Notes under the pieces: generated by a model
Told to the model about the DNA's origin: nothing
Database searches by the model: none
What the model saw: only the letters and a program-made list of their open reading frames with translations
Made by a program: the position numbers and the translations under genes
Shown: positions 1 through 64,000 of the stretch, piece after piece
How positions within the stretch are numbered: position 1 is the first letter of the stretch
Layout of the letters: each line of letters opens with the position of its first letter
Assembly (NCBI RefSeq): GCF_009935845.1
Contig: NZ_QWEK01000012.1
Location: 62,001 to 126,000, forward strand
Length of the DNA: 64,000 nucleotides
Direction: 5' to 3'
Source: Pseudoflavonifractor sp. 524-17
GTDB taxonomy: Bacteria; Bacillota; Clostridia; Oscillospirales; Oscillospiraceae

Positions 1-24
1 GCGGAGAGCAACAGCTTTGAGTAA
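1..24 (+). CDS. C-terminal tail of an upstream gene (possibly remB/yaaB-like)
   Basis: Frame 1 reads seven codons (AESNSFE) and then a TAA stop at 22-24. In Firmicutes the gene just upstream of gyrB is commonly the small RemB/YaaB (DUF370) regulator, so this may be its last residues. The fragment is too short to identify from sequence alone; the assignment rests only on known gene order. Confidence 0.35.
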   Translation, partial: AESNSFE

Positions 25-32
25 GAGGCGAG

Positions 33-2075
<2,043 letters not shown>

Positions 2076-2132
2076 GGGAGACAGAGCGCGCAAGGCGAAA
2101 TTCTCCCCTTCTCTTGAACGGAGTTGAGCTTT

Positions 2133-4661
2133 TTGGCAAAAAACAACGACTATCAGACCAAAGATATTACCTTTCCCAACCAAAAGATCGTAGAAATCAA
2201 CCTGGAGCACGAGATGCAGGACGCGTATATCGAGTACGCCATGTCGGTGATCGTGGGCCGGGCCCTCCCCGACGTGCGGGACGGGCTGAAGCCGGTCCAC
2301 CGCCGGATTCTGTACTCCATGTACGAGAGCGGGCTGAGCAGCGACAAGCCCTTTAAAAAGTCGGCCACCTGCGTGGGCGACGTGCTGGGCAAATACCACC
2401 CCCACGGGGACGCGTCGGTGTACGACGCCCTGGTCCGCCTGGCCCAGGATTTCTCCATGCGCTATCCCCTGGTGGACGGCCACGGCAACTTCGGCTCCGT
2501 GGACGGGGACCCCCCGGCGGCCTACCGGTACACCGAGGCCCGGATGGCCAAGATTACAAACGAAATGCTCCGGGACATCGAAAAGGAGACCGTGGACTGG
2601 GATCCCAACTTTGACGAGTCTCTGAAAGAGCCCCGGGTGGTGCCCTCCCGGTTCCCCAATCTGCTGGTAAACGGGTCCAGCGGCATTGCCGTGGGCATGA
2701 CCACCAACATCCCTCCCCACAACCTGCGGGAGGTGATTGACGCCGCGGTGTGCGTGCTGGACAATCCGGAGGCCGGGCTGGAGGACCTGATGGAGCACAT
2801 CAAGGGCCCCGACTTTCCCACCCGTGGAATCATCATGGGCCGCAGCGGCATCCGGGCGGCCTACGCCACCGGCCGGGGGCACATTCGGGTGCGGGCCAGG
2901 ACGGAAATGGAGGAGTTCGGCAATAACCGCACCCGGATTATCGTCACGGAGCTGCCCTATCAGGTGAACAAGGCCCGGCTCATTGAGAATATCGCCGACC
3001 AGGTCCATGACAAGCGGCTGGAGGGGATCTCCGGCCTGCGGGACGAGTCCGACGGCAAAAAGGGAATGCGCATCGTCATTGAGCTGAAAAAGGACGCCAA
3101 TCCCCAGGTAGTGCTCAACCGGCTCTTTGCCCAGACCCAGATGCAGACCACCTTCGCCGTGGTGATGCTGGCCCTGGTGAACAATCAGAAGCAGCCCAAA
3201 ATCCTCTCCCTGCGGCAGGTGCTGGATGAGTATATTTCCTTCCAGAAAGAGGTTATCACCCGCCGCACGGTCCACGACCGCCGCAAAGCCCAGGAGCGGG
3301 CCCACCTGCTGGAGGGACTGCTCATCGCCCAGGATAATATTGACGAGGTTATCCACATTATCCGCTCTTCCTACGACGACGCCAAGGAGCGGCTGATGAC
3401 CCGGTTCGGCCTGGACGACGTCCAGGCCCAGGCCATCTGCGAGATGCGGCTCATCGCCCTCCAGGGCCTGAACCGGGAGAAGCTGGAGGCGGAGTACGCC
3501 GAGCTGGAGAAGAAGATCGCCTATTTCGACGCCCTTCTGGCCAGCGAGGAGATGCTCAAGGGGGTGCTCAAGGACGAGCTGGTGGAGATCCGCGACAAGT
3601 ACGGCGACGGCCGAAAGACGGAAATCGGCTTTGCGGAGGACGACATCGACATCGAGGATTTGATCGAGGAGGAGGAGTGCGTCTTCACCCTCACCTCTGC
3701 GGGGTATATCAAGCGCCTGCCGGCCAGCACCTATCGGGCCCAGCGCCGGGGCGGCAAGGGAATCACCGCTCAGAGCCTGAAGGAAGAGGACTATGTGGAG
3801 ACGGTGTTCACCGCCTCTACCCACGACTATATCCTCTTCTTTACCAACCGCGGCCGGGTCTATCGGAAAAAGGGGTATCAGATCCCCGAGGCGGGCCGCA
3901 CCGCCAAGGGAACCAATATTGTGAATATCCTCCCCGTGGAGAGCGAGGAGAAGGTGACCGCCATGATCCACCTGCGGGAATTCCCGGAGGACCGGTATCT
4001 GGTGATGGTCACCCGCAGCGGCACGGTAAAGCGCTTGCGGCTGTCCAGCATCAACACCGCCCGCAAAGCGGGCATCCGCTGCATCACGCTGGAGGAGGGA
4101 GACGACCTGATCTGCGTCCGGGAGACCGACGGGGAACAGGCCATCCTCATCGTCACCCACGACGGCATGTCCATCGCCTTTTTGGAGACGGACATCCGCT
4201 GCATGGGCCGGGACGCCTGCGGCGTGCGGGGGATCAAGCTGCGCCCCGGCGACTTTGTGGTGGGCGCGGCCCGGGCCAAGTACGACCATCAGGTGCTGAT
4301 GATCACCGAGAACGGCTACGGCAAGCGCACCGCCATGGATGAGTACTTCCGCGCCGACGGCCCCCAGAACCGGGGCGGCTACGGCCTGAAGGGCTACCAG
4401 GTCACCGACAAGACCGGGGCCATCGCCGGGGTGAAGGTGGTTACGGAGAACGACGACATTCTGGCCATCTCCGACGACGGCACCATCATCCGCATCCACG
4501 CCGCCGGCATCAATGTGTACTCCCGGGGCGCCCAGGGCGTGAAGGTAATGAACCTGGCCCCCGGGGTGAAGGTGATCTCCATCGCCCGCACCGACCGGGA
4601 GGAGGACGAAGAACCAGAGGCCAAAGCCGGAACCGCGACAGACGCCCCGGTTGAGGAATAG
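2133..4661 (+). CDS. gyrA: DNA gyrase subunit A
   Basis: DNA breakage-reunion subunit of gyrase, 842 residues. The catalytic tyrosine lies in [10 protein letters not shown] (Tyr133, equal to E. coli Tyr122). The quinolone region reads [10 protein letters not shown], so the position equal to E. coli Ser83 is Ala94, with Asp98 (E. coli Asp87) kept. A C-terminal beta-pinwheel follows (gyrase-box-like RRGGKG near residue 540), then an acidic tail. The start is taken as TTG at 2133, 9 bases after GGAG; another in-frame TTG at 2124 sits directly on that ribosome binding site. The intact gene lies directly downstream of gyrB. Confidence 0.97.
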
Positions 4662-4688
4662 AGACTAAAGAAAAAGAAGGATGAGAAC

Positions 4689-5705
4689 ATGAAGAAGAAA
4701 GCCGCAATTTTCAGCCTGGTGTTCTGTCTGCTGCTGTCCGCCTGCGGGGGCGGGGACAAGGAACCGGCTGCCACCCCCACCCCTGCGCCCACGGCCACAC
4801 CGGAGCCCACCGGTTCCCAGACGACGGACTACACCAAGTACAACACCTATATCGACCTGCTGGATACCGTGTACCAGGTGGACGATTTCCTCACCGCCTA
4901 TTTTGAGCAGGTAGAGACGCAGGAGGAGTTCGCCCTGACAGAGGGCGGCGACTACAGCCTCATCGGGGACGAGCTGGGCCTGGTGTATACCAAGGACATT
5001 ATGCTCTTTAACAACCTGGACGGGGTGGAGAAGCTCTCCCCCAGCTACCCCGGGGTAGACGAGGCCTATGTGGGCATGATCGACAGCATCAAGATCCTGG
5101 TGGACGTGATGGAGGACATGAGCAGCTATCTGGCCTTCGACAGCTTTGAGGAGGACGGTTATGCCAAGGCCAAGGAGTTTCACGCCTCCATTTGGGACGC
5201 GCTGGACGCCTACGACCAGTGGGCCGGCCAGTTTGCCAATGGAATGGATGAGCTGAACAAGTCCACCCGGGGGGATGACCTGGCCAATCTGGAGCAGTCC
5301 GGCGAGGTGATTATGTTCCACTCCGCCTCCATCATCTACACCGCCCAGGACATTGAGGATTTGTTCTGGGATCAGATCGGCGAGGACGGGGCGGCCACCG
5401 GCCTGGACACCACCGGCCTGGACGAGCTGGTGGCGGAGCTTAAAAACCACCTCACCGCCCTGCGGGCCGCCATGGAGGACCCGGAGGAGCGGGACAAGAT
5501 CTACCTCTTCTGGAAGAGCCAGGAGGCCAACTCCCCCTTTGACTACGTAGATATTTACTCCGACGACCTCAACGGGCTGGAGACCGCCCTGGACGCCCTG
5601 GTGGAGCAGGCCGCCGCCGGGGGGGATCTGCTGGAGCCGCTGTACGACTTTAACGAGGCTGTCAGCGAGCTGATTGACTCCTATAACAACTACCTCGTCG
5701 GCTAG
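4689..5705 (+). CDS. Putative secreted lipoprotein of unknown function
   Basis: A 338-residue protein with a lysine-rich start, a hydrophobic stretch and a lipobox (LLSAC, Cys about residue 19), so it should be lipidated and tethered outside the membrane. A Thr/Pro/Ala linker (about residues 29-45) follows, then an acidic, mostly helical domain rich in Asp, Glu and Leu. I recognise no catalytic motif or family. An AAGGATGAG ribosome binding site precedes the ATG. It starts 27 bases after gyrA and ends 15 bases before rnhA, so it may be read through from the gyrase operon. Confidence 0.75.
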   Translation: MKKKAAIFSLVFCLLLSACGGGDKEPAATPTPAPTATPEPTGSQTTDYTKYNTYIDLLDTVYQVDDFLTAYFEQVETQEEFALTEGGDYSLIGDELGLVYTKDIMLFNNLDGVEKLSPSYPGVDEAYVGMIDSIKILVDVMEDMSSYLAFDSFEEDGYAKAKEFHASIWDALDAYDQWAGQFANGMDELNKSTRGDDLANLEQSGEVIMFHSASIIYTAQDIEDLFWDQIGEDGAATGLDTTGLDELVAELKNHLTALRAAMEDPEERDKIYLFWKSQEANSPFDYVDIYSDDLNGLETALDALVEQAAAGGDLLEPLYDFNEAVSELIDSYNNYLVG

Positions 5706-5720
5706 AGGGCAGGGCAGAGT

Positions 5721-6161
5721 GTGAGGAAGCAAGTCACAATTTATACCGACGGGGCCTGCTCCGGCAATCCCGGCCCCGGCGGCTGGGGGGCTATTCTCCA
5801 GTACGGCGCCCACAAGAGGGAGCTCAGCGGGGGGGAGAGCCACACTACCAACAACCGCATGGAGCTCACGGGCGTCATTTCCGCCCTCCAGGCGCTGAAG
5901 GAGCCCTGTGTGGTGGAGCTGTACTCCGACTCCAAATACGTCATTGACGCCCTGGAGAAAGGCTGGGCCAAGGGATGGCGGGCCCGGGGATGGATCAAAT
6001 CGGACAAAAAGCCCGCCCTCAACCCCGACCTGTGGGAGGAGCTGCTCAAGCTGTGCGAGTACCACACGGTGAACCTCCACTGGGTGAAGGGCCACGGGGA
6101 CAACCCCTATAACAACCGCTGTGACGAGCTGGCCGTGGCAGAGAGCCGGAAATTCAAGTAA
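5721..6161 (+). CDS. rnhA: Ribonuclease HI
   Basis: Endonuclease that cuts RNA in RNA-DNA hybrids (R-loops, primers). The 146-residue protein has the usual RNase HI length and carries the DEDD metal-binding set: Asp in [14 protein letters not shown], Glu in NNRMELTG, Asp in YSDSKYV, and Asp in the C-terminal NRCDELA. The basic segment [16 protein letters not shown] is the substrate-binding handle of the E. coli-type enzyme. The start codon is GTG with a weak AGGGC-type ribosome binding site. A strong terminator lies just after the stop. Confidence 0.95.
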
Positions 6162-6164
6162 AAC

Positions 6165-6205
6165 AAAACCGTCCGCACCTCCTGAGGAGTGTGCGGACGG
6201 TTTTT
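6165..6205. terminator. Bidirectional terminator between rnhA and the acetyltransferase gene
   Basis: Arms AAAACCGTCCGCAC (6165-6178) and GTGCGGACGGTTTT (6191-6204) are perfect complements with a 12-base loop. T residues follow on the plus side and the A-rich left arm gives a T-run on the minus side. It can end rnhA transcripts and those of the convergent minus-strand gene ending at 6239. Confidence 0.85.
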
Positions 6206-6211
6206 AAAACC

Positions 6212-6225
6212 TGTATTCATAGCCG
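6212..6225. repeat. Single copy of the TGTATTCATAGCCG repeat arm
   Basis: It matches the left arm of the inverted repeats at 33-46 and 29731-29744 with two or fewer differences. No partner arm is seen nearby. It lies between the terminator and the 3' end of the acetyltransferase gene. Confidence 0.35.
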
Positions 6226-6238
6226 GTGGCGCGCAGCG

Positions 6239-6808
6239 TTATTCTGCATCCGGGGGATCCAACGCCTTGGCAGGGCGGCAGGGGTTGCCCACCGCCACCA
6301 CGTTGTCGGGAATGTCGCGGACCACCACGCTCCCGGCGCCGATGACCACATTGCTGCCGATGGTCACCCCAGGGAGGACGGTGACATTCCCCCCGAACCA
6401 CACGTGGCTGCCAACGGTAATGGGCTTGGCGTACTCCAGCCCGGACAGACGGGTTTGCATGTCCGTGGGGTGGGTGGCGGTGTAAAAGCCGCAGTTGGGG
6501 GCGATGAGGACGTGATCCCCAAAGGAGATGGGGGCGCAGTCCAGAATCACACAGTTGAAGTTGGCGTAAAAGTGGTCCCCGAAGGTGATGTTCTCCCCAT
6601 AGTCGCACCAGAAATCCGGCTCAATGGTGAAATGGCGGCCGGGCCGGCCCAGGATCTTGTACAAAACCGCCTCCCGGGCGGAGGACTGAAGGGGCGGGAT
6701 CTGGTTGGCCTGATGGCACAGCTCCCGGCAGCGGCCCCGCTTGGCTTTTAGCTCCGGGTCCTCCGGGTTATAGAGCTGGCCGGATATCATTTTACTCCAC
6801 TCTGTCAC
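6239..6808 (-). CDS. maa: Sugar O-acetyltransferase (maltose/galactoside acetyltransferase family)
   Basis: Transfers acetyl from acetyl-CoA to a sugar hydroxyl, probably as detoxification; the true substrate is unknown. The 189-residue length is typical. It has the N-terminal Mac domain (MISGQLYNPEDPEL), a left-handed beta-helix with hexapeptide repeats (ITFGDHFYANFNC, GSHVWFGGNVTVLPGV, GAGSVVVRDI) and the family ending VAVGNPCRPAK. The catalytic His is expected in the TATHPTD segment. The start is GTG at 6808, 7 bases after AAGGAGG; an earlier ATG at 6907 lies upstream of the promoter and is rejected. The gene is divergent to the DHFR-like gene. Confidence 0.85.
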   Translation of the reverse strand: MTEWSKMISGQLYNPEDPELKAKRGRCRELCHQANQIPPLQSSAREAVLYKILGRPGRHFTIEPDFWCDYGENITFGDHFYANFNCVILDCAPISFGDHVLIAPNCGFYTATHPTDMQTRLSGLEYAKPITVGSHVWFGGNVTVLPGVTIGSNVVIGAGSVVVRDIPDNVVAVGNPCRPAKALDPPDAE

Positions 6809-6847
6809 GGTGATTCCTCCTTGCAGACAGGTGATCCTGTCCCAGCT

Positions 6848-6877
6848 ATTGTATCTCAGAGAGAGGGTTGCAGTCAA
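6848..6877 (-). promoter_or_regulatory. Sigma-A-type promoter for the acetyltransferase gene
   Basis: On the minus strand TTGACT (6877-6872), an 18-base spacer and TACAAT (6853-6848) precede the GTG start by about 40 bases. The match to consensus is good. Confidence 0.55.
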
Positions 6878-6961
6878 TACGCCTGGAACAGGAAAGAGGG
6901 TATTCAAACGCCAGAGGATATGGTATCATAACTCCACATTCAGACAGGAGGATGAGGCGCA

Positions 6962-7477
6962 ATGGCGATCTGGTTCTATGGATGCGTCACACTGGACGGC
7001 TATCTTGCCGGAACGGATCACGGTCTGGACTGGCTCTATGACACCGGCGGCGTGGAGGAGACCGGCTACGCCGCGTTCTATGAACAGATGGACGTCACGT
7101 TGATGGGGCGGCGGACCTTTCACGCGCTGGAGCAGGCGGGGACGCAGGCGTGCCCCTATCCCACCACGGAAAACTATGTCTTTACCCACAGGGCGCTGTC
7201 CAGACCGGGCTTTCAGGCGGTCAGCGGGGACGTTGTGGAATTTGCGCAGGGGCTCGGCCGGGATAAAAATATCTGGGTGGTGGGCGGCAATACGGTTTTG
7301 GCCCCCCTTCTGGACGTCAACAGGGTGGACCGCCTGATCCTTCAGATCGCTCCCGTGCTGTTGGGGCGCGGGATCCCCCTGTTTACCCAGGGGGAGGATT
7401 TGAAGCGGTTCTCGCTGGAGGCGGTGAGAAAATACGGCCCCTTTGCGGAGCTGGAGTATTGGAAAAAGGAGGGCTGA
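6962..7477 (+). CDS. Dihydrofolate reductase family protein (RibD C-terminal domain-like)
   Basis: A 171-residue protein of the DHFR/RibD-C fold, which binds NADPH. It starts MAIWFYGCVTLDGYLAG, has LMGRRTFHAL where this family carries the cofactor-contacting MGR motif, IWVVGGNTVLAPLL (the Rossmann-like VGGxxL segment) and ends with IAPVLLGRGIPLF. Stand-alone members are of uncertain function and are not classic FolA. GGAGG lies before the ATG. The PEBP-like gene follows after 4 bases, so the two are probably co-transcribed; a TATCAT -10-like element is at 6924-6929, but I see no clear -35 box. Confidence 0.85.
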   Translation: MAIWFYGCVTLDGYLAGTDHGLDWLYDTGGVEETGYAAFYEQMDVTLMGRRTFHALEQAGTQACPYPTTENYVFTHRALSRPGFQAVSGDVVEFAQGLGRDKNIWVVGGNTVLAPLLDVNRVDRLILQIAPVLLGRGIPLFTQGEDLKRFSLEAVRKYGPFAELEYWKKEG

Positions 7478-7481
7478 GAAA

Positions 7482-7955
7482 ATGGCTGCGCCGTTAGAGC
7501 TTGACTGTCTGGGCGTAGATGCAAAGGGGATGATTGGCCGCCGTCATACGGGCCGGGGGGAAGATGTATCGCCGGGCTTCCGGCTAAAAAACCTGTCCCC
7601 CCGGGGGAAAACCCTGGCGGTCACGTTGGAGGATCTCAGCCATCCGGTGAAAAACTTCACCCATTGGCTGGTATGGAATCTGCCGGCGGGTGAGGAGATT
7701 GCGGAGGGGATTCCGGCGGGCCGGCGGGCGCCCTCCCGGGGGGACGCCCGGCAGGGAATCGGCTACGGCCTGTACCGGTACGCGGGGCCCAAGCCCCCGG
7801 GAAAGGCCGTTCATCAGTACCGCTTTACTGTGTACGTCCTGGACGGCCCCCTCTCTTTGGGCTGGCCGGAGACCAAGGGCCGCCTTCTCAGGGCGGCGGA
7901 GGGACACATTCTCCAGCAGGGGAGCGTTGTGGGCTCCTTTGGCTGGAAACCATAA
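7482..7955 (+). CDS. YbhB/YbcL (PEBP, Raf-kinase-inhibitor-like) family protein
   Basis: A 157-residue cytoplasmic protein of the phosphatidylethanolamine-binding family; bacterial members have no settled function. Family features seen are the ligand-site strand NFTHWLVWNLPA, the GxxxARQGIGYGLYRYAGPKPP segment and the HQYRFTVYVLD strand. The ATG at 7482 is chosen because AAGGAGG sits directly before it; an in-frame ATG at 7443 inside the previous gene lacks a ribosome binding site. It starts 4 bases after the DHFR-like gene and ends inside a terminator stem. Confidence 0.85.
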   Translation: MAAPLELDCLGVDAKGMIGRRHTGRGEDVSPGFRLKNLSPRGKTLAVTLEDLSHPVKNFTHWLVWNLPAGEEIAEGIPAGRRAPSRGDARQGIGYGLYRYAGPKPPGKAVHQYRFTVYVLDGPLSLGWPETKGRLLRAAEGHILQQGSVVGSFGWKP

Positions 7956-7990
7956 AAAATTGCCGGATCCCTGGGATCCGGCAATTTTTT
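7954..7990. terminator. Bidirectional terminator shared by the PEBP gene and ricT
   Basis: A 17-bp perfect stem (7954-7970 with 7974-7990) has a 3-base loop and A/T runs at both ends. The stop codons of the plus-strand PEBP gene (7953-7955) and the minus-strand ricT (7991-7989) both lie at its edges. Confidence 0.9.
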
Positions 7991-9183
7991 ATGATTCGCT
8001 CTTCCCCTCTCCCTTGGGCTTGCCCCGGTAGCGGCGGTAGCGGTGGCGGGGCTTTTTGTCCTCCCGGGTGTCCGGCAGGTCGTCATAATCCTTGGGGGGC
8101 TTTGGTGGTTTGGGGGGCTTGGACTGTTTAAACGGCTTGGGAGGGTGCTCCGGCTTGGCCTCGGGGACCGGGCCCGGCTTTTTGCCCTTTGGACGGCGGC
8201 TGCGGCGGCTGCGGTCGTCGCTCTCCACAGTTTGGGGCGGGCCGGACAGGGACAGGTTGGCCAGGGCGGCGGAGAGGCGGTCCTCCTCCGTCTCCACCGG
8301 GGGCGTGATTTTGCGCAGCTTTTCCAGCTCCTCCGGCGGCGGGGGGACGTAGCCCTCGGGCCGCTTGCCCTTCCCGCTGCGCACCACGCAGATCTCGCAG
8401 CTGTGATAGTTCTTGGGCGCCTCGGGCTGGTCGTCCAGGCGGACCTTTACCGTCTCACGCAGGAGGTTGACCTGGGAGATGGTGCCCACGCCGTCGGGGG
8501 TCTCCACAAAGGATTCGCTCTTGGGCATCCGCTTTACCGCGTCCTCATAGGCGTCCTGCTCGTATTTCAGGCAGCACATCAGCCGCCCGCAGGTGCCGGA
8601 GATCTTGGTGGGGTTGAGGGAGAGGCTCTGGGTCTTGGCCATTTTAATGGACACAGGCTGAAATTCCTCCAAAAAGGTGGAGCAGCAAAAGGGTTTTCCG
8701 CAGATGCCCAGCCCCCCCCAGCATTTTCGCTTCGTCCCGCACGCCGATCTGGCGCAGCTCGATCCGGGTGTGGAAGACGCTGGCCAGATCCTTCACCAGG
8801 GCGCGGAAGTCCACCCGGCCCTCAGAGGTGAAGAAGAAGAGAATTTTATTGCCGTCGAAGTTGTACTCCACGTCCACCAGCTTCATGTCCAGGCCGTGGG
8901 CCAGGATCTTCTCCTGGCAGATCTGAAAGGCCCGCTTCTCCTTCTCCCGGTTGTGGCGGACGGTCTCCAGATCCTTGTCCGTGGCCACCCGGATGAGGGG
9001 GCGCAGGGGCTGGACCACCGCCTCGTCCTCTACCATGGTGTTGGACTGGACGCATTCGCCGTACTCCACGCCCCGGGAGGTATCAATGATAACCCCCTGT
9101 CCCGCCTGGACCTGGACGCCCTGTGGGTCAAAATAGTACTGTTTTCCGCCGCTTTTAAAGCGGACGCCGATGATCTCGGTCAT
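7989..9183 (-). pseudogene. ricT: ricT (yaaT), PSP1-domain protein, interrupted by a frameshift in a G8 run
   Basis: RicT belongs to the RicA-RicF-RicT (Y) complex, which carries Fe-S clusters and controls RNase Y and sporulation phosphorelay in Bacillus. Here the N-terminal part (MTEIIGVRFKSGGKQYYFDP to RDEAKMLGG) and the C-terminal part (from the Cys-rich CGKPFCCSTF, then EEFQPVSIKMAK and GTCGRLMCCLKYE) are in different frames. The break maps to eight C at 8712-8719 (G8 on the coding strand); removing one base restores a continuous 397-residue protein. The start is ATG at 9183 after GAGGAA. A Pro/Lys-rich tail of about 120 residues follows the conserved domain. All other features look intact, so sequencing error or phase variation is as likely as true loss. 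Confidence 0.8.
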
Positions 9184-9256
9184 AGATAGTTCCTCATTTA
9201 TCGTCAAATTACGGGATAGATGTGAAAGCGGGGGAGAGCTCCCCGTCTGCGGCGGA

Positions 9257-10273
9257 TCAGCCGCCCATTGGTGCTGCGGATGCCAGTAAATGGAGCTGCG
9301 CGCACAGCCAGCCGGCCAGGTGGCCTGTCCCCACGTAGAAGCCGCAGGCGGTGCGCAGCTCTTCCAGCAGGGAGATTGCGTCCATCAGGGCGGCGGGGGG
9401 GAGGGATTGGGCCAGCAGGGCGGCGCACTCCCGCCCTTCCGGGTTGTCCCGGCAGGGCACGCCCGCGTGGGTGAGCAGGCCGTCCCGCAAAAGAAGGATG
9501 GCCTCCTCCAGCAGGGCGGAGAACTTGTCCCGGTCCCACTTTTCCAGGGAAATACACAGATCCGCCAGGGCCAGCTCGTCCCCGCCGGCCAGCCGACGGA
9601 CCAGCAGCGCGGCGGTGCCTGGAATCTGGGTGTCGGCCTGACCGCCCTCCAGGGTGTGGATGGCCCGGCCCAGATTCCCCTCGCAGCCGGAGAGGGCGGC
9701 GCGGATCTCCTCCCGCGGCCGGTCAGGGTATCGGGCGCGGAGAAAAGCCTCTCCCTCCGGCTCCGCCACCGGGGAGAGGGAGAGCAGCTCGCACCGGGAG
9801 CGCACCGTAGGCAGCAGCGCGGCGGCGTTTTCCGCCAGCAGCAGAAAGGCGGCGTAGGGCGGCCCCTCCTCCAGCAGCTTGAGCATGGCGTTCTGGGCGC
9901 TGGGATTCATGGTGTGGGCCCGGGGGATGAGATAGACTTTCCGCCGGGCCTCGTTGGGGCGGATGTAGGCGCCGGCGCGCAGGGCGCGGACCTGGGCCAC
10001 GGTGATATCCTTGCCCTCCTCCCCGATCTGGATGATGTCGGGGTGGATGTCGGCCGCGGCCTTTTTGCAGCCGGAGCAGCGGCCGCAGGGGAAGGTAGGG
10101 CCGTCCCCCGGGGCGGAGCAGACAAGGGCCGCAGCCAGAACGCGGGCCAGGGTGTGCTTGCCGCTTCCTGCGGGGCCGGTGAGGATGTAGGCGTGGGACA
10201 GGCCCCGCAGGGCGGTCTCCCGCTCCAGACGCCGCTTCAGGGGGGCGTTGCCCGCCAGGGTGTGGAGATCCAT
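9257..10273 (-). CDS. holB: DNA polymerase III delta-prime subunit
   Basis: Clamp-loader subunit that helps place the beta sliding clamp on DNA. The 338-residue AAA+ protein has a P-loop GPAGSGKHTLA, a zinc-binding cluster CGRCSGC with a nearby upstream Cys, and the NAMLKLLEEGP stretch typical of delta-prime. The ATG at 10273 is one base after the darA stop, with only a weak ribosome binding site, so translation is probably coupled. It lies in the yaaO-darA-holB-ricT order known from Bacillus. The gap of 73 bases to ricT holds no other gene. Confidence 0.92.
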   Translation of the reverse strand: MDLHTLAGNAPLKRRLERETALRGLSHAYILTGPAGSGKHTLARVLAAALVCSAPGDGPTFPCGRCSGCKKAAADIHPDIIQIGEEGKDITVAQVRALRAGAYIRPNEARRKVYLIPRAHTMNPSAQNAMLKLLEEGPPYAAFLLLAENAAALLPTVRSRCELLSLSPVAEPEGEAFLRARYPDRPREEIRAALSGCEGNLGRAIHTLEGGQADTQIPGTAALLVRRLAGGDELALADLCISLEKWDRDKFSALLEEAILLLRDGLLTHAGVPCRDNPEGRECAALLAQSLPPAALMDAISLLEELRTACGFYVGTGHLAGWLCAQLHLLASAAPMGG

Positions 10274-10274
10274 G

Positions 10275-10598
10275 TCACACCCGCTCGAAGCGTTCGATGT
10301 CCACCACAAAGATGGTGGCGCCCCCCACCACTACCTCCACCGGCATACTGGGGTAATAGCCGTAGCTCATCTCAGAGGTAGTGGGGATCATCTGCTTGCG
10401 GCTGTGTGAGTGCTCTTTGATGATGTCGATGACGGACTGCACCTTTTCCTCGTCCACGCCCACCAGAATGGTCACGTTGCCCGCCATGAGGAACCCGCCG
10501 GTGGTGGCCAGCTTGGTGGAGGAAAAGCCACGCTTGGTCAGAGAGTGGGTGACCGCGCCGGCGTCGTCATGGTTGATGATTGCAAGGATCAGTTTCAT
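10275..10598 (-). CDS. darA: Cyclic-di-AMP receptor, PII-like (DarA/PstA)
   Basis: A 108-residue small trimeric PII-like protein (YaaQ, DUF970) that binds cyclic di-AMP; its downstream target is unsettled. The sequence MKLILAIINHDDAGAV, then GFSSTKLATTGGFL and GNVTILVGVDEEKV, and the C-terminal VVVGGATIFVVDIERFERV match the family closely, including the conserved TTGGFL ligand segment. ATG 10598 follows GGAGGGGG. It stands between the decarboxylase and holB with gaps of 16 and 1 bases, so all three share one mRNA. Confidence 0.93.
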   Translation of the reverse strand: MKLILAIINHDDAGAVTHSLTKRGFSSTKLATTGGFLMAGNVTILVGVDEEKVQSVIDIIKEHSHSRKQMIPTTSEMSYGYYPSMPVEVVVGGATIFVVDIERFERV

Positions 10599-10614
10599 AA
10601 GTAATCCCCCTCCT

Positions 10615-11940
10615 TCAGAACAGGACAACGTCCATATCTTTCTCCATATTATACCCTATTTGCGTCAAATATGCGATAGTTTTTTTTGTGATCCGCTCCC
10701 CTGGGGCCAAAACGGGGACGCCGGGGGGATAAGGGGCCGCCTGTTCCCCGGCGATCTCCCCCGCCGCGCGGGCCAGGGGGATGGATTTTTTGCCGGCGAA
10801 GCGGGCCGCTCTGGGGGGGAGGACCACCTGGGGCTCCGGCGGCGGGGGGAGGGGCGGGAGCGGGCCGGAGGGTTGTCCCCGCAGCACCTGGGCCAGGGCG
10901 GCGGAGAGTCGGTAAAAGTCCTCCGGGGCGTCGGCGGCGGTGCAGATGAAGACCAGATGCCGGCGGTCGGCCATCTCGGGATAGACGCCCAGGGCCTCCA
11001 GCTTTTCCTGAGCGTCAAAGCCGTCAGAACAGCGGATGGCCAGCCGGAGGGGGTCCAGCTTCAGGCCCGGGCCGGTGAGGGCGGGAAACCGCCGGCGCAG
11101 GAAGGCGGCCTGTTCTGCGGCGGCGGAGAGCGCCTGCTGTCCCTCGTCTTCCATCCAGGCCCGGGCGGCGTCCAAAGCCGCCATCATCAGATAGGAGGGG
11201 GAGGAGCTGCCGAAGAGAGCGGCGGCTTTCTGCATCTCCCCAAAGGGAAAGGTGCTGGAGAAGAGGAGGGCGGACTGTCCCGGGGCGGGGAGGGTCTTGT
11301 GGGCGGAGACCACCGCCGCATCGGCGGCGGACAGATCCCAATCTCCCAAAAAGGGGAGGTGGGCCCCGTGGGCCCCGTCCACCAGAAGGAGGGCATGATG
11401 TGCATGAACCGCGGCGGCAATGGCGGGAACATCGGAGCAGATCCCATAATAAGTGGGGGAGGTAATACAGACGGTTTTAATTTCCGGGTGGCATGTGAGG
11501 TACTTGTCCACTGCCTGTGGAGAAATTGGGCCAAAAAGGGCCTCCTCCTCCAGCCAGGGGCGGCAGAGGTAGTGGGGGTGCAGATCCATCAGGGCCAGGG
11601 CGTTGTAGACGCAGCGGTGGCAGCCCCGGTCGATGAGCACGGCTTCTCCCGGACGGCAGGCGAGGGCGAAGGCGGCCAGCATCCCCTGGGTGGTCCCGCC
11701 GGTGAGGAAGAGGCAGTGCTCCGCGCGGAAGGCCGCGGCCCAGAGATCTTCCGCCGCCCGAATGGGCCCGCCCGTTCCGAAGAGATCCCCGGTGGGCGGG
11801 AGCTCGGTGAAGTCCAGAGGGGCGGCGGCGCTCAGCTCCGCCAGAGGGAGAAACTTGCCCTTGTGCCCCGGCATGTGCATCCGCAGGGGGTGCGCGGCGG
11901 CGAAGGTCCGCAGGGCGTCCGCCAGAGGAGTGTCTGTCAT
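10615..11940 (-). CDS. PLP-dependent Orn/Lys/Arg decarboxylase family protein (YaaO-like)
   Basis: A 441-residue fold-type I aminotransferase-like decarboxylase, shorter than the large inducible enzymes. The N-terminal MHMPGHKGK and LTGGTTQGMLAA, the Asp of LLVDGAHGAHLPF and the cofactor lysine of SAHKTLPAPGQSA are all present. The substrate (arginine, lysine or ornithine) cannot be told from sequence; B. subtilis YaaO sits in the same neighbourhood. ATG 11940 follows GAGG by 8 bases. Unlike in B. subtilis, no tmk or yaaR gene lies between this gene, darA and holB. Confidence 0.85.
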   Translation of the reverse strand: MTDTPLADALRTFAAAHPLRMHMPGHKGKFLPLAELSAAAPLDFTELPPTGDLFGTGGPIRAAEDLWAAAFRAEHCLFLTGGTTQGMLAAFALACRPGEAVLIDRGCHRCVYNALALMDLHPHYLCRPWLEEEALFGPISPQAVDKYLTCHPEIKTVCITSPTYYGICSDVPAIAAAVHAHHALLLVDGAHGAHLPFLGDWDLSAADAAVVSAHKTLPAPGQSALLFSSTFPFGEMQKAAALFGSSSPSYLMMAALDAARAWMEDEGQQALSAAAEQAAFLRRRFPALTGPGLKLDPLRLAIRCSDGFDAQEKLEALGVYPEMADRRHLVFICTAADAPEDFYRLSAALAQVLRGQPSGPLPPLPPPPEPQVVLPPRAARFAGKKSIPLARAAGEIAGEQAAPYPPGVPVLAPGERITKKTIAYLTQIGYNMEKDMDVVLF

Positions 11941-11972
11941 GGAGATAACCTCGTTTCTGTGGTGTGAAGACG

Positions 11973-12024
11973 AAAAAAGAACACTTATCCACCACATCCT
12001 GTGGAAAAGACGGGGGATAAGTGT
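11973..12024 (-). terminator. Terminator-like hairpin downstream of spoIIID
   Basis: Arms ACACTTATCC (11981-11990) and GGATAAGTGT (12015-12024) pair, with an inner CCACA/TGTGG stem. On the minus strand a T6 run (11978-11973) follows. It would end spoIIID transcripts before the decarboxylase gene. Confidence 0.55.
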
Positions 12025-12055
12025 AAAACTTCAGGGGAGAGCTACCCTTGATCCG

Positions 12056-12310
12056 TCAAAAAGCCTGCTTTTTGTATTTATTACGGGTGGCAATGCCGCC
12101 CCGAATATGCCGTTCCGCTTTGTTGGCATCCAAAACGTCTTTGACCTGGAGGTAGAGGGGATGGTTAAAGCCAGGTAAACGCTCGCTGAGATCTTTATGT
12201 ACGGTAGACTTGCTGATGCCGAATTTTTGGGCGGCGGTGCGAACCGTGGCCTTGTTTTCTATGATGTAAAGCGCCAGCTGGCAGGCGCGCTCCTCAATGT
12301 TCCCTTTCAA
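12056..12310 (-). CDS. spoIIID: Sporulation transcriptional regulator SpoIIID
   Basis: DNA-binding regulator of mother-cell sporulation genes (sigma-E and sigma-K stages). The 84-residue product has the helix-turn-helix VRTAAQKFGISKSTVHKDLSERLP and the basic C-terminal helix with HIRGGIATRNKYKK, which matches the known family closely. The start is TTG at 12310, with GGGAG about 10 bases upstream; the longer frame from 12430 adds residues foreign to SpoIIID. It follows the M23 protein gene as in the spoIIQ-spoIIID pair of Bacillus. Confidence 0.92.
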   Translation of the reverse strand: MKGNIEERACQLALYIIENKATVRTAAQKFGISKSTVHKDLSERLPGFNHPLYLQVKDVLDANKAERHIRGGIATRNKYKKQAF

Positions 12311-12438
12311 ACCGCAACACTCCCAACAATGGTTTCTCACTGTGGGATATATATGCCAAACAGGGAGGGGACATGACAGACAGCGCACAAGCCGGGCCCG
12401 CTTACAGCAGACCCGGCTTTGATTGTACACAGAGATGG

Positions 12439-13926
12439 TTAGAAATAATTGTAGGGACTGACTACGCTGCCGTTGAAGTGGACCTCAAAATGGCAGTGGG
12501 AGCCGGTAGAGCGGCCGGTGGACCCGGCCCGGGCGATGGTCTGGCCCTGGTAGACCTTGTCCCCCACGCTGACCAGCAGGCTGGAGTTGTGGGCGTAGTA
12601 GCTCTCCCGGCCGTCGCCGTGGTTGATGATGACCAGCTTGCCGTAGGTGCCCTGCCAGCCGGCAAAGGTGACGGTGCCGCCGTCCGCCGCGGATATGCTG
12701 GTGCCGTAGGGCACGGCGATGTCAATGCCCCGATGGAAGCTGTAGGAGTTGAAGATGGAGCGGTAGCCGTAGTTAGAGGTAATGTGGCCGTGGACGGGCC
12801 AGATAAAGTAGCCCTTGGGCAGCCAGGTGGGGCGCTCCTTGGTGCCCACCGCCACCACCTTCTCCGTGGGCTGGGTAAGCACGGTGGTACTGGTGATGGT
12901 ACGCTCCTTCTCCTTGCCGTTGATGTAAGTAATGTTGGCGCAGACGCTCTGGCTGCCCTCGGCGCCGGCGTCTATTACCCGGCGCTCGCCTTTATACATG
13001 GAGCTGTCCTCCACCTCCCGGACGGAGGGCGCGATGGGCTCCGTATAAGTGACGCTGTCCACCGTACGTACGGACAGCATGGGGATCTCCTCTTTGATGT
13101 TGAGGACCTGGCCGATCATCAGCATATCAATGTCGATGCCGGGGTTGAGATCCTCCAGCTCAGACATGGTCATGTCGTTGGCGAAGGCCAGGGCCATGAA
13201 GGTGTCCCCCTTCTGGACCTCATAGGTAGTCTGGCCGTTGGTATTGGTGGACAGGACCGCCCGCATGGCGTCCACATCCTGCTCCACATCGGAGGAGATG
13301 TACTCCCAGGTGATGGTCACGTCGTCCACAAAGGAGGCGGAGACGGTGTCCTCCGTCTCATACGCCGCCTGGAAGGAGTGCAGCAGGTCGGTAATGGTGG
13401 CCTTATCCGTGGCGGCGCCGATGATCTGGCCGTCTACAGACAAAACATAGCTCTTCATCACCTCGCCCACCCGGTCGAAGAGGTAGGGCTCCAAGGTGGA
13501 GGCGGAAGGCACGGCGCCCCGCTGGGACAGGGCGAAGGAGTAGGTAACTTCCCCGTCCATCTTATAGGAGTAACCCAAGATATCGCTGGCTCTGGCCTCT
13601 ACCCGGGCCACGGCGGCCTCAAAGTCGGCGGGGCTGTGTACCACGCCGATGGGCACGCCGTCCAAGGATACCTGATAGCTGGGGACATAGACGGTATTCA
13701 CCACCGCGGCAATGCCAGCCACCGTGGCGATGGCCAGAAAGACCGTGGGGTTGAAAGAGCGGAACCAGGAGGGAATGGCGTCCAGCCGGCGCATCAGACC
13801 GGGGTGTGTCTGCATAAAGCGCTCCGCCCGGCTGGCCAGGAGGTCGCCCCAGGCGCGCAGATCTGCCCTCGGCATGGGCTTGTCTTGATTTTGAATGACA
13901 CGGGGCTGATACAGACGCTCATCCAT
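12439..13926 (-). CDS. Membrane-anchored M23 peptidase with LysM and G5 domains (SpoIIQ-like context)
   Basis: A 495-residue protein: cytoplasmic N-terminus, one membrane segment (FLAIATVAGIAAVVNTVYV, about residues 65-83), a helical region, LysM (YEVQKGDTFMALAFAND), a G5-like domain (about residues 300-370), and a C-terminal LytM/M23 domain. The zinc residues look intact (HRGIDIA and HCHFEVH), so it may cut peptidoglycan, whereas B. subtilis SpoIIQ has lost a ligand. Its place before spoIIID suggests a role at the engulfment membrane; that is inference. ATG 13926 follows GGGAGG by 8 bases. Confidence 0.85.
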   Translation of the reverse strand: MDERLYQPRVIQNQDKPMPRADLRAWGDLLASRAERFMQTHPGLMRRLDAIPSWFRSFNPTVFLAIATVAGIAAVVNTVYVPSYQVSLDGVPIGVVHSPADFEAAVARVEARASDILGYSYKMDGEVTYSFALSQRGAVPSASTLEPYLFDRVGEVMKSYVLSVDGQIIGAATDKATITDLLHSFQAAYETEDTVSASFVDDVTITWEYISSDVEQDVDAMRAVLSTNTNGQTTYEVQKGDTFMALAFANDMTMSELEDLNPGIDIDMLMIGQVLNIKEEIPMLSVRTVDSVTYTEPIAPSVREVEDSSMYKGERRVIDAGAEGSQSVCANITYINGKEKERTITSTTVLTQPTEKVVAVGTKERPTWLPKGYFIWPVHGHITSNYGYRSIFNSYSFHRGIDIAVPYGTSISAADGGTVTFAGWQGTYGKLVIINHGDGRESYYAHNSSLLVSVGDKVYQGQTIARAGSTGRSTGSHCHFEVHFNGSVVSPYNYF

Positions 13927-13987
13927 TGAGGTGGCCTCCCTACAGAAACAAACTGGAATCAAATATTACAATTCGGTTACAAACGAT

Positions 13988-14016
13988 AGTCTACACTGTT
14001 TTCTGATGTTCGTCAA
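13988..14016 (-). promoter_or_regulatory. Possible promoter of the M23 gene
   Basis: On the minus strand TTGACG (14016-14011), a 17-base spacer and TAGACT (13993-13988) lie about 60 bases before the ATG. A sporulation sigma factor could act instead; I see no clear sigma-F or sigma-G site. Confidence 0.4.
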
Positions 14017-14104
14017 CCCTTTTTTACCCACTTTTTTGAAAAGGGACACAAAACACAGGGAAGAGGGGGGAAAACTCAATTTCTCCCCGGCGGATGGAAG
14101 GCGG

Positions 14105-14143
14105 AAAAAGCTGTGTGCCCCAGACTGGTCCGGGGCACACAGC
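14105..14143 (-). terminator. Terminator of aspS
   Basis: GCTGTGTGCCCC (14110-14121) pairs with GGGGCACACAGC (14132-14143), and a T5 run follows on the minus strand. It lies 8 bases after the aspS stop. Confidence 0.85.
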
Positions 14144-14150
14144 GTGTTTG

Positions 14151-15950
14151 TTATTGGGGAATGGACTCCTCTGTCTTGGTGCAGGCGATGTTCAGCTCGT
14201 CCAGCTGCTTCTGCTCCACCGCGCCGGGTGCGCCCATCATCAGGTCCTGGGCGTTTTTGTTCATGGGGAAGGGGATGATCTCCCGGATGGACTCCTCTCC
14301 GGCCAGGAGCATGACCATCCGGTCCACCCCGGGGGCGATGCCGGCGTGGGGGGGCGCGCCGTAGGTGAAGGCGTTATACATGGCGGGGAACTTGGCCTTC
14401 ACGTCCTCCTCGCCCAGGCGGACCAGCTGGAAGGCCTCGATCATAATCTCCGGGTCGTGGTTGCGCACCGCGCCGGAGGAGAGTTCCACTCCGTTGCATA
14501 CCAGGTCGTACTGGAAGGCGGTGATGGACAGGGGGTCCACCGCACCGGCGGCGGCTTTTTTCAAAATTTCCAGCCCGCCGTTGGGCATGGAGAAGGGGTT
14601 GTGGCAGAACTCCAGCTGCCCCGACTCCTCCCCAATTTCGTACATGGGGAAGTCCACGATCCAGCAGAATTCATACCGCCCCTTGTCAAAATGCTCCGGA
14701 CAGAGGGGGGCCAGCATTTTAATCAGCACACCGGCGGTCTTCTGGGCGGTGAGCTTCTTCCCGGCGGTGAGGCCGACAAAGGTGTTGGGCTGGAGCTCCA
14801 GATCGGCAATCACCTGCTCTTTGCGCTCCTGGAGGAATTTGGAGATCCCTCCCACCAGCTCACCCTTCTCGTCCAGGCGGAACCAGTAGACCTTCTCCCC
14901 GGCCTGGACCTCCACATCGGCGCACAGCTTGTCAATCTGCTTGCGGGTGGCGGCAAAGCCGGGGACGGGGACGGCCTTGACCACAGCGCCGGCAAAGGGA
15001 CCGAAGCCGCAGCTGTCCATTACCGCCGTGGCGTCTTTGAGGGTGAGGCCGATGCGCAGGTCGGGCTTGTCGGTGCCGTAGGTGTCCATGGCGTCCAGGT
15101 AGGACAGGCGGCGGAAGGGGGCGGCGGAGGCGGTGTTGTACTTGCCGTACTTGGCGAAAATGGGGGGGAGCACCTCCTCCAGCACGGCGAATACGTCCTC
15201 CTGGCCGGCGAAGGCCATCTCCATGTCCAGCTGGTAGAACTCCCCGGGGGAGCGGTCTCCCCGGGCGTCCTCGTCCCGGAAGCAGGGGGCGATCTGGAAG
15301 TATTTGTCGAAGCCGGAGGCCATCAGAAGCTGCTTGAACTGCTGGGGGGCCTGGGGCAGGGCGTAAAATTTGCCGGGGTGCTTCCGGCTGGGCACCAGGT
15401 AGTCCCGGGCCCCCTCGGGGGAGGAGGCGGTGAGGATGGGGGTGGTGATCTCCAAAAAGCCGTGCTCGATCATGGCGGCGCGGAGGGCGGCCACCACCTG
15501 GCAGCGCAGGACGATATTCTGCTTTACCTCGGGATTGCGCAGGTCCAGATAGCGGTATTTCAGGCGGTTGGACTCGTCGGCCTCCCGGCTGCGGTTGATG
15601 GGGAAGGGGAGCTCGTTGTGCCGGCAGCGGCCCAGCACCTCAATTTTGGCGGGGACCACCTCAATGTCGCCGGTGGGCAGCTTGGGGTTCTTGCTGTCCC
15701 GCTCCCGGACCACCCCCTCCACGGCAATGGTGGACTCCTTGTTCAGCCCCTTCACCGCCGCCATCATGTCCTCGGTCTCAATGACGATCTGGGTGGTGCC
15801 GTAGAAATCCCGGAGGACCAGGAAGGCTAAATTCTGTCCCACCTCCCGGATGTTCTCCAGAAAGCCCGCCAGGGTGACGGTCTGTCCCACGTGCTCCATG
15901 CGCAGCTCGCCGCAGGTGCGGGTGCGGTACGCGGTGTGTGTCTGGTTCAT
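14151..15950 (-). CDS. aspS: Aspartyl-tRNA synthetase
   Basis: Charges tRNA-Asp with aspartate; 599 residues, the usual length for the bacterial-type enzyme with a GAD insertion. N-terminal OB fold (VTLAGFLENIREVGQNLAFL), class II motif 2 (IAPCFRDEDARGDRSPGEFYQLDMEMAF) and motif 3 (PHAGIAPGVDRMVMLL) are intact. GGAG precedes the ATG. It is the last gene of the hisS-SLH-aspS run, 81 bases after the SLH gene, and probably shares control by the T-box in front of hisS. The C-terminal features do not settle whether it also charges tRNA-Asn. Confidence 0.95.
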   Translation of the reverse strand: MNQTHTAYRTRTCGELRMEHVGQTVTLAGFLENIREVGQNLAFLVLRDFYGTTQIVIETEDMMAAVKGLNKESTIAVEGVVRERDSKNPKLPTGDIEVVPAKIEVLGRCRHNELPFPINRSREADESNRLKYRYLDLRNPEVKQNIVLRCQVVAALRAAMIEHGFLEITTPILTASSPEGARDYLVPSRKHPGKFYALPQAPQQFKQLLMASGFDKYFQIAPCFRDEDARGDRSPGEFYQLDMEMAFAGQEDVFAVLEEVLPPIFAKYGKYNTASAAPFRRLSYLDAMDTYGTDKPDLRIGLTLKDATAVMDSCGFGPFAGAVVKAVPVPGFAATRKQIDKLCADVEVQAGEKVYWFRLDEKGELVGGISKFLQERKEQVIADLELQPNTFVGLTAGKKLTAQKTAGVLIKMLAPLCPEHFDKGRYEFCWIVDFPMYEIGEESGQLEFCHNPFSMPNGGLEILKKAAAGAVDPLSITAFQYDLVCNGVELSSGAVRNHDPEIMIEAFQLVRLGEEDVKAKFPAMYNAFTYGAPPHAGIAPGVDRMVMLLAGEESIREIIPFPMNKNAQDLMMGAPGAVEQKQLDELNIACTKTEESIPQ

Positions 15951-16031
15951 AAGATCAACTCCAATTTGTAATATAGCAGTTTAAAAATCTGGTCTGTGTT
16001 TTAAAGAGAGAGCGGATCGGGGGAAGAGGCC

Positions 16032-16676
16032 CTAAAAGCCGGCGACCAGCCGCAGCTCCGGCCGGACAATCCGGGCCAGGATGGCGGCCCCCTCCGCCCG
16101 GGTGAGGACCTCCTCCCCGGCGAAGGCGCCCCGGCTGTCCCGGCCGGCGAGAATCCCGGCCCGGTAGAAGGCCAGCACGGCGGGGGCCTCGGTGTCCGGT
16201 GGGGGCGGGATATCGTTGATGGGGGAGAGGCATTCCTCCGGCAGGACCGCGGCCAGGAGCGTTACGAACTCCAGCCGGGTGGCAGGGGCCTCCCCGTCGG
16301 GGAGAGAGATTCCCAGCTCCTCCAGGTAGTCCATATGGTGCTGATACCAGGGCAGGCCGGGGTTGGGGACGGGCGGGGGAATGGGAATGCCGGTGAGGGC
16401 TTCATTCATCGGGGCGGCTATGGCGGCGATCTCCCCCACGGTGAGGGCCTGCCAGGGGCGGAATTCTCCCTCCATGCCCCGCATCAGCCCCACTTCACAG
16501 CAGACAGCGGCGGCAGTGTGGAACCAGTCCGCCTCTGTCACGTCGGTATAGCCGGGGCATTCGTACCCGGCGGGAAAGAGGTCCGCCATGGACCTGTCCC
16601 GGGGCGGAAGTGCCTCCGCTGCCAGGGCGGGGACCGAGAGGCAGAGGGCCAGGATCAGGGCGGCGATCCCTTTCAT
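16032..16676 (-). CDS. Small secreted SLH-domain protein
   Basis: A 214-residue protein with a signal peptide (MKGIAALILALCLSVPALAA) and SLH-like repeats: YTDVTEADWFHTAAAVCCEVGLMRG near the start and VLAFYRAGILAGRDSRGAFAGEEVLTRAEGAAILARI at the end. SLH domains normally bind pyruvylated wall polymers. The start ATG overlaps the hisS stop by four bases (ATGA), so it is translationally coupled to a tRNA synthetase. It resembles the SLH protein at 21233-22195, including the adjacent Cys pair. Confidence 0.75.
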   Translation of the reverse strand: MKGIAALILALCLSVPALAAEALPPRDRSMADLFPAGYECPGYTDVTEADWFHTAAAVCCEVGLMRGMEGEFRPWQALTVGEIAAIAAPMNEALTGIPIPPPVPNPGLPWYQHHMDYLEELGISLPDGEAPATRLEFVTLLAAVLPEECLSPINDIPPPPDTEAPAVLAFYRAGILAGRDSRGAFAGEEVLTRAEGAAILARIVRPELRLVAGF

Positions 16677-18040
16677 GGCTGTCCCTCCGGCTCCCGGATG
16701 GGTGCGGCGGCGCTGTTTGCCGCCCGCTTCCCGGCGATCTCCAGGGCGGCCTCCTCCACGGTGAGGAGGGATTGGGCGCCGGAGGCCATGTCCTTGAGAG
16801 AGACCTTGCCCTGGGCGATCTCATCCTCCCCCAGCAGCAGCACGAAGGGGATGCCCAGCTTGTCGGCGTAGCTCATCTTCTGCTTGAACTTCTTGTTCTC
16901 GGTGTAGAGCTGTGTCCGTATTCCCGTCTGACGCAGGGCGGTGGCGGCGGCAATGGCAGGGGAGAGATCCTCCGTCATGGGCAGGACGAGCACCTCCGCA
17001 GGGGCGGTGAGTACGTCGCTGTTGAGATAGCCCTGCTCCTCCAGCACGTAGAACAGGCGGGTGAGGCCGATGGAGATTCCAACTCCGGGGAGTTTTTTAT
17101 TAGTGTAATATTCCGCCAAGTTGTCGTACCGTCCGCCGGAGCAGATGGATCCGATCTCCGGGTGGTCCAGCATGGTAGTCTCGTAGACGGTGCCGGTGTA
17201 GTAGTCCAGTCCCCGGGCGATGGTGAGGTCGATGGCAAAGTGGTCCTCGGGGACGCCGAAAGCGGACAGGTAGCGGGTGACGGCAATCAGCTCGGTGAGA
17301 CCGGCGTCGAAGCCCTCGTCTCTGCCCCGGTAGCCCTCCAGGGCGGCGAGCACCTGGGTATTGTTCCCCCGAATGGCGATAAACTTCAAAATTTCTTCCG
17401 CCTTGTCCCGGGGCACGCCGGATTCCACCAGCAGATCCCGCACCTTGTCCCCGCCGATCTTATCCAGCTTGTCCACGGTGCGCATGATCTCCGCGGCCTG
17501 CTGGGACAGGCCCAGCATGGCGTAAAAGCCGTTGAGAATTTTCCGGTTGTTCACCCGGATCTGGAACCGGCGCAGGCCCAGCGAGCAAAAGGCGTTGTAG
17601 ATAATGGCGGGGATCTCCGCCTCGTTGACGATATCCAGGCTGCCGTCGCCGATGATGTCGATGTCGGCCTGATAGAACTCCCGGAACCGGCCCCGCTGGG
17701 CGCGCTCCCCCCGGTAGACCTTGCCGATCTGGAACCGGCGGAAGGGGAAGGTAAGGGCCCCGCTGTGGAGGGCCACGTACTTGGCCAGGGGAACGGTGAG
17801 GTCAAAGCGCAGGGACAGGTCGCTGTCCCCTTTGGTGAAGCGGTAGATCTGCTTCTCCGTCTCGCCGCCGCCCTTGGCCAGCAGGACCTCGCTGGCCTCA
17901 ATGAGAGGGGTGTCCAAGGAGGTGAAGCCGTACCGGGCGTAGGTATCGCGCAGCAGCGCCGCCATCCGGTCGAACTGCGCCTGGCGGGGGGGGAGCAGCT
18001 CCATAAAGCCGGACAGGGTGCGGGGTTTGATCTGTGCCAT
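16673..18040 (-). CDS. hisS: Histidyl-tRNA synthetase
   Basis: Charges tRNA-His; 455 residues, class IIa. Motif 2 (VYRGERAQRGRFREFYQADIDIIG), the histidine-A region LTIARGLDYYTGTVYE, motif 3 SGGRYDNL with GVGISIGLTRLF, and the anticodon-binding C-terminal domain are present. The start is ATG 18040 after AAGGAGA. A T-box leader lies directly upstream, so expression should respond to uncharged tRNA. The 38 residues that an earlier in-frame ATG (18154) would add lie over the T-box terminator and are not coding. Confidence 0.95.
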   Translation of the reverse strand: MAQIKPRTLSGFMELLPPRQAQFDRMAALLRDTYARYGFTSLDTPLIEASEVLLAKGGGETEKQIYRFTKGDSDLSLRFDLTVPLAKYVALHSGALTFPFRRFQIGKVYRGERAQRGRFREFYQADIDIIGDGSLDIVNEAEIPAIIYNAFCSLGLRRFQIRVNNRKILNGFYAMLGLSQQAAEIMRTVDKLDKIGGDKVRDLLVESGVPRDKAEEILKFIAIRGNNTQVLAALEGYRGRDEGFDAGLTELIAVTRYLSAFGVPEDHFAIDLTIARGLDYYTGTVYETTMLDHPEIGSICSGGRYDNLAEYYTNKKLPGVGISIGLTRLFYVLEEQGYLNSDVLTAPAEVLVLPMTEDLSPAIAAATALRQTGIRTQLYTENKKFKQKMSYADKLGIPFVLLLGEDEIAQGKVSLKDMASGAQSLLTVEEAALEIAGKRAANSAAAPIREPEGQP

Positions 18041-18345
18041 AGGGGATTCTCCTTTTCGTTTCTTTGGATTCGGGGCGAAAGCCCGCCCCAAACAGGACAA
18101 AAACGCTTTCGTCCCAAGTATATGGGACGAAAGCGTCAGCTTCCGTGGTGCCACCCAAATTCAGCGGCCCAGTTCCGCGCCGCCCTCTGGCCTTCTGTTG
18201 CGGGAAGGGGACCGCGCCCATCTCTGGGCCCGCTGGTAGAGCCGTCTCCCCCAGTCCGGCCCGTGCGGCGCTTCCAGCCAAAGGCGCTGCTCTCTGTCCG
18301 GCGGTGTCTGAGGTACTTGCCCCGTCGCTGCGGTGCTGTCTCTAG
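18041..18345 (-). promoter_or_regulatory. T-box riboswitch leader of hisS-SLH-aspS
   Basis: The minus strand carries the T-box sequence TTTGGGTGGCACCACGG (about 18158-18142), preceded by a long structured leader with AGTA and AGAGAG...GGCTGG elements typical of Stem I, and followed by a terminator. Uncharged tRNA binding should favour the antiterminator. A GAC triplet (minus strand 18246-18244) is one candidate Asp specifier, but I cannot fold Stem I with certainty; His (CAC) is also possible. Confidence 0.85.
18097..18136 (-). terminator. T-box terminator before hisS
   Basis: ACGCTTTCGTCCCA pairs perfectly over 14 bp (18136-18123 with 18116-18103 on the minus strand), followed by T5. It competes with the T-box antiterminator just upstream. 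Confidence 0.9.
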
Positions 18346-18374
18346 ATAGTAACCCAATCCGGGGGAAAAGTCAA
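18346..18374 (-). promoter_or_regulatory. Promoter of the T-box/hisS transcript
   Basis: TTGACT (18374-18369), a 17-base spacer and TACTAT (18351-18346) on the minus strand put the transcript start near 18339, which fits a leader of about 300 bases. Confidence 0.6.
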
Positions 18375-18391
18375 CCGGAATTGGGGGGCGG

Positions 18392-18808
18392 TTACGCGGT
18401 AAAGGGCTTGGTCTTGGGGTTGATGATATCTCTCCAGTCCAGGTCGCCCCGCTCCAGGCCGTGGATGAGAATTTCCGCGGTGGCCACGTTGGTGGCGAAG
18501 GGGATGTTATACTGGTCGCACAGGCGGGTGATGTAGCGCAGCTCTGTATCCAGATCGGTGGACTGGGGATCGCAGAAGAAGAGCACCATGTCGATCTCGT
18601 TATAGGCGATGCGGGCGCCGATCTGCTGGCTGCCGCCGTGGGTGTGGGACAGGAACAGGTTGACGTTCAGACCGGTGGCCTCTGAGACCAGACGGCCGGT
18701 AGTGGCTGTGGCGCACAGAGTATGCTTGGACAGAATGCCGCAGTAGGCGATGCAGAACTGGACCATCAGCTCTTTCTTGTGGTCGTGGCTCATCAGAGCG
18801 ATATTCAT
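18392..18808 (-). CDS. mgsA: Methylglyoxal synthase-like protein with an altered active site
   Basis: MgsA turns dihydroxyacetone phosphate into methylglyoxal. The 138-residue product keeps much of the family (MNIALMSHDHKKELM, GILSKHTLCAT, QQIGARIAYNEID, FATNVATAE). The catalytic Asp of the GGDQQ motif (Asp71 in E. coli) is Ser60 here (GGSQQ), ATGTTG is ATATTG, and the His before the conserved Asp near residue 90 is missing. It may therefore be a phosphate-binding homologue with another function. It follows minD by 31 bases and is probably co-transcribed. Confidence 0.75.
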   Translation of the reverse strand: MNIALMSHDHKKELMVQFCIAYCGILSKHTLCATATTGRLVSEATGLNVNLFLSHTHGGSQQIGARIAYNEIDMVLFFCDPQSTDLDTELRYITRLCDQYNIPFATNVATAEILIHGLERGDLDWRDIINPKTKPFTA

Positions 18809-18839
18809 TGGCGTAACTCCTCCCTTTCAAAATGGTTGG

Positions 18840-19580
18840 TCAGCGCAGGTACATCAGAGGGACGCGCTCCCCTGTGAGCCGGCGGGCGATGTTCAGATAG
18901 GCCCGTGCGGCGCCCCACCGGGCCGTCAGAATCAGGGGCTTTCCCCGGTTGGCGGCCAGCATGACCTGGGGATCCTCAGGGACCACGCCCAGCAGGGGCA
19001 GGCCGGCGGTGTCCATGGCGTCGTCGATGGTGGTGTGGAGCTGGCGCATGAGCTTAGGCTGAAGGCGGTTGATTACCAGATGGATGTTGGACACACAGCG
19101 GGACAGCTCTCCCACGGTGCGCTGGGCGTCCCGCAGGGCGGAGGCGTCGGTGGTGGAGATCACCAGGGCCCGATCCGCGCCGCACACGGACATGCGGAAG
19201 CCGCCCCCCAGTCCGGCGGGGGCATCCAGCAGAATGTACGCGAAGGATTCCCTAGCCTGGCGGAGGAGTTGCTTGAGCGACTCCTCTGTAATCAGATCCC
19301 GGGGGGCGGTGAGGGGCGCGGTGAGCAGAAACAGGCCCTGAATCACCGGGTGGGGCACCGCCGCCTTTTCCAGTGTGGTGCGTCCGGAGAGCACGTCGGT
19401 AAAGTCCATCAGGGTACGGTCGCTCATGCCCAGAGTGAGATCCAGGTTACGCAGTCCCACATCCATGTCGATGCACAGGACACGGTGGCCCAGGGCGGCC
19501 AGGCAGGAGGCGATCCCCCCTGCCAGGGAGGTCTTTCCCGTCCCGCCTTTTCCGGAAGTAATTGAGATGACAGCGGACAT
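18840..19580 (-). CDS. minD: Septum site-determining ATPase MinD
   Basis: A 246-residue ParA/MinD-type ATPase that helps place the division septum through MinC. Deviant Walker A SGKGGTGKTSL, switch I with IDMDVGLRNLDLTLG (typical of MinD rather than ParA), Walker B YILLDAPAGLGGG and a C-terminal amphipathic-looking end (AYLNIARRLTGE) for membrane binding. The start is ATG 19580 after AGAGGATG. No minC or minE is seen beside it in this window. The mgsA-like gene follows. Confidence 0.85.
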   Translation of the reverse strand: MSAVISITSGKGGTGKTSLAGGIASCLAALGHRVLCIDMDVGLRNLDLTLGMSDRTLMDFTDVLSGRTTLEKAAVPHPVIQGLFLLTAPLTAPRDLITEESLKQLLRQARESFAYILLDAPAGLGGGFRMSVCGADRALVISTTDASALRDAQRTVGELSRCVSNIHLVINRLQPKLMRQLHTTIDDAMDTAGLPLLGVVPEDPQVMLAANRGKPLILTARWGAARAYLNIARRLTGERVPLMYLR

Positions 19581-19638
19581 AACATCCTCTTCCTCTTGAC
19601 ACCGGGTCTGCTGCCTTGTTTGGAACAAACCCTAGTCT

Positions 19639-19667
19639 ACTTTATCATGGAATTGAAAGAAATTCAA
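19639..19667 (-). promoter_or_regulatory. Possible promoter of minD-mgsA
   Basis: In the AT-rich gap between rsmG and minD the minus strand has TTGAAT (19667-19662), a 17-base spacer and TAAAGT (19644-19639). The match to consensus is moderate (4/6 each). Confidence 0.35.
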
Positions 19668-19741
19668 TGGTTAGCAGGGGAATAATTTGTGCAGAATAGT
19701 TAATATTTTGTGAACAAATAGTTTTTGTACGTAAAATTGGC

Positions 19742-20464
19742 TCAGCGGATGGGCTGCTTTTGTATTTTCGCCCATTTTCTAGGGTATCCCTTGGGGGTGG
19801 GGGCGGTTTTCTCCACCTGGATCAGCCGGTGGGTGACGTCGCTGCCGGGGATGGTATAGTCCGCCGGAGGGAGGAGCCTTCCGCCCAGCCTGGCGATGGC
19901 GGGGCGGGCCTGTTCTGTCTCCGCCTGGGTGTCCACCGACTTCATGGCCCAGAAGAAGCCCCCGGGCCTGACGTAGGGGAGGCAGAGCTCGCTCAGGCAG
20001 TCCAGGGCGGCCACCGCCCGGGAGGTGACAATATGAAAGCTGTCCCGCCAGCCGGGGCGGTGGGACTGCTCCTCCGCCCGGGCGTGGACGGTGCTCACAT
20101 GGGGGAGGGCCAGCACTTGGATCATCTCGTTGAGCCAGTCCAGCCGCTTGTTCAGGCTGTCCAGCAGCGTGACCTCCAGATCGGGGACCAGGATGGCCAG
20201 CACCAGACCGGGAAAGCCCGCCCCGGTGCCCACGTCCAGCAGCCGCCCAGCGGGGAAGGGGGCACAGCGGAGCAGGGCGGCGCAGTCCAGCATGTGCAGC
20301 CGGGCCACCTGCTCCGGCTGGGTGATGGCGGTGAGGTTCATCACCTGGTTTTTCTCCAGCAGCCGGCGGCCGTACAGCTCCAGCTGTTCCGGGGCGCCGG
20401 TGGGAACCTTGCCCTCCAGGCCCAGCTCCGCCAGCCCCTCTTTTAGAATGGCTTGAATTGACAT
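19742..20464 (-). CDS. rsmG: 16S rRNA (guanine-N7) methyltransferase
   Basis: Methylates G527 of 16S rRNA in the 530 loop. The 240-residue protein has the RsmG start (LYGRRLLEKNQVMNLTAITQPEQVARLHMLDC), the SAM-binding loop LLDVGTGAGFPGLVLAI and the conserved SRAVAALDCLSELCLPYVRPGG. It lies at the end of the parA-to-rsmG unit, 4 bases after the small membrane protein gene; rsmG next to noc/par genes is typical of Firmicutes, although here serS and others lie between. Confidence 0.95.
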   Translation of the reverse strand: MSIQAILKEGLAELGLEGKVPTGAPEQLELYGRRLLEKNQVMNLTAITQPEQVARLHMLDCAALLRCAPFPAGRLLDVGTGAGFPGLVLAILVPDLEVTLLDSLNKRLDWLNEMIQVLALPHVSTVHARAEEQSHRPGWRDSFHIVTSRAVAALDCLSELCLPYVRPGGFFWAMKSVDTQAETEQARPAIARLGGRLLPPADYTIPGSDVTHRLIQVEKTAPTPKGYPRKWAKIQKQPIR

Positions 20465-20468
20465 GGCC

Positions 20469-20819
20469 TTACCCTCCCACCAGTGCGGCCCCCAGGGCGA
20501 TGGAGCCCAGGATCAGGGAGACGATGCAGGCCAGGGCGGAGGCGATGGCCAGCGGCAGGAAGGGGAGCTTGCCTGTGGTCCGGAAGCGGAACCAGCTCAC
20601 CGCGGCCAATCCTCCGCAGGCGGGGAAGAAGAGGATGCCGGGGATATTGTTCAGGGCGTGTCCCGTGGCCAGATAGTAGGTGGACAGCAGGACCAGGATG
20701 ATCATGTACACCACGCCCATCCAGGCCAGCGCCCGCTTCTCCGGAGAGGCGGGGCGGTAGGGGGTGATGGTGACTTCCTCTTCCTGGGGGACGTTGGCGG
20801 TCTTTTTTGAGTCGGACAT
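20469..20819 (-). CDS. Small membrane protein, three predicted TM helices
   Basis: A 116-residue protein with a polar N-terminal 30 residues, then hydrophobic segments (MGVVYMIILVLLSTYYLA, NIPGILFFPACGGLAAVSWF, LAIASALACIVSLILGSIALGAALV). I do not recognise the family. Its ATG overlaps the mscL stop by one base (TAATG), so it is translationally coupled to mscL; rsmG follows after 4 bases. Confidence 0.7.
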   Translation of the reverse strand: MSDSKKTANVPQEEEVTITPYRPASPEKRALAWMGVVYMIILVLLSTYYLATGHALNNIPGILFFPACGGLAAVSWFRFRTTGKLPFLPLAIASALACIVSLILGSIALGAALVGG

Positions 20820-21217
20820 TAAGAGCGCTCCTTTAGCAGATCCCGGATTTCCGTCAGCAGTATCTCTTCCTGAGAGGGGGCGGGCGGCGGCGCCTCCTCC
20901 TTCTTCCGGTAAAAGCGGTTGATGGCCTTGACCATACAGAAGATGACAAAGGCCATGATGAGAAAGTTGATCACCGCCTGTATGAAGTTGCCTGCCAGAA
21001 TATTGGCGCTGCCCACAGAGAAGCACAGGGCGGCGAAGGTGTTTTCCCCCACAAAGATGCCCACCAGGGGCATGAGGATGTCGTTGACCAAAGAGTCCAC
21101 AATGGTCTTGAAGGCGCCGCCGATGATGACGCCCACCGCCATATCAATGACGCTGCCCCGGGCGATAAACTGCCGGAACTCGGCAATAAAGCCCTTTCCT
21201 TTTTCTTTCGCGGTCAT
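20819..21217 (-). CDS. mscL: Large-conductance mechanosensitive channel
   Basis: Opens under membrane tension to release solutes in osmotic downshock. The 132-residue length is typical. The N-terminal amphipathic helix (FIAEFRQFIARGSVIDMAVG), TM1 (VGVIIGGAFKTIVDSLVNDI), TM2 (IQAVINFLIMAFVIFCMVKAINRFYRK) and the acidic C-terminal helix (SQEEILLTEIRDLL) are in order. It lies between the SLH gene (15 bases upstream) and the small membrane protein gene. Confidence 0.93.
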   Translation of the reverse strand: MTAKEKGKGFIAEFRQFIARGSVIDMAVGVIIGGAFKTIVDSLVNDILMPLVGIFVGENTFAALCFSVGSANILAGNFIQAVINFLIMAFVIFCMVKAINRFYRKKEEAPPPAPSQEEILLTEIRDLLKERS

Positions 21218-21232
21218 GGGGAGGCGGCCTCC

Positions 21233-22195
21233 TTACATCAGTGATTGCCCGGCGTCAGGGAGGTATTTGAGCGCCTGGGCCAGCATGGCGGCGGCGTCCG
21301 CCCGGGTGAGGGTCTGCTCTGGGGCAAAGGCCCCGGTCTCGTCCACCCCGCTGACAATGCCGGCGTTGTACAGGGCGAGGACAGCGGGGTCGTCAGTGTC
21401 CGGCAGGGCGTCCGCGTGGCGCACCGGCTCCAGGGCGGATGGATCCAGCACCGCCGCCAGCGCCTGGGCGAAGCCCAGCCGGGTGATGGGGAAGGGGGCG
21501 CGGCTGGGGGCGGCCAGAGGCTCCAGCGCGGTCCGCAGGGACTCAGGCAGGGCGCAGTAGGTGTACATAGTGTTCCGGTACCAGCAGTCCGGCCCTGTGC
21601 CGCAGTAGATCATCTGCCGGATCAGGGGGCTGGCCTCCGCCTGCACAGATTCGTCTGGGGTGAAGTCAAACTCCCAGGCCCCCAGGGGGATGGAGAAGGA
21701 GGAGCGGCCGGGATAGGAAATCCCATTGACCGTCAGGGTGGAGGGGCCCGCCGCGGCGCGCCCCCAGTCGATGAGCGCCTGATCGGCCTGCTCCTTCCAC
21801 GCCACCCGGTGGAAGAGGCGGGAGCCGTCGTAGTGGTTCAGACTGCCCCACCGCCAATCATCCCAGTTCCCGCCCCAGCCGGAGCGCTGCGTGCCGTCAG
21901 CCAGGGTGAGGGTAAAGCTGCCCCAGCTGTCCGGGGCGGCGGACAGCGCGCCGGAACCCTCCTGCTGGAGATCGTGGAAGCGCAGCAGCACCGTGAGGCA
22001 CTCCAGCTCGGTAAAGATGCCCTCCGGGGTGAACGTCCCGCCGCCGGTGCCGGACATGAGTCCGGCCTCACAGCAGGCGGCGACGTGGGGGGCAAACCAG
22101 TCGCCGGGCTGGACATCGGAAAACCCTTCCTCCGCCGCCAGGGCGGGGGTGAGGAAGAGGGCGGCGGACAGCAGACAAGCGCACAGACGTCTCAT
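21233..22195 (-). CDS. Secreted SLH-domain protein
   Basis: A 320-residue protein with a signal peptide (MRRLCACLLSAALFLTPALA), one SLH repeat at the N-terminus (FSDVQPGDWFAPHVAACCEAGLMSG) and another at the C-terminus (AVLALYNAGIVSGVDETGAF then LTRADAAAMLAQAL), with a Trp-rich unknown middle domain. The end repeats are similar to those of the protein at 16032-16676. It is 13 bases downstream of serS in the same operon. Role at the cell surface inferred. Confidence 0.8.
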   Translation of the reverse strand: MRRLCACLLSAALFLTPALAAEEGFSDVQPGDWFAPHVAACCEAGLMSGTGGGTFTPEGIFTELECLTVLLRFHDLQQEGSGALSAAPDSWGSFTLTLADGTQRSGWGGNWDDWRWGSLNHYDGSRLFHRVAWKEQADQALIDWGRAAAGPSTLTVNGISYPGRSSFSIPLGAWEFDFTPDESVQAEASPLIRQMIYCGTGPDCWYRNTMYTYCALPESLRTALEPLAAPSRAPFPITRLGFAQALAAVLDPSALEPVRHADALPDTDDPAVLALYNAGIVSGVDETGAFAPEQTLTRADAAAMLAQALKYLPDAGQSLM

Positions 22196-22208
22196 AATAA
22201 AAATCTCC

Positions 22209-23513
22209 TTACGCCTTTGGGATGAGCCGCTCCTTGCCCCCCATATAGGGCCGGAGCACTTCGGGGACGAGGACGGAGCCGTCCGCCTGGAGGTTGTTCT
22301 CCAGCAGGGCGATGAGCATCCGGGGCGGGGCGACGCAGGTGTTGTTCAGGGTGTGGGCCAGGCAGGCCTCCCCGTTTTCGTCCCGGTAGCGGATTTTCAG
22401 CCGTCTGGCCTGGGCGTCCCCCAGGTTGGAGCAGGAGCACACCTCAAAGTATTTCTGCTGCCGGGGGGACCAGGCCTCAATGTCGCAGGACTTTACCTTC
22501 AGGTCCGCCAGATCGCCGGAGCAGCACTCCAGCTGGCGGACGGGAATGTTGAAATTGCGGAAGAGCTCCACCGAGTAGCGCCACATCTTGTCGTACCATT
22601 CCATGGACTCCTCCGGCTTGCAGACCACGATCATCTCCTGCTTTTCAAACTGGTGGATACGGTAGACCCCCCGCTCCTCGATGCCATGGGAGCCCTTCTC
22701 CTTGCGGAAGCAGGGGGAGTAGGAGGTGAGGGTCTGGGGCATTTTCTCCCCGGGGATGATCTGGTCGATGAACCGGCCGATCATGGAGTGCTCGCTGGTG
22801 CCGATGAGGTAGAGGTCCTCCCCCTCGATCTTGTACATCATGGACTCCATGTCGGCAAAGGACATAACGCCCTCCACCACGTTGCCGTGGATCATAAAGG
22901 GGGGGATGCAGTAGGTGAAGCCCTTGCCGATCATAAAGTCCCGGCCGTAGGCCAGCACCGCCTCGTGCAGGCGGGCGATGTCCCCCAGGAGGTAGTAGAA
23001 GCCGGAGCCGGACACCCGGCCGGCGGCGTCCATGTCGATGCCGTCAAAGGACTCCATGATCTCGGTGTGGTAGGGGATGGGGTAGTCAGGCACCGCCGCC
23101 TCCCCGAAGCGCTCCACCTCCACATTGGCGGAGTCGTCCGGCCCGATAGGGACGGAGGGGTCGATGATCTGGGGAATGACCAGCAGGATTTTGCGGATGG
23201 CCTCCGCCAGCTCCCCCTCCCGCTGCTCCAGGGCGGCCAGGCGGTCGGCGTCGGCCTTGACCTCAGCCTTGAGGGCCTCGGCCTGCTCCAGCTTGGAGGG
23301 GTCCTTTTTGGACTGCCCCATGAGCACCCCCACCTGCTTGGACTTGGCGTTGCGGGCGGTGCGCAGGTCCTGGGCCTGCTGGATGGTGTCCCGGTTCTCC
23401 TGATCCAGCTCCAGCAGCTGGTCCACCAGGGGGAGCTTGTCCTCCTGGAACTTCTTTTTGATGTTCTCCCTGACCAGGCCGGGGTTTTTGCGGATAAAAC
23501 GGATATCTAACAT
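22209..23513 (-). CDS. serS: Seryl-tRNA synthetase
   Basis: Charges tRNA-Ser and tRNA-Sec; 434 residues. An N-terminal antiparallel coiled-coil tRNA-binding arm (about residues 30-110), class II motif 2 (YSPCFRKEKGSHGIEERGVYRIHQF) and motif 3 (HTLNNTCVAPPRMLIALLENN) are intact. No T-box is visible because the gene lies in the parA transcription unit, 45 bases after the coiled-coil protein gene. The SLH gene follows. Confidence 0.95.
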   Translation of the reverse strand: MLDIRFIRKNPGLVRENIKKKFQEDKLPLVDQLLELDQENRDTIQQAQDLRTARNAKSKQVGVLMGQSKKDPSKLEQAEALKAEVKADADRLAALEQREGELAEAIRKILLVIPQIIDPSVPIGPDDSANVEVERFGEAAVPDYPIPYHTEIMESFDGIDMDAAGRVSGSGFYYLLGDIARLHEAVLAYGRDFMIGKGFTYCIPPFMIHGNVVEGVMSFADMESMMYKIEGEDLYLIGTSEHSMIGRFIDQIIPGEKMPQTLTSYSPCFRKEKGSHGIEERGVYRIHQFEKQEMIVVCKPEESMEWYDKMWRYSVELFRNFNIPVRQLECCSGDLADLKVKSCDIEAWSPRQQKYFEVCSCSNLGDAQARRLKIRYRDENGEACLAHTLNNTCVAPPRMLIALLENNLQADGSVLVPEVLRPYMGGKERLIPKA

Positions 23514-23558
23514 GGCGGATTCACCTCATTGATTGATTTGGGATCGCGTTGCCCCTGT

Positions 23559-24182
23559 TCAAGGGGCGGGGGAGGGTTCCGGAGTGGGCTCCGGCAGGCC
23601 GTCGGGGTAGAGCGCGGCGACAATGGCCTGATAGGACTCCTCCGGGGAGAGAATGTCCGACCCGTCGTAGGTGTGCAGGGAGGTGCCAGGCAGGGCCTCG
23701 GGGAGGCCGGTGGCCTCAAACTCCAGGATCATGGCCCGGGCGGCCTTGTAGTACTGCTTTTCGTACAGGCCCTGGATCTCCCGCAGCCAGTCCATGGCGT
23801 ACAGTGCCAGGTATAGTTCCTCCTCTTTGTCGCGGCTGGCCTGGAGGTCGTTTCGCTCCGCCGCCAGCTGGCCCCGGACAATGGACAGGTCGTCCTCCAG
23901 CTGGTCCACCTGCTCTTCCAGGTGCTGGTTTTCCTCCACTAAGCGCTGGTTTTCCGCCATAATGTTGTCCAGGGTCTGGACGGCGGACACCGATTGGCTC
24001 TCCAGCGTGCCGATGGTCTCCCGGTTGACCCGCTCCTGCATGAAGTAGGACAGCAGGAGAAGGAGGAAGGCGGCGGCGAAGAGGATCACCAGATAGGTCA
24101 TCACGGCGCTGCGGTTTCTCGGCCTGGCGTGCTCCGCCTCGTGCTGGAGCTCCCCGGAGTGGGGCTGTTGGGATGAATTCAC
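23559..24182 (-). CDS. Single-pass membrane protein with a coiled coil
   Basis: A 207-residue protein: a polar N-terminus of about 27 residues, one TM helix (VMTYLVILFAAAFLLLLLSYFM), a long coiled coil (about residues 55-120, ENQRLVEENQHLEEQVDQLE), a globular part and a Pro-rich tail. The family is not recognised. GTG start 24182 overlaps the parB stop (GTGA) and has AAAGGAG upstream, so it is coupled to parB. A link to chromosome anchoring is only suggested by position. Confidence 0.75.
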   Translation of the reverse strand: MNSSQQPHSGELQHEAEHARPRNRSAVMTYLVILFAAAFLLLLLSYFMQERVNRETIGTLESQSVSAVQTLDNIMAENQRLVEENQHLEEQVDQLEDDLSIVRGQLAAERNDLQASRDKEEELYLALYAMDWLREIQGLYEKQYYKAARAMILEFEATGLPEALPGTSLHTYDGSDILSPEESYQAIVAALYPDGLPEPTPEPSPAP

Positions 24183-25078
24183 GGCTGGGCTCCTTTCTCC
24201 TGGGGGCTGACCCGCTCCAGGACCTCCAGCAGCAGATTCAGATCGTCGGTGTTGTAGTATTCCAATTCAATTTTACCCTTCTTTTTTCCGTTGATAATGT
24301 GGACCTTCCGGCCGAATCGCTCTGACAGGTCCTTTTCCGCGGAGCGCAGGTAGATGGAGAAGTCGGGTGCGGCGGGGGGGACGGCCTCCTCCAAGGCCTC
24401 CTGGCTTTGGGCCAGGCGCTTGGCCAGGGTCTCGGTCTGGCGGACGGACAGGCCGTCGGCCACCACCCGCTGGGCCAGCTTCTTTTGTAGCTCCTTGGAG
24501 GGCACGGCGAGAATGGCCCGGGCGTGCCCGGAGGAGAGCTTGCCCTCCTCCAGCAGCAGGTGGACCGCGTCCGGCAGGGAGAGCAGCCGCAGGGCGTTGG
24601 CCACGGCGGAGCGGGACTTGCCCACCCGCTGGGAGACCTCCTCCTGGGTGAGGCTGTACTCGTCTATCAGGGTCTGGTAGCCGGTGGCCTCTTCAATGGG
24701 GTTCAAATCCTCCCGCTGGAGGTTTTCGATGAGCCCCAGCTCCATGACGGTGCGGTCGTCCGCCTCAATGATGATGGCGGGGACCTCCTTCAGACCAGCC
24801 AGCTTGGCCGCCCGCCACCGCCGCTCCCCGGCGATGATCTGATAGTAGCCGGAGGACAGCCGCCGGACGGTAAGGGGCTGGATGATGCCGTGGGTGCGGA
24901 TGGAATCGGCCAGATCCGCCAGAGGTTCGTCGTCAAAGCGCCGGCGGGGCTGTTTCAGCCCGGGCTGGACCTCCGCAATCGGGAGGGAGAGGGAACCGCT
25001 CTCCTGGGACTGGAGGGCGTCGTCTCCCAGCAGCGCCCCCAGGCCCTTGCCCAGGCCGCGGTCCTTTGATACTGCCAT
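24179..25078 (-). CDS. parB: Chromosome partitioning protein ParB (Spo0J)
   Basis: Binds parS, loads as a CTP-dependent clamp and recruits ParA and SMC. The 299-residue product has the N-terminal ParA-stimulating start (GLGKGLGALLGDD), the CTP-binding ParB/Srx core with GERRWRAAKLAG and ENLQREDLNPIEEA, the helix-turn-helix (TQEEVSQRVGKSRSAVANALRLL) and a C-terminal dimer domain. ATG 25078 follows AAAGGACGG. It lies 53 bases after parA. Two perfect parS sites lie about 1 kb upstream. Confidence 0.95.
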   Translation of the reverse strand: MAVSKDRGLGKGLGALLGDDALQSQESGSLSLPIAEVQPGLKQPRRRFDDEPLADLADSIRTHGIIQPLTVRRLSSGYYQIIAGERRWRAAKLAGLKEVPAIIIEADDRTVMELGLIENLQREDLNPIEEATGYQTLIDEYSLTQEEVSQRVGKSRSAVANALRLLSLPDAVHLLLEEGKLSSGHARAILAVPSKELQKKLAQRVVADGLSVRQTETLAKRLAQSQEALEEAVPPAAPDFSIYLRSAEKDLSERFGRKVHIINGKKKGKIELEYYNTDDLNLLLEVLERVSPQEKGAQP

Positions 25079-25131
25079 ATCTTCCGTCCTTTCTGATGTA
25101 ATGGGTGATAAGTAAAACGAGAGCGCAGGAG

Positions 25132-25896
25132 TCAGCGCTTTTGATTCTGGCCCATGACCTCCTGGGCCAGGGCGGTGTAGGCCTCCGCCCCCCGGGACAG
25201 GCTGTCGTAGGCGCAGATGGGTTTGCCGTGGCTGGGGGCCTCGGACAGCCGCACGTTTCGGGGGATGACGGTGGCGTAGACCTGACCGGGAAAGTGGCGC
25301 TTCACCTCTTCCGCCACCTGGAGGGAGAGGTTGGTGCGCCCGTCGTACATGGTGAGCAGCACCCCCTCCATGGACAGGCCGGGGTTGAGAGACCGCTTGA
25401 CAATGCGCACGGTGGAGATAAGGTCGGACAGGCCCTCCAGGGCGTAGTACTCGCACTGTACCGGCACCAGAATCGTGTCCGCGGCGCACAGGGCGTTCAG
25501 GGTGAGCAGCTCCAGGGAGGGGGGGCAGTCGATAAAGATGTAGTCGTACTGCTCTCCCACCTGCTCCAGGGCCTGCTTGAGAAGATACTCCCGCTTGTCA
25601 ATGGCGATCATCTCTACAATGGCGCCGGTGAGGGATTTGTTGGCCGGCAGCACATCGGCGTATTCGGTGGAGAGAATGGCTTTCTTGATGTCCGCGTGGT
25701 TGATGAGTACATCGTAAATGTTGGGGGAGGAGGTCACCTTGTCCACCCCGAAGCCGGAGGTTGTGTTGGCCTGGGGGTCGAAGTCACAGACCAGCACCCG
25801 GGCGCCCAGGGACTTCAGCGCGGAGGACAGGTTCACACAGGTGGTGGTCTTGCCCACGCCCCCCTTTTGGTTTACGATTGCGATGGTTTTTGCCAT
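25132..25896 (-). CDS. parA: Chromosome partitioning ATPase ParA (Soj)
   Basis: A 254-residue ATPase that moves ParB-parS complexes and regulates DnaA. Deviant Walker A QKGGVGKTTTCVNLS, the ParA-type CDFDPQANTTSGFG, Walker B DYIFIDCPPSLELLTLNAL and the DNA-binding C-terminal region (VIPRNVRLSEAPSHGKPI) are all present. First gene of the eight-gene unit ending with rsmG. A strong promoter lies 70 to 100 bases upstream. Confidence 0.95.
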   Translation of the reverse strand: MAKTIAIVNQKGGVGKTTTCVNLSSALKSLGARVLVCDFDPQANTTSGFGVDKVTSSPNIYDVLINHADIKKAILSTEYADVLPANKSLTGAIVEMIAIDKREYLLKQALEQVGEQYDYIFIDCPPSLELLTLNALCAADTILVPVQCEYYALEGLSDLISTVRIVKRSLNPGLSMEGVLLTMYDGRTNLSLQVAEEVKRHFPGQVYATVIPRNVRLSEAPSHGKPICAYDSLSRGAEAYTALAQEVMGQNQKR

Positions 25897-25964
25897 AGCA
25901 CACCTGCCTTTTTCGATGTCCCAGTGTCTTTATATGGAGCACAGATAAATCTGGGATGCACTCT

Positions 25965-25993
25965 ATTATAATGCGGCAGGGGGCGCAATTCAA
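25965..25993 (-). promoter_or_regulatory. Sigma-A promoter of the parA operon
   Basis: The minus strand reads TTGAAT (25993-25988), a 17-base spacer and a perfect TATAAT (25970-25965). It serves parA and probably the seven genes behind it. parS site 1 begins 33 bases upstream of the -35 box, so ParB loading could affect it. Confidence 0.75.
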
Positions 25994-26025
25994 CTAAATT
26001 TTCAAAAATCAGGGTTTATAAAACA

Positions 26026-26057
26026 GTCCCGGATGTTTCACGTGAAACATCCGGGAC
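26026..26057. promoter_or_regulatory. parS site 1 inside a 32-bp perfect palindrome
   Basis: TGTTTCACGTGAAACA (26034-26049) equals the parS consensus exactly. Eight further bases on each side (GTCCCGGA / TCCGGGAC) extend the palindrome to 26026-26057. On the minus strand it is followed by TGTTTTAT, so it could also act as a terminator for noc. Confidence 0.95.
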
Positions 26058-26088
26058 GATTCTTCGGGTTGGGGACAGAGGGATAAAA

Positions 26089-26104
26089 TGTTTCACGTGA
26101 AACA
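26089..26104. promoter_or_regulatory. parS site 2
   Basis: A second exact copy of TGTTTCACGTGAAACA, 39 bases from site 1, between noc and parA. It is not part of a longer palindrome. Confidence 0.95.
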
Positions 26105-26169
26105 AAAGCAGACAAAAGACGGTCCGCGATTTTGCCCACGCCTGCGTATTACATGTGCCGGGCGCGCCC

Positions 26170-26982
26170 TTACCCCCGGACCTGCTTGGGGATCTTGATG
26201 GTGAGCAAAATAGAGTCCTCGGTGTCCTGGCGGTCGCAGTCAGCGTCCACGCCGGCGCTTTTCATCAGCACCAGCCCTTTGGTGACAGAGTTGAGGAAGA
26301 GGCGGACGTCCTTGAGGATAAAAACCGGCTTCTTCTTGGGTCCGGCGGGGGGCGGGTTGAGGAGCTGTTCAATGTACTGCTCGCTGCGGGCCACGGTGAG
26401 GGCGTGTTCCACGATGTACTGGGCGGCGGCGCGCTGGTCCTCGGGGCGCTCCAGCCGGAGGAGGGCCCGGGCATGGCGCTCGGTGTAGTGGCGCTCCCGC
26501 AGGAGGGCCAGCACGTCGGGGGGCAGGCGGAGCAGCCGCAGCTTGTTGGCCACCGCGGACTGGGACTTGCCGATCTTCTGGGCGGCCTCCTCCTGGGAGA
26601 GGTGGTAGGTACGGATGAGCTTGGCCAGGGCGGCGGCCTCCTCCACAAAGTCCAGATCCCGCCGCTGCAAATTTTCGATCAGGGCCAGGAGTGAGGAGGT
26701 CTCATCGTTTACATGGATCAGGATACAGGGCACCTCGTCCAGACCGGCCAGGGCGGCAGCCCGCAGGCGGCGCTCCCCGGAGACGAGCTCATAGCCGCCC
26801 TCTCCCTTGCGGACGGAGAGGGGCTGGAGCACGCCATAGAGCCGGATGCTGGCGGCCAGTTCCTCCAGGCCCTCCTGGGAGAAGGTTTTGCGGGGTTGGT
26901 TGGGATTGGACGCAATGCTGCCCAGGGGGAGAAAGAGCACCCGGGTGCTTTCAAAAAGCCCCTTTCTGCGGGACAATACCAT
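26170..26982 (-). CDS. noc: Nucleoid occlusion protein (Noc-like ParB paralogue)
   Basis: A 270-residue ParB-family protein. In Bacillus, Noc binds its own DNA sites and keeps the septum off the nucleoid. Seen here: the ParB core (NPNQPRKTFSQEGLEELAASI, GERRLRAAALAG, ENLQRRDLDFVEEAAALA), helix-turn-helix SQEEAAQKIGKSQSAVANKLRLLRLP and a shorter, basic C-terminus. The order noc-parA-parB matches Bacillus. An N-terminal amphipathic membrane helix (LSRRKGLFES) is possible. It could instead be a second Spo0J. Confidence 0.85.
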   Translation of the reverse strand: MVLSRRKGLFESTRVLFLPLGSIASNPNQPRKTFSQEGLEELAASIRLYGVLQPLSVRKGEGGYELVSGERRLRAAALAGLDEVPCILIHVNDETSSLLALIENLQRRDLDFVEEAAALAKLIRTYHLSQEEAAQKIGKSQSAVANKLRLLRLPPDVLALLRERHYTERHARALLRLERPEDQRAAAQYIVEHALTVARSEQYIEQLLNPPPAGPKKKPVFILKDVRLFLNSVTKGLVLMKSAGVDADCDRQDTEDSILLTIKIPKQVRG

Positions 26983-27071
26983 AGGGTTCCCTCCAATCTT
27001 TTGTTTTGATACCCATATTTTACCACAAAAGAATAAAAAAACAGGGGAACCCTGTCACGCGGGAAATATTT

Positions 27072-27101
27072 CAGCCTGCCGGAAAATTTTCCGACAGGCT
27101 G
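27072..27101. terminator. Terminator-like hairpin between the YitT gene and noc
   Basis: CAGCCTGCCGGAAAA (27072-27086) and TTTTCCGACAGGCTG (27087-27101) pair with one G-T mismatch. The AT-rich centre would form the loop, and AT-rich sequence follows on the minus strand. It would end the YitT transcript; the missing clean T-run lowers confidence. Confidence 0.45.
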
Positions 27102-27120
27102 AGGCGTTGAGAGGGGCTGG

Positions 27121-27984
27121 TCAAGACCGGAGAAAGCCCTTGCCAAAGATCTCGCTGGAGTTGGCGATGATGACAAAGGCGTGGGGATCCCGAGGCTTGA
27201 GGTGGCGGCGCAGGGCCACGGCCTGTCCCCGGGACAGGGCGGTGAGGATGATCCAGTGCCGCTCCTTGGTGTAGGCCCCTTCGCCCTCCCATACCGTGGC
27301 CCCCCGGTGGAGCTGCTGGGTGATATAGTCGCAGGCGATCTGGGGCTGGGAGGTGACGATGAAAAAGCTCTTGCGGCGGTTGAGGGACTCGATTACGCTG
27401 TCCACCAGCACCGACTTGAGCACCAGGCCCAGCATGGAGAACAGCCCGGTGCGCACCCCGAAGATGGGGAAGGTGGAGGCGGCGATGACCACGTCGGACA
27501 AAAGCAGGGCGGTGCCCACATCCAGGCCGGTGTACTTTTTCAGAATCAGGGCCACAATGTCGGTGCCCCCGGAGGAGGCGCCGATGTTGAAGAGGATGGC
27601 GGAGCCGAAGGAGGGGAGGATGACGGCGAAAAAGAGCTCCAGCATGGTCTCGTCCGTGAGGGGGCCGGACAGGGGGAAGCGCCACTCGAAAATTTGGATC
27701 AGAATGGAGTAGAGGATGGAACAGTACACCGTCCGCAGGCCGAACCCCCGGTTGAGGGCGGCAAAGCCCAGCAGGAGGAAGAGAATGTTGATCACATTGT
27801 TCAGCAGGGAGGCGGTCAGCCAGGGGGCTGGCATCAGCGGGGCCAGAATGACCGCCAGGCCGGATACGCCGCCCATGGAGAAGTGGTTGGGGAATTTGAA
27901 GAAATAGACCCCGAAGGAGACAATAAAAATGCCAAAGGTCATAAGGAGAAACTCTTTGATCTGCTGGATCCGGGAATCTTTCAT
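27121..27984 (-). CDS. YitT family membrane protein with DUF2179 domain
   Basis: A 287-residue integral membrane protein with five or six TM helices (such as FLLMTFGIFIVSFGVYFF and NVINILFLLLGFAAL), the family motif GASSGGTDIVALILKKYTG, and a soluble C-terminal DUF2179 domain (about residues 205-285, KSFFIVTSQPQIACDYI). YitT proteins are widespread in Firmicutes; transported substrate unknown. It starts 21 bases after the SLH-GH18 gene stop, so the two are probably one transcript. Confidence 0.88.
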   Translation of the reverse strand: MKDSRIQQIKEFLLMTFGIFIVSFGVYFFKFPNHFSMGGVSGLAVILAPLMPAPWLTASLLNNVINILFLLLGFAALNRGFGLRTVYCSILYSILIQIFEWRFPLSGPLTDETMLELFFAVILPSFGSAILFNIGASSGGTDIVALILKKYTGLDVGTALLLSDVVIAASTFPIFGVRTGLFSMLGLVLKSVLVDSVIESLNRRKSFFIVTSQPQIACDYITQQLHRGATVWEGEGAYTKERHWIILTALSRGQAVALRRHLKPRDPHAFVIIANSSEIFGKGFLRS

Positions 27985-28005
27985 GGCAGTGAACCTCCGG
28001 GGATC

Positions 28006-29631
28006 TCAGGGGCGTTCAGCCAAAACGGCGCTCCAGAGATCATAGCTGTCGTAGTTGGGGATATTGCCCAGCCGCCAGATGGACAGGCCGTTGATGCCGA
28101 AGAGCCGGGCCAGGCGGATTTTGTCCCGGGCGCTGCGTCCGTCCTCATACCAGACCTGGTAGCGCCCGCCGTCCTCCCCGGTGTAGACGGCGCAGGGATT
28201 GCGGGCGGTATCGCTGTAGGTGATGGCGGTGTCTGGCTGGGCCAGGCGCTGGGCCAGCTCGGCGATGGGGGGGCGGTAGTACTTGGCCTCCGCCACGGCG
28301 CCGCTGCCGTCGATTTTGAAGCCGGTGGTGTCCATGGACAGGGCCAGGGCGATTTTCTCCCGGTCCTCCACACCGGTGTCGGGATCGGTGATCTGGCACA
28401 GGGCGGTATAGATATGAGAGATATGGGTGACGGCGAAGGCCTCCGACGGGACGCTGCCCACCTTCAGTTCGCTCACCGGGGGCCGGTAGTCGTGGGCCAT
28501 GAGAATAACCTTGTCGCACACCCGGCCCAGGGCGCGGAAGTCAAAGCCGCCGTACCAGGTGGTGGGCTGGACGCAGACGTACAGGGTTTTATTGGCGGGG
28601 AGGGCGGCCCGAAGCTCCGCCATAAAGGTGGAGAAGCCCTCCTTGAGGGGGGACTTCAGCCCCTCAAAGTCGATGGTGAGGCCGTCATAGTCCCCGGCGG
28701 CCTCCACCAGGGCGGCGACGGCCTGCCGGCGGCGGTCCGGGCTGGTGACGATCTGCCCCACGGTGGAGGCGGCGGGATCGGTGCTGTCCGCGGCGGAGCC
28801 GAAGACGCTCAGGTGATAGGGTGTGCCGTTGTTCCGGAAATAATCCAGGGCGGGCTGGGGATTCTGGGGGAGGAGCCAGTCGTTTCCGTTGGCGCTGGTG
28901 GAGTTGAGCCAGGGTCCGTCCGGCCCCAGCTCCATCTGGGCCCAACCCACGGATACCCCGTCCATGGCCTGGGTGAGGGAGATCTGGCTGTAGGAGGAGA
29001 AGGCGTAAAAGCCGTGGAGCCAGTCCACCTTGGAGATATGCCGTTCATAGACCTGGGTGAGCATTACCGCCGCCTCTGCCCGGGTGGCGGACACAGAGGG
29101 CTTGAAGAGCAGCCGCCCCCCCTCATGGACGCCGCTGATAATCCCCGTCCGGTAGGCAAAGGAGAGGTAGCCCTGGTTCCGGGTCACGTCGGCAAAGGGG
29201 GTGGGGGCGCCGTCCAGAGACTCCGCCAGAGACTGATATCCCAGCGCCCGCACCAGCATAATGGACATCTCCTCCCGGCTGATGGGGTCGTCGGGGCGGA
29301 AGGAGCGGTAGGCGCCCAGAACATTGTGGGCCCGGGCGGCCTCTATGTACCCCGCGGCCCAGTGGCCGCGGGTGTCGTTGAAGGAAGAAGCGCCGGTCTG
29401 AGGGGCCCAGCCGAACATCCGGCACAGAATGGTGACGAAGGACGCCCGGTTCAGGTAGTCGGACACGCCGAAGCGGCCGTCGTCATAGCCCACCATCAGG
29501 TGGTAGGCCTTGGCCTTCTCAATGGCCTGGCTGGCCCAGTGGCCCTTGGTGTCGTCATAAGCCTGGACCGGGGCGGACAGGGACAGAAGGAGTACTCCGG
29601 CCATCAGAATGGGGGAGAGTCTGCGTTTCAT
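28006..29631 (-). CDS. Secreted SLH-domain glycoside hydrolase family 18 protein
   Basis: A 541-residue protein: signal peptide (MKRRLSPILMAGVLLLSLSAPVQA), three SLH repeats (about residues 25-205: DTKGHWASQAIEKAKAYHLM, DTRGHWAAGYIEAARAHNVL, FADVTRNQGYLSFAYRTGII), then a GH18 barrel with the catalytic signature YDGLTIDFEGL (Glu about residue 323). Relatives of this type (YaaH/SleL-like) act on spore cortex or wall N-acetylglucosamine. It ends in a Trp-containing barrel strand (GINGLSIWRLG). ATG 29631 follows GAGGAGG; the longer in-frame start at 29739 lacks support. Confidence 0.9.
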   Translation of the reverse strand: MKRRLSPILMAGVLLLSLSAPVQAYDDTKGHWASQAIEKAKAYHLMVGYDDGRFGVSDYLNRASFVTILCRMFGWAPQTGASSFNDTRGHWAAGYIEAARAHNVLGAYRSFRPDDPISREEMSIMLVRALGYQSLAESLDGAPTPFADVTRNQGYLSFAYRTGIISGVHEGGRLLFKPSVSATRAEAAVMLTQVYERHISKVDWLHGFYAFSSYSQISLTQAMDGVSVGWAQMELGPDGPWLNSTSANGNDWLLPQNPQPALDYFRNNGTPYHLSVFGSAADSTDPAASTVGQIVTSPDRRRQAVAALVEAAGDYDGLTIDFEGLKSPLKEGFSTFMAELRAALPANKTLYVCVQPTTWYGGFDFRALGRVCDKVILMAHDYRPPVSELKVGSVPSEAFAVTHISHIYTALCQITDPDTGVEDREKIALALSMDTTGFKIDGSGAVAEAKYYRPPIAELAQRLAQPDTAITYSDTARNPCAVYTGEDGGRYQVWYEDGRSARDKIRLARLFGINGLSIWRLGNIPNYDSYDLWSAVLAERP

Positions 29632-29677
29632 ATCGGCCTCCTCTACGGGACGAAACAGGTTTTCATAGGACGAGCCT

Positions 29678-29706
29678 ATTTTACCATTCCAGGGGAGAAA
29701 AAGCAA
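29678..29706 (-). promoter_or_regulatory. Possible promoter of the SLH-GH18 gene
   Basis: TTGCTT (29706-29701), a 17-base spacer and TAAAAT (29683-29678) on the minus strand, 47 bases before the ATG. The -35 match is poor. Confidence 0.35.
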
Positions 29707-29730
29707 CGAGAGGAGGGCAAACTCAGGCCC

Positions 29731-29790
29731 TGTATTCACAGCCGGGCGGCGGCAAAAGACCCAGCCAGACGGTGTCCAGCGGTTATGAAT
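29731..29790. repeat. Inverted repeat with arms TGTATTCACAGCCG / CGGTTATGAAT
   Basis: The left arm 29731-29744 and the right arm 29780-29790 match the arms of the gyrB-leader repeat (33-77) with one or no change, but with a 35-base spacer. It sits in the divergent region between the GH18 and xpt genes, next to a separate hairpin at 29791-29815 (CCCGGTTTTT / AAAAACCGGG). Confidence 0.45.
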
Positions 29791-29815
29791 CCCGGTTTTT
29801 AGGGGAAAAACCGGG
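29791..29815. other. 10-bp hairpin upstream of the xpt promoter
   Basis: CCCGGTTTTT (29791-29800) pairs perfectly with AAAAACCGGG (29806-29815) around a 5-base loop. It ends 8 bases before the xpt -35 box, outside the transcript, so an operator or upstream insulating role is more likely than attenuation. No T-run follows on either strand. Confidence 0.4.
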
Positions 29816-29822
29816 AAAAGGG

Positions 29823-29851
29823 GTGACGGCAGGGGAAATTTCTGATATGAT
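29823..29851 (+). promoter_or_regulatory. Promoter of xpt
   Basis: GTGACG (29823-29828), 17 bases, TATGAT (29846-29851). The start codon is 36 bases further, which leaves a leader too short for a purine riboswitch. Confidence 0.6.
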
Positions 29852-29886
29852 AGAGCAACTAAAAATAGGAAAAGGGCGGGGAGAGT

Positions 29887-30465
29887 ATGAGAGAACTGGA
29901 AGCGCGCATTCGAAAGGACGGCACCATCCGCGGCACCGAGGTATTAAAGGTGGACCGTTTTCTCAACCACCAGATGGACATCGAGCTCATCGGCGAGATT
30001 GGGAAGGAATTTTACCGGCTGTTCGGCGGCTGCGGAGTGAACAAGATCCTGACCATTGAGGCCTCTGGCATCGGCATCGCCTGCATCACGGCCCAGTCTT
30101 TCGGCGTGCCGGTGATCTTTGCCAAGAAGAACAAGACCAAGAACATCGCCGGGGACGTGTACACCGCCAAGGTGGAGTCCTTCACCCACGGCAAGGTATA
30201 CGATATCATTGTGTCCAAGGAGTTTCTGGGTCCGGAGGACCGGGTGCTCCTCATCGACGACTTTTTGGCCAACGGCAGCGCCCTGGAGGGGCTCATCCAC
30301 CTGGTCAGCGAGGCGGGAGCCACGCTGATCGGGGCGGGCATCTGCGTGGAAAAGGCATTCCAGCCTGGGGGCGGGCGGATTCGCTCCATGGGGGTGCGGG
30401 TGGAGTCCCTGGCCCGGGTGAAGTCCATGGACGAGGCCACAAATCAGATCGAGTTCTGCCAGTAG
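29887..30465 (+). CDS. xpt: Xanthine phosphoribosyltransferase
   Basis: Purine salvage enzyme that joins xanthine to PRPP giving XMP. The 192-residue length fits the family. The PRPP-binding loop VLLIDDFLANGSALEGL, the N-terminal TEVLKVDRFLNHQMD and the ILTIEASGIGIACITAQSFGVPVIFAKK segment are typical of bacterial Xpt. GGGGAGAG precedes the ATG. It is a single-gene unit bounded by its own promoter and a strong terminator; no pbuX permease follows. Confidence 0.95.
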   Translation: MRELEARIRKDGTIRGTEVLKVDRFLNHQMDIELIGEIGKEFYRLFGGCGVNKILTIEASGIGIACITAQSFGVPVIFAKKNKTKNIAGDVYTAKVESFTHGKVYDIIVSKEFLGPEDRVLLIDDFLANGSALEGLIHLVSEAGATLIGAGICVEKAFQPGGGRIRSMGVRVESLARVKSMDEATNQIEFCQ

Positions 30466-30515
30466 GACAGCCGTCCGTTCCCCCAACGGGGGACATAAAA
30501 AGGCAGAGAAAAAGG

Positions 30516-30548
30516 AGCGGCAGGTTTTCCACACCTGCCGCTTTTTTT
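30516..30548. terminator. Terminator after xpt, likely bidirectional
   Basis: AGCGGCAGGT (30516-30525) and ACCTGCCGCT (30533-30542) form a 10-bp stem followed by T7. The minus side has a T-run too, and the convergent nitroreductase gene ends 29 bases away. Confidence 0.88.
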
Positions 30549-30576
30549 GTGGATAACGGTTCTCCGGCGGGCCGGA

Positions 30577-31323
30577 TTACCGGTCCATAGGCTCCTCGTC
30601 CTGGAAGTCACGGAGGTATTCCTCCACCGAGCGGGTCATTTCCCGGGAAAAATCGGAGTTGTACTTGCGCTGGCAGAAGGCCTGCATCCAGGATTCAAAG
30701 CGCTGTCCGCCGGTGCGTCCGGCAAAGCAGGCCCGCAGCTCCGCCCCGGAGAGGGGGCGGTAGGTATTCTCCTGCACGACGTACTCCAGAGGGACCCGCT
30801 CCGGCTTGGGGCGGCTTACCTGCTGATCCGTGGGCCGGCCCAGCACCAGCATGGCCGCGGGAAAGACCCACAGGGGCAGGTTCAGCAGGCGGCGGTGGGT
30901 CTCGCACTGCTCCATGATGTCCCCGATGTAGCAGGACCCCAGTCCCAGGCTGTGGGCGGCGGTAACGGCGTTCTGGGCGGCGATGAGGGCGTCGTCCACC
31001 GCCAGGAGGAGATCCCCCGCCCCGGGCTGGCGTGGGCCGGCCCCCGCCTCCACATAGGCGTCAAACCACCGGCGGCAGTCGGCGCAGAAGATCAGCACCA
31101 CCGGAGCCTGGGCGATGAAGGGCTGGTGGTCGCAGGTGTCCGCCAGCCGGGCCTTCAGCGCCGGGTCGGTGATGTCCAGAATGGTGTACAGCTGCTGGCA
31201 GCCGGCGGTGGGGGCGTGGACCGCCGCCTCCAGAATGGTCCGCTTTTCCTCCGGCGTCACCGGCTCCTGGGTAAACACCCGGACGGATTTCCGCTGGCGG
31301 AGCTGGGTCAAGACCTCGTTCAC
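30577..31323 (-). CDS. Nitroreductase family flavoprotein (NfsA/FRP-like)
   Basis: A 248-residue FMN-dependent NAD(P)H oxidoreductase. N-terminal RKSVRVFTQEPVTPEEKRTILEAAVHAPTAGCQQ carries the FMN phosphate-binding Arg-Ser-Arg pattern; GLGSCYIGDIMEQ and LPLWVFPAAMLVLGRPTD are family features, and the C-terminal extension fits the NfsA/flavin reductase branch. The natural substrate is unknown. The GTG start directly abuts the degV stop, so it is in the degV operon. The Cys-rich segment IFCADCRRW is unusual but not diagnostic. Confidence 0.85.
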   Translation of the reverse strand: MNEVLTQLRQRKSVRVFTQEPVTPEEKRTILEAAVHAPTAGCQQLYTILDITDPALKARLADTCDHQPFIAQAPVVLIFCADCRRWFDAYVEAGAGPRQPGAGDLLLAVDDALIAAQNAVTAAHSLGLGSCYIGDIMEQCETHRRLLNLPLWVFPAAMLVLGRPTDQQVSRPKPERVPLEYVVQENTYRPLSGAELRACFAGRTGGQRFESWMQAFCQRKYNSDFSREMTRSVEEYLRDFQDEEPMDR

Positions 31324-32175
31324 CTAATCCCCCGCTTCCTTCACAAAAAAGGCCAGGCCGGCCGCCCCCGGGCCCACGTGGGTGCCCACCACCGCGCCGA
31401 TGTCCATAGGGCACAGCTGGGTTCCGGCGGTGCAGCCCTTAAAATAGTCCATGCACTCCGCCATGGCCTGGGGGGCGTTGGAGTGGCCGAAGGACACGGG
31501 AAGGGCGGTATCAACGGCCTCCTTCTCCCGCAGCCATTTTTCAATGAGCTGAAAGCCCGCCTTCCGGCCCCGGCCCTTGCCCACAGAGACCACCAGGCCG
31601 TTTTCAATGGAGATTACGGGACAGATGCCCAGCAGCCCTCCCACCACCGCGGCGGCGCCGGTGATGCGCCCGCCCATTTTCAGGTATTTCAGCGTCTCCA
31701 CCACCGCCAGCAGCCGCACCCGGCGGGAGAGTTCTTCCAGCCTGGCCGCCAGCGCCTCCAGAGACAGGCCCTGATCCCGGAGTATACAGGCGGTCTCCAC
31801 CAGCAGGCCCAGGGCGAAGGTGACGGTCTGGGAGTCTACCAGGGCGATATGGGACGTTCCCACCACCTCCCGGGCGATCCGCGCGGACTGATAGGTGCCG
31901 GACATGGCGCTGGAGATAAAAATGCCCAGCACCTGATCCCCGTTCTGCGTCATCCGGCGGAAGGCGTCGATAAAGGTCTCCGGCGGGATCTGGGCGGTGG
32001 TGGGCAGAGCCTCCGCCTGGGCCAGCTTGGCGTAAAACTCCTCCTTTGTAATGTCCACCCCGTCGGCGAAGCTCTCCTCGCCAAACTGGACGGACAGGGG
32101 CAGAATCTCCACCCCCAGCTCTGCCGCCCGGGCGGGAGAGAGATCGCTGGTGCTGTCGGTCAAAATACGAATCAT
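31324..32175 (-). CDS. DegV family fatty-acid-binding protein
   Basis: A 283-residue DegV protein. Relatives (FakB) present fatty acids to FakA kinase for phospholipid synthesis. Seen: N-terminal IRILTDSTSDLSPARAAELGV, the loop KEEFYAKLAQAEALPTTAQIPPETF, ISSAMSGTYQSARIA and GGRITGAAAVVGGLLGICPV, all typical. ATG 32175 follows AAGGAGCG. First gene of a two-gene operon with a consensus promoter; last host gene before the prophage. Confidence 0.93.
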   Translation of the reverse strand: MIRILTDSTSDLSPARAAELGVEILPLSVQFGEESFADGVDITKEEFYAKLAQAEALPTTAQIPPETFIDAFRRMTQNGDQVLGIFISSAMSGTYQSARIAREVVGTSHIALVDSQTVTFALGLLVETACILRDQGLSLEALAARLEELSRRVRLLAVVETLKYLKMGGRITGAAAVVGGLLGICPVISIENGLVVSVGKGRGRKAGFQLIEKWLREKEAVDTALPVSFGHSNAPQAMAECMDYFKGCTAGTQLCPMDIGAVVGTHVGPGAAGLAFFVKEAGD

Positions 32176-32236
32176 AGGCAGGCGCTCCTTTCTGAGAAAA
32201 TCCAAAGCATGGGGCTGCACAGGCTGAGATCGCCTT

Positions 32237-32264
32237 ATTATAACGAAATCTGGGAGGTTGTCAA
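32237..32264 (-). promoter_or_regulatory. Consensus sigma-A promoter of degV
   Basis: The minus strand has perfect TTGACA (32264-32259), a 16-base spacer and perfect TATAAT (32242-32237), about 60 bases before the ATG. It also fixes the host side of the prophage junction at 32264 or beyond. Confidence 0.85.
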
Positions 32265-32316
32265 GGAAAAAGATTCCAAGCCCAAAGTATGGCAGCCATT
32301 ATTATTAGGTTACACA

Positions 32317-32349
32317 AGGCCACACGGCCATGTGTGGCCTAATTTTTTT
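32317..32349 (+). terminator. Plus-strand terminator hairpin at the prophage left edge
   Basis: AGGCCACAC (32317-32325) pairs with GTGTGGCCT (32332-32340), followed by AA and T7. No plus-strand gene precedes it closely in this window (xpt has its own terminator), so it may belong to prophage sequence or to the attachment region. Confidence 0.7.
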
Positions 32350-32368
32350 ATCGTTTGGGGGTGAGGAC

Positions 32369-32653
32369 GTGGCCGATTATGCTTTTAGGACCCTGGAGGA
32401 CCGCCAGAAAATCGAAAAACTGTGGGAGGATGGGCGGACGCCGAAAGAAATTTCCGAAACCACGGGCGTGTCTGTTCATGTGGTCTACAAGGAACTGACC
32501 AGGGGCCAGGACGGGACCCGCCTGCCGGATCGGCGTCTGCGGTACAGCGCGGACGTGGCCCAGCGCCGGGTGCAGGCGTCGCTGGAGCGGCGGGGCAAGC
32601 GGGCCGGACAGCCCACCGACAGCAGCCAGGCGGCGGAGGCCGCCGGCAGATAG
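32369..32653 (+). CDS. Phage helix-turn-helix DNA-binding protein
   Basis: A 94-residue protein with an N-terminal helix-turn-helix (RQKIEKLWEDGRTPKEISETTGVSVHVVYKELTRG) that resembles the IS30-type/resolvase-like HTH, followed by a basic Arg-rich tail. It probably acts as an early phage regulator; target unknown. The start is GTG 32369 with GGTGAGG just upstream; an ATG at 32330 would lie within the terminator hairpin. Confidence 0.7.
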   Translation: MADYAFRTLEDRQKIEKLWEDGRTPKEISETTGVSVHVVYKELTRGQDGTRLPDRRLRYSADVAQRRVQASLERRGKRAGQPTDSSQAAEAAGR

Positions 32654-32662
32654 GAGGACGCC

Positions 32663-33133
32663 ATGGCAAAGCAAAAGGAAATCAAGTTCCAGGACCGGCA
32701 TGGCGACCTGCGGGGCCGCCAGAATGGCATGGAGTTCTGGATCCGAAAAGGCGAACCGCAAACCAAGAGCGGAGAACAGCGGTATTTCGTGGCAATCTAC
32801 CCCGTGAGCAATAACCCCCGGCAAATAAGCGCACTGTCCCGCCAGGACTTTGACCTGGCCGGTGCCAAGGAGTTTTGCAAGAAGATCGCCGCCGGGGAGA
32901 TCAAGCTGGAGGACCTGCAGGCGGCCTATGACGCGGAGGACGCGGCCAAGGAACAGGCCGCCATCCGGGAAGTGACCGAGCGGGCCAAGAAGTTCCACGC
33001 CCGCCTGGACGCCATGGGGCTGAAATACCGGGACCTGCTGGAATTGGAGGTCCTGGCGCACAGCCTGGGCGACATGGGCCACAATATCCTGCTGGGGTAT
33101 GAGCGCGGGGAGGGGTGGCCAAGTGGGACCTGA
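32663..33133 (+). CDS. Phage protein of unknown function
   Basis: A 156-residue hydrophilic protein with mixed charge and a predicted helical C-terminal half (EEVTERAKKFHARLDAMGLKY region). Segment RYFVAIYPVSNNPRQ looks like a beta strand region. No motif recognised. ATG follows TAGGAGG. The gene begins 9 bases after the HTH gene and overlaps the next start slightly. Confidence 0.6.
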   Translation: MAKQKEIKFQDRHGDLRGRQNGMEFWIRKGEPQTKSGEQRYFVAIYPVSNNPRQISALSRQDFDLAGAKEFCKKIAAGEIKLEDLQAAYDAEDAAKEQAAIREVTERAKKFHARLDAMGLKYRDLLELEVLAHSLGDMGHNILLGYERGEGWPSGT

Positions 33134-33494
33134 CAGCAACAGCGGCACCGTGGTGGCCTACCTTGACGGCAAACCCGTGGAAGTCGGCCACCCCATGCCG
33201 GAAATCACGCCGGACTATTCGGCGGGCGGCGTGACTGCGGAGGAGGCGGCAGCGGCGGCGGAGAGGCTGGCGGCGATATGGAGCGATATGTCCGCGACCG
33301 TGGAGGTGGCGGCGGAGGGCCTGCGGGCGTTCTTCTACTCTATGGAGTTAGCCCTGGCCCTACACCTGGCGCGGATATTCAAGCCGGAACTGGTCCGCCG
33401 ATACCGACACACAAAGAAAAAGCGGACCCGCAAGAAATACGAAAAGCGGATCCTGGCCTGGTTTGGGGAGGTGTGGGGTAAATGTTCAGACTGA
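33123..33494 (+). CDS. Phage protein of unknown function
   Basis: About 123 residues; acidic-alanine N-terminal half, then a hydrophobic helix (FFYSMELALALHLARIF) and a highly basic end (RRYRHTKKKRTRKKYEKR). Start chosen as GTG 33123 because GGGGAGG lies about 10 bases before it; an ATG at 33099 in the same frame is the alternative. It overlaps both neighbours by about 10 bases. Confidence 0.5.
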   Translation: MGPDSNSGTVVAYLDGKPVEVGHPMPEITPDYSAGGVTAEEAAAAAERLAAIWSDMSATVEVAAEGLRAFFYSMELALALHLARIFKPELVRRYRHTKKKRTRKKYEKRILAWFGEVWGKCSD

Positions 33495-33811
33495 AAGCCA
33501 ACAAAACCAGTCTTTACAAGCTGGTGGGTGAATTTGAGGATCTGCCGCCCATGCGCCGGGTGACAATCACCAAGGCATACCGGGCGCCGGACTGGTGGCT
33601 GAAATGGACGGACGCGGACGGCCTGCTGTGCGTGGCGTTTTTCTCCACCTGCATGGGAAAGGCCCTGCTGTCAATCGACAAAAAGGAGTTTTGCGGGCCG
33701 CAGGTTTCCCGCGTGGTCCATGACCTGGACACTAAGGACCTGCTGGAGCGGGGCATGGTGGAGGAGTTCACCACGGCGGCGGAGAGGAGGGCTGCCTGTG
33801 GCGCGGTGTAA
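33482..33811 (+). CDS. Phage protein of unknown function
   Basis: A 109-residue protein rich in aromatic residues (APDWWLKWTDADGLLCVAFF). Nothing recognisable. It overlaps the upstream gene by 13 bases and the downstream zinc-ribbon gene by 14, typical of packed phage early regions. Confidence 0.55.
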   Translation: MFRLKANKTSLYKLVGEFEDLPPMRRVTITKAYRAPDWWLKWTDADGLLCVAFFSTCMGKALLSIDKKEFCGPQVSRVVHDLDTKDLLERGMVEEFTTAAERRAACGAV

Positions 33812-34091
33812 ATTTTGCGGCCAGGAAATCGACTGGATCACCAGCATGGAGGGCAAGCAGGTCCCCGTGGACCCGGATCCCGTTTTCGTGATCGAGGACG
33901 GCGGACCGGAGGAGTTCCTGGACGATATGGGCGCCACCATCACCGGGCGGCAGGCCAGACCGGAGGAGGAGAGCCGGGACCTCCCCGTGGCCTTTGTACT
34001 CCACCGGCGGACCTGCCCATGGGCGGACAAGCCCACACAGCGGCGGGTGGAAAGGGGTGGCAGCTATGGCGGACTTTCTCCAGCTACCTGA
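33798..34091 (+). CDS. Small phage protein with a Cys pair (possible zinc site)
   Basis: A 97-residue protein beginning MARCKFCGQEIDWI (CxxC) with a further His-Cys near residue 75 (LHRRTCPWADK), which could complete a metal site. Start GTG 33798 has a strong GGAGAGGAGG upstream. The ORF runs into the next gene's start. Function unknown. Confidence 0.6.
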   Translation: MARCKFCGQEIDWITSMEGKQVPVDPDPVFVIEDGGPEEFLDDMGATITGRQARPEEESRDLPVAFVLHRRTCPWADKPTQRRVERGGSYGGLSPAT

Positions 34092-34638
34092 TCGGCGGTA
34101 CAGCGTGATCTATGCGGATCCGCCGTGGGCATATCGCCAGTGTGGAGCCACGGAAAAGAGCCGGGGCAACGCGGCGAAACATTACCAGACCATGACCACC
34201 GCCGAGATCTGCGCCATGCCGGTCCCCTCCATCTGTGCGGAGGGTGCGGCCTGCTTTATGTGGGCCACGTTCCCCAACATCGGGGAGGCCATCAAGGTCA
34301 TGGAGGCGTGGGGCTTTACATACAAAACCGCCGCCTTTGTGTGGGTCAAGAAAAACCGGAAAAACGGCGGGAACTTTTGGGGAATGGGGGCCTACACCCG
34401 CGCAAACGCGGAGGTGTGCCTGCTGGGTGTGTCCCCCGGATTTAAGGCCGGGGAGCGGATCCGCAGTCACAAGGTCCACCAGGTCATAGAGGCCCCTTTT
34501 GAGGGGCACAGCAAAAAACCGGACGAAACCAGGCGGCGGATCGTGGAACTGCTGGGCGACGTGCCCCGTATTGAGTTATTCGCCCGCCAGAGGGCGGACG
34601 GCTGGGACGCCTGGGGCAACGAGGCCCCGGAGGAATAG
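34066..34638 (+). CDS. MT-A70 family adenine-N6 DNA methyltransferase
   Basis: A 190-residue methylase of the MT-A70 family, which modifies adenine N6. The catalytic DPPW is at residues 18-21 (VIYADPPWAYRQ), followed by HYQTMTTAEICAMPV and GFKAGERIRSHKVHQVIEAPFEGHSKKPDE, the usual family order. The target site is unknown; no restriction enzyme is adjacent, so it may protect phage DNA. ATG 34066 follows AAAGGGG; it overlaps the previous gene by 26 bases. Confidence 0.9.
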   Translation: MADFLQLPDRRYSVIYADPPWAYRQCGATEKSRGNAAKHYQTMTTAEICAMPVPSICAEGAACFMWATFPNIGEAIKVMEAWGFTYKTAAFVWVKKNRKNGGNFWGMGAYTRANAEVCLLGVSPGFKAGERIRSHKVHQVIEAPFEGHSKKPDETRRRIVELLGDVPRIELFARQRADGWDAWGNEAPEE

Positions 34639-34647
34639 GAGGTAAAC

Positions 34648-35217
34648 GTGGAACAGATAGCAAGAGATCCGAGGGCGGATTTTCTGGCGGTGTATAACCG
34701 CAGTATCGGGCGGAATGGCAAGGCGGCCCTGCTGTATTGGCTGGAGAATGACACGGACTTTTTCACGGCCCCGGCCTCCAGCAAGAACCACCTGGCCCAG
34801 CCGGGCGGGCTGGCGGTCCATAGCTTGAACGTGTGGCGCCGCCTGCGGGAAATCGCCGTCCGGGACATGACGGACCGGAACGAGCCGGGTGTGCGCCAGC
34901 TTTCGGAGGCGGACGAGGAAACCGTGGCGGTCCTGGGCCTGCTGCATGACGTGTGCAAGGTGGGCGTGTACCACCAGGAAACCAAGCGCCGCAGGAACCC
35001 GGAAACGAAACAGTGGGAGGACTGCCTGGGCTATACGTTCCGGGACCCGTTCCCCCTGGGCCACGGTGAGAAAAGCCTGTTGGGGACGCGGCCATGGTGG
35101 CTATGGCCTACAACAGAGGACAAGCCGGAGCGCGGGCGGCCTGGGAGGCCGGGATCACCTCCAACGAATACACGGACGCCGTTCTGGAGGCCCTGGAACG
35201 GTGGGAGTGTGCGGTGA
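34648..35217 (+). CDS. HD-domain phosphohydrolase-like protein with an altered C-terminus
   Basis: A 189-residue reading frame. The N-terminal part looks like the phage HD protein (GLAVHSLNVWRRLREIA, GLLHDVCKVGVYHQET, PFPLGHGEKSL), with His and Asp metal ligands visible. After GHGEKSL the sequence becomes Trp/Pro/Arg-rich and looks out of frame. The second half expected for an HD fold is missing, which suggests a deletion or frameshift near 35070. Substrate unknown (nucleotides are common for such proteins). Confidence 0.55.
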   Translation: MEQIARDPRADFLAVYNRSIGRNGKAALLYWLENDTDFFTAPASSKNHLAQPGGLAVHSLNVWRRLREIAVRDMTDRNEPGVRQLSEADEETVAVLGLLHDVCKVGVYHQETKRRRNPETKQWEDCLGYTFRDPFPLGHGEKSLLGTRPWWLWPTTEDKPERGRPGRPGSPPTNTRTPFWRPWNGGSVR

Positions 35218-35237
35218 ACGCATGGGCCGGAGAATAG
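35094..35237 (+). CDS. Possible small ORF or remnant overlapping the HD gene
   Basis: This 47-residue frame reads MVAMAYNRGQAGARAAWEAG and continues with an acidic helix (TDAVLEALERWECAV), which is more protein-like than the overlapping end of the HD frame. A stop directly upstream of it rules out simple read-through from further back. It may be the true tail of a rearranged gene. Confidence 0.3.
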   Translation: MVAMAYNRGQAGARAAWEAGITSNEYTDAVLEALERWECAVNAWAGE

Positions 35238-35488
35238 ACCCGGCGGAACGCGCCCGCATACTGACAGACGCGGCGCAGCGGTCACGGGAAAGCCGCTGGA
35301 GCGCCCCAGGGCGGGCCAGGGTGGTCCACCCCGTCCACGGCACCGTGGTGGTCCCCCATTCCTCCAACCTGACCGCCATACAAAACGCGGCGGAGGTGTG
35401 GCGGTGTGACTGGGCGGAGATCACGGACGCCCAGGTGTGGGTGGCGGAGCCGGGGGACGTGCCGGCGAAAATGCCATACATCATATAA
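35222..35488 (+). CDS. Small phage protein of unknown function
   Basis: An 88-residue basic-then-acidic protein (MGRRIDPAERARILTDAAQR ... AAEVWRCDWAEITDAQVW). The segment VVHPVHGTVVVPHSSNL suggests a short beta domain. Start ATG 35222 is uncertain because only a weak ribosome binding site is seen. No family recognised. Confidence 0.45.
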   Translation: MGRRIDPAERARILTDAAQRSRESRWSAPGRARVVHPVHGTVVVPHSSNLTAIQNAAEVWRCDWAEITDAQVWVAEPGDVPAKMPYII

Positions 35489-35502
35489 AGGGGGATGAAA
35501 AA

Positions 35503-36084
35503 ATGTTGATCAATGAGGCCGGGGTGGTCCGGGCCATCAAGCGGGCCTATAAGGGCGGCGGGTACACCGTCAACAGCCAAGGCGGGGTAATGGCCATCTA
35601 TACGCAGTCCTGGTATATCCAGGCCCGCCGGGAGGTCATGCCGCGCAAGGTCCTGGCCACCATCGTGGAACACGCCGGGATGATACCGGGCGACAAGGAA
35701 CCCACCAACATTATGAAAGACCTAAACCCGCAGCTGGTCATACCGGAAACCGCCGCCGAGGAAATGAACAACTGGCGGATCGGTGAGCGCGGCGACGACG
35801 TGGACCTGGTGCCGGTGATCATGCAGGGGTTTCAGATTTTCCAGGCGGAGAGTTTGGCCTGCTGGGGGATCCCGCTGTCCTACCTGGGCATGGTGGAGCG
35901 GGACGCGGCGGAGCATGACGGTGCCATTGTAGTGGACAACTGCCGTCTGCTGTGGGACGACGGAACCGAGGCCATAGCGGTGGAGGCCGTGCGGAAAGCA
36001 AAATCCGGGTGGGGCAAAGCCTGGGAGCGGGCCGTGTGGGAGGCCCTGGAGGGTGTGGACCTCCACAAAGAGGAGGACGCCTAA
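35503..36084 (+). CDS. Phage protein of unknown function
   Basis: A 193-residue protein with mixed alpha/beta character (YTVNSQGGVMAIYTQSWYIQ; QLVIPETAAEEMNNW). No catalytic motif recognised. ATG 35503 follows AAAGGGGGATG. The next gene begins directly after its stop. Confidence 0.65.
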   Translation: MLINEAGVVRAIKRAYKGGGYTVNSQGGVMAIYTQSWYIQARREVMPRKVLATIVEHAGMIPGDKEPTNIMKDLNPQLVIPETAAEEMNNWRIGERGDDVDLVPVIMQGFQIFQAESLACWGIPLSYLGMVERDAAEHDGAIVVDNCRLLWDDGTEAIAVEAVRKAKSGWGKAWERAVWEALEGVDLHKEEDA

Positions 36085-36453
36085 ATGGATCGTGTTGAAT
36101 GTAAACACGCCCATGGTGTGGGGTGTGAGGATCCATCAAAGTGCGGGACCTGTGGCTGGAACCCGGCGGAGGCGCGGCGGAGGCTGGAGGCGCAAAAGGC
36201 CGCGCTGATCCAGGAAATGAAACCGCGCATTACATACTTTGACCAGATCACCGCCTCCAGGGAGGCCCTGGCGGAGTTCCTGGCCTCCATTCCCGCATTG
36301 GAAACCCCATGGGATGAAGTTTTCCAGCAGAAATTTTGTACCAGGTGCCGGGCGTCCGGGTGCGACAGGTGCCCACACCAGGCGGAGCGGAACAGCCCGG
36401 CGTGGTTTCTGGCCCAGGAGGTGGCGGACAGTGGAAACGATCCTTTGCGGTGA
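36085..36453 (+). CDS. Cys-rich phage protein (possible zinc-binding)
   Basis: A 122-residue protein with two Cys clusters: CKHAHGVGCEDPSKCGTCGW near the N-terminus and CTRCRASGCDRCPHQ near the C-terminus, separated by a helical region. This pattern suggests two zinc sites; function unknown. AGGAGGA lies before ATG 36085. It overlaps the downstream methylase start by 23 bases. Confidence 0.65.
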   Translation: MDRVECKHAHGVGCEDPSKCGTCGWNPAEARRRLEAQKAALIQEMKPRITYFDQITASREALAEFLASIPALETPWDEVFQQKFCTRCRASGCDRCPHQAERNSPAWFLAQEVADSGNDPLR

Positions 36454-37378
36454 CGCCCTGGAGCAACTGCGGACACTGGAGGCGGAAAGCGTCCACACCT
36501 GCGTGACCTCCCCGCCCTATTACAATCTGCGGGACTACGGGGCAGCCGGGCGGATCGGCATGGAGGAAACGCCGGAGGAGTACATAACCAAGCTGGTGGG
36601 CGTGTTCCGGGAGGTCCGGCGGGTTTTGCGCCAGGACGGGACGCTGTGGGTGAACATCGGGGACAGCTACGCCACCAGGTCCGGGCCGCAGCCACCGGCA
36701 AACACCAGGAACGCACACGGGCACACCAGGAAAGAGCCGCCGGGCGGCTACAAGTGCAAGGACCTGATGGGGATCCCGTGGCTTTTGGCCTTTGCCCTGC
36801 GGGCTGATGGGTGGTATTTGCGGCAGGATATTATATGGAGCAAAACCAACTGTATGCCGGAAAGCGTCCGGGACCGTTGCACAAAGGCCCACGAATATAT
36901 TTTCCTGCTGTCAAAATCGGCCCATTACTATTTTGACGCGGCGGCAATCCGGGAGCCGTGCGGGGTCAAGGGGAACGCCAGGACATTCCGAGGCGGTGGA
37001 GCCTATACGGGCGGGCGGTCATTCCAGAACAGCGCCCGCGTGGAGCGGGAGAGCCACGGGAACAGCGCAAACAACACCGGGGGCAGGAACAAGCGGAGCG
37101 TATGGAGCATAGCAACAGGGCAATTTAAGGCCGCCCACTATGCCACATTCCCGGAGCGCCTGGTGGAACCGTGCATATTGGCCGGGTGCCCGGAGGGCGG
37201 GACGGTCCTGGACCCGTTTGCCGGGAGCGGAACCACCGGAGTGGTGGCCAAGCGTCTGCGGCGCCATTTCGTGGGTGTGGAGATCAACCCGGAATATTGG
37301 CAAATGGCCACGGACCGGATCGCGGCCACAATGCAGGAATTTCAACAGCTGGAGATCACAGAAAGGGCAACAAAATGA
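36431..37378 (+). CDS. Class-beta DNA methyltransferase (adenine-N6 or cytosine-N4)
   Basis: A 315-residue enzyme with motif IV TSPPYYNLRDYG (SPPY at residues 27-30) before motif I DPFAGSGTTGVVA (about residue 260), the beta-class order. SPPY favours N4-cytosine but also occurs in N6-adenine enzymes. The middle (residues 100-240) would be the target recognition part. GTG 36431 follows AGGAGGTG by 8 bases; an upstream ATG in the same frame at 36239 has no support. No endonuclease partner is visible. Confidence 0.88.
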   Translation: METILCGDALEQLRTLEAESVHTCVTSPPYYNLRDYGAAGRIGMEETPEEYITKLVGVFREVRRVLRQDGTLWVNIGDSYATRSGPQPPANTRNAHGHTRKEPPGGYKCKDLMGIPWLLAFALRADGWYLRQDIIWSKTNCMPESVRDRCTKAHEYIFLLSKSAHYYFDAAAIREPCGVKGNARTFRGGGAYTGGRSFQNSARVERESHGNSANNTGGRNKRSVWSIATGQFKAAHYATFPERLVEPCILAGCPEGGTVLDPFAGSGTTGVVAKRLRRHFVGVEINPEYWQMATDRIAATMQEFQQLEITERATK

Positions 37379-37638
37379 GCGATAAATTGAGAACCGCCCT
37401 AAAGGGAGGCGGGCGGATCATTATTTCGGTTGACAGGTGGGCAAATGGTGACTTTCGCCTGTGTGTCACCGAGGACTGGGCAAGGCTGACCAGCATAGAG
37501 CGGGCCACCGTTTCGGCGGAGGCCATAAACGCGGCGGAGGACCCGGACGGGCTGATCGGCGCGGAGATCACCAAATTGGTGGAGGAGGCCCATATCAGCT
37601 ATGAGGCCAGAGAGAAAGGCGGAACAAGTGGAAATTAG
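37375..37638 (+). CDS. Small phage protein of unknown function
   Basis: An 87-residue protein starting MSDKLRTALKGGGRIIISVD; helix-rich acidic C-terminal half. Its ATG overlaps the methylase stop by four bases (ATGA), so translation is coupled. No family recognised. Confidence 0.55.
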   Translation: MSDKLRTALKGGGRIIISVDRWANGDFRLCVTEDWARLTSIERATVSAEAINAAEDPDGLIGAEITKLVEEAHISYEAREKGGTSGN

Positions 37639-37888
37639 CGTGAAAATGGACGCGGCGGAGTTCCAGGAGTTCATGGAGTACCGGGAGGCAAAGGGAAAGT
37701 ATGAGGAGGCCCTGGAGCGCGTAAGACGTGCGCCGTCCATGATCGCCGCGTCGCTGGCCAATGCGGTGGAGCCGGCGGCGGGAAAGCCGGGGAAATGGAA
37801 GATCGTGGACCAGGAACACATGGACGACGCCATGAGCATGGCGGACGAATACCTGGAGAAAAAGAAAACCACCCGCGCCCGGTGCTGA
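37628..37888 (+). CDS. Small phage protein of unknown function
   Basis: An 86-residue, highly charged, mostly helical protein (FQEFMEYREAKGKYEEALER; DDAMSMADEYLEKKKTT). The GTG start at 37628 follows AAAGGCGGAA; an ATG at 37601 in the same frame is the alternative. It overlaps the previous gene by 11 bases. About 100 bases of non-coding sequence follow. Confidence 0.5.
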   Translation: MEISVKMDAAEFQEFMEYREAKGKYEEALERVRRAPSMIAASLANAVEPAAGKPGKWKIVDQEHMDDAMSMADEYLEKKKTTRARC

Positions 37889-37989
37889 CAACACGGCGCA
37901 GGTGGTGAGGTGAACGGCGCAAACCGTCCGACTGCCTACATTATACCACACGCCGGGCGGTTTGCAAGCCGGAAAAAGGAGTGCAGCCT

Positions 37990-38292
37990 GTGAAAATCCA
38001 CATAGCCGGAAAGATCACCGGCGATAAAAAATACAGGGCCAAGTTTCGGGAGGCGGCCAAAGCCCTGGAGGCACTGGGCCATGTAGTCCTGAACCCGGCC
38101 ATTTTACCGGCGGGCCTGGGGGAACGGGACTATATGCGGATCACGCTGGCCATGCTGGAGGCGGCGGACCTGGCCGTGTTCCTGCCGGACTACCGGGAGA
38201 GCGCGGGCGCCATGATTGAATGGGCGTGGTGCAAGCGGACCGGGAAAGACTGCGCCCTGTATCTGGACATGAAAGGGGGCGGTGCGGGGTGA
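37990..38292 (+). CDS. DUF4406 (nucleoside 2-deoxyribosyltransferase-like) protein
   Basis: A 100-residue protein matching the DUF4406 pattern: IHIAGKITGDKKYRAKF at the N-terminus, GHVVLNPAILPAGL, DYMRITLAMLEAADLAVFLPDY and GAMIEWAWCKRTGKDC. The fold is related to nucleoside 2-deoxyribosyltransferases, so nucleotide binding is plausible, but activity of this family is not established. GTG 37990 is chosen as start because AAAGGAG lies 8 bases upstream (the GTG at 37981 sits on it). It overlaps the methylase gene by 4 bases. Confidence 0.75.
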   Translation: MKIHIAGKITGDKKYRAKFREAAKALEALGHVVLNPAILPAGLGERDYMRITLAMLEAADLAVFLPDYRESAGAMIEWAWCKRTGKDCALYLDMKGGGAG

Positions 38293-40328
38293 AACTGCTG
38301 ATCGGCGGGTCCCCCTGTACCCACTGGAGCATAGCGCAAACAAAAAACCGGGAAACCGAGCCGGAGGGGCTGGGGTGGGAACTGTTCAAAAACTACCTGA
38401 TCGCCCTGGAGAAATTCAAGCCGGACTTTTTCCTGTATGAGAACAACAAAAGCATGGCACCGGCCATCCGGGCGCAGATCACGCGGGAGTTAGGCGTGGA
38501 GCCGATCCTGATCAATTCCGCCCTGGTGAGTGCGCAAAACCGCCAGCGCCTATATTGGACCAATATCCCCGGCGTGGAGCAGCCGGAGGACCTGGGGATC
38601 CTGTTACGGGACATTCTGGAAAGCGGCCTGCCGCTGAAAGAAAAAGGGTACACGCTGAAAGCCAACTATGCCAACGCCGGGGCAGTCAATGGCGTGTGCG
38701 GCCAGCATTTCCCCGCGCCTATGGCGGCGGAGCCGGTGAATATGACGGCAGACGGAAAAGCCCGTTGTCTGCGGGCTACTTATTACAAGGACGGGATCCG
38801 AAACCTGGTGGGAAATACTGTGGACTGTAAAACCTGCGTGGCGGAGCCGGTGAGGATAGGGACCATAGAGAGCGACGCCAAAAATGCGGACTTTGACAGT
38901 CAGCAATACCGGGTATATTCGCCGGACGGTAAAAGCGTGACCATGTGCGGAAAGGGCGGTGGCGTGGGGGCAAAGACTGGGCTTTATGCCACGCCGGTGC
39001 GGGTGGGCGATATGCCAAACGCAGAGGGGGAAATAAAAGGCGGACAGGCCCATAGGGTATATGACGCAGACGGGAAAGCCGTGACGTTGACAGCCAGGCC
39101 AAACGGCGGCGGTGTGGACGGCCCGCTGTATGCGGTGCGGACACCTATTGAATACAACCCGCTCCAGTCCTGTGACGTAGTGGTGACAGATCAAAATATC
39201 CGGTGTACCTACAAAGACGGATCGGGAACGGCCCAGGGCTACACGGTATATTTTGACGACGTGAAAGGGCCGTCTGTAATTGCGGGACACGCCCATAAAA
39301 TGAAGATCATAGAACCGGAGACCGGGAAAGAATGGCCGGTCTATGAAGTCCGGGACGGCCAGATCACAATAAAAGAAAAACAATACCCCATAAAACTGGC
39401 GGACGGGTTTTATATTATCCGAAAACTGACCGTGACAGAGTGCAAGCGTCTCCAGACGGTGCCGGAGGACTACATATTCCCCGTGTCTGATACCCAGGCT
39501 TATAAAATGCTGGGCAACGGCTGGACGGTGGACGTGATCGCCCACATTCTCCACTATGCGCCGGGGATCACAACCGAGCCGCTGGAAGTGCTGTCCATGT
39601 ATGACGGTATGAGCTGCGGGCACCTGGCGCTGGATAAGCTGGGGGCGCATATCGCCCACTACTATGCCGCCGAGATCGACAAGTACGCCGTACAGACCAC
39701 ACAGCACAATTTCCCGGACACCATCCAGCTGGGGGACGCTTTTCAAGTGCGGGATGATGGGTGGAGCCTGCCGGGGCTGACTGTGGAGGAAAGCGTGGCC
39801 ACACCGGCGGCGGAGGCCATGGAAAAACCGGGACAGGCGGAGCCGGAGGAACCGCAAGCGGCGGAGAAACGCAAGGCCGCGCCGCTGGAAATCGTCCCCA
39901 TGACGCTGCGGGAGGCCAACGCCTATGTGGAACAGAACCACCGGCACCATGGCCCGGTGGCGGGCCATAAGTATTCCATAGGACTATCAGACGGGGAGAA
40001 AATCGTGGGCGTGGCCATCGTGGGCCGCCCAGTGTCCAGGCACCTGGATGATGGGTGGACCCTGGAGGTAAACCGCCTTTGTACCGACGGGACAAAAAAC
40101 GCCTGTTCCATGCTTTACGCGGCGGCATGGAGAGCGGCCAGGGCTATGGGATATAAACGCCTTGTAACCTACATACTGGAGAGCGAAAACGGGGCAAGCC
40201 TGCGGGCAGCCGGGTGGAAATGTGTGGGACAAGCTGGCGGCCTGCGCTGGACTGGAGAGCGCCGCCCGGAGGTGGACCTGTACCCCGCACAAATGAAGAT
40301 CCGTTTTGAGCAGGTGGTGAAAGTATGA
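38289..40328 (+). CDS. Circularly permuted cytosine-5 DNA methyltransferase fused to a GNAT-like domain
   Basis: A 679-residue fusion. It begins at motif IV (GGSPC, catalytic Cys10), then motif VI (YENNKS, Glu51) and VIII (QNRQRLYW, 83-90), a target-recognition-like middle with repeats of the RVYxxDGKxVTL type (about 180-300), motif IX/X (CKRLQTVPEDY ... YKMLGNGWTVDVIAH, about 385-415), and only then motif I (SMYDGMSCGHLALDKLGA, about 435) with motifs II/III (EIDKYA, LGDAF). Residues 535-679 look like an acetyltransferase-like (XF1762/GNAT) domain. Ordinary enzymes run I to X. GTG 38289 follows GGTGCGGG; the PP-loop gene overlaps by 4 bases. Confidence 0.85.
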   Translation: MKLLIGGSPCTHWSIAQTKNRETEPEGLGWELFKNYLIALEKFKPDFFLYENNKSMAPAIRAQITRELGVEPILINSALVSAQNRQRLYWTNIPGVEQPEDLGILLRDILESGLPLKEKGYTLKANYANAGAVNGVCGQHFPAPMAAEPVNMTADGKARCLRATYYKDGIRNLVGNTVDCKTCVAEPVRIGTIESDAKNADFDSQQYRVYSPDGKSVTMCGKGGGVGAKTGLYATPVRVGDMPNAEGEIKGGQAHRVYDADGKAVTLTARPNGGGVDGPLYAVRTPIEYNPLQSCDVVVTDQNIRCTYKDGSGTAQGYTVYFDDVKGPSVIAGHAHKMKIIEPETGKEWPVYEVRDGQITIKEKQYPIKLADGFYIIRKLTVTECKRLQTVPEDYIFPVSDTQAYKMLGNGWTVDVIAHILHYAPGITTEPLEVLSMYDGMSCGHLALDKLGAHIAHYYAAEIDKYAVQTTQHNFPDTIQLGDAFQVRDDGWSLPGLTVEESVATPAAEAMEKPGQAEPEEPQAAEKRKAAPLEIVPMTLREANAYVEQNHRHHGPVAGHKYSIGLSDGEKIVGVAIVGRPVSRHLDDGWTLEVNRLCTDGTKNACSMLYAAAWRAARAMGYKRLVTYILESENGASLRAAGWKCVGQAGGLRWTGERRPEVDLYPAQMKIRFEQVVKV

Positions 40329-41134
40329 GCAGATATACAATCGCCAGCGTTTCGTGCGGGAAGGACAGCATAGTGATCCCCTATGAGTGCATACGGCGAA
40401 ACCTGCGGCTGGATGAAGTGATCATGTATGACACCGGCATGGAGTTCCAAGCCATATATAACGAATGGGCGGCATTGGTCAAATTACTGGACAAAAACGG
40501 GATCAAACACACCGTATTGCACCCGGAATATAGTTTCTGCTGGCAAATGTTTGAACGCCCCGTGAACGTGGGGAAAGAAAACGAACACCTGGGATATAGC
40601 TGGTGCGGCGGGACGTGCCGCTGGGGTACGGCTGACAAGCGGACAATTTTGGGAAAATATGCGGAGGATCGGGACGCCATAGTGTTGGTGGGGATCGCCG
40701 CAGACGAACCAGAACGGCAGGAAAAGGAGTTCAAGCCATACAAGCGTTTTCCGCTGATTGAGTGGAAAATGACAGAGGCGGATTGCCTGGCCTATTCATA
40801 TCAGCAGGGGCATGAATGGCGGGAGCATGGAGCCAACACGCCAAGCGGAACGGTCCGCTTGTATGAAATATTGGATCGTGTTTCCTGCTGGTGCTGTACC
40901 AACAAAAACCTGGGAGAATTGCGGAACATATACCGTTATCTGCCGGAATACTGGGATCGCCTGAAAGAATTACAGCGGAAAACTTGCCGCCCCATGAAGG
41001 GGGACGGGAAAAGCGTCTTTGACCTGGAAACCCGTTTCAAGCTGGAGGACGCCAGGGTGGCGGCGGGATTGAGCATAAGAAACAAGGACTTTTTCAGGGA
41101 ACTGTCCACTGTGTTGGGGGTGGCGCAGCTGTGA
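40325..41134 (+). CDS. PP-loop protein, phosphoadenosine phosphosulfate reductase-like
   Basis: A 269-residue adenine nucleotide alpha hydrolase. PP-loop SVSCGKDS at residues 8-15 (Cys replaces the usual first Gly), YDTGMEFQAIY, and Cys clusters SWCGGTCRWG and SCWCCTNKN that could hold a metal or Fe-S cluster. A sulfate-assimilation role is unlikely in a phage; base or tRNA modification is more plausible. ATG overlaps the methylase stop (ATGA), and the radical SAM gene overlaps its own stop (GTGA). Confidence 0.8.
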   Translation: MSRYTIASVSCGKDSIVIPYECIRRNLRLDEVIMYDTGMEFQAIYNEWAALVKLLDKNGIKHTVLHPEYSFCWQMFERPVNVGKENEHLGYSWCGGTCRWGTADKRTILGKYAEDRDAIVLVGIAADEPERQEKEFKPYKRFPLIEWKMTEADCLAYSYQQGHEWREHGANTPSGTVRLYEILDRVSCWCCTNKNLGELRNIYRYLPEYWDRLKELQRKTCRPMKGDGKSVFDLETRFKLEDARVAAGLSIRNKDFFRELSTVLGVAQL

Positions 41135-42066
41135 AAATTGGTCTGATCGACGTGGACGGCCACAACTACCCAAACCTGGCGCTTATGAAAATATCCGCAT
41201 GGCATAAGGCCAGAGGTGACACGGTGGAATGGTGGTGGTCCGATTTATTCCACTATGACGTGGTGTATATGTCCAAGGTTTTCAGCGATACATACACGCC
41301 GGACCACCCGGAACCGCTGAACGCTGGCCAGGTGATCAAGGGCGGCACGGGGTACGCCATCACCCTGGAGGGTGACCGGGAAGTTTACCACCCGGAGCGG
41401 GACAAGCCCCTGCCACTGGAAATAGAGCATATATACCCGGACTATTCCCTGTACCCGGAATTGACAGAAAAAACGGCCTACGGCTTTTTAACACGGGGCT
41501 GTCCCCGTGGGTGCCATTTCTGTCATGTGGGCGGGAAAGAGGGCCGCGCCTCCATAAAAGTGGCCGATCTTTCAGAGTTCTGGAGAGGTCAAAGAAATAT
41601 AACCATAATGGATCCCAATATTCTGGCCTGCCCGGAGCGGTGGGACCTGCTGGAGCAGTTGGCGGCCTCCAGGGCCTATGTGGATTTTAACCAGGGGCTG
41701 GACATTCGCCTGGCGGACAAAGACGTGGCGGACCTGCTGGGGAAAATGCGGATCGAGCGGCTACATTTTGCCTGGGACAACCCGGCGGAGGACCTACGGC
41801 CACAATTTGAAAGGTTTTCCCACTGGTACAGGCGGAAAGACCCGACCAAAAAGGGCGTGTATGTTCTAACCAATTTCAACAGCACACTGGAGGAGGACCT
41901 GGCCCGCGTCTATGCCCTGCGTGACCTGGGATATTCCCCCTATGTAATGATCTACAACAAGGACCGAGCGCCCCAGGAAGTCCGATACCTGCAAAGGTGG
42001 TGCAACAATCGGCTGATCTTCAAAGCGCAGCCGGATTTTAGCAAGTACGATCCAAAACGAGGATAA
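41131..42066 (+). CDS. Radical SAM protein with B12-binding-like N-terminus
   Basis: A 311-residue protein with the iron-sulfur motif RGCPRGCHFC (CX3CX2C, about residues 122-131), a start like the B12-binding fold (LIDVDGHNYPNLALMKISAWH), and later radical SAM strands (FNQGLDIRL, YVLTNFNS). Reaction unknown; close relatives occur in phages without assigned function. The GTG start overlaps the PP-loop gene stop, so the two and the methylase form one translationally coupled trio. Confidence 0.82.
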   Translation: MKIGLIDVDGHNYPNLALMKISAWHKARGDTVEWWWSDLFHYDVVYMSKVFSDTYTPDHPEPLNAGQVIKGGTGYAITLEGDREVYHPERDKPLPLEIEHIYPDYSLYPELTEKTAYGFLTRGCPRGCHFCHVGGKEGRASIKVADLSEFWRGQRNITIMDPNILACPERWDLLEQLAASRAYVDFNQGLDIRLADKDVADLLGKMRIERLHFAWDNPAEDLRPQFERFSHWYRRKDPTKKGVYVLTNFNSTLEEDLARVYALRDLGYSPYVMIYNKDRAPQEVRYLQRWCNNRLIFKAQPDFSKYDPKRG

Positions 42067-42081
42067 AAGGAGGCCAAAAGC

Positions 42082-42462
42082 GTGGGAATAATCAGCATAG
42101 GCGTGGGCACCTGTACCCTGGGCCGCCGGCAGGTGGACCGGGACGGAAACGTGGCCAGTGAAACCCCGGCCCGTTGGGAGGCTGACCCAGCGGGTGGCAG
42201 CGTGGCCATTGTGTCGCTGAACCCGGAAACCATGGAGCAGGACGGCCCGGTGGAGGTTTTCGGGGACTGGCAGGCGGGCCAATATCTGGCCAGGGTGGTG
42301 GAACTGATCCACCCAAACCGCCAGATCAACGTCCCGGACCTGGAGGCCATGATCCGGCGGGCGGCCATGGACGGGCTGGACCTGTGCGACTATTGCGAGG
42401 ACTGCTATATGTGCCGGGATTGCATTGTAAAAGAATGGAAAGAGGACCCCGGCGGCGAATAG
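42082..42462 (+). CDS. Phage protein with a Cys-rich C-terminus
   Basis: A 126-residue protein with N-terminal beta-like repeats (MGIISIGVGTCTLGRRQVDR) and a C-terminal cluster CDYCEDCYMCRDC that probably binds metal. No family recognised. GTG 42082 follows AAGGAGG. It stands 15 bases after the radical SAM gene. Confidence 0.6.
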   Translation: MGIISIGVGTCTLGRRQVDRDGNVASETPARWEADPAGGSVAIVSLNPETMEQDGPVEVFGDWQAGQYLARVVELIHPNRQINVPDLEAMIRRAAMDGLDLCDYCEDCYMCRDCIVKEWKEDPGGE

Positions 42463-42507
42463 TGCCGCCGGGGCAGACCCTACCACGACGGAAAAGGCGG
42501 GGCGGAT

Positions 42508-43263
42508 ATGCAAAGAGTAAAAACACGGCTTTTTTCGGGGGCCGTGTGTGAGCAAATCGTTTTCAACGTCCCGGACCGTGTGCGGGACATAAGAAAGGCG
42601 GAGCCACGGCCCCGGTTTAAGACCGAGGAGGAGCGGGCACAGCACCGGATCGGAATTTCCCGCCGGAACCACGCCCGCCTGTTCAACGCTAATTTTGGCC
42701 CTACCTCCCTATATAGCACTCTAACATTTAATAATGAATATGAGGTCCACACATTCCAAGAGGCCCGCCGCCTGCGGGACAACTTCACCCGCCGCCTAAT
42801 GTACCATTTCCCAAACGCCAAGATCCTGATCTATATGGGACGCGGCAAGGGAACCCACCGGATCCATTTCCACATGGTTTCCGAGGGCATACCGGAGGAC
42901 ATGATCACAAAGTTGTGGGGCATGGGTGAGATCGTGCGGATCGAAAACCTGAAAGCCAACAATTATTATAATGGTATAGACCACGGCCAGGACTACACCG
43001 GCCTGGCGAATTATCTTTTTGACCACTGGACACCGGAACAGGGCGGGCACCGCTGGAAAAAGGCCGGAAAGCTGGACAAGCCGGATCGGGAGCCGTCCAC
43101 CGAGGTCAAGCGCAACTATACAGAGAACAAACCGCCCCGCCCGCCAAAGGGCTACATATTGGTGGAGAGCAAAGCCACAAAATACGGATACCTATATTAT
43201 AAGTATGTACGGCAGCCGGAGCCGCCCAAAAAGGCACGGCGGAAAAAGGCGGGATCGGGCTGA
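42508..43263 (+). CDS. Rolling-circle replication-associated HUH endonuclease-like protein
   Basis: A 251-residue basic protein. The HUH motif is RIHFHMVSEG (His-hydrophobic-His, metal site) and a candidate catalytic Tyr lies in YTGLANYLFDHW, as in Rep-type nicking enzymes; TSLYSTLTFNNEYE fits motif 1. It would nick one DNA strand to start replication. A Pro/Lys-rich tail ends the protein. ATG 42508 is preceded by a GGCGGGGCGG stretch. Confidence 0.75.
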   Translation: MQRVKTRLFSGAVCEQIVFNVPDRVRDIRKAEPRPRFKTEEERAQHRIGISRRNHARLFNANFGPTSLYSTLTFNNEYEVHTFQEARRLRDNFTRRLMYHFPNAKILIYMGRGKGTHRIHFHMVSEGIPEDMITKLWGMGEIVRIENLKANNYYNGIDHGQDYTGLANYLFDHWTPEQGGHRWKKAGKLDKPDREPSTEVKRNYTENKPPRPPKGYILVESKATKYGYLYYKYVRQPEPPKKARRKKAGSG

Positions 43264-43351
43264 ATGTAAGTTCAGCTTTTTATGGCCTTGTAAATGTGTA
43301 AAGTTTGGGGACGAACCAGACGCCCCCGGAAAACAGAAAGGAGATCGCACA

Positions 43352-44095
43352 ATGAACAAGACGAAAATAGACTGGGCCACCATGTCATGGAACCCGCTGA
43401 CCGGGTGCCGCCATGGGTGCCCCTACTGCTACGCCAGGCGGACCGCCCACCGTTTCGACAAGGGGCTGGAGGATCCCGCCCCGCTGCCTGGTGGCCTCCA
43501 TGTTCTGGAGAAGAAGATCAAAGCCACCCCCTACCCCTACGGTTTCGAGCCTACCCTGCACCGCTACCGCCTGAACCAGCCGGAGCGCGTGGAGGAGCCG
43601 CAGACCGTTTTTGTGTGTTCCATGGCGGACCTTTTCGGGAAGTGGGTGCCAACGTCCTGGATCGCCCAAGTGATCGACGCCTGCCTGCGGGCGCCGCAGC
43701 ACCGTTACCTGTTCCTGACAAAGAACCCGGCCCGCTACCTGGAACTGGACCACCTGGCCCTCCTCCCCCATGGGGAAAATTTCTGGTACGGGTCCACGGT
43801 GGCCAACAGGGACGCGGCGGCCATGTACCCCATGCCCTGGGCGAACATCAACACGTTTTGGAGCATGGAGCCGCTGCTGGAGCCGGTGGCCATGGGGGAG
43901 GCGGAGGGCCTGCCCCAGTGGGTGATCCTGGGGGCTGAAACAGGCAGCCGCCGGGACAAGGTGATCCCCCGCCGGGAGTGGGTGGACCAGATCGCGGCAT
44001 TTTGCGCGGAGAATGAGATCCCCGTGTTCTACAAGGGCAACCTGCGGGAGTATTTCCCGGACCTCCCCGCCTCCATGTTCCCGTGGGAGGTGTGA
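43352..44095 (+). CDS. DUF5131 (phage Gp37/Gp68 family) radical SAM-like protein
   Basis: A 247-residue protein with GCRHGCPYCYARR (CX3CX2C, Cys19, Cys23, Cys26), like radical SAM enzymes, then TVFVCSMADLFGKWVP and ILGAETGSRRDKVIP, typical of the Gp37/Gp68 family. Reaction unknown. ATG 43352 follows AAAGGAGA. The frame is open upstream but those residues lie over the HUH gene's end. About 90 bases before it hold no other gene. Confidence 0.85.
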   Translation: MNKTKIDWATMSWNPLTGCRHGCPYCYARRTAHRFDKGLEDPAPLPGGLHVLEKKIKATPYPYGFEPTLHRYRLNQPERVEEPQTVFVCSMADLFGKWVPTSWIAQVIDACLRAPQHRYLFLTKNPARYLELDHLALLPHGENFWYGSTVANRDAAAMYPMPWANINTFWSMEPLLEPVAMGEAEGLPQWVILGAETGSRRDKVIPRREWVDQIAAFCAENEIPVFYKGNLREYFPDLPASMFPWEV

Positions 44096-44098
44096 GCC

Positions 44099-44497
44099 GT
44101 GCGGGCGGTGCTTATGAGCATGAAACCGGAGTGGTGGGAGAAAATCTTGTCCGGGGAAAAGACGCTGGAGATCCGCAAGTCCGCCCCGCAAAGCAAGGAC
44201 GGGCGGGCGTTCCGCTGGCCGTTGACCGTCCTGGTGTATGTGAGCGGGACCGGAGCGGTGCAAGGGAAATTTACCTGCTGGGGGTGGGTCAGAACCAACC
44301 TGCTGGAAATGCTGGTGGAGCGGTCCGGCGTTTCCATGGAGGCCCTGCGGGCCTACGCAAAAGGCGGGAGCCTTTACGGGTGGGTGATCCAGTCCCCGGA
44401 GAAATTCAACACCCCCAGCCCGCTGGCGGAGTTTGGGCTGAACCACCCGCCCATGTCGTGGCAGTATGTGGAGATCCCGAACGCGGCGGAGGTGTAG
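44099..44497 (+). CDS. ASCH domain protein
   Basis: A 132-residue protein whose start MRAVLMSMKPEWWEKILSGE KTLEIRK matches the ASCH fold (PUA-like, RNA- or nucleobase-binding). Next segments VLVYVSGTGAVQGKF and GWVIQSPEKF are typical beta strands. ASCH proteins include amidohydrolases and nucleases; the role here is unknown. GTG 44099 follows GGGAGGTG. Three bases separate it from the DUF5131 gene. Confidence 0.82.
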   Translation: MRAVLMSMKPEWWEKILSGEKTLEIRKSAPQSKDGRAFRWPLTVLVYVSGTGAVQGKFTCWGWVRTNLLEMLVERSGVSMEALRAYAKGGSLYGWVIQSPEKFNTPSPLAEFGLNHPPMSWQYVEIPNAAEV

Positions 44498-44500
44498 CTG

Positions 44501-44998
44501 GTGGCCATTGACGTGAAAGACCTGCCGCCAAAATATCAGGCCCAGGCGCTCCAGAAATACATGGCCCAGCAAAAGCGGCGGGGGCCTCCTCCATCCCCTG
44601 CCGCCGACGGGCCGCCAAAGGCCAGCAAATACCACAACAGCCCAACCGAGCGGATCACGCCGTCCGGGGCCGTCCTCCATTTCGACAGCCAAAAGGAAGC
44701 CCGGCGCTATGACCACCTGGCCGCGCTGGAGCGGGCGGGGCAGATCCGGGACCTGCGCCTGCAAGTGGATTTTACGCTGCAAGAGGCATACACAGACACC
44801 GAGGGCCGCCGGGTACGGGCCATCCGATACAGGGCGGATTTTACATACCAGGCCCCAGCAGCGTACTGGACGGGAAAGGGGCCAATGTGGGATCTGGTGG
44901 TGGAGGACGTGAAAAGCCGTCCCACGCGGACCAAGGAATATTTGCTAAAGCGAAAGCTGCTAAAGGACAAGCTGGGAATTGACATAACCGAGGTGTAA
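44501..44998 (+). CDS. DUF1064 family phage nuclease-like protein
   Basis: A 165-residue protein with KYHNSPTERITPSGAVLHFD SQKEARRYDHLAALE and IRYRADFTY ... VVEDVKS, the pattern of DUF1064 (PD-(D/E)XK-like; candidate Asp and Glu-x-Lys/Asp-x-Lys). Probably a structure-specific or RNase-H-like nuclease acting in phage replication or packaging. GTG 44501 follows GGAGGTGTAG. Confidence 0.8.
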   Translation: MAIDVKDLPPKYQAQALQKYMAQQKRRGPPPSPAADGPPKASKYHNSPTERITPSGAVLHFDSQKEARRYDHLAALERAGQIRDLRLQVDFTLQEAYTDTEGRRVRAIRYRADFTYQAPAAYWTGKGPMWDLVVEDVKSRPTRTKEYLLKRKLLKDKLGIDITEV

Positions 44999-45000
44999 CC

Positions 45001-45522
45001 ATGGGCAGAAAGACAACGGGGGCCAAACTGGAGCGGGAGGCGGTGAAATGCTACCTGCAGCAATATCACGCGGCCAAACAGAAAAAGCGGATTTTGGAGG
45101 AGCGCCGCCGCACACTATCCGCAGAACTGCGGGGGCCATCCACCGCCCCGGCGTTCCGGGCCACACCATCCGCCAAGCTGGTACACCCGGACGGGGCGGG
45201 CGCCCTTGTCTTTCAGATCGCGGACGTGGAGGAACGGATCGAGGCCCAGCAGGCGGAAATAGCCAGGGCCGTCCAGAATGTTATGGACTTAATCGACCTG
45301 CTGCCCATGGGGTCCATGGAGCGGACTGTGGTGGAAATGCGGCATATAGACAGCCGGAAGTGGGAGCGGATCGCCAGTGAGGTACACATGAGCCGGTCCC
45401 GCGTGATTGATTACTACAACGCCGCCCTGGACGACCTGGCCGCCAATGAGAAAAGCGGGGAGGTCATAGGCGTGGCTGGAGCGCAGGGAAAGCCAACCGC
45501 AAAAAAGAATGGCAAGGAGTAA
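45001..45522 (+). CDS. Sigma-region-4-like phage late transcription regulator
   Basis: A 173-residue protein with a coiled N-terminal part and a C-terminal helix-turn-helix (MERTVVEMRHIDSRKWERIASEVHMSRSRVIDYYNAALD) like sigma factor region 4 and the ArpU/DUF1492 phage regulators, which switch on late genes. ATG 45001 follows GAGGTG. It is the last gene before the gap and the terminase genes, the usual place for this regulator. Confidence 0.8.
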   Translation: MGRKTTGAKLEREAVKCYLQQYHAAKQKKRILEERRRTLSAELRGPSTAPAFRATPSAKLVHPDGAGALVFQIADVEERIEAQQAEIARAVQNVMDLIDLLPMGSMERTVVEMRHIDSRKWERIASEVHMSRSRVIDYYNAALDDLAANEKSGEVIGVAGAQGKPTAKKNGKE

Positions 45523-45997
45523 AAGTTCGGACGTTATCGGACGTTTTGGTGTGCTATATTGATAGCATGAAAAGCCGCAAGGAATACAGGGGCCGCCAGG
45601 GGACAGAAACCTGGTGGCCCCGCCGCTTTTCACTCCATGGGTGCGGAGGGTGTGCGGCGGGGGCTTTATCCTTTCACCCCGCCGCCCTCCAGGGACGCGC
45701 CGGGAGGCCGGGACGCAGGCCAACGGGCCCGCGAGATCGACGGCCACCCCCCGGCGCGGGTCCTCCCTGGGCCTAAAACCAATGCGGGGCAAGGAGAGCC
45801 CGGTATTTTTGCCCATGAAACAAAAAATTTTTGGGCCTGTTACGTTACGCAAAGCAAAAACACCCGGAAAATTTATCCCCCCCTTTAGGGGGGATAACCG
45901 AGCGGGCCGGAGCGGGTCAAAATGCGAAACGGACGCAGACGGGAAAAACGAAACCGGCGGACCTCCACCGCCGGAGCGGGAAAGGGGGCCGCCTGAC
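45523..45997 (+). other. Gene-free interval with hairpins, candidate cos/packaging region
   Basis: No convincing gene in 475 bases. It holds a CGGACGTT direct repeat (45536, 45546 region), a 12-bp hairpin (GGGGCCGCCAGG 45589-45600 with CCTGGTGGCCCC 45610-45621) and a 10-bp hairpin (TTATCCCCCC 45873-45882 with GGGGGGATAA 45888-45897). Lambda-type terminases cut at cos just upstream of their small-subunit gene, which is the position here. The exact cleavage site is not identifiable. Confidence 0.45.
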
Positions 45998-46609
45998 GTG
46001 GCGGAGCAAAAGAAAACAGCCGCGAAAAAGACGGCACCCAAAAAGCCGAAAGCGGAAAAGCCGGAGGTCCTGACCGGGACCGTGCCAGAATGGGCAAGCA
46101 CAACGGTGATCGCCCAACTGCTGGGCTTTAAGGGCGCCCGCAGGGTCCAACAGCTGACCCAGGACGGGGTGCTGGAAACGGAGATACCACCAGGCGGCGG
46201 GGTGCGGAAATATCGGACTTGCGCCACCGTTCAGCGGTATATTGCCCACATTGAGCAAAAGGCCCAGGAAACCGGAGAGAAAAGCCGCACAGCAGAACTG
46301 GCCCTGAAAAAGCTGGAGGCAGAGGTGAAACTGAAAGAGAGCCAGGGCCAGCTTGCCAGCATAAAGGCGGACATAGCCGAGGGGCGATACATCGAAACGG
46401 CGGCGGCCACCGAGCAGCTGGCGGAGTTTATGGACACGTTCAAAAATTTTGCCATGAACATACCCAGCAGGGTGGCGGGCACCGTGGCCAGCTATACGGA
46501 CGCCGCCACCGCCCGCGCTATCGAGCGGGCCACCCGTAAGGAATTGGAGGATATGCTGGCCTTATTCGTGGACGCTGCCGTGGTAGAGCCGGAGGAGGCA
46601 AAACGGTGA
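45998..46609 (+). CDS. Terminase small subunit, Nu1-type
   Basis: A 203-residue DNA-recognition subunit of the packaging motor. Lys-rich start, then a winged-helix part (STTVIAQLLGFKGARRVQQLTQDG VLETE with IPPGGGVRKYRTCATVQRYI), and a long helical region. It should bind the packaging site and recruit the large subunit. GTG 45998 follows AAAGGGGG; earlier in-frame codons lie in the gene-free interval. It overlaps the large subunit start (GTGA). Confidence 0.82.
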   Translation: MAEQKKTAAKKTAPKKPKAEKPEVLTGTVPEWASTTVIAQLLGFKGARRVQQLTQDGVLETEIPPGGGVRKYRTCATVQRYIAHIEQKAQETGEKSRTAELALKKLEAEVKLKESQGQLASIKADIAEGRYIETAAATEQLAEFMDTFKNFAMNIPSRVAGTVASYTDAATARAIERATRKELEDMLALFVDAAVVEPEEAKR

Positions 46610-48450
46610 AAAAATTCCGTGTAAAACGCTATGAGGTGCCAGGCTGGATCATAACAGCCGTTGAAATCCTGCGCCCACGGAAACGCCTGTCAGTTTCCAA
46701 GTGGGCAGAAAAGCACCGCATACTGCCGGACGGGAACGCCATACCGGGGCCGTGGCGAAACAGCGTGACCCCGTACCTGGTGGAGATCATGGACACATTC
46801 GACGACGACGTGGTGGAAAAAATCGTTTTCGTGAAGCCCACCCAGGTGGGCGGAACGTCCGCCATGGAGAATATGCTGGGCAGCCTGATTGACCAGGCAC
46901 CGGGGCCAACCATGATTGTGTACCCGTCGGACGACCTGGCGGAGCGGACTGTGGACGCCAAACTGGATCCCATGATCAAGGCTTGCAAGGTGCTGGCGGA
47001 GAAATACCGGGAGCATATCAGCAAAAAATTACAGCTGAAATTTAGCACCATGACCGTCTACCTGAACGGCGCCAACAGCCCGGCGGACCTTGCAAGTACA
47101 AATATACGCTATTTGTTCCTGGATGAAGTGGACAAATACCCAGGGGCAAGCAAGAAAGAGGCGGATCCCGTTTCCCTGGCCATAGAGCGGACAAAGACCT
47201 ACACCACAAACCGGAAAATTTTTATAACCTCCACACCGACGCTGAAAACGGGCCATATTTGGAAAGCAAAGGAGGAGGCAGACGCGGAAAAGCACTATTT
47301 CGTCCCATGCCCCCATTGTGGCCAGTATATCGAATTGAAATTTGCACAAATCAAGTGGCCCAGCAAGGACGACGTGCCGGACAACGCGGAGCGGGCGGAA
47401 ATGGCCAGCTATGTGTGCCAGGCGTGTGGGTGCGTGATCACCGACCAGGACAAGGGCAAAATGCTGGAGGCTGGCCGGTGGGAGTATGTGCGAAAGAGCG
47501 CGGCGCAGCCCAAAAGCGTGGCCTTTTGGATCTCCACCCTGTACTCCCCTTTTACCAGATTTTCAAATATTGCCAAGGAGTTCATGCGGAGCAAAGACGA
47601 CCCGGAACTGCTGCAAAACTTCACTAATTCGTGGCTGGCGGAACCGTGGGAGGACACCAAACTGAAAACCAACGCGGATCTGGTCATGGAGCGCCAGACC
47701 GACGTGCCCGCCTGGGAACTGCCAGAGTGGACCAAACTGCTGACCGCTGGGATCGACGTGCAGGAAAATTGTCTGTACTGGACGATCCGGGCCTGGGGCG
47801 ATTTTATGACCAGCCAAAACGTGGCCCACGGCCAGGCCCTTTCTATGGTGGAGGTGGAGCGGGTTATGAATACCGCTTTTTCCCTGCCGTCTGGCGAAAA
47901 AATGATGGTGGAATTGGCCTTGATGGACAGCGGCGACCAGACCGACGCGGTTTATGAGTTCTGCCTGATCAATGCGGAATGGGTGCGGCCCTGCAAGGGC
48001 GTCCCCACTATGCAGGGACATTACAGAATTTCCACCGTGGACAAGGCGGGGAGCCGCGCCAACGGTATGCAGCTGGTTCTGGTGGACGGCGGAAAATACA
48101 AGGACATGATCGCCGCCAGAATGAGGCGGCCAAACGGGTGCGGATCCTGGATGGTACATAAAGACTGCGACCTGGAATATGCAGAACAGGTCACGGCGGA
48201 GCATAAGATCACGGAACGGTCCAAGGGCAAGGTGGTCCAGCGGTGGGAACTGAAAACGTCCCACGCGGCCAACCATTACCTGGACTGTGAAGTGTACGCG
48301 GCGGCAGCGGCGGACGTGCTGGAGGTCCGATCCCTGTTTCTCCAGAACCAGGAGGGTGCGGAGAAACCGCAGGAAAAGGTGGACCAGCCGCCCCGGCAGG
48401 AACCCGCGCCGGAGGAAAACTGGATCCGCAAACATGAAGAATGGATTTAA
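46606..48450 (+). CDS. Terminase large subunit, GpA family
   Basis: A 614-residue ATPase-nuclease of the lambda GpA type that cuts and packages DNA. VFVKPTQVGGTSAMENMLGS is the Walker-A-like loop, RYLFLDEVDKYP the Walker B, and IFITSTPTLKTGHIWK the coupling motif. A zinc site (CPHCGQ ... CQACGC) lies mid-protein, and acidic nuclease residues are expected in the C-terminal half. GTG start overlaps the small subunit stop. Confidence 0.93.
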   Translation: MKKFRVKRYEVPGWIITAVEILRPRKRLSVSKWAEKHRILPDGNAIPGPWRNSVTPYLVEIMDTFDDDVVEKIVFVKPTQVGGTSAMENMLGSLIDQAPGPTMIVYPSDDLAERTVDAKLDPMIKACKVLAEKYREHISKKLQLKFSTMTVYLNGANSPADLASTNIRYLFLDEVDKYPGASKKEADPVSLAIERTKTYTTNRKIFITSTPTLKTGHIWKAKEEADAEKHYFVPCPHCGQYIELKFAQIKWPSKDDVPDNAERAEMASYVCQACGCVITDQDKGKMLEAGRWEYVRKSAAQPKSVAFWISTLYSPFTRFSNIAKEFMRSKDDPELLQNFTNSWLAEPWEDTKLKTNADLVMERQTDVPAWELPEWTKLLTAGIDVQENCLYWTIRAWGDFMTSQNVAHGQALSMVEVERVMNTAFSLPSGEKMMVELALMDSGDQTDAVYEFCLINAEWVRPCKGVPTMQGHYRISTVDKAGSRANGMQLVLVDGGKYKDMIAARMRRPNGCGSWMVHKDCDLEYAEQVTAEHKITERSKGKVVQRWELKTSHAANHYLDCEVYAAAAADVLEVRSLFLQNQEGAEKPQEKVDQPPRQEPAPEENWIRKHEEWI

Positions 48451-48462
48451 CCGGAGGCAACC

Positions 48463-48690
48463 ATGGACGAAACGAAAATGACGGCGGCGGAAATGCTGGC
48501 CCAAGTCAATACCGCCATCACCACCGTGCTATGTGGCGGCCAGTCCTACAAGATCGGCAGCCGGTCCCTGACCCGTGCGGACCTGGCCATGTTGAAGTCC
48601 ATGCGGGACGACCTGGAGGCACAGCTGGCCAATGAGGAAAGCGGCAGCCTACTGGGCCGGACTTATGTGGCATTTTTTGACGGGAGGTGA
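48463..48690 (+). CDS. gpW/DUF6148-like head-tail joining protein
   Basis: A 75-residue protein with GGQSYKIGSRSLTRADLAML, which fits the gpW/DUF6148 pattern of small joining proteins placed between the terminase and portal genes. It probably helps close the head for tail attachment. ATG 48463 follows GGAGGCAACC. Confidence 0.8.
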   Translation: MDETKMTAAEMLAQVNTAITTVLCGGQSYKIGSRSLTRADLAMLKSMRDDLEAQLANEESGSLLGRTYVAFFDGR

Positions 48691-48695
48691 TCGGC

Positions 48696-50270
48696 ATGGG
48701 CTGGCTTGATAATGTGATCGCCACCGTGTCCCCGCGCCGGGCCTACGAGCGGGAAATGTGGCGGCAAGGGCTGGATGAACTGCGAGGCTATGACGCCGCA
48801 GGGCATGGCCGGATAAATTCCGGGTGGCGGGCCGTGAATGAAAGTGCAGAAATTACGGACCGTTACAGCCGGGACGTGGTGCGGGCACGGGCGCGGGACC
48901 TGGAGCGAAACAGCGATATAGCCCAGTCTGTTATTTACGCCTACAAGCGCAACGTGGTGGGCAAGGGCTACACCCTGCGGGCCATGACTGGCAGCGACGA
49001 ACTGGACAAGCGGATCGAAAAGGCGTGGAAACGCTGGTGCAAAACCCGCAACTGCGACGTGACCGGGGAACAGTCTTTCAATGAAATTCTGCGAATGATG
49101 GTGGAGCGGAAAAAGGTGGACGGCGGCATGATCGTCCTGTACCGCTACACACCCGGCGGTGTGGTCCCGTTCAAACTTCAATGCCTGGAAGTGGACGAAC
49201 TGGACAAGACCCAGGCAACGCCACGCCACAAGGGCAACAGGGTGGTGGGCGGTATTGAGTATAACCAATACCGCCGCCCGGTGGGCTACTGGATCCGCCA
49301 ATATGACATAGAGGGCTGGCAGTTGGCGGAGCCTGCATACATCGAGGCCAAAGACGTGTTTTTCTACAAGAGTAAACACCGGCCCAGCCAACTGCGGGAA
49401 ATGTCCGATATGTCCCCCACCATAACCAGAGTGCGGGACACAAACGAATTTATCAACGCTGTAAGCGTAAGGGAGCGGATCGCGGCCTGTCTGGCGGTGC
49501 TGATCAAAAAGACGTTGCCAACCGGCGGGACCGGGCGGAGCAGCTGGAGCAACAAGGGCGGCCAAGTGGACTATGCGGGAAAGCGCCTTTCCCCCGGCAT
49601 GATGATGGAAATGGGGCCGGGCGACGACGCACAGATCATTGACCCCAAAGGGGCGGCAACCGACGCCACCGCGTTCCTGAAAACACAGCAGGGATTGATC
49701 GGCGCAGGCCAGGGCCTTTCTTATGAGGCGGTAAGCCGCGACATGAGCGGGGCCACCTATTCGTCCGCCAGGCAAAACGCGCTGGAGGATGAAAACACAT
49801 ACACGGAGGAGATCGAACTTTTAACCACGTTCATGTCCGAGGTGTATGAAAACTTTGTTATTTCCGGGGTTTTGTCCGGCCTGTTTCAAATGCCGGGTTT
49901 TTGGGACCGTAAAGAGGAGTTCCTGGATCATACATGGGTCAAGACGCCGAAAAAGTGGATCGACCCGGCAAAAGAGGCAAACGCGGACAAAATCGCCCTG
50001 CAAAGTGGTCAAAAGACTTTCCAGGACCTCCAGGCGGAAAAGGGCAAAGACTGGAAAGACGCCGTGGACGAACTGGCGGAGGTCCTGGAGTACGGCAGGA
50101 AAAAAGGGATCGATATGGGAGGTGTGATTTTTGGAACTGGAGCGACAGCGGCCCGGCAGGGCGGACCCGGAGCGGGACAAAAACCGGGGGACCCGGAGCA
50201 TGGGGGAGATCCTGGCCAGGGAGGCAAACAGCCCGCCGGAGGCGGAGAACAGCCGCAGACGGACAATTAG
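48696..50270 (+). CDS. Portal protein, lambda gpB family
   Basis: A 524-residue protein that forms the ring at one head vertex. Features of the lambda-type portal: NSDIAQSVIYAYKRNVVGKGYT, MIVLYRY, VGYWIRQYDIEGW, GGATYSSARQNALEDENTYTEE-like segment and a Gly/Gln/Pro-rich tail. The start ATG 48696 follows GGGAGGTG; a GTG at 48687 is an alternative. Its last 140 bases are also read in another frame as the start of the protease gene. Confidence 0.93.
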   Translation: MGWLDNVIATVSPRRAYEREMWRQGLDELRGYDAAGHGRINSGWRAVNESAEITDRYSRDVVRARARDLERNSDIAQSVIYAYKRNVVGKGYTLRAMTGSDELDKRIEKAWKRWCKTRNCDVTGEQSFNEILRMMVERKKVDGGMIVLYRYTPGGVVPFKLQCLEVDELDKTQATPRHKGNRVVGGIEYNQYRRPVGYWIRQYDIEGWQLAEPAYIEAKDVFFYKSKHRPSQLREMSDMSPTITRVRDTNEFINAVSVRERIAACLAVLIKKTLPTGGTGRSSWSNKGGQVDYAGKRLSPGMMMEMGPGDDAQIIDPKGAATDATAFLKTQQGLIGAGQGLSYEAVSRDMSGATYSSARQNALEDENTYTEEIELLTTFMSEVYENFVISGVLSGLFQMPGFWDRKEEFLDHTWVKTPKKWIDPAKEANADKIALQSGQKTFQDLQAEKGKDWKDAVDELAEVLEYGRKKGIDMGGVIFGTGATAARQGGPGAGQKPGDPEHGGDPGQGGKQPAGGGEQPQTDN

Positions 50271-50763
50271 CTTTTCCAGCGAGGAGCCATACCGGCGCTA
50301 TTTTGGCATGGAGATTCTGGACCATGCCGGGGGCGCGGTGGACCTGTCCCGCCTGAACACGGTGGGCGTGGTCCTGTTCAACCACGACCCGGACAAAGTG
50401 GTGGGCAAGGTGATCCGGGCATGGGTGGAGAACAACCGGGGCATGGCAGAAATCGAGTTCGACAGCGACGACGACGCGGAAAAGATTTTCGGCAAGGTCA
50501 AGACCGGGACCCTGAAAACCACGTCCGTGCGCTACGCTGTGGACGCCTGGGAGGAGGTCAAGGCCGGGGCCGTGTCTGCGGACGGGCGTTTCACTGGCCC
50601 CTGCATGATCGCCCGGAAATGGACGCCGCTGGAGGTTTCTGTGGCGTCTGTGCCGGCGGACGCCACCGTGGGCGTGGGGCGGTCCAATGCTGACCCGCCG
50701 GACCTGTCCATGTATGAACGGCAAATTCAGATCAACAAGAACAAAATGGAGGTAAGAGCATGA
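50131..50763 (+). CDS. Prohead protease (HK97-type serine protease)
   Basis: A 210-residue protein in the position and with the features of caudovirus prohead protease: GVVLFNHDPDKVVGKV (candidate catalytic His) and TTSVRYAVDAWE (candidate Ser), then PLEVSVASVPADATVGVGR, which is typical of the family. It should mature the capsid by cutting scaffold. The start is TTG 50131 after GGGAGG by 8 bases; ATG 50200 is the alternative. It overlaps portal by 140 bases. Confidence 0.85.
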   Translation: MELERQRPGRADPERDKNRGTRSMGEILAREANSPPEAENSRRRTISFSSEEPYRRYFGMEILDHAGGAVDLSRLNTVGVVLFNHDPDKVVGKVIRAWVENNRGMAEIEFDSDDDAEKIFGKVKTGTLKTTSVRYAVDAWEEVKAGAVSADGRFTGPCMIARKWTPLEVSVASVPADATVGVGRSNADPPDLSMYERQIQINKNKMEVRA

Positions 50764-52328
50764 AAAACAAAGCAAAGTGGATCAAGCGGCAGCAGGAGAT
50801 CGTGGACGCCGCCCGCGCCGCCGGGCAGGGCCTGACGGCGGAGGAGCAGGCGGAGTTTGACGCGCTCCAGCGCCAGATCGACGCGGAGCCGGACGACAAC
50901 GGCGGCGGCGGTGAGCCTGCCGGCGGCCAGCGCAGCGTGGGCGGACAGGACCCCGTGAACACCCCCACCCCTCCCCCTGCCGGGACGCCCAGCGCCACCG
51001 GAGAGGAGAACGCCCAGCGGGCCGTGGCGGAGGAGCGCCAGCGGATCGGTGACATTCTGGCCCTGTGCCGCCAGACCGGAATGGACCCGGCGGAGTATAT
51101 CCGCAGCGGGGCCACCATGGACGCCGTGCGGGCCGCCGCTGTGGACCACATGATCCAGCATGGCGCCCCGGTGGTAGTGGGTGCCAGGGACAGCGGAATG
51201 GACAATTTCCGGGACGCGGCCAGAGACGCCATGCTGATCCAGGCGGGCGTGGAACTGGACAAGCCCGCCCAGGGCGCGGAGGATATGCGGGGTATGTCCA
51301 TGCGGGATATGCTGATCGAGTGCATGGCCCGCAGCGGTGAGGGAACCGTAACGGAACTTTTGCGCCGGTCCCGTGCTGACCTGTGGGACACGGCGGTAAA
51401 GCAGTTCTTTAGTTCCACGGCGGACTTCCCCGCCATCATGGACAACGCCATCAAAAAGGCCATTGTCCAGCAGTATGACCTTGTGCCGGCCACCTTTGAG
51501 GAATGGACCAGCAAGGGGACCCTGCCGGACTTCAAGGCCAGCAAGGATCATGAGTATGTCATGGGCGGCGGCGACTTCCAGAAAGTGACCGAGGGCGGGG
51601 AGATCAAGGCCAGCACCCTGGAAACGGACCTGCTGCCCACCCGCAAGCTGGACACCTACGCCACCCAGTTCAGTATGACCCGCGAGGCGTTCATCAATGA
51701 CGACATTGGTTTCCTGGCCAATATGCCGAAACAGTACACCCGTAAGGCCAAGCAGAAGATCAACCGCCAGGTATATGAGCGGATCTATAAGAACCCCGCA
51801 ATTTTCGACGGCGCCCCACTGTTCGACGAGGCCCACAAGAACCTGATCGCCACGGGCAGCGCCCCCAGTATTGCGGTGCTGATGAAAATGATTGAAATGA
51901 TGGGACTGCAGACGGACCAGTTTGGCGAAAGCATTATGGTGGAGCCTGCCACCATCATTGTGCCTGTGGGCTACGGCATGAAAGTGGAGCAGATCCTGGG
52001 CACGGCGCAGATCGACGTGGAGGGGATCGGCAGCCACACCGTAAACGTGCTGAATACCAAGTACAGGAACAAGATTAAAGTGGTACAGGAGGCCGTCCTG
52101 AATATCCTGTCCGCTGGTGCCGCCTGCCCCTGGTTTATGGCGGCAGATCCCAGGCTGGTGAAGTCCGTACAGGTGGACTATCTGAACGGAACCACCGCCC
52201 CCAGTTTCCGGCGGTCCGAAAAGGCCGGCTATTTGGGCTATCTGTGGGACATTTGGCTGGACTGGGGGATCAATGACGCGGATTTCCGGGGGATCCTGCG
52301 TAACAACGGTGTGCCCATGGGGCAGTAA
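50760..52328 (+). CDS. Major capsid protein
   Basis: A 522-residue protein. Its first 100 residues are charged and Gly/Pro-rich, like a scaffold segment removed in maturation. The later part (KVTEGGEIKASTLETDLLPTRKLDTYATQFSMTREAFINDDI, then KAKQKINRQVYERIY, then TIIVPVGYGMKVEQIL) matches a capsid fold of the gpT/HK97 kind. Placed after the protease with ATGA overlap. Confidence 0.88.
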   Translation: MKNKAKWIKRQQEIVDAARAAGQGLTAEEQAEFDALQRQIDAEPDDNGGGGEPAGGQRSVGGQDPVNTPTPPPAGTPSATGEENAQRAVAEERQRIGDILALCRQTGMDPAEYIRSGATMDAVRAAAVDHMIQHGAPVVVGARDSGMDNFRDAARDAMLIQAGVELDKPAQGAEDMRGMSMRDMLIECMARSGEGTVTELLRRSRADLWDTAVKQFFSSTADFPAIMDNAIKKAIVQQYDLVPATFEEWTSKGTLPDFKASKDHEYVMGGGDFQKVTEGGEIKASTLETDLLPTRKLDTYATQFSMTREAFINDDIGFLANMPKQYTRKAKQKINRQVYERIYKNPAIFDGAPLFDEAHKNLIATGSAPSIAVLMKMIEMMGLQTDQFGESIMVEPATIIVPVGYGMKVEQILGTAQIDVEGIGSHTVNVLNTKYRNKIKVVQEAVLNILSAGAACPWFMAADPRLVKSVQVDYLNGTTAPSFRRSEKAGYLGYLWDIWLDWGINDADFRGILRNNGVPMGQ

Positions 52329-52341
52329 GGAGGAACAGAAC

Positions 52342-52668
52342 ATGAAAGCGACCTATTACCAGAGAGGCGAAACCCTGGACTATTTCCCCACCGAGAACGT
52401 GGAAAACGGCGCGGTGGTGAGCCTGGGCACCAGGATCGGGGTAGCCGCCGCGCCTATCAGCGCCGGAGAACAGGGAGCCGTCCATGTTGTGGGCGTGTTC
52501 GCCATGGCCAAGGACAACACCGAGGAGATCAAGCAGGGGGCCGCCGTCTACTATGACGCGGCGGCGGAGGCCATCACCACCACGGCGGACGGGAACACCC
52601 CCGCCGGCTATGCGGCGGCGGACGCCGTCACCACCGCCACCAGTGTGCTGGTCAAGCTGCTGGGCTGA
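52342..52668 (+). CDS. DUF2190 capsid decoration/cement protein
   Basis: A 108-residue protein with the DUF2190 pattern: KATYYQRGETLDYFPTENVE NGAVVSLGTRIGVA and VFAMAKDNTEEIKQGAAVYYD. Family members sit on the capsid surface or stabilise it. ATG 52342 follows AAGGAGGAAC, 14 bases after the capsid gene. Confidence 0.88.
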   Translation: MKATYYQRGETLDYFPTENVENGAVVSLGTRIGVAAAPISAGEQGAVHVVGVFAMAKDNTEEIKQGAAVYYDAAAEAITTTADGNTPAGYAAADAVTTATSVLVKLLG

Positions 52669-52683
52669 TCGGAGGGCTGGAGC

Positions 52684-53304
52684 ATGAAAAAACTGATTGC
52701 CCAGCGCCCGATCCAGTACATGGGCCGGACCTATGAACGCGGGGAGGCCATCCCCGCCCAGGATCCCAAAATGGTGGCGGCCTGGCTGAAAGCCAACAGC
52801 GCGGCGTGGACGGGCACGGACGTGGAGGACGCGGCCCGCGCCGCCATCCGGGAGGCCGCCCGGCGCTCCAGGGTGAACGACCAGGCGGCGGAGGCCATCC
52901 GGGCCATGGGCGTGACCATCGAGGACACCGCCGGGGAGTTTGTGGGCGCCTCCAGCATGGAGGAACAGATCCGCGCCCTGTTCGCCCCTGGGGGCCTCCA
53001 GAACGGCGGCGGCACCGGGGAGGGGCAGGACCACGGCGACGGTGGAAACGCCGCCCAGGGTGGCCAGAACGCGCCGGGAGAGGGTGAAAACGGCCAGGGC
53101 GGCGGAGCGCCCGCCATGCTGACCGGCCACCTGGACGCGGCAAAGCTGGAGCGCATGAAAAAGGAGGACCTGCTGGACCTGGCGGCAAAGCTGGGCGTGG
53201 ACGTTTCGGCGGCCAAGAACCAGCGAGAGCGGGCGCAGCTGATCGCGGCGGCGGAGGTACAGGCCCACGCCACTGACCCCGAAAACGGCGGGGGTGCCCT
53301 GTAA
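52684..53304 (+). CDS. Phage structural-region protein with Gly-rich linker
   Basis: A 206-residue protein: an N-terminal ordered part (KKLIAQRPIQYMGRTYERGE), a Gly/Gln/Asn linker (about residues 105-145) and a C-terminal SAP-like helix-extended-loop-helix (LDAAKLERMKKEDLLDLAAK). Possibly an adaptor or head protein; not recognised. Its stop overlaps the next start by one base (TAATG). Confidence 0.6.
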   Translation: MKKLIAQRPIQYMGRTYERGEAIPAQDPKMVAAWLKANSAAWTGTDVEDAARAAIREAARRSRVNDQAAEAIRAMGVTIEDTAGEFVGASSMEEQIRALFAPGGLQNGGGTGEGQDHGDGGNAAQGGQNAPGEGENGQGGGAPAMLTGHLDAAKLERMKKEDLLDLAAKLGVDVSAAKNQRERAQLIAAAEVQAHATDPENGGGAL

Positions 53305-53639
53305 TGGGCGCCCCCAGCTTTAAGGAGTGTATCGCGGCGGACGTGCCCAATGTCTTTTTGAACCGTTTGGAGTTTGCGGACACCCACACCGTCAACGGCA
53401 AAAAAATGGCGGTGCTGGTGGATGAAAACGAACTGCTGGAGCGGGACAAAGGGAAATTGGGCGTACAACAGACCGGCCTTTATAAATCCCGCCGCTTGAT
53501 CTATGTGGCCCGGTCCGACTTTGGGCCGCGCCCGGCTATTGGGGCAGTTCTGACACTGGACCGCCAGCAATACAGGATCGTGGACTGCAAAGAGGAGGCC
53601 GGGATTTTTTCCATTGAATTGGGGGTGCCAAAATCGTGA
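53304..53639 (+). CDS. Head-tail joining protein-like
   Basis: A 111-residue protein with a small beta-barrel look (KMAVLVDENELLERDKGKLG VQQTGLYKSRRLIYVARSDFG). Position after capsid-region genes and before a gpZ-like gene fits a lambda FII/Gifsy-2-like joining protein. Its stop is overlapped by the next gene (GTGA). Confidence 0.65.
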   Translation: MGAPSFKECIAADVPNVFLNRLEFADTHTVNGKKMAVLVDENELLERDKGKLGVQQTGLYKSRRLIYVARSDFGPRPAIGAVLTLDRQQYRIVDCKEEAGIFSIELGVPKS

Positions 53640-54235
53640 GCGAACATCAAAATATTTTGCAGATCGACACAGACGCAGAACTGCAAAAAATTATTCGCCA
53701 GCTGGACAGCATACCAGATCAATTAAAAGCCCCCAGTGTGTTGGCGTCCGCACTGAACGCAACGGCCAATGAAATGAAGCGGACAATGGAAAAGAAAGCC
53801 CGGAAACGATACGCCATCACAGACGACAGGATCCTGAAAGAAAAAAAGCGGGGCGGTATGTTCCTGGAGCGGGCCACGGGGGGCACACTGGAGGCCGGCC
53901 TGTTATCCAAAGGGACTATGGTGGACGTTATGGCCTATATGACGCGCAGGAACACGAAAACAACGGCGGCCATGCTGAAAGTCCTGAACGAAAGCCAGTT
54001 GACGGCGCTGGAGGTTGATGGGCGAAAAGCGTTTGAAACCACGTTCAAAAGCGGACACACCGCTATTGTGCAACGTCGAGGCAAGGAACGCCTACCGGTA
54101 AAAAAACTGCTGGCCCCGGCGGTCCCGTTCCTCTATGGGAAAAGCTATGAGGAGGCGGAAATGGACTATTACGCCATCCTGCAAAAGCATATTCAGAGAC
54201 AAGTGGAGCGGACACTGGAACGCAGGGCGGCATAA
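53636..54235 (+). CDS. Minor tail protein Z-like (tail completion)
   Basis: A 199-residue basic, helical protein with LKAPSVLASALNATANEMKR and a long C-terminal coiled part (KHIQRQVERTLERR). This matches the gpZ-type minor tail or completion proteins that connect head and tail. The start codon is GTG. A terminator for the opposing cargo gene lies directly behind its stop. Confidence 0.7.
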   Translation: MSEHQNILQIDTDAELQKIIRQLDSIPDQLKAPSVLASALNATANEMKRTMEKKARKRYAITDDRILKEKKRGGMFLERATGGTLEAGLLSKGTMVDVMAYMTRRNTKTTAAMLKVLNESQLTALEVDGRKAFETTFKSGHTAIVQRRGKERLPVKKLLAPAVPFLYGKSYEEAEMDYYAILQKHIQRQVERTLERRAA

Positions 54236-54257
54236 AAAAGCGGCCCCGGAGGGCCGC
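54234..54257 (-). terminator. Terminator of the minus-strand cargo gene
   Basis: GCGGCCC (54240-54246) pairs with GGGCCGC (54251-54257), and the A6 at 54234-54239 gives T6 on the minus strand. It stops the cargo transcript before it runs antisense into the tail gene. Confidence 0.85.
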
Positions 54258-54266
54258 AAGTGCGGT

Positions 54267-55049
54267 TTAATTAGTCGCTGTAATTTTGCCGTCCTGCATA
54301 GCTGTAATTTGAATGTCAGCTATCCGGCTATCGCCAAGACTATTCACAAGGGCCTCCAAGGTTTCAATATCGGCAGCATTGTCTGTCAGCAAAGAAACAG
54401 AATAGCCGGGGCCATCCTCCATAAAGTCAACCGTACAGGAATAAAAACCGCCATATTGATTATCCAGTAGATTTTCAACACCGTCCTGAATTTCATACAG
54501 TTCTTCAAAAGAAACGTACTTATAGCCAATAGGAGTATCGTCTGCCCAGGTTTCCGGCATAACGGCACCAACTTTGTCCGAAAAAGTGGCGGTTTTAATG
54601 TCAATCATACCGTAATCAATTTGGACGAACCAAGCGCCGGGCGTGACGTGGAGACCGGAGCCATCATCAAGGACAATCCCAACCCAATTTAAGCCGCTAC
54701 CGTCGCATTTGTTTTGACAAAATTCTGTAAGCTGTTCGCCGGTCACGGTGGCCATGTCGGTTTTTGAAATCTCGATATAGCCCCATTCCCCGATTTTTTC
54801 AGTGCCAAAACCATTCATTACATCGGCAATATGTAGTTCCGTCTCCATGAGCGGGTTTACAGCGGTAGGCGCGGGGGTATCAGGCGGCGTGGAGTTGTCC
54901 GGGGTGGAGGTATTCGGCGGTTGATCACTATTTCCCTTTTGATCTACGCTATTTCCGCCTAAATAGGAAATAGCGCCAAGGATAAGGACAACCGCCAGAA
55001 TGATGGGCCACTTTTTCCGTTTGGGTTTTCCATTTTCGCTCTTTTTCAT
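54267..55049 (-). CDS. Membrane-anchored cargo (moron) protein of unknown function
   Basis: A 260-residue protein: short basic N-terminus, one TM helix (WPIILAVVLILGAISYLG), a Ser/Thr/Pro linker, and an acidic outer domain with two Cys (FCQNKCDGSG). It is on the strand opposite the late operon, less GC-rich than its neighbours, and has its own promoter and terminator, which is typical of a phage moron. The reading MVLDDGSGLHVTPG-like strands suggest a beta-rich domain. No family recognised; a surface change or exclusion role is possible. Confidence 0.75.
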   Translation of the reverse strand: MKKSENGKPKRKKWPIILAVVLILGAISYLGGNSVDQKGNSDQPPNTSTPDNSTPPDTPAPTAVNPLMETELHIADVMNGFGTEKIGEWGYIEISKTDMATVTGEQLTEFCQNKCDGSGLNWVGIVLDDGSGLHVTPGAWFVQIDYGMIDIKTATFSDKVGAVMPETWADDTPIGYKYVSFEELYEIQDGVENLLDNQYGGFYSCTVDFMEDGPGYSVSLLTDNAADIETLEALVNSLGDSRIADIQITAMQDGKITATN

Positions 55050-55067
55050 TTTCGTTTTCCTTTCTTC

Positions 55068-55084
55068 GCTGGATATACCAGCGA
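55068..55084. promoter_or_regulatory. Inverted repeat in the cargo-gene leader
   Basis: CGCTGG (55068-55073) and CCAGCG (55079-55084) flank a 5-base centre, between the promoter and the start codon of the cargo gene. It could be an operator or an mRNA hairpin. Confidence 0.4.
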
Positions 55085-55108
55085 TATGCTGATTATTTCC
55101 ACAAAATG

Positions 55109-55137
55109 ATTATAAGCGGCAAAAAGTCACAAGTCAA
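55109..55137 (-). promoter_or_regulatory. Near-consensus promoter of the cargo gene
   Basis: TTGACT (55137-55132), exactly 17 bases, TATAAT (55114-55109) on the minus strand, 60 bases before the ATG. This suggests expression in the lysogen. Confidence 0.85.
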
Positions 55138-55164
55138 GAGGCCGCAGAAAGGATTGGGGATTTT

Positions 55165-55341
55165 ATGACTGAATACAGCAATATTTACCGCAGCGAAGAC
55201 GGAACTGAGGTGGAGATCAAGATGAAAACCGGGTGCAAGACCGCTAACGATATGCGGAAATCTTTAGGGTTTATGGCCCAATGTTCCCACCAATTCTATC
55301 TGGAGGCGGCGGAAAAGTTCAGGGAGGAAACCGGGACGTGA
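55165..55341 (+). CDS. Small 58-residue phage protein
   Basis: The frame reads MTEYSNIYRSEDGTEVEIKM and continues to a TGA at 55339-55341, ending in EETGT. Its last bases overlap the next GTG start (GTGA), which supports it being real. A GGGGATTTT sequence is upstream; AAAGGA is further off. Function unknown. Confidence 0.55.
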   Translation: MTEYSNIYRSEDGTEVEIKMKTGCKTANDMRKSLGFMAQCSHQFYLEAAEKFREETGT

Positions 55342-55883
55342 CACAAGAATTTTTGCAGGACGCCGTGGTGGCGGACCTGGAACAGCTTTTCCAGGGGGAA
55401 ACCCTGAAAAATTCCGCAGGTGAGGATCGGCGGATCCGGGTATACCCCCAGGACCTGCCGATCCGAGCGGGGGCGGACATTGAACCGGACCCGGAACCCG
55501 TGGAGGAGGACCCGGAGGAGGAACAGCTGGAGGACCAGCCCACGGCGGAAACCGAGCCGGAGGACGTGCCGGAGCCTTATGTGATCGTCCGGGTGCCTGG
55601 CGGGGAACTGCCGGCCCAGGACACCCGCCAGCAGGTGGAGGTCATTCTGGTGGTGTGCGTCTATGACCCGGATCCGGGACGCCAGGGTTTCCGGGACGCG
55701 CTCCACATCGTCAACACCATTATGACCCACTACGGCAAAAACGGCATAGTGGGCCGGCGGTATGAGGTGCAATACCCCATAAAGTGGGTGACACAAGAGG
55801 AGGACACCCACCCCTATTATTTCGCCGGTGTGGCGCTGAACCTGGCCGCGCCGGCCATCTTCAAGGAGGTGCCAGAAACATGA
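55338..55883 (+). CDS. Tail terminator/neck-like protein
   Basis: A 181-residue protein with a very acidic central segment (EPDPEPVEEDPEEEQLED) between two ordered parts; the C-terminal part (QVEVILVVCVYDPDPGRQG, YPIKWVTQEEDTHPYYFAGV) is like neck or tail-terminator proteins that lie just before the sheath gene. GTG 55338 follows AGGGAGG. Coupled to the next gene by ATGA. Confidence 0.6.
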   Translation: MTQEFLQDAVVADLEQLFQGETLKNSAGEDRRIRVYPQDLPIRAGADIEPDPEPVEEDPEEEQLEDQPTAETEPEDVPEPYVIVRVPGGELPAQDTRQQVEVILVVCVYDPDPGRQGFRDALHIVNTIMTHYGKNGIVGRRYEVQYPIKWVTQEEDTHPYYFAGVALNLAAPAIFKEVPET

Positions 55884-56137
55884 GCAAAGACCCCAAAAAG
55901 ACCGCCCAGGCCGCTGGCCCGGTGGTCTACTGCGGCCCCACCATCCCCGGCGTGGCCGTACAGTTCACGACCTACACCAACGGGGTGCCCACCGCGCTGG
56001 AGGAGGCCACAAAGGAAAACCCGGTCCTGGGCGGCCTGGTGGTCCCCCTGGAGCAGCTGCCGGAGGTCCGGCGCCAGTTCCACACCGGGGCCGGGCGCTA
56101 TTACACCCTGTACCGCAAGGCCCAGGGGAACGGCTAA
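55880..56137 (+). CDS. Small phage tail-region protein
   Basis: An 85-residue protein beginning MSKDPKKTAQAAGPVVYCGP; the segment GLVVPLEQLPEVRRQFHTG is the clearest ordered part. Its ATG overlaps the previous stop. The frame is open to 55784 but earlier codons are inside the previous gene. Function unknown. Confidence 0.6.
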   Translation: MSKDPKKTAQAAGPVVYCGPTIPGVAVQFTTYTNGVPTALEEATKENPVLGGLVVPLEQLPEVRRQFHTGAGRYYTLYRKAQGNG

Positions 56138-56152
56138 AGGAGGGAGAACAAA

Positions 56153-57613
56153 ATGGCGTATTTTCACGGCGTATACAACAGCGAGATCGACACCAGCCTG
56201 ACCGCCCCCATTCAGGGCAGCGCGGGCCTGCAGGTGATTTTCGGCACCGCCCCCATTCACCTGTCCAGAGATCCGGCGGCGGCGGTAAACAAGCCCATGC
56301 TGTGCTACTCTTTCGCGGAGTGCCAGCAGAATGTGGGGTATTCCGACAACTTCAAGGACTTTACCCTGTGCCAGAGCATTGACGCCTGTTTCCGCGTGTT
56401 CAATGTGGCGCCCATTATCCTGGTGAACGTGCTGGATCCCGGCAAGGCCAGCCACACCACCGTGAACGCGGCGGAGGACTGCCCCGTGGCGGACGGCCAG
56501 GTGGTTTATAAAAAGCCCTATGTCTTGCTGGACACCCTGGAGGTCAAGAACGGGGACGCCGCCCTGGTGGCGGAGAGTGACTATATTGCCGCCCACGACA
56601 ATGACGGCAACGTGTTGATCACCATTCTGGCCCAGGCGGCAAAGGAGGCGGCCACGCTGTCCGTGGCGTCCAAGAGCCTGAACCCCGCCGGCGTGACCCG
56701 TGCGGACGTGGTGGGCGGAGTGGACGCCATGACGGGCCAGGAAACGGGCATGGAACTGATCCGCCACATCTACCCCAAACTGGGCATGGTGCCGGGCCTG
56801 CTGCTGGCCCCCGGCTGGAGCGGGGACGCGGTGGTGGCGGCGGCGCTCCAGGCGAAAACCGAGGCCATCAACGGCGTTTTCGTCTGCAACTGTCTGCTGG
56901 ATATTCCCACGGACGGGGAGAACGGGGCCGCCGTCTACACGGACGCCAAGGTGGCAAAGGAGAAAATGGGGGCCAGTTCCAACCACGCCATGGCCCTGTG
57001 GCCCATGGTGGCGGTGGGGGATAAGATTTACCACTATTCCGCCATGTTCGGCGCCCTGACCGCCTACACGGACGCCACCAATGCCGACGTGCCCTATGAA
57101 AGCCCGTCCAATAAGGACCTGCGGATCACCGCCACGGTGCTGGCGGACGGCACCGAGGTGGTCCTGGACCAGCAGCAGGCCAACGATATGCTGAACGCCA
57201 ACGGGATCACCACCGCCATCAATATGAACGGTTTCAAATCCTGGGGGAACAAGACGGCGGCCTATCCCTCCACCACGGATCCCAAGGATATGTGGTTTTC
57301 TGTCCGGCGTTTTTTCGACTGGGACGGAAACAACTTTATCCGCACATATTTCCAGAAAGTGGACAAGCCGGGCAACAAGCGGCTGATCCGGTCCATCGTG
57401 GACAGCCAGAACATTGTGGGCAACGGATATGTGGCCCGCGACTACTGCGCCGGCTACCGGCTGGAGTTCCTGGAGAGCGAGAACCCGGCCACAAACCTGA
57501 TCAACGGCCACCTGACCGTCCACACCCACATGGCCCCCTATATTCCGACGGAGTATTTGGAGAATATCCGGGAGTTCGACGTGGCGGCGCTGACGGCAGC
57601 CCTGACCGCGTAA
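56153..57613 (+). CDS. Tail sheath protein (P2 FI-like)
   Basis: A 486-residue contractile sheath protein. N-terminal YFHGVYNSEIDTSLTAPIQG, then VGGVDAMTGQETGMELIRHI and LLAPGWSGD, and the C-terminal LTVHTHMAPYIPTEYLENIREFD are typical of myophage sheaths. Its presence shows that the virion has a contractile tail. ATG follows AAGGAGGGAG. Confidence 0.93.
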   Translation: MAYFHGVYNSEIDTSLTAPIQGSAGLQVIFGTAPIHLSRDPAAAVNKPMLCYSFAECQQNVGYSDNFKDFTLCQSIDACFRVFNVAPIILVNVLDPGKASHTTVNAAEDCPVADGQVVYKKPYVLLDTLEVKNGDAALVAESDYIAAHDNDGNVLITILAQAAKEAATLSVASKSLNPAGVTRADVVGGVDAMTGQETGMELIRHIYPKLGMVPGLLLAPGWSGDAVVAAALQAKTEAINGVFVCNCLLDIPTDGENGAAVYTDAKVAKEKMGASSNHAMALWPMVAVGDKIYHYSAMFGALTAYTDATNADVPYESPSNKDLRITATVLADGTEVVLDQQQANDMLNANGITTAINMNGFKSWGNKTAAYPSTTDPKDMWFSVRRFFDWDGNNFIRTYFQKVDKPGNKRLIRSIVDSQNIVGNGYVARDYCAGYRLEFLESENPATNLINGHLTVHTHMAPYIPTEYLENIREFDVAALTAALTA

Positions 57614-57626
57614 ACGGGAGGTAAAC

Positions 57627-58142
57627 ATGAAAACTATTCCGACCAAGATCAATAAATACAACGTATACAACCAGGGAAACCGCCTGCTGGGCACGGGGGA
57701 TGAAGTCACCCTGCCCAGTTTCGAGGCGTCCAGCGAAACGGTGAGCGGCGCGGGCGTCCTGGGCGAGTTCGACGATCCCACCGTGGGCTATTTCTCCAAC
57801 ATGGAACTGGAGATCCCGTTCCGGGTGCTGGACCAGGAGGCCGTGGACATGCTGGACCAGACCAAGGCGGTCCAGCTGGAACTGCGGGGCGCCCAGCAGA
57901 CCACGGACGAAAACGGGGACATTGAGTTCCGGCCCATGCGCGTGGTGGTCCGTGGCCGTATGGCGGGGTTTGACCCAGGCAAGGTCAAGGCAGGCAACGG
58001 CATGGAAACCAGCGTAAAGTTGACGATCATTTATATCCTGATCGAACTGGAGGACCAGCCCATGGTGGAACTGGGAAAGACAACCGAGACTTTCAAGATC
58101 CGGGGCGTGGACGTTCTGGCAAAGGTCAAGGAAATGTGCTAA
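57627..58142 (+). CDS. Major tail tube protein (P2 FII-like)
   Basis: A 171-residue protein forming the inner tail tube: NKYNVYNQGNRLLGTGDEVTLP, PFRVLDQEAVDMLDQ, and the conserved RMAGFDPGKVKAGNG followed by TIIYILIELEDQ. Position directly after the sheath is usual. ATG follows GGGAGG. Confidence 0.92.
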   Translation: MKTIPTKINKYNVYNQGNRLLGTGDEVTLPSFEASSETVSGAGVLGEFDDPTVGYFSNMELEIPFRVLDQEAVDMLDQTKAVQLELRGAQQTTDENGDIEFRPMRVVVRGRMAGFDPGKVKAGNGMETSVKLTIIYILIELEDQPMVELGKTTETFKIRGVDVLAKVKEMC

Positions 58143-58178
58143 ACCGCCAGCGGCGGAAATAGAAAGGAGTTTTTCACA

Positions 58179-58735
58179 ATGGAAAAGGACAAGATCGGGG
58201 CCGCCGAGCGGGCGGACATGGAGGCCATGGAGGCGCAGGCAAGGGCCGAGGGCGGAGAGGACACCGAGCCGGAGGACCTGGTGCTGCGGTTTGGCAAGCC
58301 CTATAAATTCGGCGGCCAGGAATACACCGAGGTGGACCTGTCCGGCCTGGAGGACGTGACGGCGGGTGTGCTGGAGAACGTGGGCAAGATCGCGGCCAAG
58401 AAAAACCCCGGCATGAACCCGGCCCTGCAGGAAATGTCCCTGACGTTCTGCACCTACCTAGCCCAGCGGGTGGCCAAGCTGCCCCTGGAGTTCTTCACCG
58501 GCCTGCCGGCCAAGGAGGCAATCAAGCTGAAAACCCTGGTTACAAATTTTCTGTACGGCGGGGATGGGGAGGACTAACACCAGAGGCGATCCGCAAGGGC
58601 TGTGTGGCCCTGTCCCTACAGTTACATAGCAGCCAGGAGTTTTTCCTATCCCTGCAGGTGGACGACCTGAACGAATATGCGGAAACGGTCAAAGCCATTT
58701 GGGAGGAGGCGAAACGCCGCAATGGCAAAAAGTAA
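58179..58735 (+). CDS. Tail assembly chaperone (gpE / gpE-E' by -1 frameshift)
   Basis: The first frame (58179-58577) is a 132-residue gpE-like chaperone. A -1 frame runs open past its stop to TAA at 58733-58735 and reads GLTPEAIRKGCVALSLQLHS then QEFFLSLQVDDLNEYAETVK, with no start codon of its own. The slippery heptamer A-AAT-TTT at 58544-58550 sits in the correct phase, which gives a fused product of about 185 residues, as in P2 E/E' and lambda G/GT. These chaperones load the tape measure protein. ATG 58179 follows AAAGGAG. Confidence 0.85.
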
Positions 58736-61655
58736 AGTTTATGAACTGGCCATAAAGATCAACGGCAAATTGGACAGTTCCCTGAAAAAAGCCTGTGCGG
58801 CGGCAGCGCAAAACCTGGAAACGGTGGGAAATGCGGCAAAAACCGCCGGCAAAGTGGTGGCAGGCGCGTCCGCCGCTATCGTGGGAGCAACTGCCACCAT
58901 GGGAGCCGCCGCCGTAAATGCGGCGGCGGAATACCAGACCCAACTTGCCAATATCTCAACCCTGCTGACCGGAACAGAGGCAGAGGTGGCCGCCCGCACA
59001 GCGGAGATCGGGGATCAAATTCTGAAAGTTTCCGACAAAACAGGAGTGGCCAGCGACAACCTGACGGACGGAATGTATCAGGTCATTTCCGCATTTGGGG
59101 ACAGCGCAGACGCGGCCAGTATTCTGGAAACCGCCGCAAAATCGGCGGCAGCTGGAAACGCCACCACGGCGGACAGTATTAACCTGCTGTCCGCCGTGAC
59201 AAAGGGCTATGGTGACACATCGGCGGCAGCTGTCCAAAAGGCGGCTGATCTATCTTTCGCCACTGTGCGGCTGGGGCAAACCTCTTTCCCGGAACTGGCC
59301 GCCTCCATGGGAAAAGTGATACCGCTGGCCGGAACCCTGGGGCTGGAACAGGAACAGCTTTTCGGCGCCATGGCCACCCTGACCGGCGTAACGGGATCCA
59401 CGGCGGAGGTGGTCACCCAGTTAAAGGCCACCATGCAAGGGTTTTTGTCACCGTCCAAAAATATGCAGGCCGCCCTTGCCTCTATGGGCTATGAGAGCGG
59501 CCAGGCGTTGCTTGAAAGCAAAGGCTTACAGGGGGCGCTTGACGCATTAAAGGACAGCGTACATGGGGACGAACTGGCATTTGCGGGACTGTTTTCGTCC
59601 GTGGAGGCACAAACCGCCGTGCTGGCCATGGCGGGCACACAGTCCGAAAATTTGGCCAGCAAGACAGCGGAAATGTATGAGGCCGCAGGGGCGGCAGACA
59701 CGGCTTTTCAGCGGCAGACCAACACCCTGAAATATACGGTCCAAACTGTCAAAAACCTGGGTAAAAATTTCCTGACACAGATAGGGACCAATATACTGCC
59801 GTATGTCAATGATCTGGCGGAGGCCGCCCTGCCAAAAGTGCAAAACGCACTGGAGAACGCAGGGGACTATGTAGAAAAATCCATCATACCAACGGCGGAA
59901 AAGGCCGTGAAATGGATCGGAGAAAACAAAACGGCGATCCTTACCGTTGCAAGCGCCGCTGTAACCGCCGTGGGAGCCTTTAAGGGCCTGCAGGTGGCAA
60001 CTGCCGCCGTGGGTGCGGTGAAAAATCTGTCCACCATTTTCAAGGCGGCGTCCGGCGGAGGGAAAATACTAAATGCGGTATTGAGTATGGGCGGTGTAAA
60101 GCTGGCCATAATTGCCGGAATAATCGCAGCGGTGGCGGCGGGTTTCGTCCTGCTGTGGAACAAAAGCGAGAAATTCCGGGAAACCGTCATGGTCCTGTGG
60201 GGCCAGCTGCAAGCCCTGGGCGGTGCCCTGGCCGATATGGCGGGCGCTATATGGGCAAAGGCCGCCCCTCTGCTGGAAATGCTGGGAAATGCCCTGCTGA
60301 ACGGCCTGGAGCGGGCGGTGGACCTGCTGGCCCCCGTGGCCGGGAATATCCTGGGCATATTTACCGGAATAGCCGATTTTATCACCGGCGTGTTTACGGG
60401 CGACTGGGACAAAGCCCTGCAGGGCCTCCAAAATATTTTTGGAAATGCGCTGTCCGGGCTGGGCAACCTGGCCGTGGCCGGATTTACCGCCATTCTGGAG
60501 ATCGGCACCTCCATCTGGCCCGCCATTGATAACGCAGTACAGGCGGGGATCGCCGCCATTTCCAGCCGTTTCCCGGTGCTGGGCGCTGTTCTGGGGTCCC
60601 TGTGGGCCACTGTTCAAAAAGTGTGGTCCAATATCCAGGTGATCCTCCAGAACGCGATCCAGTTTGTCCAAAATGTTTTTGCGGGCAACTGGTCCGGCGC
60701 CTGGCAGAACATAGTCAACATTTTCGGCGCGATTTTCGGCACCGTGACCACCATAGCCATGGCACCGCTGAATATGCTGGCCAACGGGGTGCAGGCCGCC
60801 ATCAATTCCGTGGCCGCATTCCTGTCTGAAAAGTTCCCATTCCTGGGCGCCCTCTTTTCCGGCTGGGCCGCCAGTATTTCCGCCGCCATTGAGAACATAA
60901 AGGCCATTTTCAGCGGAATTATTGATTTTGTCCAGAATGTATTTTCTGGCAACTGGTCCGCAGCGTGGCAGAACATCGTGGATATTTTCGGAAACCTGTT
61001 CGGCATGATCGTCAATCTGGCAAAAGCCCCCATTAACGGGGTTATTTCCGCCATCAACTTTGTGCTGGAGAAGATCAACGGCATTTCTGTCACGATACCG
61101 GACTGGGTGCCGGGTGTGGGCGGGACCACCATGGGCTTTAACATTCCCACCATTCCGCAGCTGGCCACCGGCGGCATTGTCACCGCCCCCACCATCCTGG
61201 AGGCGGGCGAGGGCGGCGAGGCGGAGGCGATCCTGCCCCTGTCCAAGCTGGCCGCCATGCTCCAGAGCGTGGCCAACGCGCCGGAGATCCCGGACATGGG
61301 GAACCGGGAGGACGGCCAGGAGGAGGCGCCCCTGGCCCAGCTGGCCAAAATGCTGGACGACTGGACCAAGAACAAAAAACCGGATCCGCATGGGCCGGGC
61401 CAGGGCGGCGGTGGCCGGGATCTCCCGGACCCGCCGCGCCCAGGAGGAAACGACGCCCCGCCCCCGGCGGGCGGACAGAACCCGCCGGGCGGCGTGGACA
61501 CGATCACCTTTGCCCCCGTGTTCAACTTCTACGGGGGAGTTACCAAAGAGGAGGCCGTGGAGGCCGGGAAAGTGAGTTTTGCGGAGTTCAAGCGCCTGTA
61601 TAACCAGATGAAAGCGGAGGAGCGCCGCAAGAGTTTGAGCGCGTCCACGCGGTAA
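58722..61655 (+). CDS. Tail tape measure protein
   Basis: A 977-residue protein that sets tail length. Basic/helical N-terminus, an Ala-rich TP901-type core (EYQTQLANISTLLTGTEAEV ... LPLAGTLGLEQEQLFGAMA), several hydrophobic segments (LAIIAGIIAAVAAGFVLLW), three repeats like FVQNVFxGNWSxAWQNIVxIFG (about residues 560-780), a PTIPQLATGGIVTAP-like patch, and a Gly/Pro-rich C-terminus. ATG 58722 lies inside the frameshift frame and follows GGGAGGAGG. Confidence 0.9.
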   Translation: MAKSKVYELAIKINGKLDSSLKKACAAAAQNLETVGNAAKTAGKVVAGASAAIVGATATMGAAAVNAAAEYQTQLANISTLLTGTEAEVAARTAEIGDQILKVSDKTGVASDNLTDGMYQVISAFGDSADAASILETAAKSAAAGNATTADSINLLSAVTKGYGDTSAAAVQKAADLSFATVRLGQTSFPELAASMGKVIPLAGTLGLEQEQLFGAMATLTGVTGSTAEVVTQLKATMQGFLSPSKNMQAALASMGYESGQALLESKGLQGALDALKDSVHGDELAFAGLFSSVEAQTAVLAMAGTQSENLASKTAEMYEAAGAADTAFQRQTNTLKYTVQTVKNLGKNFLTQIGTNILPYVNDLAEAALPKVQNALENAGDYVEKSIIPTAEKAVKWIGENKTAILTVASAAVTAVGAFKGLQVATAAVGAVKNLSTIFKAASGGGKILNAVLSMGGVKLAIIAGIIAAVAAGFVLLWNKSEKFRETVMVLWGQLQALGGALADMAGAIWAKAAPLLEMLGNALLNGLERAVDLLAPVAGNILGIFTGIADFITGVFTGDWDKALQGLQNIFGNALSGLGNLAVAGFTAILEIGTSIWPAIDNAVQAGIAAISSRFPVLGAVLGSLWATVQKVWSNIQVILQNAIQFVQNVFAGNWSGAWQNIVNIFGAIFGTVTTIAMAPLNMLANGVQAAINSVAAFLSEKFPFLGALFSGWAASISAAIENIKAIFSGIIDFVQNVFSGNWSAAWQNIVDIFGNLFGMIVNLAKAPINGVISAINFVLEKINGISVTIPDWVPGVGGTTMGFNIPTIPQLATGGIVTAPTILEAGEGGEAEAILPLSKLAAMLQSVANAPEIPDMGNREDGQEEAPLAQLAKMLDDWTKNKKPDPHGPGQGGGGRDLPDPPRPGGNDAPPPAGGQNPPGGVDTITFAPVFNFYGGVTKEEAVEAGKVSFAEFKRLYNQMKAEERRKSLSASTR

Positions 61656-61656
61656 G

Positions 61657-61687
61657 GAAAAGCGCCGCCCCTTTTACGGGGCGGCGC
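61657..61687 (-). terminator. Terminator of hicB
   Basis: GCGCCGCCCC (61662-61671) and GGGGCGGCGC (61678-61687) pair, followed on the minus strand by TTTTCC. It lies between the tape measure stop and the hicB stop. Confidence 0.8.
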
Positions 61688-61698
61688 CGGGAGGAAAT

Positions 61699-62100
61699 TT
61701 AGGTGGCAGCTTGATAAAGGGCAGTCAATCCATCGGTGAGCACTTTAGAAAAATTGATGTGCCGCGCCTCCGCAAAGGTATTCAGCCATGCGGGGATCGT
61801 GCAGTTTTTACGCACAGCGGTATTACCGTATTTTTCGGCATAGGCGTCCATATCCAGGGAAACGAGGCTGACAAGCCCGCCGGCGTCCGCGCGAATATCT
61901 TCCATGGCGCTGGCCGCTGGCGCGGGCCTCCCCTCCTCCAGTTCATCAAGGACCCAACCACTGGCGGCGTCCTGGGCCATTAAAACGGCGTCGGCAAGGG
62001 TGGCGCCCTCTGTGACACAGCCGGGAAGATCGGGAACCTCTACGGTGTAGCCGTCGCCATCTTCCCACGGGGAAAAGATAGCAGGATATACAAGTTTCAC
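61699..62100 (-). CDS. hicB: Antitoxin HicB
   Basis: A 133-residue antitoxin. The N-terminal fold (KLVYPAIFSPWEDGDGYTVE VPDLPGCVTEGATLADAV) is the partial RNase-H-like domain that binds HicA; the C-terminal NTFAEARHINFSKVLTDGLTALY is a DNA-binding helical part. GTG 62100 follows GGAGG. Downstream of hicA, the usual order. Confidence 0.92.
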   Translation of the reverse strand: MKLVYPAIFSPWEDGDGYTVEVPDLPGCVTEGATLADAVLMAQDAASGWVLDELEEGRPAPAASAMEDIRADAGGLVSLVSLDMDAYAEKYGNTAVRKNCTIPAWLNTFAEARHINFSKVLTDGLTALYQAAT

Positions 62101-62143
62101 AGAAATACCTCCATTCGGTCTATATTGCCCCGGAGGGCGGGGC

Positions 62144-62326
62144 TTATTTCAGCCCCGCCTGTTTCCGGATTGTTTCAATCGTTTTCGGGTGAATATCACC
62201 TTTGTGCTGTGGAATTGTGACTTTTCCGGGTTTTGTCGGATGTTTGAAATGTTTGTGCGAACCTTTTGTGTTGTGGTAATACCAGCCGTCTGCCTTGACT
62301 TCTTTTTCTATTTCCTGTGCAGTCAT
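62144..62326 (-). CDS. hicA: Toxin HicA (mRNA interferase)
   Basis: A 60-residue mRNA-cleaving toxin with a dsRBD-like fold: MTAQEIEKEVKADGWYYHNT KGSHKHFKHP contains the catalytic His in GSHKHF, then GKVTIPQHKGDIHPKTIETI. GGGAGG lies before the ATG. Clearly less GC-rich than phage neighbours, which suggests separate acquisition. Confidence 0.93.
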   Translation of the reverse strand: MTAQEIEKEVKADGWYYHNTKGSHKHFKHPTKPGKVTIPQHKGDIHPKTIETIRKQAGLK

Positions 62327-62348
62327 AGTGTTTCCTCCCTATGCCATC

Positions 62349-62377
62349 ATTATACGCATAATGCGCACATAAGTCAA
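62349..62377 (-). promoter_or_regulatory. hicAB promoter with built-in operator
   Basis: TTGACT (62377-62372), 17 bases, TATAAT (62354-62349) on the minus strand. The spacer holds the inverted repeat CGCATAATGCG (62355-62365), a likely HicB operator that would block polymerase. Confidence 0.85.
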
Positions 62378-62424
62378 GACAAAGTTATAAAAAGTAATAA
62401 AAAGTTTTTAAGGAGGAGCGGACC

Positions 62425-62637
62425 ATGGCAGGCACATATACCACCCGGCAGGGGGACGCCTGGGACGCTATCGCCCACCGGGTTTATGGCAGCGTGAAAT
62501 ATACCGGCTGGCTGATGGAGAACAACCACCCCCACCTGGACACGTTCCGGTTTCGGGCCGGGGTGGTCCTCCAGACGCCGGACCCGCCGGCGGACAGTCT
62601 GGCGGATAATATGCCGATATGGAGGACCGAGGCATGA
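62425..62637 (+). CDS. Tail protein X, LysM-like
   Basis: A 70-residue protein with a LysM-like pattern (TRQGDAWDAIAHRVYGSVKYTGWLMENN then FRAGVVLQTPD), like P2 gpX. It is part of the baseplate or tail and binds peptidoglycan-like ligands. ATG follows AAGGAGGAG. Overlaps gpD (ATGA). Confidence 0.88.
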   Translation: MAGTYTTRQGDAWDAIAHRVYGSVKYTGWLMENNHPHLDTFRFRAGVVLQTPDPPADSLADNMPIWRTEA

Positions 62638-63626
62638 GGACACGGCGGGCGTATGTGGATCTGATCTGGAACGGCGCGGCTGTGTCCGGGAAAATGAGCG
62701 GCTACCAAAAGGACGTGACCTATACAGACCCGGCCAGCGGAGAGGCGGACAGCATAGACGTTTCGATCCATGACCGGGGCGGGACGTGGATCGGCCCCTG
62801 GTTTCCTGAAACCGGGGACACCCTGGCGGCCACCATCAAGGCCATGGACTGGGCCGGACCGGGTGACACCCGGATCCTGCCCTGCGGGTCCTTTGTGCTG
62901 GACAACTTCAATTTTTCCGGCTGGCCCATAGCGGGCACCATTTCCGGCGTGTCCGTCCCGGCGGACAGTTCTTTCCGGGAAACCGAGCGGAGCAAAACCT
63001 GGGAAAATGTCACCGTGGAGGAGATCGGAAAGGAGATCGCGGGCCGGGCGGGCGTGTCCCTGTCCTATGACGTGGAGGGCGGCCCCATTCAGATCAAGAC
63101 CATAGAGCAATCCGAGCGGACAGACTGCGATTTTTACATGGAACTGTGCAGCACCTACGGTCTGGCCATGAAAGTCTATTCTAAAAAAATCGTGGTATTT
63201 GACCGGGAGGCATACAAGGCCAAAGGGCCGTCGGCCACCATCACCCCGGACATGATCCAGTCCTGGAACTGGGACCGGAAACTGGCCGGCACCTACACCG
63301 GCGGGGAGTACACATACACGGACCCCGGCACCGAGGAGGAAATAAAGGTCAACGTGGGAGAGGGTCCCCGGATCCTGAAAGTTTCCGGCAAGGCGGACAA
63401 CAAAGCCGACGCGGAGCGCAAGATCAAGGCGGCGGTGGCCAACGCCAACCATGGCGCCAGCAAAATGTCCGTGACCATCATGGGCACTGCCTCCCTGGTG
63501 GCCTCCCAATGCGTGGCCATGGTGGGCCTGGGGAAACTGTCCGGGAAATATTACATTGACCAGATCACCCACCACATCGGCGGCAGCGGCTACACCATGG
63601 ACCTGGACCTGTCCCTGGTGGAATGA
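62634..63626 (+). CDS. Baseplate hub protein, late control gpD-like
   Basis: A 330-residue protein of the P2 gpD (gp27-like) family: RRAYVDLIWNGAAVSGKMSG, DSIDVSIHDRGGTWIGPWFP ETGDTL, and the C-terminal LGKLSGKYYIDQITHHIGGS GYTMDL are typical. ATG 62634 overlaps the gpX stop and has GGAGG about 8 bases upstream; ATG 62619 is an alternative. It forms the centre of the baseplate. Confidence 0.9.
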   Translation: MRTRRAYVDLIWNGAAVSGKMSGYQKDVTYTDPASGEADSIDVSIHDRGGTWIGPWFPETGDTLAATIKAMDWAGPGDTRILPCGSFVLDNFNFSGWPIAGTISGVSVPADSSFRETERSKTWENVTVEEIGKEIAGRAGVSLSYDVEGGPIQIKTIEQSERTDCDFYMELCSTYGLAMKVYSKKIVVFDREAYKAKGPSATITPDMIQSWNWDRKLAGTYTGGEYTYTDPGTEEEIKVNVGEGPRILKVSGKADNKADAERKIKAAVANANHGASKMSVTIMGTASLVASQCVAMVGLGKLSGKYYIDQITHHIGGSGYTMDLDLSLVE

Positions 63627-63641
63627 GGAGAGGAGGCGCAC

Positions 63642-64000
63642 ATGGGAAACGAGATCCGGCTGGGCAAGGTTTCAGCCGTGGACCACCCCGCCGGCATGGT
63701 GCGGGTGGTGTACCACGAAAAAGACGACGACGTGACCCGCATGATCCCCATTCTGTCCACGGTTTTTTCCGGGGTTTACAGTATGCCGGAGGTGGGGGAT
63801 CAGGTTTTGGTCCTCCATCTGTCCAATGGCACCGAGGCCGGGGTGGTCCTGGGCCGCCCCTGGAGCGAAAAGACCAAGCCCCCGGAGGGGGCGGAAAAGC
63901 TGTACCGCCTGGACATGGACCGCGCCCCCGGCGTGGCCATGGTCCGCTATGACGGCAAGGCCAAGGACCTGACGATCCACTGTGACGGGACCCTGAACAT
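63642..64000 (+). CDS. Baseplate assembly protein V (gpV-like), 5' part
   Basis: The first 119 residues run off the window. MGNEIRLGKVSAVDHPAGMV RVVYHEKD and VGDQVLVLHLSNGTEAGVVLGRP match the OB-fold N-terminus of gpV, the tail spike. ATG 63642 follows AGGAGGCG. A C-terminal beta-helix spike would lie beyond the edge. Confidence 0.85.
   Translation, partial: MGNEIRLGKVSAVDHPAGMVRVVYHEKDDDVTRMIPILSTVFSGVYSMPEVGDQVLVLHLSNGTEAGVVLGRPWSEKTKPPEGAEKLYRLDMDRAPGVAMVRYDGKAKDLTIHCDGTLN

Follow-up and report, generated by a model that had tools for sequence, protein, structure and literature searches.

A predicted circularly permuted C5-cytosine methylase fused to a Mom-like GNAT-fold domain in a phage-associated gene

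The window analysed here, a stretch of 64,000 nucleotides, contains a fused gene (38289-40328, on the forward strand like all window features given below) whose 679 amino acid product is probably an enzyme that protects phage DNA and has two catalytic heads, one leaving 5-methylcytosine (m5C) and the other a Mom-type mark on adenine. Its methylase half probably combines ordinary chemistry with an unusual topology, in a rare fusion to a second, probably DNA-modifying head, and both heads together would hide phage DNA from the restriction enzymes of the host. A broader reading, which we hold to be evenly poised, is that C5 methylases cut between motifs III and IV form a natural, large class of single origin in phages and prophages of gut Clostridia, and that the C-terminus freed by this cut docks a second DNA-modifying enzyme, marking C and A.

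Motif order and completeness of the methylase half

The fused reading frame is open from a GTG at 38289, which overlaps the stop of a DUF4406 (nucleoside deoxyribosyltransferase-like) gene at 37981-38292 (ORF listing, Pfam and PHROG searches), to a stop at 40326-40328, and the ORF listing also holds an upstream alternative start, an ATG at 38220. As the original prediction had read them, the motifs of a C5-cytosine methylase run in the order IV-VI-VIII-TRD-IX-X-I-II-III within this one frame, followed by a linker and a GNAT-fold domain. Residues 1-110 (38289-38618) hold motifs IV (IGGSPC, with Cys10), VI (YENN) and VIII (QNRQRLYW), and are followed by the variable or target-recognition region (TRD) up to about residue 345 (residues 111-345, 38619-39323), which has mostly low pLDDT and repeated small modules (RVYSPDGKSVT, RVYDADGKAVT). 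Motifs IX (RKLTVTECKRLQTVPEDY) and X (AYKMLGNGWTVDV) lie in residues 346-425 (39324-39563), and the SAM-binding half of the fold in residues 430-495 (39576-39773), with motifs I (LSMYDGMSCG, from 435), II (YAAEIDKYA) and III (LGD, 481-483). A variable linker rich in Pro, Glu and Ala (residues 496-533, 39774-39887), fast-changing and of low pLDDT, leads to the last domain (residues 534-679, 39888-40325). The cut of the chain is between motifs III and IV, placing the new ends just before the motif IV strand, and a short stretch links motifs X and I, the former ends of the chain.

Motifs I, IV (PC), VI (EN), VIII (QxRxR), IX and X of C5-cytosine DNA methylases are all there, and PF00145 matches the protein in two stretches (1.2e-26, 94 bits against a cut-off of 22), the best of them residues 376-421 on profile positions 274-319, while TIGR00675 (dcm) stays under its cut-off (82.6 of 100.65 bits). 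Using a family profile (A1) and a profile across the X-I junction (A6), A1 positions 4-189 (the IV-TRD part) align to HhaI 74-268 and A6 to HhaI 240-316 (IX-X), and the downstream part of A6 aligns, weakly, to HhaI 11-67 (I-III) but matches the start of the DNMT3A catalytic domain well. Between them the two profiles account for almost all of M.HhaI 11-316, so that the fold is whole and the order alone differs. The best PDB match of the family profile is DNMT3A (4.8e-26), and DRM2 is matched in one unbroken stretch across the X-I junction (A6 37-139 on DRM2 178-282). The best match of phrog_17284, listed as unknown, is to residues 349-452, again spanning this junction, and a function is suggested for it here. 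That the methylase half is a complete, circularly permuted C5-cytosine methylase is thus well supported by the sequence comparisons.

The AlphaFold2 (AF2) model of the full-length protein (mean pLDDT 65, pTM 0.60) is confident in each half of the methylase core: ten-residue blocks reach pLDDT 87-98 over residues 1-110 (except 72 at 11-20), 84-95 over 351-420 and 92-98 over 421-490, with 80 at 491-500. Confidence is mostly poor in the TRD and low (30-62) in the linker and in the GNAT part, the latter being covered by few alignment rows. Foldseek of this model matched HhaI with a poor rmsd of 10.8, or DNMT3A over about 123 columns, with no DRM among the best 50 matches listed, but as its alignment runs in chain order this is no test of the permutation.

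An upstream half-gene as the source of motif I was ruled out, since the I-III block lies downstream in the same chain and the stops of relatives stand right before motif IV. Many relatives have an in-frame stop within about 23 codons 5' of motif IV (about one codon in loci L013 and L014), and so have no in-frame upstream motif I-III block there.

This first head is predicted to bind SAM, flip the cytosine, attack it via Cys10 and leave 5-methylcytosine, with the modular TRD region probably picking the sites. Asn410 lies at the position of HhaI Asn304 and is Asn in 87 of the 89 permuted relatives, whereas CmoX has Arg there (PMC12783734); this residue argues for the use of SAM rather than carboxy-SAM, and carboxy-SAM use as in CmoX is unlikely. 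The other two of the 89 (L010 and L014) have motif X as LGGGWT, not LGNGWT, with Gly aligned to HhaI Asn304. A further permuted methylase (L006:2858-5497) carries an in-frame intein (Intein_splicing 1.4e-9, Hint_2 3.7e-8; junctions near 2963 and 4000), which, judged by sequence, sits directly at the catalytic Cys of motif IV.

The original prediction had likened this order to that of M.BssHII, and while the permutation itself stands, the likeness to M.BssHII does not. In a 2018 survey (PMC5944983), M.BssHII, M.Alw26I and M.Esp3I are natural permuted C5 methylases of type H, all 27 natural permuted enzymes that its REBASE search found are cut in the variable region, and of ten active permutation types made one only is found in nature. 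Type H shares with the fused protein a complete, circularly permuted C5 motif set, but has its new N-terminus in the variable region between motif VIII and the TRD and not just before motif IV, so that a BssHII-like permutation was ruled out. The same source cites engineered, active permutants of M.HaeIII whose new N-terminus falls within III or on either side of it, between II and III or between III and IV (more or less types B or C), and considers that SAM binding might suffer from the type B cut, which lies between II and III (PMC5944983). Plant DRM enzymes have the order VI-X then I-IV (PMC3934875); in DRM2 and tobacco DRM motif X runs straight into motif I, as in the fused protein, but motif IV is on the C-terminal side instead of at the N-terminus, and DRM enzymes come with UBA domains. 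Canonical phage C5 methylases (L125, L175, L286) and DNMT3A share the motifs of the fused protein but run from I to X. Among the literature matches listed, with partial coverage of journals, no report of a natural III/IV-cut C5 methylase or of a methylase-Mom fusion was recognised from titles and the starts of abstracts.

The permuted clade in phages and prophages

Compared loci (labelled L###) were obtained by scanning IMG/VR, GTDB genomes and phage records, with at most 80 loci taken per scan and with regions opened for 10 of the 247 phage records that had a match. Among the loci listed, 185 ORFs carry the three segments when repeat fetches are counted, 139 of them in the permuted and 46 in the canonical order; removal of redundancy leaves 126 methylases (window included), 89 permuted and 37 canonical. 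These counts leave out rows with a IV-VIII segment under 100 amino acids and ORFs split in two, and they are not frequencies, because sampling was mainly with permuted queries and took at most 80 loci per scan. An order common to 89 methylases is no product of chance. Motifs were well conserved among the 89: GG[SF]PC in 87, EN in 89, QxRxR in 88, motif I in 86 and the Asn of motif X in 87.

The permuted methylases form one clade in a tree of re-ordered segments (SH-aLRT 99, with one change of order), and the same split from the canonical enzymes was obtained with segments IV-X alone and I-III alone (SH-aLRT 91 each). In the full tree the phage enzymes L175, which is cut by its contig end, and L286 are the canonical rows closest to the clade, whereas in the 64-column I-III tree L286 is nearer to other canonical rows. 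Most hosts named for permuted rows belong to the Oscillospiraceae or other Clostridia, and the others are an Erysipelotrichaceae, an Atopobiaceae and a Bacteroidota MAG. Among the ten opened phage records the permuted order is in Phage nd4 and one faecal phage record, the rest comprising 6 canonical methylases, 1 split in two ORFs and 1 XF1762 alone. Of 245 genomes from the order to which the window belongs, 8 gave a match to the junction profile, nearly whole in one stretch in 5 and in parts only in 3. A topology adjacent to the type B cut thus occurs and persists in nature in this III/IV-cut clade of 89 non-redundant, mostly phage or prophage enzymes, a natural set on which SAM affinity could be measured and a parallel among prokaryotes to plant DRM.

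Tandem neighbours were seen as a canonical beside a permuted methylase (L019), two permuted (L148) and two canonical (L199) genes. Such tandem genes fit, without proving it, the duplication-and-truncation model of methylase permutation described in PMC5944983. In L019 (4001-5883) the canonical and permuted genes stand head to tail, the arrangement expected from this model, but the canonical one sits on a very long branch of the tree. Seven permuted methylases lie over two ORFs (L054, L075, L076, L116, L251, L268, L275), with the break between the IV-VIII part and the IX-X plus I-III part, and are either split genes or frameshifts.

The TRD region is 31-274 amino acids long in permuted enzymes (median 144) compared with 27-225 (median 80) in canonical ones, and two RVYSxDGK-type modules were found, by a simple text pattern, in 14 of 89 permuted and 0 of 37 canonical enzymes. 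Multispecific phage methylases have several target-recognition units, and by analogy with these we read the repeated modules as putative units of the same kind. The TRD and linker are the fastest-changing parts in most pairs compared. For the window protein against L003, dN/dS values were 0.145/0.77 and 0.10/0.56 in the methylase core, and dN was 0.015 with dS of 0.61 in the XF1762 part, which indicates strong purifying selection; the pair with L004 gave a similar pattern. The pairs with L002 (linker and XF1762 part) and L126 (residues 1-110) are identical in those parts and so uninformative there.

The XF1762 domain and the recurrence of the fusion

A domain search of residues 535-679 bore out the last domain as an acetyltransferase-like unit: residues 535-674 match the NCBIfam family XF1762 (NF045478) with 216 bits against a curated cut-off of 50 (1.6e-64), and phrog_1384 ("Mom-like DNA modification protein") matches it with 146 bits (2.8e-42). 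Modelled alone with AF2 it has a GNAT fold (mean pLDDT 88), and Foldseek of this separate model against the PDB (350,542 chains) placed phage Mu Mom (8bv8) at ranks 1 and 3 (E 1.6e-8 and 7.5e-7), rank 1 being chain B with a TM of 0.77 by query, so that the fold is that of Mom, with ordinary GNATs among and after Mu Mom in the list. Pfam Mom (PF25680) remained under its gathering score (23.4 of 27.1 bits), and Mu Mom is a separate gene whereas this domain is fused.

Twenty columns are invariant in an alignment of XF1762 (A3, 50 rows), including His18, Arg63, Ser74 and Glu100, which are residues 551, 596, 607 and 633 of the fused protein. Hhalign with the single Mu Mom sequence (L308) set Mom His58, Arg111 and Ser124 on His18, Arg63 and Ser74 in a weak alignment (1.5% probability, E 0.033), and in this low-probability alignment the invariant Ser607 is paired with Mom Ser124, of which the title of the 8bv8 record states that the S124A form is inactive. 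The XF1762 profile against PDB sequences gave three matches only (E 0.029 to 0.8), taken as noise, and a mixed alignment of methylase and XF1762 rows (A2) was discarded as badly aligned. XF1762 was found in 8 of 245 genomes of the window's order (E up to 1e-10) compared with 0 of 14 control genomes, and our literature search found 0 publications naming it. At two loci (L096:2898-3929, L114:2901-3932) XF1762 has an N-terminal extension of about 200 amino acids with no Pfam match.

The fusion occurs in 6 distinct proteins, those of the window and of five other contigs (L001-L004, L126), all open, and their XF1762 domains form one clade (97; 5 distinct rows, the window being identical to L002 there). 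Together with the single clade of the permuted order, this rules out an assembly error and upholds the original prediction of one fused gene, which is present as a single copy in the source assembly. XF1762 and methylase are separate adjoining genes in L013, L072 and L074, and XF1762 lies upstream in L256, which makes it likely that the fusion arose by the joining of neighbouring genes.

The fused form is rare, and the permuted methylase without a GNAT domain is the common form among the loci listed. The stretch after motif III was under 30 amino acids in 89 of 109 distinct permuted ORFs, 30-99 in 8 and at least 100 in 12, and the 12 include L030, a second copy of the window that is cut. Among the ORFs fetched, 71 distinct ORFs had XF1762 outside a permuted methylase compared with 7 fused (one being the cut copy). 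None of the 247 matching phage-collection records covered 80% of the fused protein in one place, so that the fusion is in no named phage of that collection. One permuted methylase (L143) carries a C-terminal D12 N6-adenine methylase (5456-6343; 3.2e-21) where the window has the GNAT domain, and the freed C-terminus may be why partner domains gather there.

Target of the GNAT half and the gene neighbourhood

The second head, on its flexible linker, would be of the Mom type and most likely adds a small group to the N6 of DNA adenine, a chemistry and target that we infer from the fold, the active-site alignment and the exchange with an N6-adenine methylase in L143; the XF1762 family is thereby linked to DNA modification. 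The original prediction had the extra domain decorate a modified base or a partner protein, and its GNAT fold was found, but direct modification of adenine is likelier than either target because the domain is XF1762 and its closest fold Mom. Acetylation of a host or phage partner protein, with the methylase half as described above and the fusion merely placing the GNAT on DNA, is improbable but retains some weight: ordinary GNATs with small-molecule or protein substrates come after Mom among the Foldseek matches, phage GNATs modifying RNA polymerase are described in PMC7824862, and a close XF-like fold lies inside a protein named ART-PolyVal-like. Against this the best match is Mom itself, whose His, Arg and Ser fall on residues that are invariant in XF1762, DNA-modification genes often adjoin, and the partner at the GNAT position in L143 acts on N6 of adenine.

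Decoration by the GNAT half of the cytosine (or a derivative) marked by the methylase half is much less probable, although the two halves are physically fused and CmoX, a phage C5-methylase homologue, installs carboxymethylcytosine, a handle which is then extended (PMC12783734). Asn410, where CmoX has Arg, leads us to expect a plain methyl group without such a handle, and most XF1762 ORFs fetched stand outside a permuted methylase. The least probable reading of all is that two unrelated genes have been joined by decay or artefact and do not function as a unit. Some permuted relatives do lie over two ORFs (L054, L075, L076, L116) and the two genes are separate in L013, L072 and L074, but the fusion is open on all five other contigs, its XF1762 parts are one clade, and dN is below dS in cores and XF1762 parts wherever the compared pairs differ. 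We therefore favour a Mom-type adenine mark beside m5C.

A DNA methylase lies near 22 of 60 non-redundant XF1762 loci, a PAPS-reductase-like gene near 12 and a radical-SAM gene near 4 in the stretch at hand; two of the 22, L003 and L126, are fused proteins whose own methylase is part of the reason for their inclusion, though each also has an N6/N4 methylase gene nearby, and the other 38 of 60 had no methylase in the sequence examined, whose flanks are often short. Within 3 kb of the 89 permuted methylases there were PAPS-like genes in 18, N6/N4 methylases in 10, radical-SAM in 9, D12 in 6 and a separate XF1762 in 4, counted without a random background and with 2.5 kb available on both sides in 49 of the 89. 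Around the 37 canonical enzymes these numbers were 8, 6, 1, 2 and 0 respectively, and PAPS-like neighbours (8 of 37 compared with 18 of 89) are therefore not special to the permuted form.

In the window itself an N6/N4-type DNA methylase gene (36239-37378, start coordinate provisional; PF01555, 8.6e-54) lies upstream of the fused gene. PHROGs matches were obtained for 6 of 10 other window proteins scanned (Holliday junction resolvase, terminase, portal, head/protease, tail sheath and tape-measure), all lying to the right of the fused gene, which therefore stands beside packaging and tail genes from a phage with a contractile tail; the four proteins to its left had no PHROGs match at 1e-5. Directly downstream, a PAPS-reductase-like gene (40325-41134; phrog_424, 8.9e-27, with no family matched in the Pfam search) overlaps the fused gene by 4 bases and is in turn overlapped by 4 bases by a radical-SAM gene (41131-42066; phrog_9298, 1.9e-99), and these two genes (40325-42066) are possibly part of a modification pathway.
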